Notes under the pieces: generated by a model
Databases searched by the model: none
What the model was told of the DNA's origin: nothing
The model's input: only the letters and a program-made list of their open reading frames with translations
Part shown: one piece after another, positions 1 through 64,000 of the stretch
Layout of the letters: the number at the start of each line of letters is the position of its first letter
Position numbering within the stretch: the first letter of the stretch is position 1
Assembly: GCA_947647735.1 (NCBI GenBank)
Contig: CANSLJ010000022.1
Coordinates: 1 to 64,000 of the forward strand
Direction: 5' to 3'
Origin: an uncultured bacterium
GTDB taxonomy: Bacteria; Bacillota; Clostridia; Lachnospirales; Lachnospiraceae
DNA: 64,000 bases
Made by a program: the position numbers and the translations under genes

Positions 1-73
1 AAAATCGTGTTCTACACGAATTTTACACGATTCGCTTCGGCTGAGGGAACGCTTTTTGCAGAAAGGAATTTTT

Positions 74-1216
74 ATGTTTAAGTTAAAAAACGGTTACCTG
101 CTCCACGAAATTGCCGGCATCCCTTATCTCTTACCCTATGGCCAAAATGTCGCCGACTTCCGGCGCAGCATCCGTTTAAATGAATCGGGTGTGCTGCTTT
201 ACCACGCCTTGGAGCAGGGGGCTGACGAAGAAACGCTCCTGGCGGTATTGATTTCACATTATCAGGCAGAAGAATCCGATATTCCAGCCTTAAAAGAAGA
301 TATTTCACATTTTCTGCTCCAGTTAGAAGCAGCAAACATCCTCTTTTTACCTGCGGATACGAACGCCAAAGCCGCAGACTATTATTTTCAAATTGGGTCA
401 GTCATTATCGCCTACCACGGACCAGAAGAACTGCTCGTTCCTTCATTTCGGGATTTTTCCTGCGAACATGACACCCCGGACCTCACAATCCATATTATAC
501 CGTCTGCTCCTGAGGTACACGTCAATGGGGATATCTTAGTTCGTACGGATGAGATGACTATCTGCAAAAACGAGGACAGCTATCTCTTCCTTTATCCATC
601 AGTTCATGGAATTTCAGAGATGCATGTGACTTCAGACGGCTCACATGCTGTTCTTTTCTGCCCAAAACCTTACGACAGCGGACTATCCGAAAAAATATTT
701 CATGCACTGCGCTTTTGTTTCTTAATTTGCGCACAGCGCAAAGGCATATTCGCGCTGCATTCTGCTTCCATCCTCTACCAGAACAAGGCATGGCTTTTCT
801 CAGGTCCTTCCGGCTCCGGCAAGTCCACCCATACGGCTCTCTGGAACAGCTGTTATCAGACGCCATACTTAAATGGTGACCTGAATTTGCTGGGATTTGA
901 AGCAGATAAGCCCATTGTCTATGGCAGCCCCTGGTGCGGAACTTCAGGCTATTATACGACATCAACCGTGCCCCTTGGCGGCATTACCTTCTTAAAACAG
1001 GCTCCCACGGATGCTTTGCTGCCCTTAAGTACACAAGAAATTTCCTTGCGCACCATACAGCGCCTGGTATCACCTTCCTGGACCGAAAATATGCTGCTTT
1101 ACAACCTATCTTTTGTCAAAAAATTGAGCTTATCTGTACCATTTTTCCATCTGCAGTGCACGAAAGAGAATTCTGCCGCAGCTGTCATAAAACAGGCGAT
1201 TGACGGTTATGTATAA
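74..1216 (+). CDS. PqqD-like / HPr-kinase-like two-domain protein
   Basis: The N-terminal ~90 residues resemble the PqqD peptide-chaperone fold, and the C-terminal half resembles the HprK/serine-kinase fold with a P-loop GPSGSGKST at about residues 244-252, followed by a conserved H-x4-W and an N-G-D segment. Such fusions usually sit beside radical-SAM or RiPP maturation genes, where PqqD binds leader peptides; no such partner is visible because the window begins here. The start at 74 is preferred over an in-frame ATG at 56 because GAAAGGA lies six bases ahead of it. Family assignment is by motif; the true substrate of the kinase domain is unknown. Confidence 0.7.
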   Translation: MFKLKNGYLLHEIAGIPYLLPYGQNVADFRRSIRLNESGVLLYHALEQGADEETLLAVLISHYQAEESDIPALKEDISHFLLQLEAANILFLPADTNAKAADYYFQIGSVIIAYHGPEELLVPSFRDFSCEHDTPDLTIHIIPSAPEVHVNGDILVRTDEMTICKNEDSYLFLYPSVHGISEMHVTSDGSHAVLFCPKPYDSGLSEKIFHALRFCFLICAQRKGIFALHSASILYQNKAWLFSGPSGSGKSTHTALWNSCYQTPYLNGDLNLLGFEADKPIVYGSPWCGTSGYYTTSTVPLGGITFLKQAPTDALLPLSTQEISLRTIQRLVSPSWTENMLLYNLSFVKKLSLSVPFFHLQCTKENSAAAVIKQAIDGYV

Positions 1217-1260
1217 TATTCCGAACAAGGCGGTTTCCCTAAACAAGAAACCGAGGGTTC

Positions 1261-1305
1261 AAAAAAGGATGTTCCTAAAGCCATCCCCTGGCTTCTGGAA
1301 CATCC
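1261..1305 (-). terminator. Rho-independent terminator of rpsF-ssb-rpsR
   Basis: On the minus strand a perfect stem with arms GGATGTTCC and GGAACATCC encloses a second inner stem (AAGCCA/TGGCTT) and is followed by a run of six T. It lies 16 bases after the rpsR stop codon. Confidence 0.9.
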
Positions 1306-1320
1306 CTTTGGTTATACGAA

Positions 1321-1584
1321 TTAATCTGTAACGTACGGCATCAATGCGATATGTCTTGCTCTCTTGATGGCAACGGTCAGCGCTCTCTGATGCTTTGCGC
1401 AGTTACCGGTGATTCTTCTGGGAAGAATCTTGCCTCTCTCAGATATATATCTCTTGAGCTTGTTCGTATCTTTATAATCAATTACGTTATCTTTGCCACA
1501 AAATACACAAACTTTCTTTCTTCTGCGGACGCCGCCTCTCCTCTTCATGGGAGCATCGCCCTTTTCGGTCTTGTTATAAGCCAT
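1321..1584 (-). CDS. rpsR: 30S ribosomal protein S18
   Basis: Small-subunit ribosomal protein that binds 16S rRNA as a heterodimer with S6. The 87-residue product has a basic N-terminus, a CVFC motif and the diagnostic core [18 protein letters not shown] and [13 protein letters not shown]. The cysteine pair near the N-terminus (C-x2-C and a later C-A-K-H) suggests the zinc-binding S18 form. An AGGAGG lies upstream of the chosen ATG; a second in-frame ATG at codon 13 is less likely. Third gene of the rpsF-ssb-rpsR operon, 16 bases after ssb, ending at a strong terminator. Confidence 0.97.
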
Positions 1585-1600
1585 TTTCTCTGCCTCCTAT

Positions 1601-2044
1601 CTAATTAAACGGTAATTCTTCGTCAATACCATCCGGAATATTCATGAAACCATCCCCTGCCGCTGCACTGGGCTCAGGTCTCGCTGCAGGCTGGAAACCG
1701 CCAGATGACTGGTCACTTGCAGCCTTGCTCTCTGCAAATTCCTGCTCCTCGACTACAACATCGGTAGTGTAGACTTTCTGACCTTCCTGGTTGGTGTAGC
1801 TGCCTGTCTGGATTCTGCCAGTCACCGCAATCTTGATTCCCTTGTGGAAATACTTCTCCGCGAACTCTCCGCTTCTGCCAAATGCCACACAGTTAATAAA
1901 ATCTGCAGTCTGCTGGTCATTGTCACGTCTGAATCTTCTATCTACTGCCAGAGTATATCTTGCAACCGCCGTAGCGTTCTCTCCCTGTGAATAGCGGACC
2001 TCAGGGTCTCTGGTCAATCTGCCCATAAGTATGACTTTGTTCAT
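1601..2044 (-). CDS. ssb: Single-stranded DNA-binding protein
   Basis: Coats single-stranded DNA during replication, repair and recombination and recruits partner proteins through its C-terminal tail. The OB-fold occupies residues 1-105 (start MNKVILMGRLTRDPE, later ADFINCVAFG and GRIQTGSYTNQEGQ), followed by a low-complexity Q/S/P/A linker and the acidic tip DEELPFN. At 147 residues it has the usual length. Its place between rpsF and rpsR is the standard Firmicutes arrangement. Confidence 0.97.
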   Translation of the reverse strand: MNKVILMGRLTRDPEVRYSQGENATAVARYTLAVDRRFRRDNDQQTADFINCVAFGRSGEFAEKYFHKGIKIAVTGRIQTGSYTNQEGQKVYTTDVVVEEQEFAESKAASDQSSGGFQPAARPEPSAAAGDGFMNIPDGIDEELPFN

Positions 2045-2062
2045 CTAATCTCCTCTTTCTAT

Positions 2063-2353
2063 TTACGCCTCATCCTGTCTAACGCATAAGAAACGGAGCA
2101 CGTTATCCTGAATACGAACACGTTTTTCAAGTTCTGCCGGACAATCTGGCTCAGCTTCAAATCTGATGAAGTAATAGAATCCTTCTCTCATCTTCTGAAT
2201 CTCGTAAGCCAGTCTCTTCTTGCCCCATTCGTCCACTTCCGTTATGGTTCCGCCGAAACGTGTAATGTATCCTTTGGTCTTTTCTACAACTTCGGCTCTC
2301 GCTTCATCTTCAAGCTTTGCATTAACGATGAGCGCTAATTCATATTTGTTCAT
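2063..2353 (-). CDS. rpsF: 30S ribosomal protein S6
   Basis: Partner of S18 in the platform of the 30S subunit. The product of 96 residues starts MNKYELALIVNAKLED and holds the family signatures EWGKKRLAYEI and GFYYFIRFEAEP. First gene of the three-gene operon, 18 bases before ssb. The preceding leader can fold into an S6:S18-type binding structure (2355-2405), so autogenous translational control is likely. Confidence 0.97.
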   Translation of the reverse strand: MNKYELALIVNAKLEDEARAEVVEKTKGYITRFGGTITEVDEWGKKRLAYEIQKMREGFYYFIRFEAEPDCPAELEKRVRIQDNVLRFLCVRQDEA

Positions 2354-2354
2354 G

Positions 2355-2405
2355 CCTTGTACCTCCTTTTGGTCTTTTGGCCCCCGGTTCCTGCCGGGAA
2401 CAAGG
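2355..2405 (-). promoter_or_regulatory. Probable S6:S18 autoregulatory leader of rpsF
   Basis: In the rpsF mRNA leader the outer arms CCTTGT and ACAAGG pair and enclose a hairpin (TTCCCGG/CCGGGG with loop CAGGAA) together with the AGGAGG ribosome binding site. A CCG-containing stem next to the rpsF binding site is the hallmark of the S6:S18 leader known from many bacteria. The fold is read by eye; the match to that leader class is inferred. Confidence 0.5.
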
Positions 2406-2442
2406 ATAAATTAATATATCACAAGTTAGAATATTACCATAA

Positions 2443-3447
2443 TTATTCTTGTTTTGCAAGGGTTTTGTCCAAAAATACACGGATTGTCCCATAATATGTA
2501 TCAGGCTCTTTGTCCTGTGACTGCGCATGTCCTGCATCCTCTACAATCAACAATTCCTTCTGCCCGGCTGCGGCTTCATATAATTCCCTGCTCATGCCCA
2601 CAGAAATCATAGCATCCTGCTCCCCATGGATAAACAGCGTGGGCGTCCTGCTCTTTGCCACGGCGTTAAGGGCTGACGCGTCTTTGAGATTATATCCTCC
2701 GCGCAGCCTGAGCACCAGACACGCCGAATCCACAAAGGGAAAGGATGGCAGCCCAAACCACTCCTTTATCTTCTCACCGAACATGGAATAGGCATCTGTA
2801 TAGGAACAGTCGGAGATTACCGCCTTGACATTAGGCGGCAATGTTTCCTCTCCTGTCACCATCAATGCCGTCGCCGCCCCCATGGACTGCCCATGAAGGA
2901 CAATCTCTGCCTCCTCATCCAGAGAAAGAATGTATTGAATCCAGAGCAAACAGTCAAAATGGTCCGTCCACCCCATACCGATAAAATCCCCTTCGCTCTC
3001 CCCCTGGCATCGAAGGTCTGGGGCAAGGACCTGATATCCTTCCTCATGATACCAATACGCAAAAGGATACAGTTCCTCCTTCCAGCCAGTATAGCCATGG
3101 AGCAGAATAACCCATCTGTGTTTATCTGCAAAAGGAAACATTTCTGCAACCAGCGTAAATCCATCCTCGCTCTGTATAGATACTTTTTGCCTTTCAGCCG
3201 TTTTCAGCCATTCTTTGGTTTCTGCCAAAGCTACCCGCCCATTCTCCTGAATGTCATCAGACTGTACTTGCGCTGCATAGCTCTCATCCGTAATCCGCTC
3301 AAACGCCTGCAAACGCTGCATAAAAGATGGCACCAGCGCCGCACTGACAAGAAAATTTACCAACAGAAAATAACATACCAGGAGAACACCGACTATGCAA
3401 ATCACTGCCAATGCAATCTTCCTTACGTTTCTCTTTCGTCCGCCCAT
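2443..3447 (-). CDS. Membrane-anchored alpha/beta hydrolase
   Basis: Serine hydrolase of the BAAT/DLH-like alpha/beta fold, substrate unknown. Residues 8-36 form an N-terminal membrane anchor, with the catalytic domain outside. Visible landmarks are the oxyanion segment ILLHGYTGWKEE, a nucleophile elbow GQSMGA, an acid in HGEQDAMIS and a histidine in EDAGHAQS. Homologues in Firmicutes are annotated as alpha/beta hydrolases of the YqkD/FrsA type. The gene stands alone; the hairpin at 3479-3515 separates it from the upstream sir2-DUF951 pair. Confidence 0.85.
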   Translation of the reverse strand: MGGRKRNVRKIALAVICIVGVLLVCYFLLVNFLVSAALVPSFMQRLQAFERITDESYAAQVQSDDIQENGRVALAETKEWLKTAERQKVSIQSEDGFTLVAEMFPFADKHRWVILLHGYTGWKEELYPFAYWYHEEGYQVLAPDLRCQGESEGDFIGMGWTDHFDCLLWIQYILSLDEEAEIVLHGQSMGAATALMVTGEETLPPNVKAVISDCSYTDAYSMFGEKIKEWFGLPSFPFVDSACLVLRLRGGYNLKDASALNAVAKSRTPTLFIHGEQDAMISVGMSRELYEAAAGQKELLIVEDAGHAQSQDKEPDTYYGTIRVFLDKTLAKQE

Positions 3448-3478
3448 TGTTTCATCCCATAAACATTACATAATAGTT

Positions 3479-3515
3479 GAAAAACCCCAAGTAACATAGC
3501 TGTGGCTTGGGGTTT
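3479..3515 (-). terminator. Rho-independent terminator after DUF951 gene
   Basis: Minus-strand hairpin with ten-base arms AAACCCCAAG and CTTGGGGTTT followed by TTTC. It closes the sir2-DUF951 transcript 45 bases after the stop codon. Confidence 0.85.
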
Positions 3516-3560
3516 GCTTTGTTATATATTATATAGTAACATTCTCCCTCCAAGAATGCA

Positions 3561-3758
3561 TCAGGAAAAATCTTCCTTTTTGCGGATTTGCCGGGTATTC
3601 TTTTCCACCTGCTTGCGGGCAATCATAATCTGATGGCCACAGCCCAGACATTTGAGACGGAAATCTGCGCCCACGCGCAGCACTTCCCATTCACTGCTTC
3701 CACAGGGGTGTTGTTTTTTCAGACGGACGATATCTCCTACTTCGTAAGCAATCGGCAT
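3561..3758 (-). CDS. DUF951 family small protein
   Basis: A 65-residue protein with an SH3-like start (YEVGDIVRLKKQHPCG) and a C-x2-C pair (CLGCGHQIMIAR) that fits the DUF951 family, a conserved Firmicutes protein of unknown function possibly binding nucleic acid. It follows sir2 with a 36-base gap and good GGGAGG, so the two are probably cotranscribed. Confidence 0.88.
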   Translation of the reverse strand: MPIAYEVGDIVRLKKQHPCGSSEWEVLRVGADFRLKCLGCGHQIMIARKQVEKNTRQIRKKEDFS

Positions 3759-3794
3759 AATTTTCCTCCCAGATATAATAAAAATTTGCAGTTC

Positions 3795-4538
3795 CTAAGA
3801 TACCTGAATTTTACCAAACAGTTCCCCAATGCTTTCCTGCAGCACGAGATTGGCGATGGCATCCCTTGGCGTGGCAGACTTATTTACCAGCACCAGCTTA
3901 TCACCCTGGTAATAGTCAATCAGTCCTGCCGCCGGATATACAGCAAGCGAAGTGCCGCCGATAATCAGCACATCGGCATTGGCAATATAAGAAACAGCTT
4001 CCTGAATTGTTTTATTGTCCAGCCCCTCCTCGTAGAGCACCACATCCGGCTTAATTTCTCCGCCGCATTTTTCACAATGTGGGACACCTGTGCTATGTAG
4101 CATATACTCCGCATCGTAGAGCTGATGGCAGGATTCACAATAATTGCGATGTACGCTGCCGTGAAGCTCCAATACCTTTTTGCTGCCGGCAAGCTGATGG
4201 AGCCCATCAATATTCTGGGTCACTACCGCCCGGACTTTCCCCGCTGCCTCCAGCTCGGCAAGCTTCTTATGCGCCATGTTAGGCTGCGCTGTCAGGCACA
4301 ACATTTTGTTGCGGTAAAACCGATAGAATTCCACCGTGTTCCTGCGGTAGAACGTATGGCTCAATATCGTCTCCGGCGGATAGTCATACTGTTGATTGTA
4401 CAACCCATCCACACTGCGGAAGTCGGGAATCCCGCTCTCCGTGGACACTCCTGCCCCGCCAAAAAATACGATGTTATCCGATTTCTTTACCATATCCAAG
4501 AATATTTCAATCTTTTCTTCTCTGCTTAATTCTGCCAT
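3795..4538 (-). CDS. cobB: NAD-dependent protein deacylase (sirtuin)
   Basis: Removes acyl groups from lysine side chains with NAD+ as co-substrate. Conserved sites seen are the NAD loop GGAGVSTESGIPDFRS, the TQNIDGLH motif with the catalytic histidine in ELHGSVH, and a zinc site from CESC and CEKC. GGTSLAVYPA completes the Rossmann part. Length (247) is typical. GGAGG lies just upstream of the ATG. DUF951 follows in the same transcript. Confidence 0.95.
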   Translation of the reverse strand: MAELSREEKIEIFLDMVKKSDNIVFFGGAGVSTESGIPDFRSVDGLYNQQYDYPPETILSHTFYRRNTVEFYRFYRNKMLCLTAQPNMAHKKLAELEAAGKVRAVVTQNIDGLHQLAGSKKVLELHGSVHRNYCESCHQLYDAEYMLHSTGVPHCEKCGGEIKPDVVLYEEGLDNKTIQEAVSYIANADVLIIGGTSLAVYPAAGLIDYYQGDKLVLVNKSATPRDAIANLVLQESIGELFGKIQVS

Positions 4539-4655
4539 AAGTATTCCTCCTCTTTCTTACTCTGCCTTACTGCACAATCTCATTTTACCATTAATACCAT
4601 ATACTTTTCTGCCAGTTTATTTACTCCCCGGAACATCATTCTGCCAAATGCTGTT

Positions 4656-5417
4656 TTACTCCGCCAACACCCCATGAACCAGAAAACGGTATTCACTGCC
4701 CATTGGCGTACACGTCATCAATGTCACGGTATTCTGCCACGCTTGGGGGCGAATTCCTGTATCATAGATACTCTGTCCCAGTACATTTTGCTGCCAGCTG
4801 GCATAATCCTCTTTACTATCAAACTGATAGCAAAAAGATTCCGCTCCCAGCGCTGCCACATGACTGGAGTAAACAAGATACCTCTGTACACCCTTGGGGG
4901 TATAAATGTAAAATTCCTGATTTTCATGAAATGTCCCTTCTTCCTGCAGTTCATTGAGCCTGGCAAACATGGATTTATCTTTCATGTTGTGCCCATACAC
5001 AAATGTATGGCAGTCGCTGAAATCGCTGCTGTTCTCTGCCTCCATAAAAATGCTGCCGCATTTATTCTCTTCCTTATAAAATGTATGCGAGAGATAATAT
5101 TCATTATCGTTCCCTTGCACTATGGGATAGCTAATACTTAAATTCTCCATACGAATCCAGCCCACCACATCAGGATTAATCTTCTTAAGCTTGTCAAAGT
5201 CCACGGAAAACCCCTTTTCCTGCACACCCTGGCTATCCGTTTGTTGGCTATCCGCTTGTTCTTCGGCAGACACCACGGATTCTTCCAGCTTCTGGTATTC
5301 CCTGTTGCCTTTGTAGTATCCCCACCATAACATACCCAGTCTGACAGCAGTATACAGGAATACGGCAAATGCCATCAGGAATGGGATAATGAATTTCCAG
5401 TCAAACCTCTTTCGCAT
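4656..5417 (-). CDS. srtB: Class B sortase
   Basis: Transpeptidase that cuts a sorting motif and joins surface proteins to peptidoglycan or pilin. Residues 9-30 are a membrane anchor. The catalytic set is visible: histidine in HTFVYGHNM, cysteine 235 in TLMTCTP and arginine in SEYRFLVHG. The start at 5417 has AGGGAGAT ahead of it; a longer reading from 5462 has no binding site. No sortase substrate with a recognisable C-terminal sorting signal lies in this window. Confidence 0.9.
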   Translation of the reverse strand: MRKRFDWKFIIPFLMAFAVFLYTAVRLGMLWWGYYKGNREYQKLEESVVSAEEQADSQQTDSQGVQEKGFSVDFDKLKKINPDVVGWIRMENLSISYPIVQGNDNEYYLSHTFYKEENKCGSIFMEAENSSDFSDCHTFVYGHNMKDKSMFARLNELQEEGTFHENQEFYIYTPKGVQRYLVYSSHVAALGAESFCYQFDSKEDYASWQQNVLGQSIYDTGIRPQAWQNTVTLMTCTPMGSEYRFLVHGVLAE

Positions 5418-5440
5418 TTTTATCTCCCTATAAATATAAC

Positions 5441-5818
5441 TTAAATTTCTTCTTGTTCCCACAGCAGAGCTGTCTGCATACTAACCACATATCCTTCTGC
5501 CTCATAAGCGGCAAGGCAGCCGATGGCGCTTTGCCTACTTCCATCCGGCGTCTCTGTCAAAAATTTACTGCCCAAGAATTGGCTTTTATCCAATAATTGC
5601 TGCTTATATGCTATTTTACGGAATAAATCTTTTTTCCTGGAATCATGGGGATTATCCAACCAACCGTATATGGTATACCCTGGGGCAAACTCTTTTAAGA
5701 ACAACTCCTGTGTACAGTAAAAATCATTATCACTTTTCTTCGTTCTAATAGTCTTTCTAACAAGTCATCTTCTGAAGCATCAAATTCTATTTCACAATGC
5801 GTCCAAAGCCGACGGCTT
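5441..5818 (-). pseudogene. Frameshifted remnant of an unknown gene
   Basis: Two minus-strand frames together read like one protein: an upstream piece with LWTHCEIEFDASEDDLLERL followed, after a one-base frame change near 5740, by DNDFYCTQELFLKEFAPGYT and about 75 further residues ending ALLWEQEEI. Neither part has a convincing start codon and ribosome binding site. I do not recognise the family. It lies directly before srtB. It may be a decayed gene; the alternative is that only the second part is real. Confidence 0.4.
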
Positions 5819-5853
5819 CATGGTTATATCAATCTTAGATGAATCAAATTTCC

Positions 5854-6330
5854 TTAAAATCCTTCTCGTTTGCGCTGAATCCGCAGCTCCTTGCGCTTCT
5901 CCGCGGCTTTCCACTCTGCCTTTTCACTTTCTGTTTCCAGCAATATGGAAGGAACCTGCCTGGGAATGCCATTGTCATCCACGGCAACCAACGTCAGGTA
6001 CGCACGGTTGATGGGCTTGCGTGTCCCGCCAAAATCTTCCACATAGGTATCCACCCGCACTTCCATTGATGTATTTCCCACATAGGTCACCTTTGCAATC
6101 AGCACAACCAAATCATGTTGGAAAGCTCCCCGGATGAACCGAAGATTGTCAACTGACGCTGTGGTGATATTGCCCCCGGAATGGCGCATACCCACCAACC
6201 CGGCAATTTCGTCAATCCATTCCATCAATTTGCCGCCAAATAGCCGCCCCGCGGCATTGAGGTGCTCCGGGCGCACCTGATAGATATGTTCTATCATTGA
6301 ATCGGCTATTTTCTTTGTTTCGCGTTCCAT
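5854..6330 (-). CDS. Acyl-CoA thioesterase (hotdog fold, YciA-like)
   Basis: Hydrolyses acyl-CoA thioesters in the cytoplasm. The sequence has the hotdog signature LNAAGRLFGGKLMEWIDEIA with the catalytic aspartate in its D-E step, then ASVDNLRFIRGAFQHDLV and TSMEVRVDTYVED. At 158 residues it matches the YciA/BFIT group, ending in a lysine/arginine-rich tail. GGAGGG is seven bases before the ATG. No operon partner. Confidence 0.88.
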   Translation of the reverse strand: MERETKKIADSMIEHIYQVRPEHLNAAGRLFGGKLMEWIDEIAGLVGMRHSGGNITTASVDNLRFIRGAFQHDLVVLIAKVTYVGNTSMEVRVDTYVEDFGGTRKPINRAYLTLVAVDDNGIPRQVPSILLETESEKAEWKAAEKRKELRIQRKREGF

Positions 6331-6450
6331 ACAGATTCCCTCCTGCTTTATTTTAGAACCTTTTCCGCATAACTCGTGACTTTAACAGATTTCAGCTTCT
6401 TCCATAATGCCTTTTGGCTGAAATTTCTCATTCCATACCCATTTCTTCTA

Positions 6451-6837
6451 TTATACACCGATGCTCTTTGCCTCAGTAAAATCCATATCATATCTTTGGC
6501 ACAGCGTATTTACTTCCTCCTCGGTAAAGCCAACATACGATGCCAACATATTCACTGATGAATGCGCCCCATATTTCTTAATCGGCAAGATATCTGTCAT
6601 GTATGCCAGTCTGACATACGCCTTATCTCTAAGCAAAGCCCGCAGAAAATCAAGATACACCGTCTGGGCTCTCGTGTCATATTTTCCGACCCTTCTCGGA
6701 CGGCTCACGCAGACGTATTTTTGCCTGTTTCCCAATACCCTGTTGGTACAGGCAATCAGCCCTGTCTTATCCACATAGATTTCAGAGCGCAATGATTCCT
6801 CAAACATTCCGTTCCCCGGATTCAGGTAAACGCCCAT
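6451..6837 (-). pseudogene. Degenerate AAA-ATPase-like / PD-(D/E)XK family protein gene
   Basis: The N-terminus GMFEESLRSEIYVDKTGL and SRPRRVGK belong to the AAA-ATPase-like family (DUF1703-linked) that is expanded in Lachnospiraceae. The P-loop, normally SRPRRFGKSM, breaks off at VGK and continues into sequence from much later in the protein (DFLRALLRDKAYVRLAYMTD), skips again near SSVNMLASYVGFTEEEV, and ends after about 128 residues where full-length members exceed 500. It therefore reads as a product of internal deletions. The ribosome binding site GAGGAGG is intact, so a short protein may still be made. Confidence 0.75.
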
Positions 6838-6920
6838 ATTGTCCTCCTCTTTATTCTATCTATTTACATCTTGCCACAAGAAAAAGGCTTCGTCAATTCT
6901 TATTGCAGTCATTTATTGCA

Positions 6921-7571
6921 TTAAAAAGAATCTATGATTTCAAAAAACTCATTGATATTAGAACCTCTTCGTCCCAACTTTTCCCAATTATAAGATGTCT
7001 TTATGTTTATTTCAAATTTAGACAGATTAACCTTAAATTCATTTACCACAAAACAATTCTCACATTTTAACGCTGCCAACATCACATCACTGGAATTTCC
7101 ATTCTTATTAAGGACACTATAAATCTTTTTATCCGATTTAAATGCATCAATGTCTCTGTATCCCATCTCTTTTATAATAAACCGCGCAACATTTTGTCCT
7201 TTATATTTCGGAGTATGTAAACAAGCTACAAATTCAAAATCCGGACAATTAACAATTAATATATGCGGAATCCTTCCGCTGCGGTTTTGCAGAATGCAAA
7301 ATTCCAGAAGTTCTCTAAGATTATCCTTCTCTCCTTCTTCATTAACTGCCCGGTCGCCATCTATAATAATAAATTTTGCCAAACAATTTGTATTTCCATC
7401 CATTTTAAGTTTTTTTAAAAAACTGCTATAACCGCCTCCTTCCATATTAACTAACTTTAGGGCAATAGAAAGCCTCTTTTGACGTTTCATTTCATTTACA
7501 TAGTTGAACTCTGTATCACCTTCGCAAAACACCTTAAAATTCTTCTTTATCTCCCGTACTCTTCTACTCAC
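6921..7571 (-). CDS. RloB-like protein (Toprim-type, AbiLii-like)
   Basis: RloB-family protein, about 216 residues. Acidic residues typical of the family are in VFCEGDTEF (about 15-22), IIIDGDRA and NCPDFEFVACLH, which may form a Toprim-like nuclease site. The gene starts with GTG and overlaps the end of the AAA15 ATPase gene by eight bases, so translation is coupled. Pairs of an AAA15 ATPase with RloB occur as defence modules, for example AbiL. The region is AT-rich compared with neighbouring housekeeping genes. Confidence 0.8.
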   Translation of the reverse strand: MSRRVREIKKNFKVFCEGDTEFNYVNEMKRQKRLSIALKLVNMEGGGYSSFLKKLKMDGNTNCLAKFIIIDGDRAVNEEGEKDNLRELLEFCILQNRSGRIPHILIVNCPDFEFVACLHTPKYKGQNVARFIIKEMGYRDIDAFKSDKKIYSVLNKNGNSSDVMLAALKCENCFVVNEFKVNLSKFEINIKTSYNWEKLGRRGSNINEFFEIIDSF

Positions 7572-8835
7572 TGGCAGTTCCCCCTAAAATCCCCTTCATA
7601 TAAAACTCATAAATTTTCGTTGTTTCATACCTCACTTCTGGAAAATCTGCCAGTGAATACAATTCCGACTCCAAATTCTCCACATCTTTAGAAATAAAGT
7701 AAATCTGTTCTTTCATATAAATTTTTAAATCCAAATGCAGCACATTATGGGTAGTAAATATAAACTGACCATGATGTTCCTTGCCATTTATGAATGCAAT
7801 CACACGGTCTGAAAGTACTGGGTTCAAAACCCGGTCCATCTCATCTGCAAACACAATTTTATCTTCATACACAACTTTAAAAACCTGAACTGCCCAGGCA
7901 AAATGCTCCCTGACGCCACTGGAATCCCGCCTTAATTCCTGGGAAAATGTACTCCCATCTTTTTTCTTCCTGATAACTACAGAATTTGTAAAAGGCTTTT
8001 CCTCGTCTATATCAATTCCGATAATACTGGCATCAATCAATTTAAAAATTTCTATATATCTGGGGTCACTCAATATAATGACGTCCTCTTCTTCATTCCT
8101 CATAGATTTATATAAATCATAATTAATCACATTTGTTTCCGGGCACAAGCTGTTCGTCATCCATTCAACAAAATTTATGGCATGGCTATTTCCTAAAATC
8201 GCTAACTTTGTAACAAATAGCCCCATTTGTTTCTGACTATTCACAGCATTTTCAAAAGCTTCTACTAATTCCGATTCCACTTTAAATAAATTTAACTTAT
8301 ACTCTGTCGCAAAGGATGTTTTACATATATTTCTCCCCATACATTTATCTTCATTGCCATCACAGTTTAACTTACATGTCTTTCTGTACACTTCAAGAAA
8401 ATGCCTGTACTTTTTCCTGTACTCATCTTTATAACTCAATTCTTCTTTGACAATTCCAATAAAATCCATTTCTAAATGATAAAGATAAAAATACCCATTT
8501 TCTGACAGAATTTCTATGTCAAATGTCTGAAGGGTGTTGCTATTTTTCCCACATCCTTTTCTATCGTTATTGATATTTATACAGTTTTTATAAGATTCTA
8601 CCATTTTATTTTCCTGAAAAAAAGATTTGAGATATCCCAGGCTTCTTACAAAATTCGACTTTCCGCCGGCATTCTCTCCAACTACTACAGCCGTTTTTAA
8701 TATTTCACAGCCACGGTCTGTGGCTATTATATTATCTGGAAAGCGATTTTTTACTTTCGTCTTGGGGGCCATCAACGAAAATTCTGCATTTTCCCGAAAT
8801 GACATAAAATTCTCAAACTTGTAATTCAACAACAT
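7564..8835 (-). CDS. AAA15-family ATPase (RloA/AbiLi-like)
   Basis: SMC/OLD-type ATPase of 423 residues. Walker A is GENAGGKSN (about 51-59), the ABC-like signature is in RRDSSGVREHF, and Walker B is IVFADEMDRVL near residue 324, with a following histidine in FTTHN. A Cys cluster (C-N-C-D-G-N-E-D-K-C) in the insertion may bind metal. The start at 8835 follows GGAGG; an earlier TTG is less likely. The gene precedes and overlaps the rloB-like gene; together they make a two-gene putative defence or abortive-infection module. No restriction or retron genes are beside it. Confidence 0.8.
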   Translation of the reverse strand: MLLNYKFENFMSFRENAEFSLMAPKTKVKNRFPDNIIATDRGCEILKTAVVVGENAGGKSNFVRSLGYLKSFFQENKMVESYKNCININNDRKGCGKNSNTLQTFDIEILSENGYFYLYHLEMDFIGIVKEELSYKDEYRKKYRHFLEVYRKTCKLNCDGNEDKCMGRNICKTSFATEYKLNLFKVESELVEAFENAVNSQKQMGLFVTKLAILGNSHAINFVEWMTNSLCPETNVINYDLYKSMRNEEEDVIILSDPRYIEIFKLIDASIIGIDIDEEKPFTNSVVIRKKKDGSTFSQELRRDSSGVREHFAWAVQVFKVVYEDKIVFADEMDRVLNPVLSDRVIAFINGKEHHGQFIFTTHNVLHLDLKIYMKEQIYFISKDVENLESELYSLADFPEVRYETTKIYEFYMKGILGGTASE

Positions 8836-8995
8836 TTCTTTTTCCTCCAAACAATTTTATGTTTTAATATTTGTATTATTTCATTATATTACATATTTAT
8901 TCTAATATCAAAACATTTTTGTGTTTTATTACATTCAAAAATGAGCTGTTTTCACATTTCACAACAACACAGCCTTTTCGCATAATTATTTTCGC

Positions 8996-9234
8996 CTTAT
9001 AAGAAATGGTTTTCACACTTTAGCACGACAAGGTCTTTCCTAGATAAAAGAACAAAGTGGGCAAGCCCACCTCAACCCCCTTACCCCCAATCTTGGGGGA
9101 ATAAGCTTGCACACTTTGCCGCGCCGAGTGCAAGTCGCTTTAGCGACTAATACCTCTTGCACGAGTGCGCATCTTATTTTTGTCTTATAGGAAGACACTT
9201 TCACGCTTTAGCGTGACAAGGTCTTTCCTATAAG
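8996..9234. repeat. Array of four intergenic stem-loops
   Basis: The 450-base gap between the AAA15 gene and the ABC permease holds no gene but four successive inverted repeats: 8996-9050, 9053-9118 (CAAAGTG/CACTTTG with inner CCCCCAATCTTGGGGG), 9127-9162 (GTGCAAG/CTTGCAC with inner AGTCGC/GCGACT) and 9184-9234 (CTTATAGGAAGAC/GTCTTTCCTATAAG with inner TCACGC/GCGTGA). The first and last are copies of one another, and three share a CTTTAG loop. No open frame is supported here. Confidence 0.8.
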
Positions 9235-9274
9235 ATAAGAAACAGCTGCCCACATCCTAACTGTAAGCAGCTGT
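9235..9274 (-). terminator. Probable terminator of the MacAB-type operon
   Basis: Arms ACAGCTGC and GCAGCTGT followed on the minus strand by TTTCTTAT, 15 bases after the permease stop codon. Confidence 0.6.
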
Positions 9275-9288
9275 CTTTCCATCAATAT

Positions 9289-10524
<1,236 letters not shown>

Positions 10525-10537
10525 CTGCACACCTCTT

Positions 10538-12394
10538 CTACTCTGCTGCTTCCTCTGGCCCTGAGGCTTCACCTACTCCTGATTCTTTGTCTGTTTCTGA
10601 AACTTCATCCTCTTCTGACGTTTTATCTGAGGCTTCATCTGTTCCTGATTCTTTGTCTGTTTCTGAAACTTCATCTTCTCCCAATGTTTCATCTGAAGCT
10701 TCACCTGTTTCCGTCACTTTATCTATTGATGATGTTCCATCTGCTCCCGCTTCCTCGCCTTGCTTCTCTGTGACGGTGATGGCATCCCCTTCCTCGTGAT
10801 TGCCTGGGTCGGGAATGACGATTTCCCCTTCATCAAGCCCCTGGGTGATTTCTGCACATTCATCTGAAGTCACACCTGTGGTGATGCTGCGCTTTGTCAG
10901 AATGCCGTCTTTACTTATCCAACAAAATGTGCCGTCTTTGCCGATGTTAACTGCTTCTATTGGCAGGATGACCACGTCTTTCGCCTCAGCCGCCTGAATT
11001 TTTACTTTGGCATCCACGCCCAGAAAAATATTTTCATCTGGATTATCTATATGTATGGTTGCCATGATGGAAGCTGAGGATACCGCAGCCTGATTCGTTC
11101 CGGCTGCACCATCTACGGCTATCCGGCTGATACGTTTCACGGTTCCCTGATATGTCTGCCCGGCAAGGGTAATCTCCGCTTTCTGCCCCTCTTTGACCTT
11201 GGCATAGACGTTTTTGGAGAGCGTCACTTCCACATTGACGTCTTCAATGCTCTGCAAGGTAAATAGCTGCATTCCCTGTGTAACCATTGCCCCTTCCATA
11301 ATCTGTTTATCGGAGATAACGCCATCAAAATCTGCAACGATTCCTTTCTTACCCTCTGCAATCAGTTCTTCCAACGACTTGCTCTCCAATTCTGCCAGAT
11401 TATTATTGGTCCTCATCTGCTCTCTGGCTGCACTGCTCAATGCACCGCTGTCTCCCTCTGCAAGGGCTTTCTGGCTTTCCAGATTCCCTTTCAGTTCCGC
11501 CAGTTCTGTCTGCGCGGCCTGAAGCTGCTGCTGCAATCCTGAATCTGACGATTCGGTGGCTGGCGCAAGAACCGTCCCCTGCAGAGCTTCTATCTGCTGT
11601 TCCAAATCAGCTTTTGCCTGCTGTTTTGTTTCATTCACGCTCTTCGCATCCGCCAATTCTTTATTTGCTTTGTTCAGCGCTTCCCTGGCTGTCTCCAGTT
11701 TCTGGGGCTCGCTCTCTGCTGCCGCGGCTGCCGCATCAAAGTTTACCTGCGCAGTCTGCTGATTTGTAACAGCCTTATCATACGCCTTTTGGGATGATTT
11801 TGCTTCCTCTCCTGCTGTCTTTAGCTGCTGCTGCAGCTTGGAAATCTGTTCGTTCAGATTTTTCTCCTCCTGCTGGCGGGAAGCCTCCTGTGCACTGGCT
11901 TCCCCGGCAAGCGCACTCGTAAGGTTTGCTACCTGCTGCTCCTTTGCATTAACCTGCGCCTGCAGCTGCGCAGCCTTATTCCTGGCATCCGCCTGACGGC
12001 TTGCCGCTTTATTGGACTGGCTTATGCTGTCCTCATAGCCAAGCTCACCTGCCCGCGCCGTTAGCTCTGCTTTCTGGTTCTGCTCCTCCAAATCTTTCAG
12101 CCCGAAAGTCACCAGCTGGTCCCCTGCTTTTACCAAATCGCCCACCTGGAAATCTGCCTGTTCCACGCTGGCATTTACCGGTGAAAATATTGCTTTCTGT
12201 TCCCCGCTGATAACTGTTCCATTCGTTTCCACCGTCTCCGTCACATCCCCGGTCTCTGCCGTAATGCCTTCCACAGCCATGGCTTCTGCCATCTGCTGAC
12301 CGGCTTTTGCCGCATTGTTCAAGGTCACCGCAATAATGATTACAAATACCACCGCTACTGGTATTACAATTTTAAGGATTTTTTTCTTCTTCAT
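10538..12394 (-). CDS. HlyD/MacA-type efflux adaptor with acidic repeat tail
   Basis: Membrane-fusion protein of the export system. A membrane anchor (about residues 7-28) is followed by a biotinyl-lipoyl half, a long coiled coil (about 115-345, rich in Q, A, E and K) and the beta-barrel region with a second lipoyl half near GKKGIVADFDGVIS. The last ~65 residues are a low-complexity acidic tail of E, D, S and T containing two 22-residue repeats (EVSETDKESG) encoded by a 66-bp tandem repeat. Monoderm bacteria need no outer-membrane link, so the tail may reach into the wall (inference). Confidence 0.88.
   Translation of the reverse strand: MKKKKILKIVIPVAVVFVIIIAVTLNNAAKAGQQMAEAMAVEGITAETGDVTETVETNGTVISGEQKAIFSPVNASVEQADFQVGDLVKAGDQLVTFGLKDLEEQNQKAELTARAGELGYEDSISQSNKAASRQADARNKAAQLQAQVNAKEQQVANLTSALAGEASAQEASRQQEEKNLNEQISKLQQQLKTAGEEAKSSQKAYDKAVTNQQTAQVNFDAAAAAAESEPQKLETAREALNKANKELADAKSVNETKQQAKADLEQQIEALQGTVLAPATESSDSGLQQQLQAAQTELAELKGNLESQKALAEGDSGALSSAAREQMRTNNNLAELESKSLEELIAEGKKGIVADFDGVISDKQIMEGAMVTQGMQLFTLQSIEDVNVEVTLSKNVYAKVKEGQKAEITLAGQTYQGTVKRISRIAVDGAAGTNQAAVSSASIMATIHIDNPDENIFLGVDAKVKIQAAEAKDVVILPIEAVNIGKDGTFCWISKDGILTKRSITTGVTSDECAEITQGLDEGEIVIPDPGNHEEGDAITVTEKQGEEAGADGTSSIDKVTETGEASDETLGEDEVSETDKESGTDEASDKTSEEDEVSETDKESGVGEASGPEEAAE
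10577..10708. repeat. 66-bp tandem repeat inside the adaptor gene
   Basis: Two direct copies with a 66-base period (10577 and 10643, each starting TCCTGATTCTTTGTCTG) encode the 22-residue repeat in the acidic tail. An in-frame coding repeat, likely to vary in copy number between strains. Confidence 0.85.
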
Positions 12395-12406
12395 GAATTA
12401 TGCCTC

Positions 12407-13129
12407 CTAATCTGCCTTATTTCCTATTTGACTACTTATAGGGCTTTGATTAAAATAATCTTCCACAATCTTACCGTCCAAAATGCGGACCACCCGCTTT
12501 GCCTGGTCTGCAATCTCGTTGTCATGGGTTATCAGAATTACGCTGCGTCCTGCCTCATGCAGGGTTTTTAATATTTCCATTATTTCGCGCGTAGAAGCGG
12601 AATCAAGGTTTCCGGTAGGTTCATCTGCCAGAATGACTGGCGGTTCAGCCGCAATCGCCCGGGCAATGGCAACCCTCTGCTGCTGCCCTCCTGACATTTC
12701 GGATGGCTTATGTTCCATACGCTTTTCAAGCCCTACCCGGATTAACGCTTCTTTGGCCAGCTTATGCCTCTGGCTTCTTCCAATTCCCCGGTAAATCAGT
12801 GGGAGTTCTACATTTTCCAATGCCGTGAGGTTGGCAATCAGGTTGAATCCCTGAAAAATAAATCCAATCTGCTGATTACGGATTTCCGAAAGCTGGTTAT
12901 CTTTCATGGCAGAAACATCCCTGCCATTCAGATAGTAAGAACCAGAAGTCGGCACGTCCAGACAGCCCAGCATATTCATCAAGGTGGACTTCCCAGAGCC
13001 AGAATGACCGATGATTGCCACAAATTCACCCTTTTCAATGTCCAAATCCACATGGTCCAGCGCCCGGACTTCATTTTCCCCAGGATTATATATTTTGCAC
13101 ATATCCCGCACACTGATTAAATTATCCAA
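12407..13129 (-). CDS. ABC transporter ATP-binding protein, MacB/LolD type
   Basis: Nucleotide-binding subunit of the exporter, 240 residues. Walker A IGHSGSGKST, Q-loop, signature MSGGQQQRVAIARA, Walker B VILADEPTGNLD and the H-loop ILITHD are all intact. The start is TTG at 13129 with AAGGAAGG seven bases ahead. First gene of the operon; the adaptor gene follows after 12 bases. A promoter with an inverted repeat lies at 13214-13260. Confidence 0.92.
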   Translation of the reverse strand: MDNLISVRDMCKIYNPGENEVRALDHVDLDIEKGEFVAIIGHSGSGKSTLMNMLGCLDVPTSGSYYLNGRDVSAMKDNQLSEIRNQQIGFIFQGFNLIANLTALENVELPLIYRGIGRSQRHKLAKEALIRVGLEKRMEHKPSEMSGGQQQRVAIARAIAAEPPVILADEPTGNLDSASTREIMEILKTLHEAGRSVILITHDNEIADQAKRVVRILDGKIVEDYFNQSPISSQIGNKAD

Positions 13130-13213
13130 CGGTTAACCTTCCTTTCTGTCGTTGCTGCTTCCTGCTTTGTTGTCTTGTTATTTTTATCTTACGCTACATT
13201 TCTTAAGGAAAAT

Positions 13214-13260
13214 ATAATATTACCTTACTTATTTCTTACAATCTCTATAACGAATGTAAG
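13214..13260 (-). promoter_or_regulatory. Promoter and inverted repeat of the MacAB-type operon
   Basis: Minus-strand TTGTAA (13236-13241) and TATTAT (13214-13219) spaced by 16 bases. An inverted repeat CTTACA-N14-TGTAAG (13235-13260) overlaps the -35 box and may be an operator for an unlinked regulator. Confidence 0.5.
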
Positions 13261-13426
13261 TTATATTTTTCTCCAAATGGCGTATCTTTTTCACTTAAAT
13301 ATCAAATATTCTGCCCTTTTGCCATACTTCAATGGTAGTATTTGAGGAAGTATTTTTGCCAGAGTGGACTATTTCTGCCAAATTTGTCATAATAATGGAC
13401 ACAAACCCATCCCTAAGGAGGCGCTT

Positions 13427-14476
13427 ATGAAAATTATTGACATGCACTGCGACACTATATCGCGCATTTATAAGGAACGCACCCAGCAAAATGACGTGAG
13501 TCTCAGGACAAATTCTTTCCAGGTTGACCTGACCAAAATGATTTCTGCCAAATATCTTGTACAGAATTTTGCCCTGTTTATTGACCTTGGAGAAACAGAA
13601 GACCCTTACCTGACATTTCAGGAACAATATGCCGTATTCCAGGAAGAAATGAAACAGCATTCGGATTTGATTTCGCCTGTTACTTCCTATTCAGAGATAC
13701 TCTCCAATGAAAAACAGCAGAAGATGTCTGCACTCCTGACCTTGGAGGAGGGGGAAGTCTGCGGTGGCAGCCTGGAGCGCTTAAAAGAAATCTATGATAT
13801 GGGAATCCGCATGATGACTTTTACCTGGAATTATCCTAACAGCCTGGGATATCCTGCAGAGCCAGCGCCTTTTACAGAAATAAGCAGGCCAGCAGCCGCA
13901 GACAACAATATTTTGCATTTATCATCCACTAATGTTAGCAAAACCTCATATTCACGCGCGGAAAAAGGGCTTACCAACCTTGGTATTGAATTTCTTGCAG
14001 AAATGGAGCGTCTCGGTATCATTGCAGACGTATCCCACCTGTCCGATGAGGGCATCCGTGATGTGTGCCAGCTTGCCACGAAACCGTTCTGTGCCAGCCA
14101 TTCCAATGCACGCACCCTCTGCAGCCGCGGACGGAACCTGCCTGACGAGTTAATAAGAGCGATTGCCGATAAAGGCGGCGTCATCGGCATCAACTATTAT
14201 GGTCCTTTCCTCTCTGACACGCCCGATAGGAATCACATTTTTTTCAGCTATATCAAAGATATTGTGCGGCATATCTGTCATATTTCTGCTATTGGCGGCA
14301 TATACTGTATAGGTCTAGGTTCTGATTTTGATGGAATTGATGACAATCTGGAACTGAGAAATTGCAGCCAGATGGAATTATTGGCACAGGAATTAAAAAA
14401 ATGTGGATTTCATACCAGTGAGATAGAACAGATTTTTTACAAGAATGTGCTGGATTTCTATGAAGAATTATTATAA
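13427..14476 (+). CDS. Membrane dipeptidase, peptidase family M19
   Basis: Zinc dipeptidase of the renal dipeptidase family that cuts dipeptides, often with a D-residue at the C-terminal side. Metal and catalytic residues are seen in IIDMHCDT, LEEGEV, DVSHLSDEG, CASHSNAR and GSDFDG. The start at 13427 has AAGGAGG five bases ahead; upstream in-frame codons lack a site. The 349 residues fit the family. An SH3-NlpC/P60 peptidase gene follows after 59 bases, so the pair probably recycles cell-wall peptides. Confidence 0.93.
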   Translation: MKIIDMHCDTISRIYKERTQQNDVSLRTNSFQVDLTKMISAKYLVQNFALFIDLGETEDPYLTFQEQYAVFQEEMKQHSDLISPVTSYSEILSNEKQQKMSALLTLEEGEVCGGSLERLKEIYDMGIRMMTFTWNYPNSLGYPAEPAPFTEISRPAAADNNILHLSSTNVSKTSYSRAEKGLTNLGIEFLAEMERLGIIADVSHLSDEGIRDVCQLATKPFCASHSNARTLCSRGRNLPDELIRAIADKGGVIGINYYGPFLSDTPDRNHIFFSYIKDIVRHICHISAIGGIYCIGLGSDFDGIDDNLELRNCSQMELLAQELKKCGFHTSEIEQIFYKNVLDFYEELL

Positions 14477-14535
14477 CGCCATAAAATCTTTTGTATATGG
14501 CGTGGTCTGAAATTGACATAAAGAGAGGAGTAATT

Positions 14536-15375
14536 ATGCAACAAGCGATTGTCATTGTCCCCAAAGCAACCCTATATGAATCACTTATCAGGAAAAACCA
14601 TTGCCTTGCCGGTCAGAATGTCTCTGATGAATTATTATCCGGCTGGCTTCTTACGGTCACAGAATGCCAGGGAGATTTCCTCAAAGTCACTACCCATTAC
14701 GGATACAGCGGGTGGCTGCGGACAAGCGATGTACATAAAATTTCGCCAGAGGAATATGGGCTGTGGAATATCCGCTCTGGTTCCCTGCTACTGCTGACCC
14801 AGCGTCTTACCGATGTACTGGCTGCGCCCAAAGTACAAGCCCCCATCATTACCACTCTTTTCATGGGCAGTACCGTCATCCCTTGCGGCAGCAGAAAAGA
14901 CGGCTGGCAGAAAATCCAGCTTGCCGATGGCTCTATGGGCTATGTACCTGCCATTGCCCTTGCCACCTCCAAATCGTTGACAGATTCCCAGACAGAATTA
15001 CGTTCTGACATTATCAACTATGCCCTGTCTTACCTCGGCACACAGTACCGCTGGGGCGGTAAAACCCATGAAGGCATTGATTGTTCGGGGCTTACATTTA
15101 TGAGCTATTTTATGTGCGGAATCCTCATCTACCGGGATGCTGCCATCAAAAGCGGCTATCCGGTACGCGAAATCCCCCGCTCCCAGATTAAGCCCGCGGA
15201 CCTTCTGTATTTTCCTGGTCATGTGGCGCTTTACCTCGGCAACAACAAATATATCCATGCCACCGGGAATCTCAATAGCTATGGCTGCGTCATTAACAGC
15301 CTCAATTCCCAGGACATGGATTACCGTGCAGATTTAGCAGAAAGCCTGTATGCTGTGGGGAGCGTATTTCCCTAA
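14536..15375 (+). CDS. SH3-NlpC/P60 peptidase (YkfC-like)
   Basis: Cysteine peptidase of family C40, 279 residues, with two N-terminal bacterial SH3-like domains (about 1-145) and a C-terminal NlpC/P60 domain. The catalytic cysteine is in GIDCSGLTFM (about residue 183) and the histidine in GHVALYLG (about 228). No signal peptide is visible, as in YkfC, which splits muropeptide-derived peptides in the cytosol. The start at 14536 follows GAGAGGAG. Its neighbour is the M19 dipeptidase, consistent with stepwise breakdown of murein peptides (inference). Confidence 0.88.
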   Translation: MQQAIVIVPKATLYESLIRKNHCLAGQNVSDELLSGWLLTVTECQGDFLKVTTHYGYSGWLRTSDVHKISPEEYGLWNIRSGSLLLLTQRLTDVLAAPKVQAPIITTLFMGSTVIPCGSRKDGWQKIQLADGSMGYVPAIALATSKSLTDSQTELRSDIINYALSYLGTQYRWGGKTHEGIDCSGLTFMSYFMCGILIYRDAAIKSGYPVREIPRSQIKPADLLYFPGHVALYLGNNKYIHATGNLNSYGCVINSLNSQDMDYRADLAESLYAVGSVFP

Positions 15376-15395
15376 CCCTTTCTCCATTGATATTC

Positions 15396-16325
15396 CTACT
15401 CTTCAAACAGCGGCGTGGAAAAATACCGCTCTGCCGTATCTGGCAGTATGGTGACAACTGTCTTGCCTTTCCCCAGTTTCCGTGCCAGCTTGATAGCCGC
15501 CGCCACATTGGTCCCGCTGGAAATGCCGCACATAATCCCCTCCCGGGAAGCAAGCAGCTTAGAAGTATTCAGCGCTTCTTCATCTGTAATGATGCATACA
15601 TCGTCATAAATCTCCTGGTTGAGAATTTCTGGAATCAGCCCATCGCCAATCCCCATCTGCAGGTGCGTACCGATAGAGCCCCCCGACAGGATTGCCGCAT
15701 GTTCCGGCTCTACTGCCCAGATTACCATATCGGGGTTTTTGTCTTTCAGTGTCTCTCCCACTCCTGTAATGGTTCCGCCCGTGCCAATGCCGGAACAGAA
15801 TCCATGGATGGGACCGTCTGCCTGCTCTAAGATTTCCAGCCCGGTCTGAATCTTATGTACTGCCGGATTGGCAGGATTTTCAAACTGCTGGGGCACGAAC
15901 ACCCGTGAATCTTCTTTTGCCATACGAAGCGCCGTCTGCAGGCACTCCTCGATACAGGCACCGATATTACCGGCGTCATGAATCAGGATAACCTCTGCTC
16001 CGTAATGTTTCACCAACTTGCGCCGCTCTTCGCTGACGGAATCCGGCATGATGATTTTTGTCTCGTATCCATACACAGCTCCTACCAGTGCCAGTCCGAT
16101 TCCCTGATTCCCACTGGTGGGTTCAACAATTATCGTATCCTTTTTAATCAATCCCCGCAGCTGAGCTTCACGAATCATATTGTACGCTGTCCTGGTCTTG
16201 ATGGAGCCGCCAACATTTAATCCCTCAAATTTGACAAGAATCTGTGCGCTTTCCGGTTCTGTCATGTGATTCAGCCGGATTAACGGCGTGTGCCCCATTG
16301 CTTCTAAAATATTCTGATAAACCAT
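15396..16325 (-). CDS. cysK: Cysteine synthase A (O-acetylserine sulfhydrylase)
   Basis: PLP enzyme making L-cysteine from O-acetylserine and sulfide. The PLP lysine is in GGSIKTRTA (about residue 43), the substrate loop is TSGNQGIGLA, and the glycine-rich phosphate loop is GIGTGGTITG. 309 residues is the usual length. AGAGGG lies before the ATG. The tRNA-fMet unit is upstream and ends in its own terminator, so cysK has a separate promoter that I could not define. Confidence 0.95.
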   Translation of the reverse strand: MVYQNILEAMGHTPLIRLNHMTEPESAQILVKFEGLNVGGSIKTRTAYNMIREAQLRGLIKKDTIIVEPTSGNQGIGLALVGAVYGYETKIIMPDSVSEERRKLVKHYGAEVILIHDAGNIGACIEECLQTALRMAKEDSRVFVPQQFENPANPAVHKIQTGLEILEQADGPIHGFCSGIGTGGTITGVGETLKDKNPDMVIWAVEPEHAAILSGGSIGTHLQMGIGDGLIPEILNQEIYDDVCIITDEEALNTSKLLASREGIMCGISSGTNVAAAIKLARKLGKGKTVVTILPDTAERYFSTPLFEE

Positions 16326-16363
16326 AATCCCTCTGATTTCTCCTTAATTTGAAATTAGTATCG

Positions 16364-16393
16364 AAAAACAGCAGCAACCATGTGGTCGCTGCC
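16364..16393 (-). terminator. Terminator of the tRNA-fMet transcript
   Basis: Minus-strand stem GGCAGCGACC/GGTTGCTGC with a four-base ACAT loop, followed by a T run, starting seven bases after the tRNA 3' end. Confidence 0.88.
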
Positions 16394-16400
16394 GTCCTAA

Positions 16401-16474
16401 TTGCGGGAGCAGGATTTGAACCTGCGACCTTCGGGTTATGAGCCCGACGAGCTTCCAGACTGCTCCATCCCGCG
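16401..16474 (-). tRNA. Initiator tRNA-fMet (CAT)
   Basis: A 74-base cloverleaf on the minus strand, without encoded CCA. The anticodon is CAT in the loop CTCATAA. Two initiator marks are clear: a C1-A72 mismatch at the end of the acceptor stem (CGCGGGA with TCCCGCA) and three consecutive G-C pairs (GGG/CCC) in the anticodon stem. The T-arm is GCAGGTTCAAATCCTGC. It is flanked by a near-perfect promoter and a terminator, so it is a monocistronic unit. Confidence 0.97.
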
Positions 16475-16486
16475 CCAACGAAATAT

Positions 16487-16515
16487 ATTATATTCCATAT
16501 CATGGAAATTGTCAA
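16487..16515 (-). promoter_or_regulatory. Sigma-A promoter of tRNA-fMet
   Basis: Consensus TTGACA (16510-16515) and TATAAT (16487-16492) with a 17-base spacer, placing the start about 12 bases before the tRNA 5' end. Confidence 0.92.
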
Positions 16516-16665
16516 ATTTTTTCTTCGTTATTTTTTCATTTCCTTGCTGCATAGTTTATTTTATGCAAAAATTACAGATTTTATTCCCCGGATTTCGGAG
16601 ACTCAACTATCTGAACGTGTCCCCCCCTAAGCGCTCTTTCACAATGCTGCCGTTAACATTATCCG

Positions 16666-16694
16666 CCCATCCTGCGCTTCCTGCACAGGATGGG
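16666..16694 (-). terminator. Hairpin after the Ig-like protein gene
   Basis: Nine-base arms CCCATCCTG and CAGGATGGG, 12 bases after the stop codon. No T run follows, so termination strength is uncertain. Confidence 0.5.
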
Positions 16695-16706
16695 TGGATA
16701 AAATTC

Positions 16707-19700
16707 CTACCACTCAGTAACTCTGATATATATCTTTTTCGTATATTGGCCATCTGTAACTTTAATCATCTTTGGATAACTGTCATTGTCACTGTCAGTA
16801 ATCTCATAAGAAATCTCTTCTGGCTGACCCTCATCATCATATTGTTGATCAAACATAATGTTCAGCTTGGAGAGGATTTCCTCATCTGTGACATCCTCAT
16901 ACCGTTCAACCGTCAGAACCTTATTGGTTTTCAGCCAGTTGCCATTCTCATCTTCTTCGTCAACTGTACTAGTCCACCAATCACTAAGCCCACTCTCCGC
17001 TCTGACATTATCTACGTCAAACTTATCAAAATCATAATAATACTTATCCCATATCTCTTGAAGCTTATCCATTGCCCCATCGTAGGCTTCCTCATTGTTG
17101 ACATCGCCTACCACGATACCATCAATCTGCGCGCGGTCAGCCAAGAAAGCCTCTGTCTCCTCAAACTGCGACATCAGTTTGCGGCATTCCTGAATCTTGT
17201 TTGAAACATTAACCGCTGCCTGATTGGCCAATACCTTAACCTTGATATCATAGGCAAACCCGCTCCGGGCATCCGATACATGGATTATATAGGCATATTC
17301 AGCCTCGTCTGATGGCTCTATGCTTACGGTCTGCCCATCTTCATAAGATTCTGCTGTAAAGTTTGTCAATGTATTACTAAACAGAACGCTACAGCTAACT
17401 ACTGCCTGTGCAGATATGATATTTTCATCATCATCATATCCATTTACAATATCAAAATCATATTCATCCAGATTATCTGCCCTGACAGATGGATAGATGA
17501 ATGCCGAATCCAGCTTCTCCTTTATCTGCTCTAATTCACTGCGAATTTGGAGGATAGCATCCATATTTGTTGCTGCCTCTATCTGACCCTCATATTCTGC
17601 AATCTGATCCACCAATGTACGTTTGGCATCGTTATCTGTAAATTTATACAATTGTTCCTTTACAGATTTCGCCTTGAGCTTTGTTTTTTCCTTTAGCTGG
17701 CCAAGACAGATACGGTCGTACTCTTCCTCCGATATGCCGATGTAAGATTCATCCAGCAAGAAATTGCTCATTTTGTTTTTGGGAATTATCCTGTGGGTCC
17801 TGGAATCGTAATCGCATACATACCAAAGGTTTCCTATCTGGTTGGGGCAATAGAACGTATGGGAATTCGTGCCAATCGTTACCCTCACCTGAACAGATGA
17901 TTTGGCAAGCATCTGTGAATCATTTACTTCTCTTTCAGAATAGTTATGGATATAGAACCGGTAAATCCCATCTGTCTCTTCATAGATAGTTGTGTGTTCC
18001 GGTCCTTCCCATGTCGTGTCATCCACATCCAAATCAGCCATCTTCACATCATCAATAATATCATAATGATAGTAACTTGGATTACTATAATAAACATGGA
18101 ATTCATCATCACCATCCTTTTTCGGTCCCACAAGATGGGAATCGATGTCCGCACTGGCTCCAGACTCTTCTGTCCCCCAGGTCAGGGTAAACTGTACCCT
18201 TCCCTTTCCTGTAAAGTCAAGCATTTTCTGGTCTACCATGCAGTTATAATTATCGACAGCAAGGTAACCATACGCTACCATGATGTCTGTATTGGAGAAA
18301 TTATAGCGAATTGCATCCTCATCTAAATTCTGACGAAGGTCCAGCACTTCCACAGTATAGGCGCCAGCCGGTACATCCGTAAAGGAATAATTTCCTTCAT
18401 CATCCGTCTGCACTGTCTGTAAAACTTCCCCGATGACATTTCCAAATCCTGCCCTCAGCTTCACCTGCAGCCCAGATACGTTGACAGATTTTCCTGTCAG
18501 GGAATCTATCACTACGCCGAAAATTGCCGGTGCATTTTCACAGCCTGTAATCTCATCACTCAGTAAACTGGTATTGCTGCATGTATAGGTCTGGGAATCG
18601 TTGCTGGTTATCATGATATTCTTCACAACTGCACCATAACCTTCTTTCTCCACAACCATCCAGTAATTGCCGATTTTGACATCTTCCATCAGGAAGTTTC
18701 CGTCCGTATCTGTCTCTGCCGTCTTGTTCGTATCTGCAATGAACTTCTGGTAATTCGTATCATCCATACCACTGTTACCATTCGTATACGGCAGTATCGT
18801 TACCTTTGCCTGTGCACAATTGGTATGTTCTGCACGTTTCGAAGGCTGCTGGGTGTCGGAAGGAGCTCCATCCTCTGCCAGAACTTCCTCCTGTCCGCCA
18901 TCTTCTGTCAGATAATACTCCTGAACATTGCCGGATACTTCCACAACCTGATTAATATCCAGGTCATCGCGCATCTCTGCTGTAATATTGATGACATCAT
19001 TGCTCTCACTTACCGTTACCGGAATACGACCTACACCTGCGACTGACGGCAGACAAGAATTATTATCGACCGTTGCCTTTGTATTCTCTCCTCCAGGAAG
19101 GATGACCATATCCCATTTTGCCCTTGCATCAATCTGCAGTTCGGTGGCTGTCGTGATAGAGGAACCTTCAGCTCCAACACCTAAAGTTATAGGAACCCGG
19201 TTGCTGCCCTCAACCTTCAAGATAGTTTTGCCCGGAACATTGATATCATTAACATAACCATTGTTCTCCAAATGAAAACTCTGGTTGCCTTTGCCGCTCA
19301 GATTGATAGTGGCAGCGCCATTTTCCCCAACCACTACGCGTCCTTTGGGCGCATTGAAATATATTACATTGCCAGAATGTTCCTCGTATGTGTTTTCTGC
19401 AATGGCATTGATTGTCACGGTTTTAAACTGCCCCTTATTTTCCACATCCGCATTGGGGGCATTGATTTCCAAAGTCTTGGCAGCATAATCTCCTTCGGGA
19501 ATCACTACTTTGCCTGATGCATCAGACGTATAAATAATGTTATTGACCATTTTGCTCGTAAGCGCCTGGTTAAGCTCTGTCTGGTTGCTGACCCGGTCTT
19601 TATAGGATACCCTGATGCTACAGTCTGCACTCTTGCCATTTTTCGATGTTACCCTCACTATGGCATTTCCCTCGCCCACAGCTTTGACAGTTCCATTATT

Positions 19701-20435
19701 GACTGCCACAACCTTGCCGTCCGTACTGCTCCAGCTTAAGCTTTTATCGGTTGCATTGCCTGGCTTAATGTTCGCCGACAATTTTGCTTCCTGCCCTGGT
19801 ATTAAACTGAGATTTGAAACATTTAAAACGATATCGCTGATAACAATGCTTTTATTCTTTACCGTAACCGTACATGTTGCCGATTTGCCTGTTCCGTCGG
19901 CTGCAGTTGCCGTAATCTTCGTAGTCCCTTTCCTTAAAGCCTTAACCATGCCTTTCTTGTTTACTGTAGCTACCGATTTCTTGGAAGACTTATAGATTAC
20001 CTTCTTATTGGTAGGCTTTTTCGGAGAGACACTTGATTTCAGCTGAAATTGCTTCCCGACTTCCAACTGTACAGATTTGGTATTTAATTTCACCTTCTGT
20101 ACAGGCGTCCCGACCACAATCTTACAAGTTGCTTTTACTTTGGTGCCATCCACCTTCGCTGTGATGGTGGCTTTTCCATTCTTGTTGCCTTTAACTTTTC
20201 CTTTGGTAGATACAGTTGCAACCTTTTCATTGCTGCTTGACCATACTACCTTATTCTTTCCTAAAGTGTTCTTAGTTACTTTCAGCTGCACCGACTTACC
20301 CTTTTTGAGCGTATAAGATGTCTTATTGAGGACAATCTTAGAGGAAGATTTCGGTGCCGCCTGCACTGCGATGCACTGTCCTGCCATCAGGCAAAACATC
20401 AGCAGCAGCATTAACGTTTTTTTCCAATTTTTCAT
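16707..20435 (-). CDS. Secreted multi-domain Ig-like (BIG2) protein
   Basis: A 1,242-residue secreted protein of unknown role. A signal peptide (about 1-27, cut after VQAA) is followed by three BIG2 Ig-like domains (about 33-107, 112-192, 197-277), a beta-rich stretch (about 280-500), two carboxypeptidase-regulatory/SpaA-like beta sandwiches (about 550-640 and 660-740, with GNFLMEDVKIGNYWMVV and GNYSFTDVPAGAYTV), a YfaP-like domain (VQFTLTWG...DIDSHL) and an alpha-helical plus beta C-terminal part. There is no LPXTG or membrane tail, so attachment is unclear. AAGGAG precedes the ATG, and a strong promoter lies at 20476-20504. Confidence 0.8.
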   Translation of the reverse strand: MKNWKKTLMLLLMFCLMAGQCIAVQAAPKSSSKIVLNKTSYTLKKGKSVQLKVTKNTLGKNKVVWSSSNEKVATVSTKGKVKGNKNGKATITAKVDGTKVKATCKIVVGTPVQKVKLNTKSVQLEVGKQFQLKSSVSPKKPTNKKVIYKSSKKSVATVNKKGMVKALRKGTTKITATAADGTGKSATCTVTVKNKSIVISDIVLNVSNLSLIPGQEAKLSANIKPGNATDKSLSWSSTDGKVVAVNNGTVKAVGEGNAIVRVTSKNGKSADCSIRVSYKDRVSNQTELNQALTSKMVNNIIYTSDASGKVVIPEGDYAAKTLEINAPNADVENKGQFKTVTINAIAENTYEEHSGNVIYFNAPKGRVVVGENGAATINLSGKGNQSFHLENNGYVNDINVPGKTILKVEGSNRVPITLGVGAEGSSITTATELQIDARAKWDMVILPGGENTKATVDNNSCLPSVAGVGRIPVTVSESNDVINITAEMRDDLDINQVVEVSGNVQEYYLTEDGGQEEVLAEDGAPSDTQQPSKRAEHTNCAQAKVTILPYTNGNSGMDDTNYQKFIADTNKTAETDTDGNFLMEDVKIGNYWMVVEKEGYGAVVKNIMITSNDSQTYTCSNTSLLSDEITGCENAPAIFGVVIDSLTGKSVNVSGLQVKLRAGFGNVIGEVLQTVQTDDEGNYSFTDVPAGAYTVEVLDLRQNLDEDAIRYNFSNTDIMVAYGYLAVDNYNCMVDQKMLDFTGKGRVQFTLTWGTEESGASADIDSHLVGPKKDGDDEFHVYYSNPSYYHYDIIDDVKMADLDVDDTTWEGPEHTTIYEETDGIYRFYIHNYSEREVNDSQMLAKSSVQVRVTIGTNSHTFYCPNQIGNLWYVCDYDSRTHRIIPKNKMSNFLLDESYIGISEEEYDRICLGQLKEKTKLKAKSVKEQLYKFTDNDAKRTLVDQIAEYEGQIEAATNMDAILQIRSELEQIKEKLDSAFIYPSVRADNLDEYDFDIVNGYDDDENIISAQAVVSCSVLFSNTLTNFTAESYEDGQTVSIEPSDEAEYAYIIHVSDARSGFAYDIKVKVLANQAAVNVSNKIQECRKLMSQFEETEAFLADRAQIDGIVVGDVNNEEAYDGAMDKLQEIWDKYYYDFDKFDVDNVRAESGLSDWWTSTVDEEDENGNWLKTNKVLTVERYEDVTDEEILSKLNIMFDQQYDDEGQPEEISYEITDSDNDSYPKMIKVTDGQYTKKIYIRVTEW

Positions 20436-20475
20436 AACCTTTCTCCTTTATGATAAAAATACCAGCTACAAATTT

Positions 20476-20504
20476 ATCATATCTTTATATAGATTTTTTG
20501 TCAA
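20476..20504 (-). promoter_or_regulatory. Sigma-A promoter of the Ig-like protein gene
   Basis: TTGACA (20499-20504), 17-base spacer, TATGAT (20476-20481) on the minus strand, 40 bases before the ATG. Confidence 0.85.
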
Positions 20505-20707
20505 TTATTTATATTTTGGGGAATTTTCCATTTCTTATAATAGCTGATACATAGTGCCATAAAATTTAAAAGTTAAGATAATCTCAAAAGTTTCTGCAAG
20601 TATACAAAATAGCAAAATAATGTTAAAATAAGGCAAATATAGAAATACAATAATAGACCATAACTCTCGTAAATAAATGACTGGCGACAAACGATGGGGA
20701 GGAGAAA

Positions 20708-23242
20708 ATGCTACAGAAAACAAAACTATATCAGGAACTACAAAAACGGGAAAGCAGTTATCAGGATAAAATTAAAGAACTTTATAGTTACACCACAAAA
20801 GTACTGCCAAAAATCAACAAGATATTTGCAAATTATACCGGACATGGAATAGAACACTCTTTAAATGTTATGCAGTACATGTATGATTTAGTGACAGACA
20901 TATCTAAAATAAGCAGCTTGGAGATTACCTGTCTGATTTATTCCGCATTGCTCCATGACATTGGAATGGCAGTAAATGAAAAAGAAATCAATGATATAAA
21001 AAACGATACCTTAAACTATCAAGGAAGAAGATATTCCATTATTTATAAGAAATATCAGGATGAAACGCTTGCCTTGCAGGAGTGCATCCGACCAGCACAT
21101 GGAGAGAGAGCTTACCGTCATATCATGCAGATGCAGAAAGATTTTTTTACGATGCCGGGATTCACGAATTGCAATTTCCAGGAAGAACTCGCCAAAATAT
21201 GTCAGGCACACACAATGAATCATGACTGGATTTTACATAATTTAGACACGAATCAGATAAAGGGGGAAGACACACTAAATACACAGTATGTTGCAATGCT
21301 GTTACGAGTTGCCGATTATTTGGATATCGACGAAAACAGGGCGCCTATAGAACTATACCGGCTGCTATCTCCTACCGGTTTTGGGGATGAGGAATGGCGC
21401 AAGCATTATATTATTGAAAACAAAGAAAAAGTGGTCAGAGACCATACCTCCGGCAGCAGTATTATCGTAATGTACGGACAATGTAATGATTCAAAAATCC
21501 ACAGGAAATTTTTACAGTATCTATCTTATCTTTCAGAAGAACTATTATGGTGTACCAGCTACAGCAGGAAGCATTTTGAAGAAAGTTATTGGATATTGCT
21601 TCAGCCACAGATTGATAACAGGATACAGACAAAGGGCTTTGAAATATCTGATTTGAAATTACAGGTAGATTATCATGCAATCGTAACATTACTAATGGGA
21701 GAAAAAGTATATGGAGATAAAAGATATGGATTGCGAGAATTAGTGCAAAATTCCATTGACGCCTGCCGTGTAATGGCTGAGGAAGCAGCAACTCTGGAAA
21801 AATACCGCTATGTTCCTTACATTCCCAGCATTCAGATAATATTGGATAATAATACGCAAAATATGATTGTTCTGGACAATGGCATAGGCATGGAATACGA
21901 TGTCCTGACAAATTACTTTTTGAATATAGGGAAGTCCTACTACAAATCCGATGAATTTCTCTACCAGGGGAAAACGTATCATCCAATCGGTACATTTGGC
22001 ATAGGATTCTTAGCTTGCTTTATGCTTTCCGACAGCGTTACGGTGGAGACAAAACATTACACAGAACAAGAGGGATATACTATCGAACTGGAAAAAGACA
22101 GTGAATTTGTCTGTAAAAAGAATCGCTGCCGTTATATTGCTGATTCAGGAACTGCTGTCATACTGGATTTGAAAAGTGCACTGGATGTATTTGGGCAGGA
22201 AACGAATAAAATAATAGAATATTTGGAAAACACTTTCTTAAAACAAGATGTACAAATCCAGTTTATTACTATTGATGATATCAGGGAAGAAGAAACCTTA
22301 AAACTGAACGAACTCAAAGAACAGAATCCAGATGGAATAAACTTGGACTCTTACCTTAATGGCATATCTGCTTTTTGGGATATACAGTTTAAAAACATTA
22401 AAACAGCCAGAAAATTTTCTGAATTATGTGACATTTTTCTTATTGGAGAATATATTGTCGCTGAATATGATTATACTAATAATAACTTATGCATGAAAGA
22501 TTTAGAAGGAGATAACTTAAATAAATACATTAAAGACAATTATTTAATGGTCCTAAAAGTAGAAGGAATTAGAGAAGAAGAGCAAGAGTATTATAGCGAA
22601 TGGAAAAAATACAATAATAATATAGAATCTCCTCCTCAGAAAACGATAAAAACAATATGTTTTCCAATTAGAGATGATGAGGTATGGAATAACTATATCA
22701 AAAATAATGCATTCACGTATGACAGCAACATAGGTACATGGCATACTATTTATTCACCGCTAAAAATAGATAAAATTATACCCAATTGCCCAGATATTTA
22801 TAAAATTTTAACAGACAACAATATGTTGACTTCATATGTTAGTGTAAAATTAGGTAAATTTTCAATTATCAGGCTGCAAAGCAATCGTTATATTTATGTA
22901 TATCCATTTTCGCCCTTCTCAATCTTTTTGAAAACAAGTGAAATTTATTGGCATGGTATTCTCATGAATAAAGGGAATATATATCCCCACTTAAATATAG
23001 CAGACATTAACTATGGCAACTGCGTGATAAATATTTTGAGAAATGATATTTTACCTAATGTAGCCAGGGATGATTTAAACCATGATGAAAAGGAAACTGT
23101 GAAATTAGCAATTGAACAAGCTGCGTATCAATATATAATTGATAACCTAACTTATGACCGAGAACTGCAGACAGCTTTACAGGAATTTATTGATAACCAG
23201 TATCCAGCAGATAATCCCTTTTATTCAGGGAGACAATCGTAA
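20708..23242 (+). CDS. HD-domain / Hsp90-like GHKL ATPase fusion protein
   Basis: An 844-residue fusion. The N-terminal 250 residues form an HD phosphohydrolase domain with GHGIEHSLNV, LLHDIGMAV, PAHGERA and a further histidine-rich stretch MNHDWILHN. From about 325 a GHKL (HtpG-like) ATPase follows: N-box LRELVQNSIDACR (about 344), DNGIGM (about 391), GTFGIGFLACF (about 428). The last 350 residues look like an Hsp90-type middle region but are not assigned. GGGGAGGAG lies three bases before the ATG. The gene is AT-rich, divergent from the Ig-like gene, and followed after 50 bases by a broken AlbA_2 gene. A defence or stress role is possible; function unknown. Confidence 0.75.
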   Translation: MLQKTKLYQELQKRESSYQDKIKELYSYTTKVLPKINKIFANYTGHGIEHSLNVMQYMYDLVTDISKISSLEITCLIYSALLHDIGMAVNEKEINDIKNDTLNYQGRRYSIIYKKYQDETLALQECIRPAHGERAYRHIMQMQKDFFTMPGFTNCNFQEELAKICQAHTMNHDWILHNLDTNQIKGEDTLNTQYVAMLLRVADYLDIDENRAPIELYRLLSPTGFGDEEWRKHYIIENKEKVVRDHTSGSSIIVMYGQCNDSKIHRKFLQYLSYLSEELLWCTSYSRKHFEESYWILLQPQIDNRIQTKGFEISDLKLQVDYHAIVTLLMGEKVYGDKRYGLRELVQNSIDACRVMAEEAATLEKYRYVPYIPSIQIILDNNTQNMIVLDNGIGMEYDVLTNYFLNIGKSYYKSDEFLYQGKTYHPIGTFGIGFLACFMLSDSVTVETKHYTEQEGYTIELEKDSEFVCKKNRCRYIADSGTAVILDLKSALDVFGQETNKIIEYLENTFLKQDVQIQFITIDDIREEETLKLNELKEQNPDGINLDSYLNGISAFWDIQFKNIKTARKFSELCDIFLIGEYIVAEYDYTNNNLCMKDLEGDNLNKYIKDNYLMVLKVEGIREEEQEYYSEWKKYNNNIESPPQKTIKTICFPIRDDEVWNNYIKNNAFTYDSNIGTWHTIYSPLKIDKIIPNCPDIYKILTDNNMLTSYVSVKLGKFSIIRLQSNRYIYVYPFSPFSIFLKTSEIYWHGILMNKGNIYPHLNIADINYGNCVINILRNDILPNVARDDLNHDEKETVKLAIEQAAYQYIIDNLTYDRELQTALQEFIDNQYPADNPFYSGRQS

Positions 23243-23292
23243 TAAATGCGATATGCAAAACCTTAAACAATTGGGAAAAGAGGAGATAGAAA

Positions 23293-24415
23293 GTGTTGCA
23301 GGAAAGTAACCGTATAGAATTTAAGGCTTCCTTAAATGATAAGCTTGAGAAAGAGTTAGTGGCATTTTTGAATAACTATGAGGGCGGCATTCCTTATACA
23401 GGAATTGACGATGAAGGACATCCAATAACAAATCCAGAGATGGATGCCATGCAGATTAAAATTGCGGACAGAATTAAAAATAATATTCTGCCACCAACAT
23501 TTGGCTTACTTGATATTGTTACGGAACTATAGAAAATATTGCAGTGACCAAAGTTATTGGGTCCAGTGAACTTGAAAAACCCTACTATATCAAAAATGAA
23601 GGAATGTTCCCAAATGGCTGTTTTATGAGATTAGGGACATCAACACAACCAATACCAACTTCTTTGATAGATGAACTATATGCAAAGAGAATCCATGCGG
23701 CACTGAGATATATTCCTTCACCCAGACAGAACCTCACATTTGCACAACTTAAAATCTATTATTATGAGCGTAAATTGGAATTAAATTATCAATTCGCAAA
23801 CAGACTTGAATTACTTACGTCAGAAGGAAGATATGATTATATTGCACATTTACTGGCTGATGAGAATGGAGTATCCATCTTGACTAACACAAAACGATTA
23901 TAAAAAAATCTGGTCGAAACCATTCCTATGAGGGAAGTACTGATAAATGCTATTGTACACAATGATTATTCGCATGAAATTCCGCCAGTATTTGAGATTA
24001 TTGACAACCGGATGGACTTTACATCTTATGGCGGTCTGATACAGGGACAAAGCCAAGAAGATTTATCAGTTGCGGCAGTATACCCAGAAACCGAGAATTG
24101 ATGTGTGTCTTTAAGGATGTGGGATTGGTAGAGCAGCTTGGTTCCGGGATGAGCCGCATATTAAAAACTCCTAATAAAAGTGTTTTTAAAATATCCGAAC
24201 ATTTTATCAAAGTAACTTTACCATTTAAAACAGAACAACAAAATAGCATCGCCACTATCAATCTGACTGGTAATGATAATGGAGATGTTATTATGGTGCT
24301 GATTATAATAGGACAAAAACCAGATATTACAGCCAAGAAACTAAGTAAAAAAACTGGATCTAGCACCAGAATAATTAGCCGTATTATAAAAAAATACGAT
24401 AAACAGGAAAAATAA
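23293..24415 (+). pseudogene. Frameshifted AlbA_2 (Schlafen-type) / HATPase_c_4 regulator gene
   Basis: Reading across three frames gives one protein of the COG2865 type: an AlbA_2 start (SNRIEFKASLNDKLEKELVA), FLNNYEGGIPYTGID, ADRIKNNILPPTFGL, then after a stop ELEKPYYIKNEG, then REVLINAIVHNDYSHEIPP and TSYGGL, then in a third frame LVEQLGSGMSRIL and a C-terminal winged helix. Frame breaks lie near 23530, 23902 and 24062. The start is GTG with AGGAGATA ahead. Such proteins are ATP-binding transcription regulators or defence-linked factors; this copy cannot make a full product. Confidence 0.85.
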
Positions 24416-24562
24416 CCCATATCGGTTCCGACAGATAAGGTTACTGGAAAATAAACTCATGAAAAAGCGATGATATTCCGTTTTTCACTTCTACCCTACC
24501 TGACGACATCGGAAACTCCTTTCCCCACTGCCATACCTTACCTGAACACATCATTCATTTTT

Positions 24563-25165
24563 TTAAGGGGAATCCAAAGATACACACCTGATCGCATATA
24601 CCCTGTTTCCATAGGACGACAGTTTCATAAGTTTATCCTGCAGCGGATCCATGCACTGATATTCCCCGTCCTGCATACCCACAATCAACACATAATGAAT
24701 ATTCCCCAGCATATACATCCTCACCCTGACGATCGGATACCTTCCCTCCGAAAGACAGGCATCTATGATATCTGCCGAAACATCCTGATATACCTCGACC
24801 TGATATTTATGCAATGCGGATAGCTGCTCCCACTGAAGATTTCCCTCCGCATCGTACACATCGCCGGCACAAAACTCTGCATTTAATGTCCCCGGCGTCC
24901 TTTCCTCACCACTTTCCATGGAAAGCGCCGAGGCAATGCTGCTGACAAGACAGCCCGAGGAAGCCATTGTATATTTAGAATCCCCCAGCCTCTCCTTGCC
25001 CCAGCGCGCATCATCCTGTCTGTAAAGAATCATTTCAGCCTCCGGCAGGGTATTTTGATTTTCGGATGATTTTATCTGTGTACCACCCCTTAAACGAAAA
25101 CAGAGGAAACCAGTTGCCGCCAGTATAATGCAAAAAATCATCACTGTTTTAACACGTCTCATCAC
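24563..25165 (-). CDS. Secreted C39-like cysteine peptidase
   Basis: A 200-residue protein with a signal anchor (about 5-25) and a Peptidase_C39_2-like domain: QDDARWGKERLG, the catalytic cysteine in MASSGCLVSS, a histidine in GNIHYVLIVG and an aspartate in MDPL. It likely cuts peptides outside the cell or acts as a wall-linked protease; the target is unknown. Its ATG overlaps the mscS stop by four bases, so it is last in a glgB-like/mscS/C39 transcript. Confidence 0.8.
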   Translation of the reverse strand: MMRRVKTVMIFCIILAATGFLCFRLRGGTQIKSSENQNTLPEAEMILYRQDDARWGKERLGDSKYTMASSGCLVSSIASALSMESGEERTPGTLNAEFCAGDVYDAEGNLQWEQLSALHKYQVEVYQDVSADIIDACLSEGRYPIVRVRMYMLGNIHYVLIVGMQDGEYQCMDPLQDKLMKLSSYGNRVYAIRCVSLDSP

Positions 25166-26034
25166 CCATCCTGCCTCACATGCACATCCAACTGCGGATA
25201 AGCGATCTCGATCCCTGCCTCATCCAGAGCCAGCTTGGCATTTTCCGTCATCCGCCACTTCTCCTCCCAGAAATCCTCCTGGGCAAAATAACAGCGCATG
25301 TTTAATATGACAGCACTGTCAGCCAGCTCATCCACAAATACCCGGTACTCCCTGTCCTTCAGTACATGCTCGTTTTCCTCCAGCAGGGAAAACAGTACCT
25401 CCTTCGCCTTTTTCAGATCCGCCGAATAAGAAATCCCCACCTGTACGTCCATGCGCCTCTCTTTGTTGCCCGATGCATTGGTCAGGCTCGTGTTGGCAAG
25501 GCTTCCATTGGGCAGGACGACCACCTGATTGTCGATGGTGCTCAACTTTGTATAAAAGATCTGGATCTCCGTCACGGTTCCCATATTGCCGTGGGTGTCC
25601 TCCTTGATAAAGTCCCCCACCTTAAAAGGTTTCAGGAGCATGATCAGCACCCCGCCGGCAAGATTGGATAAACTGCCCTGAATGGCAAGCCCGATGGCAA
25701 CCCCGGCGGAACCCACCAGCGCCACAATGCTCGCCGTATCCACGCCGAACCAGGACAGCAACAGGAATATTAAAAGGATATACAGCGCCGCCTTAACAAA
25801 GGAATCCACAAAGGAGCGCACGCCCTCCTCCGCCCCTGCCTTCTCCATGGATTTCCGGAGCATCCCCCTCACAAACTGAATAAGCTTTACACCGATCAGG
25901 AACAACAGAATGCAGAGCAGCACCTTCATGCCGAAATTCAATGCTTTTGAGGGCAGCTCTTCCAGAAATGCCTCAATAACGCCCGGCTTTAAATTTCCGT
26001 CTGTGATCTCTTCTATCAATTCTACGTTTTCCAC
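25162..26034 (-). CDS. Small-conductance mechanosensitive channel (MscS family)
   Basis: Membrane channel that opens on hypo-osmotic stress. Three N-terminal helices are seen (about 30-52, 70-95, 100-125); the pore helix has the glycine/alanine pattern GSAGVAIGLAIQGSLSNLAGG and is followed by a beta domain with LPNGSLANTSLTN. The 290 residues match the short MscS form. The start is GTG with AAGGAGAG. It follows glgB-like by ten bases and overlaps the C39 gene. Confidence 0.92.
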   Translation of the reverse strand: MENVELIEEITDGNLKPGVIEAFLEELPSKALNFGMKVLLCILLFLIGVKLIQFVRGMLRKSMEKAGAEEGVRSFVDSFVKAALYILLIFLLLSWFGVDTASIVALVGSAGVAIGLAIQGSLSNLAGGVLIMLLKPFKVGDFIKEDTHGNMGTVTEIQIFYTKLSTIDNQVVVLPNGSLANTSLTNASGNKERRMDVQVGISYSADLKKAKEVLFSLLEENEHVLKDREYRVFVDELADSAVILNMRCYFAQEDFWEEKWRMTENAKLALDEAGIEIAYPQLDVHVRQDG

Positions 26035-26044
26035 TGCTCTCTCC

Positions 26045-28264
26045 TTACCCTTCCGTCACCTGCCAGATGCTCAGGCTGAGTGCCGCCATCTTGATCTTGA
26101 TGGACTGCTCACATCCGTCCGCCTTCTTTGCCGCCGCCCTTTTTGCCCGGGGATTGATATATCCCTCACCGCCAAAGTGTACATCATCCGTATTAAAGAT
26201 CTCTTTATACTTTCCCATATGAGGCACGCCGATTTGTACCTCCCGGTCTACGCCGGCGAAATTGCATACTACCAGAAGTTCTTCCGTTTTTGCTCTCTGT
26301 TTTCCCGCTTTTCTGGTAAAGGTCAGCTTGCAGTTTTCATGATCGATGCAGTCCACCCACTGGAAACCGGAAGCCTTGTTATCCTCCTGATACAACGCAG
26401 GATGGCTTAAATAAAAGTGATTCAATTCCTTCACCATATTCTGAAGGTCCTCATGTCCCTCCTCCTGCGAGAGAGCCCAGGAAACCGCCTGATCGTCCCG
26501 CCAGCTTTCCTTTTCTCCCAGCTCCTGTCCCATGAACAAAAGCTTTTTGCCCGGATGCGTCATCTGGTAGGCATATGTCAGCCTGAGCCCCGCCAGCTTA
26601 TCCTCCCCTTTCCCCGGCATCTTCTGGTACAGGGAACCATCTCCCGACACCACATCATGTCCGAAGGGCAAAATAAATTTTTCGCTGTAGGCATAGATCA
26701 TGCTCAGTGTCAGCTCCTCCTGATGGTGGGAACGGAAATAAGGATCATACTTGATATATTCCAGATAATCCTTTGTCCAGCTTGTATTCCATTTATAGTC
26801 AAAGCCCAGCCCGTCCTTCTTTAACGCGCCGGTCACACCTGCCCAGGCTGAATACTCCTCCGCGATCATCAAAACGCCGGGATTTCTCTTTTTCATCATG
26901 GAGTTCAAGTGCTTGATAAACTCGATCGCCTCCAGATTTTCATTGCCGCCGTACATATTAGGGATCCACTGCCCCTCAGCTTTTCCGTAATCCAGATAGA
27001 GCATGCTGTCCACGGACACCATCCGGATACCGTCCGCATGATATTTCTCCACCCAGAACAGGGCGTTGGCGATCAGGAAATTTTTCACCTCGTTGCGCCC
27101 GTAATTATATAATCTCACATCCCTGAACGGATGATTTTTCTTCTTCGGATCAAGATGCTCATAGAGACAGGTTCCGTCGAAGTCGGAAAGCCCCTCCATA
27201 TTTTTCGGAAACCATCCCGGTGCCCAGTCCAGGATCACGCCGATCTCCTCCTGATGCAGCACATCGATCAGATACTGGAAATCCGCCGGAGAGCCATACC
27301 TGGAAGCGGGAGCATAGTAGGCGCTGGTCTCATAGCCCCAGGGATCTTTTTCGGTATGCTCCATCACCGGCATAAACTCCACATGGGTATAGCCCATTTC
27401 CTTCACATAGGGGACAAGCTTTTTCGCCATCTCCCTGTAACTGCAAGGCGTTGCCGCTTCCCCGTCCCTGCCTTCCGTCAGAGCGAAACTTCCCAGATGC
27501 AGCTCATAGATATTCAGAGGCGCCGTCTCCGCCTGCCTCTCCCTGCGCTCCTTCAGCCACTTTTCATCATGCCATGTAAAATCCCTGATATCACGGATCA
27601 CAGACGCGGAATCCGCACTGCTCTCCGCCCCGAACGCGAAAGGATCGGCTTTTAAGTAGGTCAGCCCGCCTTTCACCTTGATCTCAAATTTATAACAGTC
27701 CCCTTCTTTTGCCTCCGGCACAAAGATCTCAAAGATCCCGCTGTCCCAGAGCCGGCGCATCTGATGCACCCTGCCGTCCCAGCCGTTAAAATCCCCCACC
27801 ACGGATACCCGGACGGCGTTTGGAGCCCATACTGCAAACTCGCATCCCTTTACACCGTCATTTTCCGTCAGGTGGGCTCCCAGTTTTTCATATACAGTAT
27901 AGTGAATGCCCGCCTCTATTTTGTCCGTATCCGGCGCGCCGATCTGAGGCAGGAAGCGGTAGGCATCCTCCACGATCACCTTTTTACCGTCCTCGTAACA
28001 AACCTCATACTGATAAGCACCGATCTTCCGGTAAAACATCATCGCCGCAAAATACCCTGCCTCATCCACCATCTCCATGGGCAGGATCTTCTTTTCCTCC
28101 CGCAGCAATACGTTCACGGAAACAGCTCCCGGCTGAAATGTCTGGAACACCAGGTTGGCTCCCATTCTGTGCACACCCAGTATCCTGTGCGGGTCATCCT
28201 CCTCCGAATAGACAATTCCCTCGATAAAACGCCAATCCATCAACTTATATAATTTTTCCTGCAT
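26045..28264 (-). CDS. glgB: Glycogen branching enzyme homologue, catalytic nucleophile missing
   Basis: GH13 protein of 739 residues with CBM48 (about 130-220), (beta/alpha)8 barrel and C-terminal beta domain, clearly GlgB-like (PWGYETSAYYAPASRYG, YGGNENLEAIEFIKHLN). Active-site differences are marked: the segment normally RVDAVASMLYLDY is RMVSVDSMLYLDY, so the nucleophile Asp is Val; DWVPGHFP is DWAPGWFP; and HDEVVHG is HDVVSGD. The AEE acid/base and the HD aspartate remain. It may be an inactive or altered paralogue. A good GGGAGGG precedes the ATG; mscS follows. Confidence 0.85.
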   Translation of the reverse strand: MQEKLYKLMDWRFIEGIVYSEEDDPHRILGVHRMGANLVFQTFQPGAVSVNVLLREEKKILPMEMVDEAGYFAAMMFYRKIGAYQYEVCYEDGKKVIVEDAYRFLPQIGAPDTDKIEAGIHYTVYEKLGAHLTENDGVKGCEFAVWAPNAVRVSVVGDFNGWDGRVHQMRRLWDSGIFEIFVPEAKEGDCYKFEIKVKGGLTYLKADPFAFGAESSADSASVIRDIRDFTWHDEKWLKERRERQAETAPLNIYELHLGSFALTEGRDGEAATPCSYREMAKKLVPYVKEMGYTHVEFMPVMEHTEKDPWGYETSAYYAPASRYGSPADFQYLIDVLHQEEIGVILDWAPGWFPKNMEGLSDFDGTCLYEHLDPKKKNHPFRDVRLYNYGRNEVKNFLIANALFWVEKYHADGIRMVSVDSMLYLDYGKAEGQWIPNMYGGNENLEAIEFIKHLNSMMKKRNPGVLMIAEEYSAWAGVTGALKKDGLGFDYKWNTSWTKDYLEYIKYDPYFRSHHQEELTLSMIYAYSEKFILPFGHDVVSGDGSLYQKMPGKGEDKLAGLRLTYAYQMTHPGKKLLFMGQELGEKESWRDDQAVSWALSQEEGHEDLQNMVKELNHFYLSHPALYQEDNKASGFQWVDCIDHENCKLTFTRKAGKQRAKTEELLVVCNFAGVDREVQIGVPHMGKYKEIFNTDDVHFGGEGYINPRAKRAAAKKADGCEQSIKIKMAALSLSIWQVTEG

Positions 28265-28356
28265 GATACCCTCCCTGTCATTCAGTTTTATAAAATAATA
28301 TACTTCATCCGGTCATATTTCTCATCTCATAAACTCAAAAATAATGGTTTCTTCTA

Positions 28357-29643
28357 TTATATACGGTGAATGAATAATCCGCTTCTGAGCTTCGGTTCAA
28401 ACCATGTGGACTTCGGCGGCATCAGGCGCCCTGCGTCCGCCACCGCAAAAAGCTCCCGGATATCCGTCGGATACAGTGCAAAAGCCGCCTTGCAGTCCTC
28501 CCGGCACCGTTTTTCCAGTTCGTCAAGCCCCCGGATACCCCCCACAAAGTCGATCCGTTTATCTGTCTTCGGATCCTCGATGCCGAAGAACGGCGTAAAT
28601 ACTCTTGTCTGCAAGATGGAAACATCCAGATTTTCCACCGGATCTTCACAAAAACAATGGGGCTTTGCCTCCAGTTTATACCAGTCTCCGGCTATGTAAC
28701 AGGAAAATTCTCCTTTTTTTGCAGGTTTGCGGATATCGGAGTTCTTTCCCTCCCCTTTCTCCGGCTCTGCGCCATCAGATTCTGACATCATTGTCAGTTT
28801 CTCGATCTCAAAGTCTGCTCTCAGTTTCTCCAGCAGTTCTTCCGCCGACATCCCGTTCAGATCCTTCAGCACCCTGTTGTAGTCCAGAATACATAACTCC
28901 TCCTCCGGAAACAGTACCGATAAAAAGAAATTGAACTCTTCTTCCCCCGTATAGTCCGGATGCTCCGCCCGGCGCTTTAAACCTACTTTCACTGCCGAAG
29001 CACAGCGGTGATGCCCGTCCGCGATATAGATGGCGTTCATTTTTTCAAAAGCCTCCCGGATACCCTGCTGGCTTTCCCCATCCGCTACCTGCCATACCTG
29101 ATGCCGGATGCCGTCCTCGGAAACCCAGTCATAAAGCGCGGATTCCGCCGTCTTTTTCCGCATGATCTCCCGAAGCGCATCGGTCTGTCTGTAAGCCAAA
29201 AAGATAGGACCGGTCTGGGCATTGCAGGTATCCACATGACGGATCCGGTCTTTCTCCTTATCCGCCCTTGTATTTTCATGTTTTTTGATCACCTGCTCTT
29301 CATAATCGTCGATGGAGGCACAGGCGACAAAGCCGTGCTGGGTACGGCCCTCCATCGTCAGCGCGTAGATATAATACATGGGAACTTCTTCCGTCACAAA
29401 GTCTCCGGCGGCGATCCGCTCCTCCAGAAGCTCCTTCGCTTTTTCATACACCCTGTCATCGTAGGTGTCCACATCGTCATCAAATGAAGTTTCCGCCCTG
29501 TCGATCGCCAGAAAGGAATCCGGGTTCCGCTTTACGATCGCTTCGGCCTCCTTCCTGTTATATACGTCATAGGGGAGCGCCGCTATTTTCTCTGCTTTAC
29601 CCGGAACGGGACGTACCGCCCGGAACATTCTGATGTCTGCCAT
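28357..29643 (-). CDS. DUF1015 family protein
   Basis: A 428-residue protein that fits DUF1015: RAVRPVPGKAEKIAALPYDVYNRKEA at the start, YIADGHHRCASAVKV in the middle and KSTWFEPKLRSGLFIHRI at the end. The family is found with serine/phosphoglycerate genes in several anaerobes but its activity here is unknown. Here it stands alone between glgB-like and a small gene; serA and serC are 12 kb away. Confidence 0.88.
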   Translation of the reverse strand: MADIRMFRAVRPVPGKAEKIAALPYDVYNRKEAEAIVKRNPDSFLAIDRAETSFDDDVDTYDDRVYEKAKELLEERIAAGDFVTEEVPMYYIYALTMEGRTQHGFVACASIDDYEEQVIKKHENTRADKEKDRIRHVDTCNAQTGPIFLAYRQTDALREIMRKKTAESALYDWVSEDGIRHQVWQVADGESQQGIREAFEKMNAIYIADGHHRCASAVKVGLKRRAEHPDYTGEEEFNFFLSVLFPEEELCILDYNRVLKDLNGMSAEELLEKLRADFEIEKLTMMSESDGAEPEKGEGKNSDIRKPAKKGEFSCYIAGDWYKLEAKPHCFCEDPVENLDVSILQTRVFTPFFGIEDPKTDKRIDFVGGIRGLDELEKRCREDCKAAFALYPTDIRELFAVADAGRLMPPKSTWFEPKLRSGLFIHRI

Positions 29644-29755
29644 ATTGATTCCTGCCTTATCTTTTAGTGGTTATTATCAGTTTAACAAAATATGCTTTGC
29701 AAGACAATATTTCGGTGATAAAATGATAAAATAATGAGATAAGGAGATGTTCGAT

Positions 29756-30040
29756 ATGACCAACGAAGAGAGAGAAATGTTCACAAGGATCAGAAATTAC
29801 GCGGAGGAAGCCCTGAAGGATTTCGATACGGATCCTCAGAAGACGCCGATTTCTTTCCAGCTTCAAAAGCTTCGTCCCATCATGCAGGAAATTGCCATGG
29901 AGAAGCAGATGGCAGTGGAGGATGTTTTTATCAAATACATGGATCTTGCCAGTGAGGATGCTGTGGAGCGAGAGAAGCAGTTTCAGGAGGCGCTTGAAGA
30001 TGACAGCAGTTTTTCGGGGCGGGCTAACCGGGTGGAGTAA
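29756..30040 (+). CDS. Small conserved acidic protein
   Basis: A 94-residue, highly charged helical protein with no signal peptide or membrane segment. I do not recognise the family. The start at 29756 has AAGGAG nine bases ahead; a further ATG at 29747 overlaps that site. It is divergent from the DUF1015 gene and faces the gene at 30156. Confidence 0.65.
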   Translation: MTNEEREMFTRIRNYAEEALKDFDTDPQKTPISFQLQKLRPIMQEIAMEKQMAVEDVFIKYMDLASEDAVEREKQFQEALEDDSSFSGRANRVE

Positions 30041-30049
30041 GCGTTTTTT

Positions 30050-30104
30050 ATATGCATAAAACCCACATATACAATAAATCTTCCTATGTGGATTTTATGC
30101 ATAT
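30050..30104. repeat. Long inverted repeat between convergent genes
   Basis: Twenty-base arms (30050-30069 and 30085-30104, starting ATATGCATAAAA) with one mismatch and a 15-base loop. A T run lies on the wrong side for either strand to make a classical terminator, though it may still block read-through from both sides. Confidence 0.75.
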
Positions 30105-30155
30105 ACTGTTAAATTCATCATAAATCTCCAGGTACCAGATACCCCAAAAACGCCG

Positions 30156-30722
30156 CTAAACTTCCTGTACATTACACGCGCCCAGCCGTTCCATGATCGC
30201 CTCGCGATACTCCGCATAATGGGGCATACCTCCGCCCAATCCGCCTCGTTTGGGAATCATGATCTTGAAATAGCTTCCGTTTTTCATCGTGATAAAGCAG
30301 TTGACGGAGCCCATCATACCCTTTTTCATTTCACATTTCCGGATATCAGCCAGAGGATAACATGTGCCGATATCAGCCAGAAAGACAGGCGCGGTGATAT
30401 CCTGTATATCCGCCCTGTTTCCGTTCGGTTCATCCTCAAACTGATAGAGATAGCTTTCTCTCTCACACCCGGCAATAACCAGAGAAGACTGTGTGATACC
30501 GAGGTAAATATCATAGGCCCCGTATTTTTTCTTGTTTAAAACAACGATTCCTCCGTTTTCGTCCGGGATCAACTGGCTTTCCGTGCGGACACACTTCCCG
30601 AAAACACCCTTTATGTCTGTTTCCTTCGCTATCGCATGTATCCCCGCTGACAACATTTCACCGGCAGGTATATATTCTCCCAAAATCCGCTCCATATTTG
30701 TTTCACTAAAAATTTCAGACAT
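30156..30722 (-). CDS. Hypothetical cytoplasmic protein
   Basis: A 188-residue protein without signal peptide. Its middle part (YDIYLGITQSSLVIAGCE, then KCEMKKGMMGSVNCFITMKN) resembles PH-like domains that present a beta sandwich, ending in a glycine-rich loop KRGGLGGGMP. I cannot name a family. The start at 30722 is set by AAGGAGG; upstream in-frame sequence is not translated from a good site. Confidence 0.65.
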   Translation of the reverse strand: MSEIFSETNMERILGEYIPAGEMLSAGIHAIAKETDIKGVFGKCVRTESQLIPDENGGIVVLNKKKYGAYDIYLGITQSSLVIAGCERESYLYQFEDEPNGNRADIQDITAPVFLADIGTCYPLADIRKCEMKKGMMGSVNCFITMKNGSYFKIMIPKRGGLGGGMPHYAEYREAIMERLGACNVQEV

Positions 30723-30799
30723 ATCGAATCCTCCTTCTGAAGACAGTGTATCAAACCGTCTGACATCTGGCAAGAAATTAATCAAAATGTAAAAAGTTC

Positions 30800-30850
30800 T
30801 TGACATTTTCAGTTTCAAACTTATAATCAATGTAAAGATATCTTTACATT
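30800..30850 (+). promoter_or_regulatory. Consensus promoter with perfect palindromic operator
   Basis: TTGACA (30800-30805), 16-base spacer and TATAAT (30822-30827), directly followed by a perfect 22-bp palindrome with half-site AATGTAAAGAT (30829-30850) covering the expected start. Very strong promoter that needs repression, presumably by the XRE protein at 31304 (inference). Confidence 0.85.
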
Positions 30851-30885
30851 TTCTAACAAAACACAGCCAAAAGGAGGCGCAACCT

Positions 30886-31215
30886 ATGAAGAAAATGGAT
30901 GAAATGGACAGAAATATTCAGCTCCGCTCCGAAGAATGGGGCTATAAAGCCGCCATGCTGGCACTCGCCGTATGGACATTCTTTAACATCGGGCAAACCC
31001 TTATAAACGGCGCGAAATACCATCCGCTCCCCGGGCTTATCCTGTGCTTTTCCGCCTGTATCCAGGGCTTCTCCCAGTCCATCATAAAGCGGAAAATGAT
31101 CGAAGGAGACGAGGAATACCGGGAACCGAATAAACTATTATGGGGCGTGATCGGGACGGTCATCATTGCCGCCGCAGTCATATCCATCGGCACGCGCTGC
31201 ACTATGAATCAGTGA
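30886..31215 (+). CDS. Small membrane protein paired with XRE regulator
   Basis: A 109-residue protein with about three membrane helices (about 21-40, 45-62, 84-103) and a charged N-terminus (DEMDRNIQLRSEEWGYK). AAAGGAGG is ideally spaced. Such proteins are routinely encoded next to a small XRE regulator in Firmicutes, as here; no function is known. A similar module with its own XRE gene is at 54031-54640 of this window. Confidence 0.78.
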   Translation: MKKMDEMDRNIQLRSEEWGYKAAMLALAVWTFFNIGQTLINGAKYHPLPGLILCFSACIQGFSQSIIKRKMIEGDEEYREPNKLLWGVIGTVIIAAAVISIGTRCTMNQ

Positions 31216-31303
31216 TCCATGACCGCCATCCACCACCGCCTGATGAACAGACAACTCCTCTCGCAAAGAATCATTGCATCCTTTTACAGAAAGTATCAAA
31301 ATT

Positions 31304-31504
31304 ATGAGAAACAATATCAAACAGCTGAGAAAAGAAGCCGGACTGCGCCAGGAAGATATGGCAAAAAAACTGGGTGTGAGCCGGCAGACGATCATTGCGA
31401 TCGAAAATGATAAATACAATCCCACACTGGAACTGGCGATGAGGATCGCCCTGCTTCTGGGACAAAAAGTGGAAGATATTTTCTTTCTGAACGAATCCAT
31501 GTAA
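31304..31504 (+). CDS. XRE-family transcriptional regulator
   Basis: A 66-residue protein that is almost only a helix-turn-helix domain: LRKEAGLRQEDMAKKLGVSR, QTIIAIENDKYNPTLELAMR and a terminal LGQKVEDIFF. The binding site before ATG 31304 is poor, so low expression is likely. It lies after the membrane protein gene at 30886 and probably represses the shared promoter at 30800. Confidence 0.85.
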   Translation: MRNNIKQLRKEAGLRQEDMAKKLGVSRQTIIAIENDKYNPTLELAMRIALLLGQKVEDIFFLNESM

Positions 31505-31516
31505 TTACTGATATCG

Positions 31517-31545
31517 CAAAAGCCCCTCGCATCACCGCAAGGGGC
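31517..31545 (-). terminator. Terminator of the NCS2 permease gene
   Basis: Minus-strand stem GCCCCT/AGGGGC with 12-base loop and short T run, ten bases after the permease stop codon; also faces the XRE gene. Confidence 0.75.
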
Positions 31546-31555
31546 CTCAGTCATC

Positions 31556-32953
31556 TTAGTGTGTCACAAAGAACATGATCGCAAACAACGCGCCGATCAC
31601 CCATGTACCGATCTTGATCTCCTTCGCCTTACCGGAAAACAGACTGATAAAGATATAGGAAATCACACCGAATGCGATGCCGTAAGAGATATTGTAAGCC
31701 ATCGGCATCATCGCCACAGTCAGAAACGCCGGAACAGCCGTATCCGCGTTTAACCAGTCGATATTTCTCACACAGTTCATCATCAGGACGCCCACATAGA
31801 TCAGCGCCGCCGCAGTTGCGCAGCCGGGTACCAGCGCCGCAATGGGACTGAAGAACATGGCGATAAAGAACAGCGCTCCCGTCACCATGGAAGAAAGGCC
31901 GGTTCTGCCGCCCTCCGCAACGCCCGCAGAAGATTCCACGAAAGTTGTGACAGTGGAAGTACCACACACTGCACCGCAGGTTGTCGCGATGGCGTCTGCC
32001 AGCATAGCCTTGTCCATATTGGGCACCTTACCCTCTTTTGTCAGAAGGTCGCCTCTTGCACAGGCACCGTATAATGTGCCCAGCGTATCAAACATATCCA
32101 CCAGACAGAAAGCCAGCGCGGTTGTGATGATCAGAACGATCAGTTCCGTCTGGGTATGCTCTGCAAGATAAGCGGAGAAATCAAACCCTTCCGTGAACAC
32201 CTTGCCAAGCGCCTGGGAACCAAAATCCCCGAAGGCAGCCAGCGGATTAAAGCTTAAGGACGCACCGAAGCCCTCATAGAAACCGGGAACTGTAAAGCCC
32301 AAAATATAATAAGCCACCGCGCCGCCTACGATACCCAGAAGCACAGAACCCTTTACCCCTCTCTGGGACATCACCGCGATCGCGATCACGGTGCCTATGG
32401 TCACAAGGACAGGCATCACGGACGCCCATGTCGCCGTACCGGAAAATACATTTAAGGAAACCAGATTCACGCAGGTTGCCGCATCATTCACAACGATACC
32501 CGCATTCTGCAGGCCGATAAACGCGATAAACAGACCAATACCGGCAGGGATCGCCACCCTTACCTGATTGGGGATCGCCTCAAAGATCTTCTCCCGGAGC
32601 CCTGTCACAGTTAAAATAATAAAGATAATACCGTCCACCAGCACCAATACCAGCGCATTGGCATAGGTCAGCCCGAAACCGAAACAGACGGTATAAACAA
32701 AAAATGCATTCAGCCCCATACCGGAAGCCTGTGCAAGCGGCAGATTGGCAAGCAGGCCGATCAGGATCGTACCGATCACAGCGGAGATCGCTGTCGCAAT
32801 ATAGATCGCATTGTAGGATACAGTACCCAGATCAGCAAACATGCCGGCATTTACCATCAGGATATATGCCATTGCCATAAATGTGGTCAGCCCCGCAAGC
32901 ACTTCGGTTCTGACCGTGGAACCCTTTTCTTTCACTTTGAAGAAATTCTCCAT
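31556..32953 (-). CDS. pbuG: NCS2 family purine (guanine/hypoxanthine) permease
   Basis: Proton-coupled purine uptake transporter of the AzgA/PbuG branch, 465 residues and about 13 membrane helices. Signatures are GLTTFMAMAYILMVNAGMF near the start, ASGMGLNAFFVY, MFDTLGTLYGACARGDLLT and SSAGVAEGGRTGLSS. Its leader holds a guanine-type purine riboswitch, which strongly supports guanine or hypoxanthine as substrate. Monocistronic, with its own promoter (33171-33199) and terminator. Confidence 0.92.
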   Translation of the reverse strand: MENFFKVKEKGSTVRTEVLAGLTTFMAMAYILMVNAGMFADLGTVSYNAIYIATAISAVIGTILIGLLANLPLAQASGMGLNAFFVYTVCFGFGLTYANALVLVLVDGIIFIILTVTGLREKIFEAIPNQVRVAIPAGIGLFIAFIGLQNAGIVVNDAATCVNLVSLNVFSGTATWASVMPVLVTIGTVIAIAVMSQRGVKGSVLLGIVGGAVAYYILGFTVPGFYEGFGASLSFNPLAAFGDFGSQALGKVFTEGFDFSAYLAEHTQTELIVLIITTALAFCLVDMFDTLGTLYGACARGDLLTKEGKVPNMDKAMLADAIATTCGAVCGTSTVTTFVESSAGVAEGGRTGLSSMVTGALFFIAMFFSPIAALVPGCATAAALIYVGVLMMNCVRNIDWLNADTAVPAFLTVAMMPMAYNISYGIAFGVISYIFISLFSGKAKEIKIGTWVIGALFAIMFFVTH

Positions 32954-33055
32954 ACTCTCTTCTTCTCCTCCTTTGGCTTTCGCCGTGTGCCGGAAAAAAG
33001 CTTAACGAAGGATATCGGGGAAAAGCAATACCTCTTTTGTACTTTATCTTTTCTT

Positions 33056-33120
33056 CCGATAGTCAGATATTTACGGTATCTGGTAGAAACTCCGGAACCC
33101 TATTATCCGGATTATATCGA
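33056..33120 (-). promoter_or_regulatory. Purine (guanine-class) riboswitch of the permease gene
   Basis: Aptamer read on the minus strand: P1 arms TCGATA/TATCGG, P2 CCGGA/TCCGG, core GTTTCTACC, P3 CAGATA/TATCTG with loop CCGTAAA, and the 3' core GACTAT, where the C marks guanine rather than adenine specificity. The 3' arm of P1 can also pair with a CCCCGATA farther on (about 33013-33020) followed by a T run at about 33000, which fits an OFF switch by termination; that part is inferred. Confidence 0.93.
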
Positions 33121-33170
33121 AAAGCTTATTCCTTATGTTTATGAAACCAGTCGTTTTGACTGCGTCTATC

Positions 33171-33199
33171 AGTATAGCATGGGACAGATAATGCGACAA
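33171..33199 (-). promoter_or_regulatory. Promoter of the riboswitch-permease transcript
   Basis: TTGTCG (33194-33199), 17-base spacer, TATACT (33171-33176) on the minus strand. The start is about 45 bases before the aptamer. Confidence 0.8.
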
Positions 33200-33227
33200 C
33201 TGTCATATTTTACAAAATTTTTATAAT

Positions 33228-34748
33228 TTATATGATAATACAGATCATCTTACCGTTGCTCTCATTCACGATTCTCTGCATGGTATCCTGAAGCTTTAAC
33301 TGACACTCATCCCCCATCATACCTATCTTTCCGTGAATGCCGTCCTGTACAAGCTGTTCTATCGTCTTGCCGAAAATATTGGTATCCCAGATGCCCTCTT
33401 CCGCCTGTTCTGCCTCCTTGATATACTCGATCAGATCCTTTGCCTGCTGTTCGGTTCCCACAATGGGCGCGATCTCCGTCTCGATATTGGCACGGATCAT
33501 ATGGATCGAAGGACTCTCCGCCTTGATCTTCACGCCGTATTTATTGCCGTGGCGGATGATCTCCGGCTCCTCCAACGATATCTCCCCCTTCTCCGGCGCC
33601 ACCACGCCATAACCCTTGATCCGGACCTGATCCAGCGCCTCCTCCACTTTCACATACTCCCGCTTCATCTGCGCAAACTCTTTCAGGAGCTGCATCAGCT
33701 GGAACTCATTTTCCACCTTCTGCCCCATCATATCGCTGAGCAGCTCATAATAGTAACTCTCCTCCACCTCCAGCGCGATCTTGATCGTACCGTCCGCAAG
33801 GGAGATCTGCTCCAGCTTCACATTATTAATATAGGGACAATCCAGCGTCAGTTCCTGCTTCATAAACTGATGCATGGTGCTGACCGTCTTCATCAGCTCC
33901 CGCACCGTCTCGATCAGCGCCTGTTTCATCTCATGATCATTGGGCAGCATCTCCACCCACTTGGGCATATAAAACTCGATCTGTGACACCGGGAACTCAT
34001 AGAGCGCTTCCTGTAAGATCTCCTGTATGTCCCCCGGTTTCATCTGCTCACAGTTCACCGGCAGCACCGCCACATGATATCTCTCCTCCAGTTCCTGCGC
34101 TGTCTGCTTTGTCTCCTCGCTGTAGGGTTTTGCGGAGTTCAAAATGATCAGGAAAGGTTTCCCCATCTGCTTTAACTCCTGCACCGTTCTCTCCTCCGCT
34201 TCCCGGTAATCCCCCCTTGCAAATTCCCCGAAGCTCCCGTCGGAAAACACCGCGATGCCGATGGTGGAATGGTCCTTGATGACTTTCTCGGTCCCGATCT
34301 CCGCCGCCTGTGTAAAAGGGATCTCCTCCTCAAACCAGGGCGTCTTCACCATCCGCTCCACATCCTCCTCCAGCGCTCCCGCCGCCCCCGGGATCATGAA
34401 GCCCACGCAGTCCACCAGACGCACTTTCATATTGATACCGTCCTGCAGACTGACCTCCGCCGCCTCCTGCGGAATAAATTTCGGCTCCGTGGTGGTGATC
34501 GTTCTGCCCGTGCCGCTCTGGGGCATCTCATCCATCGCCCGCTGCTTTTCGTGCTCGTTTTCCATGTAAGGCAGTACCAGAAGATCCATAAATCGTTTGA
34601 TAAACGTGGATTTCCCCGTTCTCACAGGCCCCACAACCCCCAAATAGATCTCTCCGTCCGTCCGGAACTTAATATCCCTGTATAAATTAAATTCCTTCTC
34701 TTTCCCTGCGGTTTCCGCCGCTCCTCCCGCGGTATTCAAATGTTCCAT
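33228..34748 (-). CDS. spoIVA: Stage IV sporulation protein A (spore coat ATPase)
   Basis: ATPase that polymerises on the forespore surface and anchors the coat. The product begins with an N-terminal P-loop domain, EIYLGVVGPVRTGKSTFIKR (about 33-52), followed by the family's long middle and C-terminal coat-assembly domains ending MICIII. Start at 34748 follows GGAGGGG; an ATG five codons earlier lacks one. It shows that the source makes endospores. A sigma-E-like promoter lies at 34794-34823. Confidence 0.96.
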   Translation of the reverse strand: MEHLNTAGGAAETAGKEKEFNLYRDIKFRTDGEIYLGVVGPVRTGKSTFIKRFMDLLVLPYMENEHEKQRAMDEMPQSGTGRTITTTEPKFIPQEAAEVSLQDGINMKVRLVDCVGFMIPGAAGALEEDVERMVKTPWFEEEIPFTQAAEIGTEKVIKDHSTIGIAVFSDGSFGEFARGDYREAEERTVQELKQMGKPFLIILNSAKPYSEETKQTAQELEERYHVAVLPVNCEQMKPGDIQEILQEALYEFPVSQIEFYMPKWVEMLPNDHEMKQALIETVRELMKTVSTMHQFMKQELTLDCPYINNVKLEQISLADGTIKIALEVEESYYYELLSDMMGQKVENEFQLMQLLKEFAQMKREYVKVEEALDQVRIKGYGVVAPEKGEISLEEPEIIRHGNKYGVKIKAESPSIHMIRANIETEIAPIVGTEQQAKDLIEYIKEAEQAEEGIWDTNIFGKTIEQLVQDGIHGKIGMMGDECQLKLQDTMQRIVNESNGKMICIII

Positions 34749-34793
34749 AAAAATCCCCTCCATAAACTGCTGCAGATTACATTATCTTGTAAC

Positions 34794-34823
34794 AGTTTAT
34801 GAAGGGGATAGTGCCTGTATGAC
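34794..34823 (-). promoter_or_regulatory. Sigma-E-like promoter of spoIVA
   Basis: Minus-strand GTCATAC and CATAAACT boxes 15 bases apart, 45 bases before the ATG. This resembles sigma-E promoters of mother-cell genes; the match is not perfect. Confidence 0.4.
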
Positions 34824-34885
34824 TTACATTTTTTTATTTTATGCTGCAGTGCAGGATTATTGTCTGATGTCTGTCCAGCTGATCG

Positions 34886-35656
34886 TCAAAATTCATAACT
34901 TCTGCCTTCTTCTCTTAATTCAATCAGGTTCTTCACCTGCGGTCTTACTTTCAGATACGCCCTGATGATCTCCGGCTTTTTCCAGAAATGCATCGGAAAA
35001 ACAACTTTAGCTTTCGCTGTCTCCAAAAACAAGTCCATACCGCCGAAGGCAAAATCCTCCTGCCGCGGATCAAGAGGCACAAAGGCAATATCAAAATGCC
35101 TTCCTGGGATCCGTTCCATCTCCCGCCGGAAATTCGCCTCCATATTGTTGTTATGGGCCTTCGTCTCCTCCGCCCACTTCCATAGATTTAAGTCTCCCGC
35201 ATGATAAAAACAATATTTTTTGTCCTTTTCTTCGGTTACGGTCACGATATAGGCAACCCCTGCGTCTGTGGAGCGCAGCGTCTCGATCACGATATTTCCC
35301 GCACAAATACTGTATGTCTCATGCGCCTTTACGAAGAGCAGCTCGTTTTCACCACTGACAAACGCCTCCGCCTGCTTTCTGCGGATATCCTTTGACAGCA
35401 CATAGGTAATGCGGCTATCTGACGGAAGCAATCCTCCATCTTTCTTTCGTCCGCCTCCTGCATCTGCCTCATCCCGCCCGCTCTGCAGCGCAAAAATCTC
35501 CTTGTTATAATGATCCTGATGACTGTGGCTCACAAATACAGTCAGCTTTTTTTCGGGTAAAAACACCGGCAGCTTTCCGGTGTAGTAATCAAAGAGCAGA
35601 TAATGCTCCTTCGTCTCAACCAGAAAGCCGCTGTGTCCTAAATAGGTTATTTTCAT
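34886..35656 (-). CDS. MBL-fold metallo-hydrolase
   Basis: Beta-lactamase-fold hydrolase, 256 residues. Metal-binding residues are in YLGHSGFLVE, VSHSHQDHYN, FYHAGDLNLWKW and FPMHFWKKPE. The group resembles UlaG-like or RNase Z-like hydrolases acting on phosphoesters, but the substrate is not known. It follows the ECF S-component gene by 45 bases and may be the last gene of the ECF/KptA/Fic cluster. Confidence 0.82.
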   Translation of the reverse strand: MKITYLGHSGFLVETKEHYLLFDYYTGKLPVFLPEKKLTVFVSHSHQDHYNKEIFALQSGRDEADAGGGRKKDGGLLPSDSRITYVLSKDIRRKQAEAFVSGENELLFVKAHETYSICAGNIVIETLRSTDAGVAYIVTVTEEKDKKYCFYHAGDLNLWKWAEETKAHNNNMEANFRREMERIPGRHFDIAFVPLDPRQEDFAFGGMDLFLETAKAKVVFPMHFWKKPEIIRAYLKVRPQVKNLIELREEGRSYEF

Positions 35657-35701
35657 GATGTACGATCCATATTTCTATCGGTTTGTTCTGTCCGGCGTGG
35701 T

Positions 35702-36265
35702 TTAGCCTTCCTTTGTCAGGGAACCCTTCTTTGCTCTTGTCTTGCTGTAGGCAAGCAGTAAAACAGTACCGATCACGCCTGCGGAAACAGCGTTGGAAGC
35801 TGCTGCCACCCAGCCCTGCTTGAACACCAGCTCTGTGGGCTCCGCATATACCACGATATCCAGCACCGGCGCAACAATAACCCATGCGATGATGTTGGAA
35901 ACGATCTGATAGATATTAAACCGCACGATATCCTTCACACCGAAGATACCCTCTTCCACTTTCAGTTTCGGGTATACAAGCCCTGTGCCAAAGCATGCCA
36001 GTCCGCTTGCCACAACCCAGCTCCACCATGCAGAACCGTACTGTACGGAATCAGACAGCGCATGACCGATAAATGCGATCAGCCCGCCTGCGATCGGTCC
36101 GAACAGCGCGCCAAAGAAAGCGCCGATACCGTAAGCAGTCTGGATATCCGTCTCGGGAATACCGGTGGGAACCTTCACATACATAAACAGCAGTGTAAAC
36201 AATGCCGCCCCAAGGCCCGTTGCCACGATGGTCTTTGTCTTAAACTCAAACATCTTCTTTTGCAT
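35702..36265 (-). CDS. ECF transporter S component (UPF0397 family)
   Basis: Membrane substrate-capture subunit of an energy-coupling-factor transporter, 187 residues, about five to six helices. Signatures are LFMYVKVPTGIPETDIQTAYG, FFGALFGPIAGGLIAFIGHAL and SWVVASGLACFGTG. The family is often labelled riboflavin-specific, but no FMN riboswitch or riboflavin gene is near, while a SAM hydroxide adenosyltransferase gene is next to it. The start at 36265 has GGAGGAG. EcfT and a double EcfA are encoded upstream. Confidence 0.85.
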   Translation of the reverse strand: MQKKMFEFKTKTIVATGLGAALFTLLFMYVKVPTGIPETDIQTAYGIGAFFGALFGPIAGGLIAFIGHALSDSVQYGSAWWSWVVASGLACFGTGLVYPKLKVEEGIFGVKDIVRFNIYQIVSNIIAWVIVAPVLDIVVYAEPTELVFKQGWVAAASNAVSAGVIGTVLLLAYSKTRAKKGSLTKEG

Positions 36266-36291
36266 CTTAAATCTCCTCCTATTCCAGTTCC

Positions 36292-36344
36292 GTAAGTCCC
36301 CTGCTGATGCCATATAATTCTCCGGGCATCATTCGGGCACTTAC
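36292..36344 (-). ncRNA. Short copy of the intercistronic RNA element (before ECF S component)
   Basis: Read on the minus strand: outer arms GTAAGTGCCC and GGGGACTTAC (one mismatch), inner stem GATGCC/GGCATC, then the conserved 3' flank GGAACTGGAATAGGAGGAG that holds the ribosome binding site. The 53-base form lacks the middle stems of the long copies at 42757, 57543, 58346 and 58448. Confidence 0.65.
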
Positions 36345-36415
36345 TGTCTGTAACTTATTTCTTTACCAACAAAAGAGTACATAATAACAGGGAATTTGTC
36401 AAGTGAGAAGTCAGC

Positions 36416-37255
36416 TTACCGGAACTCCACCGTCCACTCTGGTCCGTAACTCAACCCGTACTCATCACAAAAACTTCCCTGACTCACCGCCAGCGCAACC
36501 TTCATCAGCTCATTATTATAAACCATCGGCGCACCCTTCTCGGCATATCCAAAGCTCTTGTGGAACAGCACTTTCTGGTCAAACACAACCTCGCCTTCAT
36601 GCCGCACAGTCACCTGCACATCCTGCCCGTAGGAAAAACCTGCTTCCTCGAAAGCCTTCAGCGGGATATTCGTCCAGAGATTTCCGAAATTCGGATCATT
36701 GATTTCAAAGATCCCCTGCACTCTGCCGGGTTCCACGACCGGCTCTAAGATCTCATGCTCCACGATCTCCTCCACCGGATACTCGGGACCAACACCCTCA
36801 AAATCAATGATACCGCTTGCCAGTCGTGCAGCCGTATAACCGAACAGATCCCTTCCGTGGAAAATAGCAACGCCCTCCGTGCCTTTTCCCCTCAGCCTGT
36901 TCACGCTCTCATCAATCTCTCTGACTGCCTCGATCCCGATAAACCGCTTTACATGGGTCAGAGAACCATTGTCCGGCGTCACCACATAATACCCGTCCAC
37001 AGTCTTTGCCACACAGGCACGGCGTTTTGTGCCGACTCCCGGATCTACCACAGAGACATAGATCGTCCCCTCCGGCCAGAACTGCAGGCTCTGATACAGC
37101 CTGTAACTTGCGCTCCATGTATCATACTGAGGCAGTTCATGGGTTCCGTCCATGATCTCCAGCTCCCTGTCCACGGTCTTCACCACCCCGTACATGGAAC
37201 TGACAGCCCCCTCTTTGTATGTGAAATCCGTCTGAAATACTAAAATTGGCTTCAT
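36416..37255 (-). CDS. SAM hydroxide adenosyltransferase (DUF62 family)
   Basis: Enzyme of the fluorinase/chlorinase fold that uses water to split S-adenosylmethionine into adenosine and methionine. Landmarks are FQTDFTYKEGAVSSMYGVV, VSVVDPGVGTKRRA, TPDNGSLT, GRDLFGYTAARLASG and DPNFGNLWTNI. 279 residues is normal. It lies between Fic and the ECF S-component gene, 150 bases before the latter. Confidence 0.9.
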   Translation of the reverse strand: MKPILVFQTDFTYKEGAVSSMYGVVKTVDRELEIMDGTHELPQYDTWSASYRLYQSLQFWPEGTIYVSVVDPGVGTKRRACVAKTVDGYYVVTPDNGSLTHVKRFIGIEAVREIDESVNRLRGKGTEGVAIFHGRDLFGYTAARLASGIIDFEGVGPEYPVEEIVEHEILEPVVEPGRVQGIFEINDPNFGNLWTNIPLKAFEEAGFSYGQDVQVTVRHEGEVVFDQKVLFHKSFGYAEKGAPMVYNNELMKVALAVSQGSFCDEYGLSYGPEWTVEFR

Positions 37256-37353
37256 AAAATTTTCCCTTTCTTTTGAAATATTGAATACCTGTATTTTTTG
37301 CTCTTAATACTATAACAGTTTCCGCAGAGTTCTGCAATATTCTGCTTTCCTGT

Positions 37354-38190
37354 TCACTTTTCAGTTTCCCTGAACGCACCGCTGATGTGCAATGCCCGGT
37401 TATGAAGCGGGTGATCCTCATGCAGAAGGAGATTGCGCAGGAACATCTCAAGGTACTCGGTTGTTTCGTGAATACCGTTTTTCAGATCATTATAATTCGC
37501 TCTGACCAGCGCATTACGAAAATACCATGCATTCCCGGCAAAAATATCATTTGTCACATCAAAGCCCAGCGTCCAAAGATACTTGATAAAAAATACAGCG
37601 GTTGTCCGCGTATTGCCCTCGCCAAAAACATGGATCTGCCACAGTCTTGAAATAAACACTGCAAGATGATGAATGATCTCATCCATCGAAAGATTCCGGT
37701 ACGAAAATTCCCTCTCTACAGAAAAATCATACTCCAGTGTTGCACGCAGTTCCGTTGCACTGCCATAGAGCACTGTCGCCCCGTCAAGCACCCATTCCCG
37801 CTTGATGATATTATAATCCCTTATACATCCGGCATGCGGATATATTCCCGCAAACAGCTTCCGATGAATGGACAGATATTCATTTGGTGTGAAACTGAAC
37901 GCCCGCTCCGAAAGAAGCGTTGCAATTCTGAGGGAAACCTTATCTGCCTCCTCGGTACGATCATCTGCATCGCGGGCGGGGTTCTCCTCATAATAAGTCT
38001 GCAAAAGCGCATCTGCTTCCTGAAAAGAAATCTCCCCTTCAATATTACGGACAGCGGTATGCACCAGATATTCGGATGTCTGTAATCCATCAACCGCCTG
38101 TAAACCGATCGCCGTATGCCATGCATATCCTTTATCCCGTTTATTCGGTTCAGATTCTTTTATATATTCCTTAAAAGGATCTTTTTTCAC
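37354..38190 (-). CDS. Fic family protein (putative AMP transferase)
   Basis: Fic enzymes add AMP or other nucleotides to hydroxyl side chains of target proteins. The active loop HVFGEGNTRTTAVF (about residues 185-198) has the catalytic histidine and GNxR arginine intact. An inhibitory-helix-like TLLSER lies upstream with Arg in place of Gly/Asn, so self-inhibition is uncertain. The start is GTG at 38190 after GGAGAG; a longer reading overlaps kptA. It follows kptA by 25 bases. A stand-alone toxin role or a role with KptA are both possible. Confidence 0.88.
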   Translation of the reverse strand: MKKDPFKEYIKESEPNKRDKGYAWHTAIGLQAVDGLQTSEYLVHTAVRNIEGEISFQEADALLQTYYEENPARDADDRTEEADKVSLRIATLLSERAFSFTPNEYLSIHRKLFAGIYPHAGCIRDYNIIKREWVLDGATVLYGSATELRATLEYDFSVEREFSYRNLSMDEIIHHLAVFISRLWQIHVFGEGNTRTTAVFFIKYLWTLGFDVTNDIFAGNAWYFRNALVRANYNDLKNGIHETTEYLEMFLRNLLLHEDHPLHNRALHISGAFRETEK

Positions 38191-38215
38191 TATATATCTC
38201 TCCACAATTATCTTA

Positions 38216-38752
38216 CTACATTCTCTTTTCCAGATATCTGACAGGAACCTCTCTGGTGAGCCATACTCCATTCTTTGACAGGAAAAACGGATAACCGTCC
38301 CTGTTCATCTCTCCGGCTTTCACAAGATAAAGAACCGGCTTTCCATGGCGCTTTCCGACAGTAACTGCCGTATCTTCGTCCTTTGATAAATGCACATACA
38401 ATCTGCTCTTCGGAATCAGCCCCTGTTCATCAATAGCCTTAACATATTTCTCACCTGTTCCATGCCATAATTCCGCCGGTGGCTCCGCCTCATCGAGCTC
38501 CACATCCACCGGAATGGAATGCCCCTGGTTGGCTCTGATCAACGTCTTATCCTCATTAAAGGAATATCTCTGTTTATTATCCGTCCGGACAATTTCCTCC
38601 AGAATATCCATATTGAACTCATGTGTCCCCGCAATCCCTGCGATAAGGTCCTCCACATCTGCCCAGCCATGTTCATCCAGACTGATGCCGATCGTCTCAG
38701 GCTTATGGCGCAGGATAAGGCTCATAAATCTGCTTGTATCTCTTAAACTCAT
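38216..38752 (-). CDS. kptA: RNA 2'-phosphotransferase (Tpt1/KptA)
   Basis: Transfers an internal RNA 2'-phosphate to NAD+, giving ADP-ribose 1'',2''-cyclic phosphate and nicotinamide. Motifs include LILRHKPE, RANQGHS, LWHGTG, VHLSKDEDTAVTVGKRHGKP and the C-terminal GVWLTREVP. 178 residues is usual. Bacteria lack the tRNA splicing that makes its substrate in eukaryotes, so the natural role is open. It lies 12 bases after ecfT and before fic. Confidence 0.93.
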   Translation of the reverse strand: MSLRDTSRFMSLILRHKPETIGISLDEHGWADVEDLIAGIAGTHEFNMDILEEIVRTDNKQRYSFNEDKTLIRANQGHSIPVDVELDEAEPPAELWHGTGEKYVKAIDEQGLIPKSRLYVHLSKDEDTAVTVGKRHGKPVLYLVKAGEMNRDGYPFFLSKNGVWLTREVPVRYLEKRM

Positions 38753-38764
38753 ACACCATTCCCC

Positions 38765-39598
38765 TTACACAAACGGATTCCAAAATCTCGATCCGTTCAC
38801 AAAAACCGACAGACAAAGGGATCCCGCCAGGATCACAGCCCCGAAAACAATAGCCCCCCAGTCTCCCTTTTTCAGCGGCCTTGCCACATACCATGTCCGT
38901 TTTTTATGCTTTCCAAATCCTCTCAGATCCATCGCATTGCTGATCAGCTCGATCCGGTCCAGCGTGGAGAATATCAGCGGGATACAGATATTCATCGTAT
39001 TTTTCACCCGGACGCCCATCTTCTCCTTTCTGGAGAGATCCAGCCCCCTGCTCTGCTGCGCCACCGCAATATCCTGATAATTCCGGATCATGTCCGGAAA
39101 ATACCGGAGCGTTAAGGAGAGCGCATACGCCGCCTTGTAGCTGATGCCCACCCGGTTCAAGGAAGCCGCAAACTCACTGGGATTGGTCGTCAGAAGGAAG
39201 ATCATCCCCAGCGGCACCACCGAAGCATACTTGATGGACTTCGTGATCTGATATAAAAGCTGTTCCTGCGTCACCACATAAAAATCCGTGATGCGGAAAA
39301 TCTCATGCCTTGTTCCGTAAATTTCCGTGCCGTAGGTCGGCGCAAAGATAAACGTCAGAATAAAATTCAGCAGCAGAAAGATCACCACATAGACCGCCAT
39401 GATCTTGATCTGCTTAAATTCCAGCCCGGAAGCCTTAAAGATCACCGCCGATAATACCATAACAAAAAGTATGTACCGGATATCGTAGGAGAACATCACT
39501 GCAAAAGTCATGAAGATAAAGCAAAGCAGTTTCGTCAGCCCGGAAAGATTAAAGATAAAATTATCTCTGTCTATGTAATCAAAAAGTTTTGCTTTCAT
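38765..39598 (-). CDS. ECF transporter transmembrane protein EcfT
   Basis: Integral membrane coupling subunit, 277 residues. Helices lie near 20-40, 45-65, 70-95 and at the C-terminus; the two cytosolic coupling helices carry the A-R-S/G-type motifs as AVAQQSRGLDL and ISNAMDLRGFGKH. The start overlaps the end of the double ATPase gene by four bases. It is the membrane partner of the EcfAA' protein and serves one or more S components, including the one at 35702. Confidence 0.92.
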   Translation of the reverse strand: MKAKLFDYIDRDNFIFNLSGLTKLLCFIFMTFAVMFSYDIRYILFVMVLSAVIFKASGLEFKQIKIMAVYVVIFLLLNFILTFIFAPTYGTEIYGTRHEIFRITDFYVVTQEQLLYQITKSIKYASVVPLGMIFLLTTNPSEFAASLNRVGISYKAAYALSLTLRYFPDMIRNYQDIAVAQQSRGLDLSRKEKMGVRVKNTMNICIPLIFSTLDRIELISNAMDLRGFGKHKKRTWYVARPLKKGDWGAIVFGAVILAGSLCLSVFVNGSRFWNPFV

Positions 39599-41316
39599 GC
39601 CCGCATGTTCCTCCTTTCGTAATCGATAAACTTCTGCACAAATCCCTGTGCGTCCTCTATTCCCGTCAGCTTTGCCAGCTCATAGAGGGATGTCACTTTC
39701 AGATTTGCCTGCTCCGCTATCTTCTCATTTGTCAATATCTCCACCGCACTGGCATCCCCGATCTTTTTTCCGTCCGAGATCACGATGGCGTGGGATGTAT
39801 ATTCCAGCATCAGATGCATATCATGGGTGATCATCAGGATCGTCACGCCGGATTCATTCAGGCTCTTCAAGAACTCCATGATCTCCGTATAGTGATGATA
39901 ATCTTGTCCTGCCGTGGGCTGCTCATCCAGAATCAGTATCTTCGGATTCATTACCAGCATGGAGGCGATCGTCACCCGCTTTTTCTGTCCATAGCTGAGA
40001 GCGGATATCGGCCACTTCTTAAAAGGCGCGAGCCCGCAAATCTTCAGCGCATGTTCCACCCGCTCCGCAATCTCCTCCTCAGGCACGCCGTTCAGCCTCA
40101 GCCCCAGTGCTGCCTCATCAAAAATCATCGGCTTGCAGATCATCTGATTCGGATTCTGCATCACATAACTGATATTCTGAGAACGTTCTTTGATAGTCTG
40201 CCCCTTCATATCCTCCCCGGCATAAAGGAGTCTACCGCCATCCTCATTCACAAAACCACAGATCACCTTCGCCAGCGTGCTCTTGCCGGCACCGTTGGTG
40301 CCCACAATGCTGACCATCTCCCCTTCCTGTATCGCAAAGCTCACATCCTGCAGGATCTTCCGCTTTTTCGTATATTGAAAGTTCAGATGTTCCGCCGCCA
40401 GAATGACCGGACGCTCCTCCTGCTGCACCTTCTCCTCCGGTTCATTGTGCCACTTCAGCACAGCATCCTGCACCGCCGGAATATCCAGTGTCACAAGCCG
40501 CCCCGCATGATGAGCCGCCTCCACTTTCACACCCGCATATTTCAGCGCCGTCACATACAAAGGCTCCCGGATACCGTATTTTCCCAGAATATCCGCTGCC
40601 ATCATCTCATCCGGCGTCATGTCCGCCACAATCTGCCCGTCATTCACCAGCACGATCCTGTCCACATCCCGGTACAGCACATCCTCCAGACGATGCTCGA
40701 TGATCACCACCGTCTTGTGATACTCCCGCCACACTTTATCGATCAGATCGATCGCCGTTTTTCCGGTCGCCGGATCAAGATTGGCTAAAGGCTCATCGAA
40801 CAACAGGATATCCACATCATCCACCAGAACCCCCGCAAAAGCAACCCGCTGTTTCTGACCGCCGGAAAGTTCAAAAGGAGAAGACTTCAGCAGCTTTCCC
40901 ATATCCACCATATCCGCCACTCTCTGAACTGTCTCCTTCATCTCCCCCTGCTCTGTCCTGTCGTTTTCCAGCGCAAAGGCGATATCCTCCCCCACGGTCA
41001 GCCCGATAAACTGCCCGTCGGCATCCTGCAGCACGGTGCCCACCCGCTTGGAAAGTTCAAAGATATTCATCTCCTGTGTCTCTTTCCCGCAGATCTTTAA
41101 AGAGCCTTCCACCTTTCCATGATAGGAAAAAGGGATCAGCCCGTTCAGACAATGCCCGATCGTACTTTTTCCGCTGCCGCTGGGGCCTACCACCAGCACC
41201 TTTTCCCCCTCATAAATCTTCAGATTGATGTCATGCAGCGTAGGCTCTGCCTGACTGAAATACTGGAATGAGAAATTCTCAAACTCGACAACCGCTCCCC
41301 TGCCTGCTTCCTCCAT
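39595..41316 (-). CDS. ECF transporter fused double ATPase (EcfA-EcfA')
   Basis: Two ABC ATPase domains in one chain of 573 residues. Domain 1 has VVGPSGSGKST (about 43-52), LSGGQKQRVAFAG and LLFDEPLANLD; domain 2 has IVGTNGAGKST (about 337-347), LSYGQKKRVTIAS and LILDEQPTAGQD. GGAGGGAG precedes the ATG. Followed by ecfT (four-base overlap). This matches the YkoD-like fused ECF ATPase of group II transporters. Confidence 0.93.
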   Translation of the reverse strand: MEEAGRGAVVEFENFSFQYFSQAEPTLHDINLKIYEGEKVLVVGPSGSGKSTIGHCLNGLIPFSYHGKVEGSLKICGKETQEMNIFELSKRVGTVLQDADGQFIGLTVGEDIAFALENDRTEQGEMKETVQRVADMVDMGKLLKSSPFELSGGQKQRVAFAGVLVDDVDILLFDEPLANLDPATGKTAIDLIDKVWREYHKTVVIIEHRLEDVLYRDVDRIVLVNDGQIVADMTPDEMMAADILGKYGIREPLYVTALKYAGVKVEAAHHAGRLVTLDIPAVQDAVLKWHNEPEEKVQQEERPVILAAEHLNFQYTKKRKILQDVSFAIQEGEMVSIVGTNGAGKSTLAKVICGFVNEDGGRLLYAGEDMKGQTIKERSQNISYVMQNPNQMICKPMIFDEAALGLRLNGVPEEEIAERVEHALKICGLAPFKKWPISALSYGQKKRVTIASMLVMNPKILILDEQPTAGQDYHHYTEIMEFLKSLNESGVTILMITHDMHLMLEYTSHAIVISDGKKIGDASAVEILTNEKIAEQANLKVTSLYELAKLTGIEDAQGFVQKFIDYERRNMRA

Positions 41317-41560
41317 ATCCGTCTCCCTCCTCTTTCTTTTGTGATAACCTTATGATTACACAGCTTTTTGATCATCTATTCTGCCAGCCTGCATCACGCG
41401 CGAACAAGAAACACAAACTGTCAGCTTTTGCGCTTTGTATATGCTTATTACCAATTCCCAATAAACCAGTTTCTGCTCTTCACCACTATCTTACCACATT
41501 GATAAAACCGGAAAAAGCACCGACACATAACCGGTGCTTCTCCCTCTATATTTTCTCAAC

Positions 41561-42724
41561 TTACTTCACAACCCTGACACGGAACACGCCCTTCACACCG
41601 CGGAGTTTCTCCACGATATCATCATCCGGCCTTGTCTCCACATCCAACATCGTATAAGCCACCTCGCCGCGGGACTTATTCGTCATATCAGAAATATTGA
41701 TACCTGCTTCCCCTAAAATGGAAGTAAACTTTGTGATCATATTCGCAATATTCTTATGGAACACCGCAATACGCCCCGCCTTCGTGCAGATGCCCATATC
41801 ACAGTTCGGATAGTTCACGGAGTTGATGATATTGCCGTTTTCCAGATAATTCATCAGCTCTTTTACCGCCATTTTCGCACAGTTATCCTCGGACTCCTCG
41901 GTGGAAGCCCCGAGGTGCGGTATCACGATACAGCCTTCCTGTCCCGCTGTGATCGTATTCGGGAAATCCGTCACATACTTTCTGATCTTTCCGGAGCGGA
42001 TGCCCTTCAGAACAGCCTTCTCATCCATCAGCACATCCCTTGCGAAGTTCAGCAGGATAACGCCCCGCTTCATCTTCGCCACCGCTTCTTCGTTCACCAT
42101 TCCTCTTGTGGAATCCATCAAAGGCACATGGATCGTGATGATATCGCAATACTCATAAATATCATCCACATTCAATACATGATGCACATCCCTGCTCAGG
42201 CTCCATGCCGCATCCACGGAAACATAAGGATCATACCCGTAAACTTCCATGCCCATATGCTTTGCCACGTTGGCAACCCGCACGCCGATGGCGCCCAGGC
42301 CGATGATCCCCAGCTTCTTTCCTTCCAGCTCGGTTCCCGCAAATTTCTTTTTCTCTTTCTCCGCCGCCTTGGAGATATCCGCATTGTCCTTCTCAGACTT
42401 CACCCATTCGATACCGCCCACCACATCTCGGGAAGCCAGCAGCATCCCCGCGATCACCAGCTCTTTCACACCGTTTGCGTTTGCCCCCGGTGTATTGAAT
42501 ACAACGATACCCTTCTCTGCGCATTTATCCAAAGGTATATTATTTACACCAGCACCGGCTCTTGCCACCGCCAGAAGGTTTTCCGGCAGCTCCATCTCAT
42601 GCATGGAAGCACTTCTGACAAGAATGCCGTCCGCCTCGGACACTTCCGATGTCTTTGCATACTCTGGTGTAAACCGATCAAGTCCCACTTTTGCAATAGG
42701 ATTTAAACAATGATATTTGTACAT
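41561..42724 (-). CDS. serA: D-3-phosphoglycerate dehydrogenase
   Basis: First step of serine synthesis: oxidises 3-phosphoglycerate with NAD+. The Rossmann loop is LGIIGLGAIGVRVANVAKHMG, the catalytic histidine lies in VIPHLGASTEESEDNC, and an ACT domain starts after residue 310 (RIAVFHKNIANMITKF). The 387-residue length is the short type with a single ACT domain. The start at 42724 follows GAGGAGG from the structured element; an earlier ATG overlaps that site. It lies 125 bases after serC in the same direction. Confidence 0.95.
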   Translation of the reverse strand: MYKYHCLNPIAKVGLDRFTPEYAKTSEVSEADGILVRSASMHEMELPENLLAVARAGAGVNNIPLDKCAEKGIVVFNTPGANANGVKELVIAGMLLASRDVVGGIEWVKSEKDNADISKAAEKEKKKFAGTELEGKKLGIIGLGAIGVRVANVAKHMGMEVYGYDPYVSVDAAWSLSRDVHHVLNVDDIYEYCDIITIHVPLMDSTRGMVNEEAVAKMKRGVILLNFARDVLMDEKAVLKGIRSGKIRKYVTDFPNTITAGQEGCIVIPHLGASTEESEDNCAKMAVKELMNYLENGNIINSVNYPNCDMGICTKAGRIAVFHKNIANMITKFTSILGEAGINISDMTNKSRGEVAYTMLDVETRPDDDIVEKLRGVKGVFRVRVVK

Positions 42725-42756
42725 GTTATTTATACTCCTCCTCATATTTCAGTTCC

Positions 42757-42846
42757 GCATCTGTCCTTCCAGTACACCTATACCTAGGACAAATTTTCAG
42801 CTGCTTCGCATCTGCAAATTGTCCTGTGCACTTTCAGGACAGATGC
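42757..42846 (-). ncRNA. Intercistronic structured RNA element (serC-serA)
   Basis: Minus-strand fold: P1 GCATCTGTCC/GGACAGATGC, P2 AGTGCAC/GTGTACT, P3 AGGACA/TGTCCT with a bulge and ATTT/AAAT, P4 CAG/CTG and P5 TGC-GAA-GCA, then 3' flank GGAACTG and GAGGAGG of serA. Compared with the copies at 57543 and 58346, P1 and P3 differ by several compensatory changes. The element begins three bases after the serC stop codon. Confidence 0.8.
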
Positions 42847-42849
42847 TGT

Positions 42850-43932
42850 CTATTTATGCTCTTCCTCAAATTTCTTCATAAACGCAACGAGTGCCTCCAC
42901 ACCCTCCTTAGGCATCGCGTTATAGATGGAAGCACGCATGCCGCCCACAGTTCTGTGGCCTTTCAGGTTTTCAAATCCGGCTTTCTTCGCCTCCGCCACA
43001 AACAGGGCATCCAACTCCGCATCTCCTGTCACAAAAGGCACATTCATCAGAGAACGGTCTTCCTTCCTGACAGTCCCCTTAAACAGCGCACTGCTGTCAA
43101 GGAAATCATAGAGCACCTTTGCTTTCTCTTCATTGCGGCGCTTCATCTCAGAAAGGCCGCCCATTGCCTTCAGCCATTTAAACACTTTACCGCAGATATA
43201 AATACCATAGCAGGGCGGCGTATTGTAAAGGGAATCATTGTCCGCATGGGTTTTAAACTTCATCATGGTAGGCGTTCCCGGCAAAACTTCATCGGAAAGC
43301 AGATCCTCCCGGATGATCACGATCTGCACGCCTGCAGGCCCCACGTTCTTCTGCACGCCTGCGTAAAGCACGCCGTACTTCGTCACATCCACAGGCTCGG
43401 AAAGGAAACAGGAAGAAACATCCGCCACAAGGATCTTGCCCTTTGTATCCGGCAGCGTGTGATACTTGGTTCCATAGATCGTATTGTTCTCACAGATATA
43501 AACATAATCCAGATCCTCCGGAATATCCAGATCGGAGCAGTCCGGTATGTAGGAGAATGTCTGATCCGCGGAAGATGCCAGCTCTACCGCTTCCCCGTAG
43601 ATCTTTGCTTCCTGATAGGCCTTTTTCGCCCACTGCCCGGTCAGGATATAACCAGCCTTTTTGTTTTTCATCAGGTTCATCGGTATGGACGCAAAAATAA
43701 GGCTCGCACCGCCCTGCAGAAACAATACTTTATAGTTATCGGGTATGCCCATCAGATCCCGCAGATCCGCTTCTGCCTTCTTGATGATCTTATCAAACAC
43801 CTTAGAGCGGTGGCTCATCTCCATCACGGACATGCCGCATCCTTCGTAATCCAGCATCTCAGCAGCAGCCTCTTTCAATACTTCCTCCGGAAGCACCGCC
43901 GGGCCGGCCGAAAAATTATATACTCTTGCCAT
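42850..43932 (-). CDS. serC: Phosphoserine aminotransferase
   Basis: PLP aminotransferase, second step of serine synthesis. It starts MARVYNFSAGPAVLPEEVL, and the PLP lysine lies in VLYAGVQKNVGPAGV; ends EEEHK. The 360-residue length is normal. A ribosome binding site AGGAGG sits in a conserved GGAACTGGAATAGGAGG stretch (43940-43956) shared with the RNA elements. Promoter at 43982-44010. serA follows. Confidence 0.95.
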   Translation of the reverse strand: MARVYNFSAGPAVLPEEVLKEAAAEMLDYEGCGMSVMEMSHRSKVFDKIIKKAEADLRDLMGIPDNYKVLFLQGGASLIFASIPMNLMKNKKAGYILTGQWAKKAYQEAKIYGEAVELASSADQTFSYIPDCSDLDIPEDLDYVYICENNTIYGTKYHTLPDTKGKILVADVSSCFLSEPVDVTKYGVLYAGVQKNVGPAGVQIVIIREDLLSDEVLPGTPTMMKFKTHADNDSLYNTPPCYGIYICGKVFKWLKAMGGLSEMKRRNEEKAKVLYDFLDSSALFKGTVRKEDRSLMNVPFVTGDAELDALFVAEAKKAGFENLKGHRTVGGMRASIYNAMPKEGVEALVAFMKKFEEEHK

Positions 43933-43981
43933 TGTTATTCCTCCTATTCCAGTTCCACAGATACTATCTCACCAAATATTT

Positions 43982-44010
43982 ATTTTACCGTTTCACCGCA
44001 GAGAAGTCAA
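43982..44010 (-). promoter_or_regulatory. Promoter of serC-serA
   Basis: TTGACT (44005-44010), 17-base spacer, TAAAAT (43982-43987) on the minus strand. Confidence 0.8.
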
Positions 44011-44167
44011 CTTGAATAAAATACAAAATTATACAGAATTACAATGTTTTTTGCATACATTTTCACTTTCACCGACATCTGCCCACATCAATTCCCCCGG
44101 CACATAGAGGCAGATGCTCAAAGAAGATGGCTTTTCTCAAAAGGCGGAAACGCAAGGAGACATGCGA

Positions 44168-44196
44168 TTGACCAAACAATGCTAATAAGATAAAAT
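44168..44196 (+). promoter_or_regulatory. Promoter of the DUF3592 gene
   Basis: TTGACC (44168-44173), 17-base spacer, TAAAAT (44191-44196) on the plus strand, 40 bases before the ATG. Confidence 0.75.
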
Positions 44197-44236
44197 AATA
44201 AAATATAGGAAAATTGCGTAGAAAGGACTCTATGAT

Positions 44237-44800
44237 ATGGAATTATCATCCTATTGTAAAACTGATGCGAAGACAGCTGATCCGCTGAAAGGATGGCGTT
44301 TTCTTGCCATTTTCTGGCCGTTATCATGCCTTATCTTTACAGGGATCATCTTATTTCAATCGGTCCGTGGAATGGAAGAACGCATTTTTGACATGGCGTT
44401 CACACTTCTTCCGCTGATCTTCTTTGCGGTCGGAATGAACATGCGGCACCGCCTGTTAAAAGAACGCGGACATGCTGCCGTATTAACGACAGCCACTGTC
44501 GTTTCCATAAAAACCCATATGCATTCCGGAAACAAATGCTACTTCCCTGAATTTGAATTCCACGCAGGCGGAGAAACTTACCGCGTCAAATATTCTGCAG
44601 GGTACAGTTTTCATATCGTAGACGAAGGGCAGCAGACTGCTTTATATTATGATCCGGAAAACCCGGAATTATTTTATGTACCCGCCGTACAGAAACACGA
44701 TTTACGCTGGTCTTCTCTCTTGTGCGGTGTAGGCATCCTGTTCCCCCTGCTCGGATTATCTGCTCCTTTACTGCGGGAATTACTCATCGTTTCGTCCTGA
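44237..44800 (+). CDS. DUF3592-type membrane protein
   Basis: A 187-residue protein with helices near 22-42, 52-68 and 155-178 and an extracytoplasmic beta domain (CYFPEFEFHAGGETYRVKYSAG, then LYYDPENPELFYV) that matches DUF3592. Function unknown. AAAGGA precedes the ATG. It is transcribed away from serC. Confidence 0.75.
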   Translation: MELSSYCKTDAKTADPLKGWRFLAIFWPLSCLIFTGIILFQSVRGMEERIFDMAFTLLPLIFFAVGMNMRHRLLKERGHAAVLTTATVVSIKTHMHSGNKCYFPEFEFHAGGETYRVKYSAGYSFHIVDEGQQTALYYDPENPELFYVPAVQKHDLRWSSLLCGVGILFPLLGLSAPLLRELLIVSS

Positions 44801-44847
44801 CCATCAGAACTTTAAAACTGATCTATATTCGGAGATTTCCAGCATGG

Positions 44848-45715
44848 TCATAATGCCAGCTCCGCATTTCCCTGCATGTTGTCCGCTGTCGTAGATGAAA
44901 AAGAAACTATACTGTATCCGTCAAAACAGCTGTACGGATTCCTGACCAGTTCCGCCGTGACCTTATGTTTCTGCGTATCCTCCGTGCCATCATACCCGAC
45001 TTCCAGATCCGCCGTGATCAGCCCCCCGCTGTCCGTTTCCTCGTAATCGTATCCGGTAATCGAACCATAGATGAGCAAACTTGCGGCATCATACCTGTCT
45101 ATGGAACCGCTGACAGCAGTCGAAAAATCCAATTCTGTACCGGTAAGGGAATACTGGATATAATTCAGTTCGTCGATACTGATCTGTCCATTGTTCTGCT
45201 CAGAGATCTGATCCAGATAATCAAATGACAGCCTAGAATTCTGCGATAAAAAATTCTTTAAAGCCACCAGTCCCGGGAGTACCACTGTCAAAATCCGTAT
45301 AACTGAGCGCCAACTGTGCGATCGCAGTTTTTAGATCATCCCCCATGACAAATTCCGCCGGGTATTCATATTCTTTGATGCCAAGCGCTTCGTAATCTAT
45401 GAACTCTGATTCCTCATGCGCACTGCCTTTCTCCTTCTGCGATGCAGTTTTGTCAGTGTCTTTCTCGTCTGAGACATTTTCACCGATGTCTTCCTTCTCA
45501 TCTGAAGTAGTTTCGCCAATGCCCTCCTTCTCATCTGAGGCAGTTTCAACGAGGCCTTCCCTCCCATTTGAGGCAGTTCTGCCGGCATCCTGACTGATTT
45601 CAGCGGTATCATCCACGGTGCCTGTCTGCATATCTTCTGTGTTTTCCGCTTGACCGCATAAGAAAAGCAAAAAAATCATTGCTCCTGCCGCCAGCATAAC
45701 TGATATTTTTTTCAC
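44848..45715 (-). pseudogene. Frameshifted lipoprotein gene, paralogue of the next gene
   Basis: A GTG start (45715) gives a signal peptide MKKISVMLAAGAMIFLLFLCGQAEN almost identical to that of the lipoprotein at 47167, an acidic D/E/K/T repeat region (SDEKEGIGETTSDEKEDIGE), and then ALGIKEYEYPAEFVMGDD. Near 45280 the frame changes by one base, and the other frame continues with VLPGLVALKNFLSQNSRLSF and 130 more residues to 44848. The lipobox is FLLFLC rather than FMLSSC, which is poor. Likely an inactivated secreted lipoprotein; a sequencing error is possible. Confidence 0.75.
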
Positions 45716-45769
45716 GATCCGTCACTCCTGTGGTACACTTGCAATAGTTTCACACGTTATTCATATCGA

Positions 45770-47167
45770 TCAAAATGCAAAAGGAAATTGGAATTCTTCT
45801 CCTGCCGGAAACGAAATCTCTCTCGATGATTCCGTAACTGTGAAGCTTGCGCCATCCCATCCGTTGATTTTGATGATTCCTTTTACGCTTCCATCATCCG
45901 CTGTAAACGCCAGTTCTCCGTTTCCGCTGTCGACAAAGGTTCCTTCTACCTGTCCCATTCTATGAATGCCGATAATCGCTTCATCATCTCCTGAATATCC
46001 CGGCCGGGTGATCAGATCGCTGTATATGCTGCCGGTTCCATAATTTTCTACAAACAGCCCATACTTTGCTGACCGTTCCGGCATGACAAAGGATTCGCCT
46101 GTTATCTTTGCCAGTTCATTTGCAATCACATAAGCCCTGTTTTTTGTAATCTCCTCCAGATAAGAATTCACAAGAAGAGGGTACATGCTTCCGTTTTCTT
46201 CACTGTAACCAATGCTCGTTAATACCGCTCCTTCCTTCATGTCTATCCAGTTCCTCTGTTCCGCAAGGACCTTCTCCTTTGTCTGCTGATCGGCGGAATT
46301 ACTGAATCTATTCCAAAGACTGTTTAATTCCGTATCCCATATTACGAGAAACCATTCGGACGATATATTCATCTCTCCCTGTGTCTGGGCCGCCTCGGCT
46401 AACGGAGTGTACTTTTGAATAATATTCTCCATATTCTTCAGTTCTTCCTGCAGGGAAGCAGAAGCTGATACCACATGGTCAACATCCGCCCTGATGTCCT
46501 CAGAATAGTCACGGAAAAAATCTATTTCAAGATCATCATCCAATTCAATGCCATTGTTTTCTCTGCCTGCAGGATCGGATTCTCCTCCGGCGTCCCCAGA
46601 CTCTGACCGGTTTGCTCCGCCCTGCTCCGTATCCTGACCGCTCTGCTTCACCGCACGATACAAAAGCTGTGCTTCTTCAAATGCTGTTTTTCCATAATAC
46701 ACCTCTATGCCGTCCGTATCATACTCCAAAATATAGTAACTGAATTGAACCGTGTCATCAGAAGATACCTGCTCCGGATACTTTATATAGATCCTATTAT
46801 CTTTTATAATTTCTACGTTGGATGAATCCGCCAGAAAACGATAGGAAGATTCCGATTCATAATCAGAAATATCATAACCGTCAGATGTTTTTTGAATCGT
46901 CAGCTTACCGGTTCCATTATCTGAGGTATACTCGTATTCACCCGCCAATCTCTCCAATTCCCCATAAACAATGTCCTTATCCTCCTGTAGGGCAGTTTCA
47001 TCAGCACCTTTCTTCCCATCTGAGTCCGCTTCGCCGGCATCCTGACTGATTTCTGCGCTACCATCCGCGGTGCCTGTCTGCATATCCTCCGTGTTCTCCG
47101 CCTGGCCGCATGAGGAAAGCATAAAAATCATCGCTCCTGCCGCCAGCATAACTGATATCTTTTTCAT
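45770..47167 (-). CDS. Lipoprotein with LprI/DUF1311-like domain
   Basis: A 465-residue lipoprotein: signal peptide with lipobox MLSSCG (cysteine about 20), an acidic low-complexity region, a beta segment (YEYTSDNGTGKLTIQ), then about residues 240-345 a helical DUF1311/LprI-like part with LNSLWNRFSNSADQQTKEKVLAEQRNWID, and a C-terminal beta part. Some DUF1311 proteins inhibit lysozyme. AGGAGTGACGG precedes the ATG and this leader is also copied in the adjacent frameshifted gene. Confidence 0.75.
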   Translation of the reverse strand: MKKISVMLAAGAMIFMLSSCGQAENTEDMQTGTADGSAEISQDAGEADSDGKKGADETALQEDKDIVYGELERLAGEYEYTSDNGTGKLTIQKTSDGYDISDYESESSYRFLADSSNVEIIKDNRIYIKYPEQVSSDDTVQFSYYILEYDTDGIEVYYGKTAFEEAQLLYRAVKQSGQDTEQGGANRSESGDAGGESDPAGRENNGIELDDDLEIDFFRDYSEDIRADVDHVVSASASLQEELKNMENIIQKYTPLAEAAQTQGEMNISSEWFLVIWDTELNSLWNRFSNSADQQTKEKVLAEQRNWIDMKEGAVLTSIGYSEENGSMYPLLVNSYLEEITKNRAYVIANELAKITGESFVMPERSAKYGLFVENYGTGSIYSDLITRPGYSGDDEAIIGIHRMGQVEGTFVDSGNGELAFTADDGSVKGIIKINGWDGASFTVTESSREISFPAGEEFQFPFAF

Positions 47168-47177
47168 AATCCGTCAC
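47103..47177. repeat. Duplicated 5' end of the two lipoprotein genes
   Basis: The ribosome binding site region and signal peptide codons here match 45655-45728 almost base for base (including AGGAGTGACGGAT and the MKKISVMLAAGAMIF codons), whereas the mature proteins are unrelated beyond the acidic stretch. Confidence 0.7.
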
Positions 47178-47328
47178 TCCTCCTGACAACACATTTTTTA
47201 TCAGTCTTTTTCCGCACTGCTCATTGCCATCGTGCATATTTTACCACAACAAAACAATAAATAAAATGCCGCCTGCGCAAACGACATCTTTTTTGCACAA
47301 ACGACATATAACAGCGGATATCAAACAT

Positions 47329-48783
47329 TTATCCCTCTTCTTCCTCGTAATACATCACCACCGGCACCCCGATCTCTATCATATCATACAGCTCCTTGGC
47401 CGCCTCCAGCGGCAGGTTGATGCAGCCGTGGGAACCTTCCTTTTTATAGATCTCTCCCCCAAACTCATCCCGCCATAACGCATCATGCATGCCCACACCG
47501 CCCTTTACCGGCATCCAGTAATTCACATGGGAGGCATAGCCCGGCCCCCGGAGGATCCTGTTCTTCTGCTTTCCGTATACAAAATATACTCCCTCCGGAG
47601 TTCCTCTGTGGCGCATCATATTGCCGGTGACGATGGGCGTCTCGATCTCCGTCTCCCCATTCACATAAAACCAGAGCTTCTGCTTTGTCATATTGATCTC
47701 GACATAGGTATCCCTGATATCATTTTCCCCTCTGGCATAGGCCTCCTTTAAATAGGACGGCGTATGGGTTTCACTTCTCCGCTCCGCAAGCGCCTCCGTA
47801 AGCCACTTTACCTCCATCTTCCGGTCAAGCTGGGTTCCGTAATTTCCCTTTTCCAGCGTTATCGTGCCGCCTCCGTTCATCGTAAATTCCCGGGGCTTTC
47901 CATAAGTATCATAGGTATCCGCCAGTGTATCGATCACCACCTTTATTTTCTCCTCATCCCAGTAAAACACATCTTCTTCATTCCTGAGAAACGCAAATTC
48001 CTTCCCCTCTTCCATCGCCAGCATATTAAGCAACGCCTTTTGATCAAATCTTACCTGCTCTGCACCCATATCATAAGTGACCACAAAATTCAAAAATTCC
48101 TGCAATTCCTGATAAAGCGCCTGCTGCTCTTTCTCCCCGGCATTTATCTCTTCATCAAAATAGCAGTTCTCCGAAAGAACAATTTCTTTTTTTCCTTCCT
48201 CTATCGCGCCTAAACATTCCGATAATGCCTTTTCCGTATCCAATCGGTTCTTTTTCCCGTCATAGAGAATGATCCCTTCCTCCTCATCCTTTTCCAGCCT
48301 GATGCAGGCATCCCGCTTTATCTCCGCCTGCACCTCCTGATCTGCCAGAAACGCTTCCCTGAACCGCGCTTTCCCTTCTTCCGTCAATATAACCTCCGGC
48401 TCTAGCTCATATCCCCCCGCCTGCAAAAACAGGTTCCGCATCCACAAAATAGGCCTCTGCTTCTGCAAAAGCTGCTGCAGGGATTTCGTATAATCAAGCT
48501 GCACCATCTGCCCATCCAGCACAAAATGACTGTTCTTCCTCTCCGTCTCCGCCTGTCCTATCCCATCGCTGACCGGATAGACTACCGTAAGTTCCGGCTC
48601 CGGCACCCCGGAAAGCAGCTCCTCATTTACCTCCGCCACACTTTTCCCTGTACAGTATATGCCATTGATCCATGTGCCCAGAGAAAACCCGCCCATATAA
48701 TAGAAGACGATACCAAGATACCCGCCCAGGCATAATATGATAAAAGCTATGATCATCCACTGTATCTTTTTTCCTGTTTTCAT
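47329..48783 (-). CDS. L,D-transpeptidase with PG-binding domain
   Basis: Wall enzyme that forms 3-3 cross-links or joins proteins to murein. Residues 9-30 are a membrane anchor. A long VanW-linked PG_binding_4-like part (about 35-340) precedes the YkuD catalytic domain with VGMHDALWRDEFGGE and EGSHGCINLP, holding the catalytic cysteine near residue 453. 484 residues fits this clostridial class. Weak GGAAGAG before the ATG. Monocistronic. Confidence 0.9.
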   Translation of the reverse strand: MKTGKKIQWMIIAFIILCLGGYLGIVFYYMGGFSLGTWINGIYCTGKSVAEVNEELLSGVPEPELTVVYPVSDGIGQAETERKNSHFVLDGQMVQLDYTKSLQQLLQKQRPILWMRNLFLQAGGYELEPEVILTEEGKARFREAFLADQEVQAEIKRDACIRLEKDEEEGIILYDGKKNRLDTEKALSECLGAIEEGKKEIVLSENCYFDEEINAGEKEQQALYQELQEFLNFVVTYDMGAEQVRFDQKALLNMLAMEEGKEFAFLRNEEDVFYWDEEKIKVVIDTLADTYDTYGKPREFTMNGGGTITLEKGNYGTQLDRKMEVKWLTEALAERRSETHTPSYLKEAYARGENDIRDTYVEINMTKQKLWFYVNGETEIETPIVTGNMMRHRGTPEGVYFVYGKQKNRILRGPGYASHVNYWMPVKGGVGMHDALWRDEFGGEIYKKEGSHGCINLPLEAAKELYDMIEIGVPVVMYYEEEEG

Positions 48784-48913
48784 GAAATTCCTCTTCCGAT
48801 CTGTTTCTCTTTCCCCATAAATATTATACTTACACGCATTCTAACATGCAACATAAAATCTCTCCGCTTTTCCTGTGCTTACCAGCATCTTTCAAACATT
48901 GCCTCAAACGGCT

Positions 48914-48949
48914 AAGTCCGGCAGACCACATAGCAGATCTGCCGGACTT
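48914..48949 (-). terminator. Hairpin after ilvB
   Basis: Perfect 12-base arms AAGTCCGGCAGA/TCTGCCGGACTT, 97 bases after the ilvB stop; no T run, so function as terminator is probable rather than certain. Confidence 0.5.
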
Positions 48950-49045
48950 ATCACTTGCCGTTTCAACTCATATTAGCATTTCTTTCCATTTTACGTCACA
49001 GACTCCATATTCCGCCTGCGCCTCTATCCAGATCCCGTCTTCCGG

Positions 49046-50725
49046 TTACTCTCTCGCTGCCAGATCCTCCGCATCAAACGCCTCGCTGATCGGACCGCCC
49101 GGAGACACCATCGGGAACACTTTGTCATCCTCATCGATAATACAGTTCAGCACGACCGGTTTTCCAAGAGACAAAGCCTTTTCGATCGCCGGAGCCACCT
49201 CTTCCTTCTTCGTCACAAGGATCGCCTCGCAGCCAAGCCCTTCCGCAACCTTGCAGAAATCCACCTTATCCTGCAGAATGGTCTGAGAATAACGCTGGCC
49301 ATAGAACAGTGTCTGCCACTGGCGCACCATGCCGAGCACATGGTTGTTGATGACAACCTGAATGATCGGAATATTATACCTACTCGCCGTTGCCAGTTCG
49401 TTCAGGTTCATACGGAAACACCCGTCTCCCGCAATATTGATGCAGATCTTATCCGGCCGCCCGGATTTTGCGCCGATACAGGCGCCAAGGCCGTAGCCCA
49501 TGGTGCCAAGCCCGCCGGAGGAAAGGAAGGTTCTGGGCTCCGTATATCTGTAATACTGTGCCGCCCACATCTGATGCTGCCCCACATCCGTTGTAATGAT
49601 CGCCTTTCCCTCTGTCAGCCGGTCGATCTCCTCGATGATATAAGGGCAGGTCAATCCGCTCTTATCATAAACCAGCGGATACTTTTCTTTCAGCTCCGCG
49701 ATCCTCGCAAGCCATTCCGGATGCTGTTTTGCCTCCAGCCTCTGATTTAAGATCTGCAGGATCTCTTTTAAGTCTCCCACCACAGATACATCTGTCCTGA
49801 TGTTCTTATTGATCTCAGCCGCATCGATATCGATATGAAGCACCTTTGCCTTCTCCGCAAACCGCTTCGGATTTCCCACCACACGGTCGGAAAATCTTGC
49901 GCCCAGTGCGATCAGCAGGTCACACTCGCTGACACCCAGATTGGAAGCCTTCGTACCGTGCATGCCGATCATGCCGGTATATACCTCATCTCTTCCGTTA
50001 AAAGCACCTTTTCCGAGCAGCGTATCACAGACCGGGGCATCCACTTTTTTCACAAATTCAGCAAGCTCTCTGGAAGCGCCGGATAAGATAATACCGCCGC
50101 CCACATAGAGGAAAGGCCTCTCGGCTTTCTCGATCAGTTCGATCGCCGCCTCGATATCTTTTTCATCATACTTTGCCTTCTTCTCCACAGGTTCAGGCAC
50201 CGCCGGCGTAAATTCACAGGTGTTTGCCGTGACATCCTTTGTGATGTCCACAAGCACCGGTCCCGGACGACCGGACTGCGCGATATGGAACGCCTTCCGC
50301 AGCGTCTCCGCCAGCTTCGTCACATCCTTTACAATATAGCTGTGCTTTGTGATCGGCATCACCACGCCCGCAATATCCACCTCCTGAAAAGAGTCCTTGC
50401 CGAGCGCCGGAAGATTTACATTCGCCGTGATCGCCACCACCGGAATGGAGTCCATATAAGCCGTTGCGATCCCTGTGACAAGATTGGTCGCGCCTGGTCC
50501 GCTGGTTGCCATGCAGACACCCACTTTCCCTGTAGCCCTGGCATAACCGTCCGCCGCATGGGCAGCGCCCTGTTCATGGCTTGTCAGGATATGATGGATC
50601 TCATCGCTGTGTTTATATAACGCATCATATACGTTTAAGATCGTACCGCCGGGATAGCCGAAAACGGTATCCACGCCCTGTTCCTTTAAACATTCTATTA
50701 CAATTTCTGAGCCTGTGAGCTGCAT
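49046..50725 (-). CDS. ilvB: Acetolactate synthase, large subunit
   Basis: ThDP enzyme for valine, leucine and isoleucine synthesis, joining pyruvate to pyruvate or 2-oxobutyrate. Motifs are VFGYPGGTILNVYDAL, the catalytic glutamate in TSHEQGAAHAADGYAR, and the ThDP motif GDGCFRMNLNELATASRYNIP. 559 residues. No regulatory subunit gene (ilvN) follows. Starts 13 bases after ilvD with AGGAGG. Confidence 0.96.
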   Translation of the reverse strand: MQLTGSEIVIECLKEQGVDTVFGYPGGTILNVYDALYKHSDEIHHILTSHEQGAAHAADGYARATGKVGVCMATSGPGATNLVTGIATAYMDSIPVVAITANVNLPALGKDSFQEVDIAGVVMPITKHSYIVKDVTKLAETLRKAFHIAQSGRPGPVLVDITKDVTANTCEFTPAVPEPVEKKAKYDEKDIEAAIELIEKAERPFLYVGGGIILSGASRELAEFVKKVDAPVCDTLLGKGAFNGRDEVYTGMIGMHGTKASNLGVSECDLLIALGARFSDRVVGNPKRFAEKAKVLHIDIDAAEINKNIRTDVSVVGDLKEILQILNQRLEAKQHPEWLARIAELKEKYPLVYDKSGLTCPYIIEEIDRLTEGKAIITTDVGQHQMWAAQYYRYTEPRTFLSSGGLGTMGYGLGACIGAKSGRPDKICINIAGDGCFRMNLNELATASRYNIPIIQVVINNHVLGMVRQWQTLFYGQRYSQTILQDKVDFCKVAEGLGCEAILVTKKEEVAPAIEKALSLGKPVVLNCIIDEDDKVFPMVSPGGPISEAFDAEDLAARE

Positions 50726-50737
50726 GTATATTCCTCC

Positions 50738-52408
50738 TTATTTATTTACTTTCTCCAAAATAGCCCCTCTGTTGCCGCTGGTCACCATCTCGCGGTATCT
50801 TGCAAGATAACCTGTGTTCACTTTCGGCTCCTTGGGCTCCCATTTTGCCCTTCTCTCCGCCAGCACTTCATCGGAAACCTTCACATTCAACGAATAATTC
50901 GGGATATCGATGCTGATGATATCTCCCTCTTCCACTAAAGCGATGGGGCCGCCCACTGCCGCTTCCGGTGAGATATGTCCGATGGATGCGCCTCTGCTTG
51001 CACCGGAGAAACGTCCGTCCGTGATCAGCGCCACACTGGAGCCAAGCCCCATACCTGCGATGGCGGAAGTCGGGTTCAGCATCTCACGCATACCCGGACC
51101 GCCTTTCGGTCCCTCGTAGCGGATCACGACCACGTCCCCCGCCACGATCTTTCCTGCTTTGATCGCTTCGATGGCATCCTCCTCACACTCAAACACCCTT
51201 GCCGGACCTTCATGCACCATCATCTCCGGCACCACTGCGGACCGTTTCACTACGGAACCGTCCGGCGCCAGATTTCCTTTCAGCACCGCCAGTCCGCCGG
51301 TTGTGCTGTATGGATTGTCGAGAGGCCTGATCACCTCGGGATTCCTGTTTACCGCACCCTTGATATTCTCGCCGATGGTCTTCCCTGTCACAGTCATACA
51401 GCCTTCATTCAACAGTCCCAATTCGGACAACTCGTTCATCACCGCATACACACCACCCGCTTCATTCAGGTCTTCCATATAGGTAGGGCCTGCCGGTGCC
51501 AGATGGCAGAGGTTCGGTGTCTTTTCACTGATCTCATTTGCCAGTGCAATATCAAAATCAAAGCCAATCTCATGAGCGATCGCCGGCAGATGCAGCATGG
51601 AATTGGTGGAACATCCAAGTGCCATATCCACGGTCAGCGCGTTTAAGATGGATTCCTTTGTGATGATGTCTCTGGGACGGATATCCTGCTTCAGCATCTC
51701 CATCACAGCCATACCGGCATGTTTTGCCAGTTTGATCCTCTCGGAATACACCGCCGGGATCGTGCCGTTTCCGCCGAGGCCCATGCCCAGTACCTCCGTC
51801 AGGCAGTTCATGGAATTTGCCGTATACATACCGGAACAGGAACCGCAAGTCGGGCATGCCTTCGCCTCAAACTCCCGCACATCCTCCTCACTCATAGTGC
51901 CTGCCGCATGGGAGCCTACTGCCTCAAACATGGAGGACAGGCTTGTCTTCTTTCCTTTTACATGGCCTGCCAGCATCGGGCCGCCAGACACAAAAACTGT
52001 AGGCACATTGATCCTTGCCGCCGCCATCAGGAGCCCCGGCACGTTCTTATCACAGTTGGGCACCATCACCAGCGCGTCAAACTGATGCGCCAGCGCCATA
52101 CATTCCGTGGAATCCGCGATCAGATCTCTCGTCACAAGAGAATATTTCATGCCGATATGTCCCATGGCGATTCCATCGCAGACCGCGATCGCCGGAAATA
52201 CCACCGGCACGCCGCCTGCTTCCGCCACGCCCAGTTTCACTGCATCCACGATCTTATCCAGATTCATATGGCCGGGTACAATCTCATTATAAGAGCTGAC
52301 GATGCCGACCATCGGCTTTCTCATCTCCTCCTCCGTAAAACCCAGCGCGTTAAACAAACTTCTGTGGGGTGCCTGCTGCATCCCTGTTTTCACATTGTCA
52401 CTCCTCAT
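50738..52408 (-). CDS. ilvD: Dihydroxy-acid dehydratase
   Basis: Fe-S enzyme of branched-chain amino acid synthesis, dehydrating 2,3-dihydroxy acids. Cluster cysteines are in [10 protein letters not shown] and [19 protein letters not shown]. The 556-residue product starts [19 protein letters not shown] after AAAGGATG; earlier in-frame codons lie in the leader. First of two genes, followed by ilvB. Promoter at 52484-52513. Confidence 0.96.
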
Positions 52409-52483
52409 CTTTTCATCCTTTCTGCATCTTATATATTTATTTCTGTCCCTCAAAACACTCAAATTGTAAACATTCCGTTTTTT

Positions 52484-52513
52484 ATTTTAACACACTGCTT
52501 TATATTTTTACAA
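52484..52513 (-). promoter_or_regulatory. Promoter of ilvD-ilvB
   Basis: TTGTAA (52508-52513), 18-base spacer, TAAAAT (52484-52489) on the minus strand. No T-box or attenuator peptide with branched-chain codons is visible in the short leader. Confidence 0.6.
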
Positions 52514-52549
52514 GATAATGTTGCAATTCGCTATAACTTAAAATGACCG

Positions 52550-52683
52550 CGCAGAGGGAAAATAATATCTTCGTCGCCACGCTCTCGCTCCGTAAAAAGC
52601 GTAACGGACACTAAGCTCGAAAATACCTCGCTAAGTGCCGACGCTTTTTAAGGGGCTCCTTAAGATATTATTTTCCCTCTGCG
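52550..52683. repeat. Large palindromic intergenic element
   Basis: A 134-bp stretch with perfect 22-base inverted ends (52550-52571 and 52662-52683, starting CGCAGAGGG) and an inner stem TAAAAAGCGT/ACGCTTTTTA (52593-52602, 52641-52650). It fills the gap between the grpB-like gene and the ilvD promoter. No protein is encoded. Looks like a MITE or a REP-type repeat; other copies are not in this window. Confidence 0.8.
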
Positions 52684-52717
52684 CTGCGATATGAAAAAGC
52701 TTATGATAAGAATTCTG

Positions 52718-53290
52718 TCAATATCTTCCTGCATAAACTATTTTGGCTTCGGATGTCCATTTCCTGACAAATTCTGTCTTTGCGTCAGTATAGGCATCCC
52801 GGTTATGTTCAAACTGCTTCCACAGGCGCAGTTTCAGCGTTTCATATTCTTTAGCGGTTTGGGGGTGTTCATTCAGATAATCTCTGAAATATAATTCATC
52901 GTTGTCTCCGGTATAGCGAAGGTGTACATGGAAAACCCTGTCGGCAAATCCATCTTTTGTATAGCCACGATTAAAAGATATCCTGCCCGGTTCCGCCGAC
53001 ATGCGGATGAATCCGTTCTTTTCCATCACCTTCGCCGTATGCCGCATATCGGAATGCTTTGGTATTTCGATCAGCACATCGACGATATCCTTTGCCCATA
53101 TTCCGTACACAGCCGTGCTTCCGATATGACTGATCCGCTCTACCGGACATCCTGATTTAGATAATGCGGATGTCAAAAAAGCTTCAATCTCATCATATAA
53201 TGCATTCCACTTATCATCATGTGCAACAAGAAATACCGGGAACAGTTCCCACAATTCTTCCAGTGACATTTCCGATAATTCTTTTCCCAT
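52718..53290 (-). CDS. GrpB family protein (nucleotidyltransferase-like)
   Basis: A 190-residue GrpB/DUF-type protein of the nucleotidyltransferase fold, with HIGSTAVYGIWAKDIVDVLIEI and a C-terminal LRLWKQFEHNRDAYTDAKTEFV. Its function is unknown. Start at 53290 (AAAGGAAG, spacing five); an upstream GTG overlaps that site. Confidence 0.85.
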   Translation of the reverse strand: MGKELSEMSLEELWELFPVFLVAHDDKWNALYDEIEAFLTSALSKSGCPVERISHIGSTAVYGIWAKDIVDVLIEIPKHSDMRHTAKVMEKNGFIRMSAEPGRISFNRGYTKDGFADRVFHVHLRYTGDNDELYFRDYLNEHPQTAKEYETLKLRLWKQFEHNRDAYTDAKTEFVRKWTSEAKIVYAGRY

Positions 53291-53376
53291 TTTATCTTCC
53301 TTTTTCACACGAAATATTTGATGGCAAACATTATTTTTCCTGTTCCAAAAATTGTGGTGATACTCGTAAAAAAAGC

Positions 53377-53792
53377 TCAGTCTGTGCCTCTCTTTATCTT
53401 TGAATTATATTTCTCACATTCTGATTCTAATTCAGGAAAATTCAAACAACGATTTCTGCCTGTAAATGGCTCATTGGAGAGGTACTTCTTATACAAGACA
53501 TTTGCTTTATTACAGATTACTTCACTATTGTTCCGACACCATTCCAATTCCTGAACACACAATTGCTTGTAATATTTGATATTTTCCCGATCTCTCTTAA
53601 AAATGGTTGCTTTTCTTTCGGCGATGAAAGTGGTATGCAATATCTACGAACACCACAAATAATAACAATTCCAACAAAAACTCTGTTATCTTTTCCCACC
53701 TGTGGTGAAATGGAAAGCACTTTATCATCTATATTATGTAAATTACGGATATATTTCATATCCACCTTGTATAATTTAAAATCTGTCTGCAT
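53377..53792 (-). pseudogene. Decayed ToxN/AbiQ-type toxin gene (type III toxin-antitoxin)
   Basis: The first frame reads YKVDMKYIRNLHNIDDKVLS, then VGIVIICGVRRYCIPLSSPKEK, the start of a ToxN/AbiQ endoribonuclease. A second frame supplies the family C-terminus: YYKQLCVQELEWCRNNSEVI and RCLNFPELESECEKY. About 35-40 residues between PLSSPKEK and this part are missing and the frame changes, so the gene has lost its core. A ribosome binding site (GAGGAGAG) and an antitoxin-like region lie upstream. Confidence 0.85.
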
Positions 53793-53804
53793 ATCTCTCC
53801 TCGT

Positions 53805-53836
53805 AAAAAATGGCTATGCGTTTCCACATAGCCATT
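53805..53836 (-). terminator. Hairpin terminator between antitoxin RNA and toxin gene
   Basis: Minus-strand arms AATGGCTATG/CATAGCCATT with eight-base loop, followed by six T. A terminator in this place is typical of type III loci and sets the RNA-to-toxin ratio. Confidence 0.88.
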
Positions 53837-53905
53837 TGTGTAGTAACTCCATTAGAGTTGCTAACGCTTTTAGCAGTCCACTTTATGGTAGGACTCACCA
53901 CTAAT
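53837..53905 (-). ncRNA. Putative type III antitoxin RNA
   Basis: Between a promoter and the terminator lie three small stem-loops: AGTCC/GGACT (53875-53895), GCTAA/TTAGC (53860-53874) and AACTC/GAGTT (53845-53859). True ToxI RNAs are tandem repeats of about 36 bases; clear repeats of that size are not visible here, so the antitoxin may be decayed as well. Confidence 0.5.
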
Positions 53906-53908
53906 AGT

Positions 53909-53936
53909 ATAATACCATATTCATAAAAATAGTCAA
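53909..53936 (-). promoter_or_regulatory. Promoter of the antitoxin-toxin locus
   Basis: TTGACT (53931-53936), 16-base spacer, TATTAT (53909-53914) on the minus strand. Confidence 0.6.
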
Positions 53937-54030
53937 TCTTTTGAATTTAAAACTTAAAATTTTTCATTGGTTCAAGATCAAAACACAAAAAAATTTACAT
54001 TACCAGCGTAACATGCCTGTCCCAGCACCT

Positions 54031-54234
54031 TCAATCTTCCGTAAACTCAAACAGTTCCTCCACGTTGACATGAAACAGTTTTGCGATATCCATCGCCAGT
54101 TTTAAAGACGGATTATAGCGTCCGTTTTCCAGATGCACGATGGTTTCACGCCTTACATTCACCAACTCCGCAAGTTCGTTCTGCTTCATCCCTGCTTTTT
54201 CCCTGTATTCCTTTACCTTCGTTTTAAGAGCCAT
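54031..54234 (-). CDS. XRE-family transcriptional regulator
   Basis: A 67-residue helix-turn-helix protein: YREKAGMKQNELAELVNVRR, ETIVHLENGRYNPSLKLAMD and LFHVNVEELFEF. It is related to the regulator at 31304. The start at 54234 overlaps the stop of the preceding membrane protein gene, with AAAGGG ahead, so the two are coupled. Probably represses the promoter at 54656-54712. Confidence 0.88.
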   Translation of the reverse strand: MALKTKVKEYREKAGMKQNELAELVNVRRETIVHLENGRYNPSLKLAMDIAKLFHVNVEELFEFTED

Positions 54235-54235
54235 A

Positions 54236-54640
54236 TCAGATCCCTTTGCTGTCCATGACACAAAATATAATAAATCGCATAACGCATACTGCCAATACCG
54301 TTCCCACAAGTGCATAACCCGCCATTATTCCATCCAGGAATGTGACAACACATCCAAAGGCAATGACGATAGCCGCAAGCACCATCACCTTATATCCGAC
54401 CGCATCTGCTCTGCGCAGATTTTGAATTGCCAGTTCGTCCTTTTCCTCTTTGCTGTACTTACGGATGCGGTCTGCCTGTATCGCTAAAAACAGGACGGTG
54501 AATACAACAACTGCATTCTGGATCGTCTCATAGTAATCATGCCAGTCCCGTCTTGCCCACATCCAGTAATAGCAGACAAGAAGCACCGCGTAAATGATCT
54601 TTGTTCCTGTTAATTCTTTTAAAGTCACTTTTGATCTCAT
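54236..54640 (-). CDS. Small membrane protein paired with XRE regulator
   Basis: A 134-residue protein with about four helices (about 12-28, 41-57, 85-102, 106-128) and a charged middle loop (DRIRKYSKEEKDEL). GGAGG sits eight bases before ATG 54640. The family is not recognised. It forms a two-gene unit with the XRE gene, as at 30886-31504. Confidence 0.78.
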   Translation of the reverse strand: MRSKVTLKELTGTKIIYAVLLVCYYWMWARRDWHDYYETIQNAVVVFTVLFLAIQADRIRKYSKEEKDELAIQNLRRADAVGYKVMVLAAIVIAFGCVVTFLDGIMAGYALVGTVLAVCVMRFIIFCVMDSKGI

Positions 54641-54655
54641 ATTCCATTCCTCCAT

Positions 54656-54712
54656 GTGATATATTTCTCACTTCTATGTTAGAAATATATCACTCGCATA
54701 ATGAAATGTCAA
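54656..54712 (-). promoter_or_regulatory. Promoter with inverted-repeat operator of the XRE-membrane unit
   Basis: TTGACA (54707-54712), 17-base spacer, TATATT (54684-54689). A perfect 13-base inverted repeat GTGATATATTTCT/AGAAATATATCAC (54656-54668, 54681-54693) covers the -10 box and start point and is the likely binding site of the XRE protein. Confidence 0.85.
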
Positions 54713-54854
54713 TACAAAAAGTGAATTATTTATAACTTTATATTATTTCAACTTCATGCCGTCAAATAAAGCCAAAACAGTCCAGCCCTACAGCAGAATG
54801 CATCCCCCATCCTGCCGTATAACTGAACTGCTTACTTCACTGTTTATTCCGGTC

Positions 54855-56045
54855 TTACATCAGTTTATCTATTACAGATCTGCCGATGGTTCCTTCCGGC
54901 ATCGGGATGCCGAAGTTGTCCGCAACGGTAGCGCCGATCACGCCGAAGGTATCTTCATTTTCCAGCGCTCCGCCCTCTTTCATTCTCTTGGAATAAGCAA
55001 CAAAGGGCACGTATTCCCTCGTATGGTCTGTCCCTGTATAAGTCGGATCGTTTCCGTGATCCGCCGTCAGGATCACAAGGTCATCCTCGTTTAACTTTTC
55101 TAAAAGAACACCAAGATTTTTATCAAACTTCTCAATCTCCTCCGCATAGCCTTTCACATCCCTGCGGTGTCCCCACAGCGCGTCAAAATCCACCAGATTC
55201 ACAAAGCACAGGCCGTGGAAATCTCTGTCCGCTATCTCTATCGTCTGCTCCATGCCGTGTACGGAACTGTCGGAATGATGGGTCTCGGTTATGCCTTCCC
55301 CGCAGAAGATATCATGGATCTTTCCCACGCCGATCACATCCAGCCCTGCATCCTGCAAGGCATTTAATGCTGTAGCGCCTGAGGGTTTCAGCGCATAATC
55401 ATGACGGTTGCTGGTACGTTTGAATTCCCCTTTCTTCTTTCCCACATAGGGCCTTGCGATCACACGGCCTACTCTCCACTCATCCCGCAATGTCAGCTCC
55501 CTTGCGATCTCACAGCAACGGTACAGGTTCTGCAGGTCAAAAGTCTCCTCGTTGCCGCAGATCTGCAGCACAGAATCCGCCGATGTATAGACGATCATGG
55601 CGCCTGTCTCAATCTCTTCCTCGCCCAGCTCCTCAATGATCTTTGTGCCGCTGTAGCTCTTGTTGCCGATAACTCTCTTCCCACAGCGCTTTTCCAGTTC
55701 CGCGATCAGCTCCGGCGGAAAACCGGTCTCGGTGAAGGTCTTGAAAGGCTTCTCTGTCTTGATGCCCATGATCTCCCAGTGCCCTGTCATGGTATCCTTG
55801 CCGTTGCTCATCTCCCCGAGGCGCATGTACCGTCCGAGAGGCGCCTCCACGCCCTTCATCTCTCCGCCTGTATGAAGGTTCAGCATCCCCAGTTTTTCCA
55901 GATTCGGTATCTCGATGCGCCCCATCTTGTCCAGAATATGACCAAAGGTATCCGATCCCACATCCCCGAAATTTGCGGCATCCGGCAGTGCGCCGATGCC
56001 GAGCGAATCCAGTACAATTACAAAAACTCTTTTATAAGCACTCAT
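54855..56045 (-). CDS. deoB: Phosphopentomutase
   Basis: Interconverts ribose/deoxyribose 1- and 5-phosphates. Alkaline-phosphatase-fold metal residues are in [29 protein letters not shown], and [21 protein letters not shown]. 396 residues. Last gene of the nucleoside operon, after add. Confidence 0.96.
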
Positions 56046-56110
56046 TTTATCTCACTCCCTCTTGATTTTTATATATAATTTTTATATTTTCTATTGTGAT
56101 CTCCCTGTGT

Positions 56111-57082
56111 TTATTTCAGTTCTTTATACAGCTTCTCCTTCATCTTCTCATCCGCGAAGGAAACCGCAATGGCGTTTCTCATACACAGCAGGATCTCTTC
56201 ATCCTGTATCCCGTAATTCCTTTGAATAAATTCCAGTTCCTTCGTCAGAGAAGTGCTGCTCACGGCACGATTGTCCGTATTGATCGTGACGATAAGCCCT
56301 CTGTCCAGAAATTCCCGCAGGGGATATTCCTCCGGGCTATTCACTGCCTTTGTCTGCAGGTTGCTGATGGGACACATTTCAACGCCCACACCGGCTTTTT
56401 TCACAAGTTCCTGAATATCCGCCCTGCCTCGCATGGCGATACCGTGCCCGATGCGTCCTGCCCCTGCTTTTACCGCATTCACAATGTTCTCCGCATTCCC
56501 ACACTCCCCGGCATGTATCGTATAGGACATGCCCAGCTTTTTCACTCTCTCGAACAGGTTCATAAACTCCGACATCGGATACTGCGCCTCCGCTCCCGCC
56601 AGATCCGCCGCGCAGACGCCCGCTCCCGAGAACTGCCACGCGGTTTTCAGCATCCTGAAATTTTCTTCCTCACTGTAATGGCGCATGGCACAGACGATCA
56701 CATTGTATTCCACGCCAAAATCCTGTCTTCCCTTTTCCAGGCCCTTCAGCAGCGCTTCGATCGACTGCTCCGTACTCATCTCCTCCGACACCAGAGACAG
56801 CGGTGTAAAACGGATCTCCGCATAGCGGACATTCTCGCTGCCCATCGTCCTTAGAATATCATAGCCCGCACCCGCAAGCCCCTCCGCATCCTGCAGACAG
56901 GCTACAGGCAGTGCAAACTTTGCCAGATATTCCGAAAGGTTCTGACAATCCTCGGACACCTGCAATTCCTTCTCCTCCACAGTCCTTCCCAGCCGCTTCT
57001 CAACAAATCCGCGGCTCAGAGAACCGTCCAGATGACAGTGTAATTCTACTTTTGGCAGTTTTTTTAATTCTTCTGTTGTCAT
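56111..57082 (-). CDS. add: Adenosine deaminase
   Basis: Converts adenosine and deoxyadenosine to inosine forms. Zinc and catalytic residues appear in KVELHCHLDGS, TIHAGECGNAENI, GRIGHGIAM and TINTDNRAVSST. 323 residues. It follows cdd by 18 bases and supplies inosine for phosphorolysis. Confidence 0.95.
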   Translation of the reverse strand: MTTEELKKLPKVELHCHLDGSLSRGFVEKRLGRTVEEKELQVSEDCQNLSEYLAKFALPVACLQDAEGLAGAGYDILRTMGSENVRYAEIRFTPLSLVSEEMSTEQSIEALLKGLEKGRQDFGVEYNVIVCAMRHYSEEENFRMLKTAWQFSGAGVCAADLAGAEAQYPMSEFMNLFERVKKLGMSYTIHAGECGNAENIVNAVKAGAGRIGHGIAMRGRADIQELVKKAGVGVEMCPISNLQTKAVNSPEEYPLREFLDRGLIVTINTDNRAVSSTSLTKELEFIQRNYGIQDEEILLCMRNAIAVSFADEKMKEKLYKELK

Positions 57083-57100
57083 GGTCGCCTCATTTATACT

Positions 57101-57520
57101 CTATGCCAGATCTGCCGGTCCGAATCCCTCCGGAAACGCCTCCTTCAGAGTATATATTTTATATTCATCTTTACTCTTCGCCACAATGATCTGAAATGTA
57201 TCCGGATCACAGAACTCCATCATCACCTGCCGGCACACGCCGCAGGGATATGCGTACCCTGTCAGGAACCCATCCTTTCCCCCGACAACACAGATAGCGT
57301 CAAACTCCTTCACGCCCTCGCTCACCGCTTTGAAAAAAGCAGTCCGCTCCGCACAGTTTGTCGGTGTAAAAGCGGCATTCTCTATATTACAGCCTGTATA
57401 CAGCTTTCCGTTCTTCGCCAGAAGCGCCGCGCCTACTCTGAAATGGGAATACGGCACATAGGAAAAGTCCATCTGCCGAATCGCCAGATCGATCATTTCT
57501 TCTATTCGTTTTTTATCCAT
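57101..57520 (-). CDS. cdd: Cytidine deaminase
   Basis: Zinc enzyme that turns cytidine into uridine. The active site is CNIENAAFTPTNCAERTAFF with the proton-shuttling Glu in CAERTA, and PCGVCRQVMMEF holds the other cysteines. 139 residues is typical, and the C-terminal tail is family-like. An RNA element (57543-57630) sits in its leader after deoC. Confidence 0.96.
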   Translation of the reverse strand: MDKKRIEEMIDLAIRQMDFSYVPYSHFRVGAALLAKNGKLYTGCNIENAAFTPTNCAERTAFFKAVSEGVKEFDAICVVGGKDGFLTGYAYPCGVCRQVMMEFCDPDTFQIIVAKSKDEYKIYTLKEAFPEGFGPADLA

Positions 57521-57542
57521 ACTATACCTCTATTCCAGTACC

Positions 57543-57630
57543 GCATGAGCCTTTCCAGTGCCATCTTCGGCAGAGAAATTTCCGGCCGCTTCTCGTCCGT
57601 ATATTCTCTAGGCACTGTTCAGGCTCATGC
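57543..57630 (-). ncRNA. Intercistronic structured RNA element (deoC-cdd)
   Basis: Same nested fold as at 58346: P1 GCATGAGCCT/AGGCTCATGC, P2 CAGTGCC/GGCACTG (perfect here), P3 AGAGAA/TTCTCT, P4 CGG/CCG, P5 CG/CG, conserved GGAA after P2, and 3' flank GGTACTGGAATAGAGG carrying the cdd binding site. P1 and P4 differ from the other copies by compensatory changes. Confidence 0.8.
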
Positions 57631-57656
57631 TGTTTTCCAGTTCCGCATTATGTCGT

Positions 57657-58322
57657 TTAATATCCGGTTGCCTCCTCGCTCTTGAGCAGCTTGATGATCC
57701 TGCTTGTGCCGAGGCGGTCTGCTCCCAGGGCAAGGAATTTCTCCGCATCCTCCAGAGAGGAAATACCGCCCGCCGCCTTGATCTTCACATTCTCACCGAC
57801 ATGCTCCGCAAAGAGCTTCACATCATCAAAGGTTGCCCCTGCCGTTGAAAAGCCGGTGGAAGTCTTGATATAATCCGCTCCCGCCTTTGTCACGATCTCA
57901 CACATCTTTATCTTCTCTTCGTCCGTCAGCAGGCAGGTCTCGATAATGACTTTCAGTATCTTATCGCCGCAGGCCGCTTTCAGTGTCCGGATCTCCTCCT
58001 CCAGCAGATCGTACTTCTTATCCTTCAGCCAGCCGATATTGATCACCATATCGATTTCCGCCGCTCCGTTTGCGATTGCATCTTTTGTCTCGAACTCTTT
58101 CACAGCCGTTGTCATATACCCGTTCGGAAATCCGATCACGGTGCAGACAGCTACCTTCCCCTGTAAATAATCTGCCGCCTGTCTCACATAAGAAGGCGGA
58201 ATACACACGGAAGCTGTTCCGTATTTTACCGCATCATCACAGATCTGTCTGATTTCCTCCCATGTGGAAGGTTGCAGCAGCAGTGTGTGGTCAACATGTT
58301 TTACCATTTCTTTTACGTCCAT
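57657..58322 (-). CDS. deoC: Deoxyribose-phosphate aldolase
   Basis: Cleaves deoxyribose 5-phosphate to glyceraldehyde 3-phosphate and acetaldehyde. It reads [18 protein letters not shown], the Schiff-base lysine is in [10 protein letters not shown], and a second lysine in [15 protein letters not shown]. The 221-residue form from 58322 uses AGGAG of the RNA element; a longer reading would translate the element and is rejected. Second gene of the operon. Confidence 0.95.
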
Positions 58323-58345
58323 AATCATTCTCCTATTCCAGTTCC

Positions 58346-58433
58346 GCATGAGCTCTTCCAGCACCTTATTCTGCAGAGAAATTTCCAGCCGTTTCACGTC
58401 TGTAAATTCTCTGGGCACTGTCTGAGCTCATGC
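58346..58433 (-). ncRNA. Intercistronic structured RNA element, copy next to deoC
   Basis: Nested fold on the minus strand: P1 GCATGAGCTC/GAGCTCATGC, P2 CAGTGCC/GGTGCTG, P3 AGAGAA/TTCTCT plus TTT/AAA, P4 CAG/CTG, P5 CGT-GAA-ACG, then 3' flank GGAACTGGAATAGGAG with the deoC binding site. It is the deoC-proximal copy of a tandem pair. Confidence 0.8.
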
Positions 58434-58447
58434 TGTTTTCCAGTTCC

Positions 58448-58535
58448 GCATGAGCTCTTCCAGCACCTTATCCTGCAGAGAAATTTCCAGCCGTTTCACG
58501 TCTGTAAATTCTCTGGGCACTGTCTGAGCTCATGC
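58448..58535 (-). ncRNA. Intercistronic structured RNA element, tandem copy after udp
   Basis: Identical to 58346-58433 except for a single base in the P2-P3 loop; the period of the tandem pair is 102 bases. Its 3' flank reads GGAACTGGAAAACAG, so no gene start follows directly: a local duplication within the udp-deoC gap. Confidence 0.8.
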
Positions 58536-58560
58536 TGTTTTCCAGTTCCGCATCAATTTT

Positions 58561-59334
58561 TTATTTATCCTGCCTGATCAGTTCCCGGATTGCTTCCACA
58601 GCCACCTGGATTGCCATATCCGTATCATGCACCACCGGATTTTCAAGCCCCAGCTTCTCCCGCTCCTGATTGGCAACTACAAGGAAACAGGAACCCGTCC
58701 TCACCCGCAGATAGCTTGCCACGATAAACAGCGCCGCCGATTCCATCTCGGATGCCAGACACCCCAGCCTCTTCCATGCCTCCCACTTGTTCATCAGCTC
58801 ATAGCTGACCGGCTTTGTCTCCGGCTCATGCTGTCCGTAGAACGCATCCTTGCACTGCACAACGCCCGTGTGGAAGGGATAGCCTTTCTTCTTTGCCGCC
58901 TCCACCAGCGCGTTTGTCACGGTAAGGTCCGGCACTGCCGGAAACTCAATGGGCGCGTATTCCTTTGTGGTTCCTTCCATACGGATAGCGCCCGTGGCAA
59001 CCACCACATCCCCGCTCTTTACTTCCGTCTGCATTCCCCCGCAGGTTCCGATGCGGATAAACGTATCAGCCCCGCAGCGGTAAAGCTCCTCCATCGCAAT
59101 GGATGCCGAGGGACCCCCGATCCCGGTGGATGTCACGCTGACTTTCACCCCGTCCAGCGTCCCGGTGTAGGTGACATACTCCCTGTTATCCGCAACCAGC
59201 ACCGGATCCTCAAAGTACTGCGCAATCTTGGCGCAGCGCTTCGGATCTCCCGGCATGATCACATACCTGCCGACCTCGCCCTTCGCCACCTGAATATGAT
59301 ACTGCCTGCTTGCATCTTCTGAATAATTCTTCAT
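58561..59334 (-). CDS. udp: Nucleoside phosphorylase (uridine phosphorylase type)
   Basis: Phosphorolyses nucleosides to base and (deoxy)ribose 1-phosphate. Motifs are [35 protein letters not shown] and [14 protein letters not shown]. 257 residues, uridine-type by the length and [12 protein letters not shown] start. The start at 59334 follows GGGGAG. First gene of the operon, 32 bases after the promoter. Confidence 0.9.
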
Positions 59335-59364
59335 CTGCACTCCCCTGCCTTTCTCCATGATTCC

Positions 59365-59393
59365 ATTTTATAATTCCAACTATATTTTTGCAA
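59365..59393 (-). promoter_or_regulatory. Promoter of the udp-deoC-cdd-add-deoB operon
   Basis: TTGCAA (59388-59393), 17-base spacer, TAAAAT (59365-59370) on the minus strand. It overlaps the end of the crp-like gene. Confidence 0.75.
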
Positions 59394-59398
59394 TAAAT

Positions 59399-60127
59399 TT
59401 ATGACAGATCGATCTTTTTTTCCACAATTTTTCTAAGTTCCATATATTGTTCCTTACTTACAGTGATCTTCTGTCCTTTTTTAGAAATCAGCCCATCCTC
59501 ATAAAACTTCTTTATGCTTCTGCTGATACTCCGCAGACACAGCCCTGTCTCATCCGCCAGACTCTGCCTGCCCGCAGAAATCTCCAGAAATCCATTCTTA
59601 TGATACTTTTTATAGGAATCGACCAAAAATAAAGCCAGTCTGTCCGCTCCCTGCATAAACAAAAACAGTCTGTTGTTTCTCCCCTCTGTCAGAAGATATT
59701 CACAGATCTGCTTTGCCTCATATTTCATAGCATGGATATCCGAATACATCCACTTCTGAAACACCGCCCTGGAAAGCTTTACCACCACGCAGTCCGTCAC
59801 CGTCCAGAGATTTGTCCTGTAAACATCCTCATCCGTCATAAACTCCATGCCGCCAAAAGCATACAGTTTATCAAACCGCATATAGTTAAAAGGAACGCCG
59901 TACACCCGGTAATCCGCCGCCTCCACAACGCCCTTTATCACATAATATACGGTATCGGCAGGCTCTCCCTCCTTTACCAGCAGCGTATCCTTCTTTATCT
60001 TTTCGATCCGGAACTCCTCGATCAGCCACCTGGGCGCATCCTTAAAATACTCTGCAAACTGCTCCCGTTTTCTATCCTCCGTCTCCCTCAGAAACGGCGC
60101 CAGATCATTTGCTGTTTCCTGCTTCAT
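59399..60127 (-). CDS. Crp/Fnr family transcriptional regulator
   Basis: A 242-residue regulator with an N-terminal cyclic-nucleotide-binding-like beta barrel (about 40-125, LLVKEGEPADTVYYVIKG) and C-terminal helix-turn-helix (about 175-205, SLADETGLCLRSISRSIKKF). No cysteine set for an Fe-S cluster is visible. It overlaps the yczE-like gene by four bases. Ligand unknown. Confidence 0.9.
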   Translation of the reverse strand: MKQETANDLAPFLRETEDRKREQFAEYFKDAPRWLIEEFRIEKIKKDTLLVKEGEPADTVYYVIKGVVEAADYRVYGVPFNYMRFDKLYAFGGMEFMTDEDVYRTNLWTVTDCVVVKLSRAVFQKWMYSDIHAMKYEAKQICEYLLTEGRNNRLFLFMQGADRLALFLVDSYKKYHKNGFLEISAGRQSLADETGLCLRSISRSIKKFYEDGLISKKGQKITVSKEQYMELRKIVEKKIDLS

Positions 60128-60768
60128 ACGGAAACCTCCCTCTCTGTTTTACAGACAGCTCCTCTTTTCATACATTTTGAGATGCGCTCTGAAAAGAACT
60201 GGATCACCGGGCCTGCCGCAAACGCTGTGATCACAGTGATCATACCAAGCCCGCCTCCTAAGATAACACCTGTTATAATACAGACCACATCAAAACAGAT
60301 CTTGACTGTCCGGTATTCTTTCCCAGCCTTATCCCTGATCAGCATCACGATCCCTGTAAACGGATCAAGCCCGATGTCCGCCGCGATAAACATCGCAACT
60401 CCCACATACAATGACATACATCCTAAAAACGCCCCCATGATCTGCACAGGCATTGTCTGCACCGGAAACAGCATATGGTACAGCCTCCCGCCCAGATCCA
60501 CGATCGTTCCATAGGGAAGGATATAGATAAAAGTGCCGATATTGACATAGCGCCTGCCCAGACAAAAGACAACCGCTGTCAATGCAAAATTGACAATATT
60601 GGATGCCATTCCCAACTGCTGAGACGAAAGTCCCAGAGCATTTCTGAGCCCGTCGTACAAAATCCCGATGGAATCATTCCCCAAAGACGCCGCCGCATTA
60701 AAAGCGATCCCAACTCCCACAAACAAAATTCCGACCACAGCCAGTACCATCTTTTTTCCTTTTTCCAT
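60124..60768 (-). CDS. YczE/YitT-like integral membrane protein
   Basis: About 214 residues and five membrane helices, with the internal pattern AAASLGNDSIGILYDGL, TFIYILPYGTIVDLGG and ADIGLDPFTGIVM of the YczE/YyaS group. The start is uncertain: ATG 60768 gives the family length, while longer readings from 60807 or 60834 would lie before the likely transcription start. A pair with the Crp/Fnr gene (four-base overlap). Confidence 0.75.
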   Translation of the reverse strand: MEKGKKMVLAVVGILFVGVGIAFNAAASLGNDSIGILYDGLRNALGLSSQQLGMASNIVNFALTAVVFCLGRRYVNIGTFIYILPYGTIVDLGGRLYHMLFPVQTMPVQIMGAFLGCMSLYVGVAMFIAADIGLDPFTGIVMLIRDKAGKEYRTVKICFDVVCIITGVILGGGLGMITVITAFAAGPVIQFFSERISKCMKRGAVCKTEREVSV

Positions 60769-60811
60769 GTTCACTGCATCTTTCCCCGCTTTCTGCTTTT
60801 TCAACATACCA

Positions 60812-60865
60812 AGTATATCCGAATTATGCCACATGTCCCAAATCCAAAAAAAGGACTACAGTCCT
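60812..60865 (-). promoter_or_regulatory. Possible promoter and upstream palindrome of yczE-crp
   Basis: TTGGGA (60836-60841), 18-base spacer, TATACT (60812-60817). A 14-bp palindrome AGGACTACAGTCCT lies at 60852-60865, about 53 bases before the expected start, followed on the minus strand by a T run. It might be a binding site for the linked Crp/Fnr protein. Confidence 0.4.
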
Positions 60866-60967
60866 ATTTTATGTGATCCGCCTTCGATTTGTCGCATTTC
60901 CACTAATTTGCACTTTCTATTTTGTGCATTATGCTGAAAATTAAACTGCGAGCGGCTTTATGCCAGC

Positions 60968-60991
60968 AAAAAGCCGGGCACTTCGCCCGGC
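60968..60991 (-). terminator. Terminator after leuB-GNAT
   Basis: Minus-strand stem GCCGGGC/GCCCGGC with five-base loop and five T, 20 bases after the GNAT stop. Confidence 0.88.
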
Positions 60992-61011
60992 AAAAAGATT
61001 CCCTGTTCAAA

Positions 61012-61578
61012 CTATCCCTGTGAAAACCACTTCACGCCATCCGGCTTCCCCGGATGCTCCCCCAGATGTTTTTCCATCCAGACAAGATGATACCAGCGGC
61101 CGAATTTATAACCGCACTGATGAAACTTTCCCACCATACGGTAGCCCATATGCTCGTGAAAACGGATACTGTTAAAGGTAAGATATTCATCTTCCGTCTC
61201 CGGACAGGCGATGCAGGCGTTTAAGTTGATAATATTCTGCCGGGACAATTCCCTCTCCAGCGCATCGTACAGCTTCCTGCCGACACCTGCACTCCGACTG
61301 CCCTTCTCCACATAGATAGCGGTCTCCACCGCCCAGTCGGCGGCAGGCCTCTCATTAAAAACCCCGGCATAGGCATAGCCCACGATCCGTCCGTCCCGCT
61401 CTGCCGCCAGATAAGGATATCGCGTCAGTATATGTTCTATCCGCCCCCTGAACTCTTCCACAGAAGGCACTTCATACTCAAAGGTGATCGCCGTCTCCCT
61501 GACATAGGGCGCATAAATCTCCACAAGCCGCTCCGCATCCTTCGGCTCCGCAATCCTGATGATACTACGCTCCATCAA
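61012..61578 (-). CDS. GNAT N-acetyltransferase (PAT-like)
   Basis: A 188-residue acetyl-CoA-dependent N-acetyltransferase of the phosphinothricin-acetyltransferase-like group. The acceptor end [20 protein letters not shown] and the acetyl-CoA loop [18 protein letters not shown] are present, as is [13 protein letters not shown]. Its start overlaps the leuB stop by four bases. The substrate is unknown. Confidence 0.88.
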
Positions 61579-62657
61579 ATCCTCTCCACGATCTTATCGC
61601 CCAGCTCCACACAGCTTACCTGCGTACATCCCTCTGACATGATATCCACCGTCCTGAAGCCGTCCTTCAACACCTGACGCACCGCTTCATCGATGGCGTC
61701 CGCCTCCTTGTCCAGATCGAAGCTGTAGCGCAGCATCATGGACGCGGACAGGATCGTTGCGATCGGGTTTGCCTTTCCTGTTCCTGCAATGTCCGGTGCG
61801 GAACCGTGGCTCGGCTCATACAGTCCAAATTTACTGTCATTTAAGCTTGCGGAGGAAAGCATGCCGATGGAACCGGTCACCATGCTGGCTTCATCCGATA
61901 AGATATCCCCGAACATATTCTCCGTCAGGATCACATCAAACTGCGCCGGATCTTTCACGAGCTGCATCGCACAGTTATCCACCAGCATATGCTCCAGCTC
62001 CACATCCGGATAATCCTTCGCCACCTCGTTCACGACAGCCCTCCAGAGCCTCGAGGAATCCAGCACATTCGCCTTATCCACGGAAGTCACTTTTTTCCTT
62101 CTCTTCCTTGCGATATCAAAACCCTTTATAGCAATCCGCCGGATCTCCGTCTCATCATAGGTCAGTGTATCGATGGCTTTCCTGACGCCGTTTTCCTCCA
62201 CAGTCCTTCTCTCTCCGAAGTAAAGCCCGCCGGTCAGCTCCCGCATGATCATCATATCAAATCCCGCCGCACTGATCTCCTCCTTCAACGGGCATGCCCC
62301 TGCCAGCTCCTCGTACAGATAAGCCGGGCGCAGATTGGCAAATAAATTGAGGGATTTGCGCAGCTTTAAAAGCCCTGCTTCCGGCCTCTTCTCAGGGGGA
62401 AGCTGATACCAGGGAGATGTGGATGTATTGCCTCCGATGGCTCCCATCAGCACTGCATCTGCCGCCTTACAGTTTTCGATCGTCTCATCTGTCAGCGGAA
62501 TACCATTTACATCGATGGATGCTCCGCCCATCAGCACATCCCGAAACACCATCTCATGTCCGTATTTTTCCGCCACTTTCTGCAGCACTTTCTTTGCCTC
62601 CGCTACGATCTCCGGCCCGATGCCGTCACCGGGTATACAGGTAATCTTACAGTTCAT
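61575..62657 (-). CDS. leuB: 3-isopropylmalate dehydrogenase
   Basis: Oxidises and decarboxylates 3-isopropylmalate in leucine synthesis with NAD+. Motifs are [53 protein letters not shown] and [18 protein letters not shown]. 360 residues. The other leu genes are not in the window, though ilvB and ilvD are. AGGAAAG precedes the ATG. Confidence 0.96.
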
Positions 62658-62737
62658 GTTCTCTTTCCTCCGTCTGTTCTTATTATTTATTATGATTTTC
62701 TTCCTATTTTAACAGAAGCGAAACATCCATGCAATGC

Positions 62738-62766
62738 AAAAAAATAAGACGCCGCGGCGCCCTATT
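62738..62766 (-). terminator. Terminator of yajC
   Basis: A self-complementary GC-rich stem (GGGCGCC/GGCGTC around GCGG) flanked by AATA/TATT and followed by seven T on the minus strand, 23 bases after the stop codon. Confidence 0.88.
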
Positions 62767-62788
62767 TTCCTTTTTACACTTTTACCTT

Positions 62789-63097
62789 TTAACCTTCTGC
62801 CTTTTCCACCTCAGAGATTGCTTCTTTTTTCATCGGAATACGGCAGTTTTTATTATTACCGAACTCTACGATCACCGTATCGTCCGTGATATCGATCACC
62901 ACTCCGTAAAAGCCGCTTGTCGTGCATACCACATCACCGATCTCCAGAGATGCCAGCATGCCAGCCACCCTTTTCTGTTCCTTTTTCTGAGGTCTCATCA
63001 AAAAGAAATAGAAAAATCCAACGATGAGCACCAGATAAATAATCATGATCATACCGCCGCCCTGAGCAGCCGCATCAGCCGTTAATAAACTTAACAT
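62789..63097 (-). CDS. yajC: Preprotein translocase subunit YajC
   Basis: Single-pass membrane partner of the SecDF complex, 102 residues. A hydrophobic helix (about 16-35, MIIYLVLIVGFFYFFLMRPQ) is followed by the family KKEQKRVAGMLASLEIGDVV. The start at 63097 has GAGGAT; longer in-frame readings lack one. It follows tgt, the usual order in Firmicutes. Confidence 0.92.
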   Translation of the reverse strand: MLSLLTADAAAQGGGMIMIIYLVLIVGFFYFFLMRPQKKEQKRVAGMLASLEIGDVVCTTSGFYGVVIDITDDTVIVEFGNNKNCRIPMKKEAISEVEKAEG

Positions 63098-63265
63098 TCT
63101 TTCATCCTCATTTCCGCGCATACCCCTGCGCTTATCGTTCTTTCCACCGCAGATCACCTGCGGCCTGTTACCACAGGAATAAAGCCTGTCTAACTATCAT
63201 ACACAAGTTTCCGCCTGAAAACAAGTCCTATTTTAAAACTTGCTGTATCTTCTGTAACAATTCCG

Positions 63266-64000
63266 TTATGCCATACTCCCGGACTGGATCCTCTGCATCC
63301 GCTCCAGCTTTTCCTTTTTATAAGCTGCAAACCGTCCGGCATCCAGCGCATCCCTGATCTCCGTCATCATCGTATTATAGAAATACAGGTTGTGCAGCAC
63401 ACAAAGACGCATCCCCAACATTTCCTTCGCTTTCAGAAGATGCCGTATGTAGGCTCTGGAATAGCGCCTGCAGGCAGGACAGGAACAACCTTCCTCGATC
63501 GGACGCATATCCTTCTCATACTTCTGGTTAAACAGATTGATCTTCCCGTAGTTTGTGTAAAGATGCCCATGTCTGCCGTTCCGGGAAGGATAGACGCAGT
63601 CAAAGAAGTCCACACCCCGCTCCACCGCCTCCAAGATATTGGCGGGTGTTCCCACGCCCATCAGATAGACAGGCTTATCCTCCGGCAGATAGGGCACTGT
63701 TTCCTCCAGAATATGGTACATCTCCTCATGGGTTTCCCCCACCGCAAGGCCGCCCACCGCATAGCCGTCCAGATCAAGTTCCGAGATCCGCTTTGCATGC
63801 TCTATCCTGATATCATCAAAAATGGCGCCCTGGTTGATCCCGAACAGAAGCTGGGACGGATTGATCGTCCCCTCCTGCTGATTCAACGCCTTCATCTTCT
63901 GCTGACAGCGCACAAGCCACCTGGTGGTCCTGTCCACGGAATTCTGCACATAGAGCCTGTCCGCCTTACTGGAAGGACACTCATCAAAAGCCATCGCTAT
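63266..64000 (-). CDS. tgt: Queuine tRNA-ribosyltransferase, C-terminal part
   Basis: Exchanges guanine 34 of GUN-anticodon tRNAs for preQ1. Only the C-terminal ~245 residues are in the window; the gene runs off the right edge. Visible are MAFDECPSSKAD, the substrate loop QGAIFDDI, SGGxSVG-like YAVGGLAVGE, the aspartate in DFFDCVYPSRNGRHG, and the zinc set CSCPAC with the histidine in LHNLYFY. yajC follows after about 170 bases. Confidence 0.95.
   Translation of the reverse strand: MAMAFDECPSSKADRLYVQNSVDRTTRWLVRCQQKMKALNQQEGTINPSQLLFGINQGAIFDDIRIEHAKRISELDLDGYAVGGLAVGETHEEMYHILEETVPYLPEDKPVYLMGVGTPANILEAVERGVDFFDCVYPSRNGRHGHLYTNYGKINLFNQKYEKDMRPIEEGCSCPACRRYSRAYIRHLLKAKEMLGMRLCVLHNLYFYNTMMTEIRDALDAGRFAAYKKEKLERMQRIQSGSMA

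Follow-up and report, generated by a model that had tools for sequence, protein, structure and literature searches.

Copies of the element in the window and their common fold

In the window, that is the whole stretch of 64,000 nt that was analysed, the minus strand contains a gene for a udp-like phosphorylase (58561..59358, PF01048) followed by deoC (57660..58328, PF01791) and cdd (57104..57520, PF00383) and, at another place, a serC-like gene (42850..43932, PF00266) followed by a serA-like gene (41564..42724, PF02826). The gaps between these genes hold a hairpin-forming element, of which four full copies and one short copy were found in the window, all on the minus strand. They were scored with the models R1 and R2, the latter trained on copies of six other genomes only. 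Two full copies lie in tandem in the udp-deoC gap; the distal member (58438..58537; R1 104.9 bits, R2 101.6 bits) is 99 % identical to its neighbour (58336..58435; R1 105.5 bits, R2 102.3 bits), which abuts the Shine-Dalgarno sequence of deoC and has a predicted folding energy of -41.9 kcal/mol (z -6.1). Another full copy is located in the deoC-cdd gap (57533..57632; R1 96.5 bits, R2 90.0 bits), and the fourth in the serC-serA gap (42747..42848; R1 100 bits, R2 101.6 bits). The latter forms a dispersed pair with a 94 % identical copy at G000:C2:129696-129797, G000 being the genome of the window. The short form, which is without P3 and P4 (36282..36346; R1 46.5 bits, E 6e-10; R2 47.4 bits), lies upstream of a gene for the S component of an ECF riboflavin transporter (35705-36265, Pfam PF07155). 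Model R2 thus recovered the four full copies with scores of 90-102 bits (E at most 4.2e-20) and scored the short form at 47 bits, and since it was built from other genomes the copies in the window are not due to chance; a chance repeat was ruled out by these matches together with the z-scores of folding.

The first-pass annotation had described three copies, in the serC-serA, deoC-cdd and udp-deoC gaps, and these were found on the minus strand where it had placed them. Its coordinates ran from P1 to P1', to which the full element adds a 5' CAG and a 3' tail of the GGAACTGGAA type, and its list was incomplete, since a fourth full copy in tandem and the short form are also present. The statement that the element fills the gap from stop codon to ribosome-binding site holds, with the amendment that two gaps also contain the truncated 3' end of a further copy, located beside the udp stop codon in the udp-deoC gap (58540..58553, minus strand, ATGCGGAACTGGAA) and at 57635..57648 (minus strand) in the deoC-cdd gap, both recognised from the sequence.

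For the family as a whole, 172 copies were aligned, 51 from G000 and 121 from six relatives, the latter taken from stretches around the best-scoring copies among the matches listed. They form 139 arrays (109 single, 27 double and 3 triple) in seven genomes of one genus. The aligned sequences point to one common fold, consisting of P1 (10 bp), a 3x3 internal loop GNA/GNA, P2, an 8-nt bulge on the 3' side, P3, an A·G mismatch, 3 bp, another A·G mismatch and an apical stem. The shared nested hairpin proposed earlier was reproduced by RNA folding of five copies, with z-scores of -6.1 to -8.1. The unpaired ends of the element, AAA-CAG and CGGAACUGGAAU, are conserved; the CGGAACUGGAAU tail is mostly unpaired, has at least 1.5 bits at 9 of its 12 positions and abuts the Shine-Dalgarno sequence, its second GGA being altered in about one quarter of the arrays (G at position -4 in 108/139 and at -3 in 102/139).

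Features outside the helices are kept as well. The loop between P1 and P2 is mostly GNA/GNA in the 172 copies, the mismatch in P4 is A·G in 133/172 and swapped to G·A in 12/172, the 3' bulge has 8 nt in 137/172 and 9 nt in 23/172, and the 5' loop ends in A in 141/172 copies, whereas the letters of the apical loop are not conserved. At the 28 best-paired positions 120 G·U pairs were counted on the sense strand, compared with 25 A·C, and a single pair position is G·U in 131/172 copies; these counts and those of the loops come from model-fitted alignments and therefore lean toward structure. The conserved loop, the A·G/G·A swap, the bulge and the G·U pairs of the sense strand, together with the covariation described below, argue for a folded RNA, and the element very probably represents a selected family of RNAs of the sense strand.

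Covariation and position relative to genes

The paired changes in P1, P3 and P4 that had been reported between copies are present in the sequence as described. In alignment A4, which comprises 121 copies (119 distinct) from the six other genomes, 30 of 32 pairs change on both sides, with 700 compensated cells compared with 191 in shuffles; none of 500 shuffles reached any of five measures, and the score, 0.544 in register, fell to at most 0.113 when the alignment was slid by 1-3 columns. The alignment of 29 copies from G000 has 24 of 32 pairs changing on both sides, one lesser measure being reached by 1/500 shuffles, and among 28 copies (26 distinct) of 16 further loci, 11 of them from other genera, 26 of 32 pairs do so. 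Covariation thus lay far above both the shuffled and the slid controls in three alignments, and an absence of significantly covarying pairs, which had been named as the outcome speaking against a structured RNA, was not seen.

At orthologous junctions, 162 pairs had changed on both sides and kept pairing, 52 had changed on one side and kept pairing and 46 were broken (32 comparisons of 45 arrays, which are not independent, with two poorly paired P2 positions excluded). Compensation therefore looks as if it took place after the copies were in place, judged from sequence comparison, with replacement of a copy possible at some sites. In 4/172 copies (L200, L201, L296 and L298) the P1/P2 loop is fully complementary, which seems to be a trace of template switching that perfects the palindrome. 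At one junction the copy of G000 (L200:9943-10039) is a near-perfect palindrome and that of G004 (L317:4949-5054) has normal loops and bulge; this pair would be an example of the effect. Part of the fast turnover of P1 may consequently not reflect selection, but template switching would destroy the loops which the other copies keep. The earlier claim that covariation reflects selection on RNA structure is supported in this amended form, the amendments concerning template switching and the mobility discussed below.

A start codon in sense orientation was found within 30 nt of the element in 126 of the 139 arrays, with a Shine-Dalgarno-like motif in 122 of these. In 12 of the remaining 13 the first qualifying sense ORF starts at 31-350 nt, and one array ends its contig; some of the more distant starts are due to the 60-codon limit of the script, as in L184, where a shorter gene with a Pfam match is present. 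With a stricter test, requiring a sense start 5-30 nt past the element, such starts were seen for 119/135 arrays in the sense and 0/135 in the antisense direction, and for 412/5000 random places. An earlier script placed the start 11-17 nt past the element in 88/131 arrays, 22 starts having fallen inside the end of the element, mostly at an ATG of P1. A co-directional stop codon lies within 200 nt upstream of 129/139 arrays; the corresponding controls were 402 of the 617 genes that have a co-directional neighbour no more than 250 nt away and 2322/5000 random places (200-nt limit). Two of the ten arrays without such a stop are at contig ends, and in L317 and L321, which also belong to the ten, a TATAAT-like box was seen by eye just upstream. 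The view that the copies lie in the sense strand between genes of operons was thereby borne out for most arrays.

According to a crude gene caller, 16/139 arrays are followed by a gene on the opposite strand. In 10 of these, no more than 20 nt from the element, there is the start of a sense ORF of at least 100 codons which has a Shine-Dalgarno-like motif; three of these ORFs have a Pfam match (L169, L182 and L193), and L184 has a Pfam-supported sense gene of 57 amino acids; with these supported sense ORFs at the element, 11 of the 16 calls are regarded as artefacts. For the other five (L190:4914, L260, L262, L296 and L297) the script gives no decision. None of the 139 arrays was found to point the opposite way, and the random orientation unrelated to gene starts that had been set as a refuting outcome was thus not observed. 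As an internal control, another interspersed repeat lying between co-directional genes in the same genomes was found 6 times in sense and 7 times in antisense orientation; as it is partly palindromic, its orientation is less sure.

Of the 18 arrays in the further loci, 17 are followed by a start codon, including those of atpE and an AIR synthase gene, and the remaining one is at the end of its contig. A copy also precedes the AIR synthase gene in G000, and deoC is preceded by one in L129, L134 and L150 as in the window. In L209:1972-2285 (minus strand) three tandem copies lie directly before the gene of ATP synthase subunit c.

Distribution and history of the copies

The genome of the window is a draft of 4.1 Mb and 86.6 % completeness. 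A single copy used as blastn query gave 47 matches in it (E up to 10), and a covariance model made from 29 of its own copies gave 59 with an E of at most 0.001. Within the genus, seven of nine genomes were matched by covariance model, with 12 to 94 matches each (12 in G001, 67 in G005 and 12 in G008), and no copy was found in G003 and G007 with this search. At the level of the family the element was patchy, being detected in 8/397 sampled genomes and 7/334 genera, and in 391 genomes sampled from the class only the genome of the window and one false positive were found, the latter (G558, from another family) being the 3' end of tmRNA plus its hairpin. Weak copies can escape the family and class searches, in which the filters were stricter and few candidates per genome were scored. 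The hosts with dozens of copies are apparently gut bacteria.

Around udp, 80 loci were inspected, and copies, whether full, diverged or short, were present in the udp-deoC or deoC-cdd gap of L086, L129, L134 and L150, which are titled Lachnospiraceae, and of L143, titled uncultured bacterium; in L129 (Lachnospiraceae IMSAGC_002) and L134 (strain 526-35), whose titles suggest isolates, the short form occurs at udp-deoC. In many of the remaining udp loci the genes nearly abut. No plasmid or phage record carrying the element was found by blastn with one copy as query. None of 4227 Rfam families matched the element at gathering threshold in the window or in L204-L207 and L209, or at E up to 1 in L001, L003, L011, L021, L250 and L253, which agrees with the earlier statement that no named RNA class is known to have this consensus. 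Full-text literature searches, judged by titles and the beginnings of abstracts, gave no published description of the element.

The serC-serA junction gives some insight into the origin of the copies. It is empty in G001, G004 and G008. In G002, two tandem copies are flanked by perfect 27-bp duplications of the end of serC, a segment including the serC stop as well as the ribosome-binding site of serA. A single copy with a decayed duplication is present in G000, where 18 bp of the serC end with its stop codon (42851..42868, minus strand) are identical at 16/18 positions to a downstream counterpart (42727..42744, minus strand) which bears the Shine-Dalgarno sequence of serA; in G005 and G006 remnants were recognised by eye. 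Elsewhere, an 11-bp perfect duplication was found at L195 and a weak one of 10 bp at L315. The duplications begin 1-2 nt past the element. Together with the empty sites they indicate that some copies once moved, and as far as sequence comparison tells the family is one that was once mobile, with insertion accompanied by target-site duplication shown at a few sites.

Beyond these few sites no duplication was detectable in the 42 usable arrays, and a general target-site duplication, as expected from serC-serA, was not found. The likeness of left and right flanks gave p 0.002-0.009 over 42 arrays, 97/139 having been dropped by a motif filter against older upstream tails, and p 0.21-0.58 for the remaining 40 when the two serA sites were left out; a first version with another filter and scoring, also with 42 usable arrays, gave p ~0.11. 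Dispersed copies within a genome have a median identity of 0.68-0.71 in five genomes, with 4 pairs in all reaching at least 0.9, so most copies appear to be old. In contrast, 24/35 tandem pairs are at least 90 % identical, which suggests local expansion and contraction, and the copies seem to duplicate and collapse locally and to move rarely. The nearest relative outside the array is in another genome for 108/168 full copies, several of them at the same junction. Sites have been gained and lost between species, and thus no single copy looks essential.

An alternative explanation, which is considered rather unlikely, is that of a DNA element of the MITE or REP type without host function, in which the hairpin would be the DNA substrate of a transposase, the location at the Shine-Dalgarno sequence would result from sequence-specific insertion and the purging of other insertions, and the compensated changes would stem from palindrome-perfecting template switches. 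The three duplications of 27, 18 and 11 bp at serC-serA of G002 and G000 and at L195 fit this explanation, as do the empty sites in relatives, the one 94 % identical dispersed pair, the perfected P1/P2 loops, the patchy occurrence in genera and the conserved unpaired ends. Against it, near-identical dispersed copies, as expected of an element that has spread recently, were limited to the 4 pairs mentioned, and at the median identity given above the fold is not kept by recent spread. Once the two serA sites are left out, the similarity of the flanks has no significance; the conserved loops, the bulge and the G·U pairs would be lost under template switching; and the control repeat was found in both orientations, with the reservation on its palindromic character. 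Nor was there a consistent link to a Y1 transposase: PF01797, expected for one of REP/RAYT type, had one partial match in G000 and none in G001 and G005, and G005 has no RVT_1 match either.

A SINE-like retroelement, with the RNA copied to new sites by a reverse transcriptase acting in trans, would account for the sense orientation, for target-site duplications of variable length (27, 18 with 2 mismatches, 11 and weakly 10 bp, starting 1-2 nt past the element) and for the fixed 3' tail, and RVT_1 matches occur in 6 of the 9 genus genomes. This origin is nevertheless very unlikely, as no RVT_1 match was found in G005 and G008, which have 67 and 12 matches to the element, recent dispersed copies are almost absent, and several upstream partial copies were seen by eye to keep the 5' end and miss the middle, so that they look like internal deletions and not like 5' truncations.

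Possible function and relation to known repeats

Taken together, the element is best explained, with a probability of roughly 0.45, as a family of hairpin RNAs of about 101 nt which originated as mobile sequences and are selected as cis-acting modules of mRNA between cistrons, being co-transcribed with Lachnospiraceae operons just 5' of the start signal of a gene and probably serving in processing or insulation. That it acts in cis as a module of the mRNA is probable in itself: a transcribed hairpin before the ribosome-binding site, usually behind a stop codon, with a preserved shape but with losses at some sites, suggests a module acting on the decay or translation of neighbouring cistrons. 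That its main action is processing of the RNase III type is a tentative proposal based on the anatomy of the hairpin. The chief rival explanations are a regulator that would bind the unpaired CGGAACUGGAAU and a DNA element that is purely selfish.

In such a model selection would act on the RNA fold within the polycistronic mRNA, where the hairpin would part two cistrons. It could be the recognition and cleavage site of a factor specific for double strands, with RNase III as the leading candidate and the 8-nt bulge as the putative place of the cut, and/or it could act as a barrier, the upstream cistron closing with the hairpin and the downstream cistron opening with a structured 5' block beside its own ribosome-binding site. 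Decay and translation of the two cistrons would thereby be uncoupled. RNase III would be the first choice because of the long hairpin, its asymmetric bulge and the cleavage of Correia repeats by this enzyme. An RNase III gene was found in 13/13 genomes tested, including G003 and G007, the two genus genomes without a detected copy, and its presence therefore discriminates nothing. The arrays of L317 and L321 speak against a separation of cistrons, as without an upstream stop there is no upstream cistron to separate.

Comparison with the element deleted in silico gave a predicted Shine-Dalgarno accessibility of 0.593 vs 0.580 (p 0.17, 128 arrays), and with the element shuffled the value was 0.548 (p 3e-4, 128 arrays); these folding predictions hint faintly at an insulation of the Shine-Dalgarno sequence by the element. 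An intrinsic terminator was set aside, since no U-run follows the stem, TTTT occurring in the 18 nt behind P1 in 1/139 arrays, and since neither of the two terminator-like sites in 56900-60200 is on the element.

For G000, 46 downstream proteins were located and 45 scanned, of which 39 had a Pfam match. The genes include those of a pfkB-type kinase, SecDF, NusA, a tRNA synthetase, a PTS permease, an Rnf subunit, a semialdehyde dehydrogenase and AIR synthase as well as serA, deoC and cdd, and no common pathway or function, and thus no coherent set of controlled genes, was recognised among the 45 of 46 proteins scanned. This counts against a translational operator, in which an RNA-binding regulator (CsrA-like, a ribosomal protein or another) would bind hairpin and tail and set the initiation of many genes together. 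The highly conserved, mostly unpaired tail abutting the Shine-Dalgarno sequence would suit such a regulator, the GGA repeats of CGGAACUGGAAU resemble CsrA sites, and csrA is present in 13/13 genomes tested. However, csrA is also present in G003 and G007, and with the second GGA altered in about a quarter of the arrays the operator appears quite unlikely. A metabolite riboswitch or attenuator, which leader position and conserved fold could suggest, is extremely improbable given the lack of an Rfam match, the many unrelated pathways of the downstream genes, the rarity of TTTT behind P1 and the variable apical loop. The presence of Y1 transposase, reverse transcriptase, CsrA or RNase III genes does not track the element.

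A more far-reaching form of the preferred cis-acting module, unlikely in all its parts together, would be a once-mobile sequence turned into genome-wide operon punctuation. It would have landed between stop codon and ribosome-binding site, with the latter duplicated when needed so that both genes survive, and would have been kept as a processed hairpin giving the downstream cistron its own mRNA 5' end, the outer stem drifting to a private sequence while the non-helical contacts stayed fixed. If the preferred explanation is right, dozens of junctions per genome (46 arrays were found in the part of the window's own genome examined) would share one structured RNA module with the same orientation and the same position, and operon members in these bacteria would be subject to a genome-wide layer of post-transcriptional tuning. 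The same junction with and without the element in sister species offers a natural experiment on the effect of an intercistronic hairpin on decay and translation. Unlike the usual bacterial repeats, this interspersed repeat is held in shape by compensation and not by recent copying.

Several known systems resemble the element. REPs are about 35 nt long and usually tied to Y1 transposases of the RAYT type, whereas the element is about three times longer, with fixed loops and no consistent link to Y1. The early RNase III sites R0.3-R1.3 of phage T7 are hairpins in sense orientation between cistrons, directly ahead of the ribosome-binding site of the next gene; they contain an asymmetric internal loop, are about 60 nt long and number five in a phage. 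Place and asymmetric loop are similar in the element; cleavage is known for the T7 sites and is only a candidate action here. The palindromic REP/BIME sequences of E. coli are partly intercistronic and can down-regulate translation when located within 15 nt of a stop codon (PMC12306157).

ERIC, NEMIS (Correia) and BOX sequences are described as short interspersed hairpin repeats, co-transcribed with genes and with copy numbers from tens to hundreds; RNase III cleaves Correia RNA, an RNase E site can become exposed in ERIC RNA, and BOX is modular (PMC3049150, PMC10969869). The element is likewise short, interspersed, hairpin-folding and located within operons. The effects reported for ERIC and boxB depend on orientation (PMC3049150, PMC10969869), and both orientations thus occur there, whereas no antisense array of the element was found and it abuts the Shine-Dalgarno sequence; its dispersed copies are, in addition, only about 70 % alike, with compensated stems, which distinguishes it from ERIC, Correia and BOX as these are described. 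The repeats bcr1-bcr18 of Bacillus cereus are also interspersed, about half of them being expressed in UTRs or within operons, and bcr10 and bcr18 have conserved structure and were proposed to be RNA elements (PMC3446304). They belong to an unrelated host group, and the rule of sense orientation beside the Shine-Dalgarno sequence is that of the element, none being apparent in the account of the bcr repeats (PMC3446304). The TAACTGA repeats of Beggiatoaceae occur in many copies, mostly forward and directly upstream of start codons, and were proposed to be post-transcriptional binding sites; they are tandem repeats of a heptamer overlapping the place of the Shine-Dalgarno sequence, which in its canonical form is rare there (PMC4679880). 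A hairpin fold of the present kind is not apparent in their description (PMC4679880) and is particular to the element. In its mode of working the element would resemble structured repeats between cistrons such as ERIC, Correia, BOX and bcr, and nothing that was tested makes it a member of one of them; it is set apart by the sense orientation, the contact with the Shine-Dalgarno sequence and the covariation of old copies.

Some other repeats and RNA features were observed. The interspersed repeat that served as control constitutes a second family of ~100-190 bp with inverted-repeat character, found at 21 places in the loci examined and in both orientations, among them window 52557-52676, L312:6294-6538, L317, L173 and L281, and sometimes beside the hairpin element. 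In the window, a 213-bp direct repeat (83 % identical) is found at 45517-45729 and 46969-47181, at the starts of two minus-strand ORFs, and a direct repeat of 57 nt (81 % identity), accompanied by a small inverted repeat (CACGCTTTAGCGTG), at 8986-9042 and 9174-9230. A purine riboswitch (Rfam RF00167, 82 bits) is present at 33040-33139 on the minus strand, upstream of an ORF of 465 amino acids (31556-32953).
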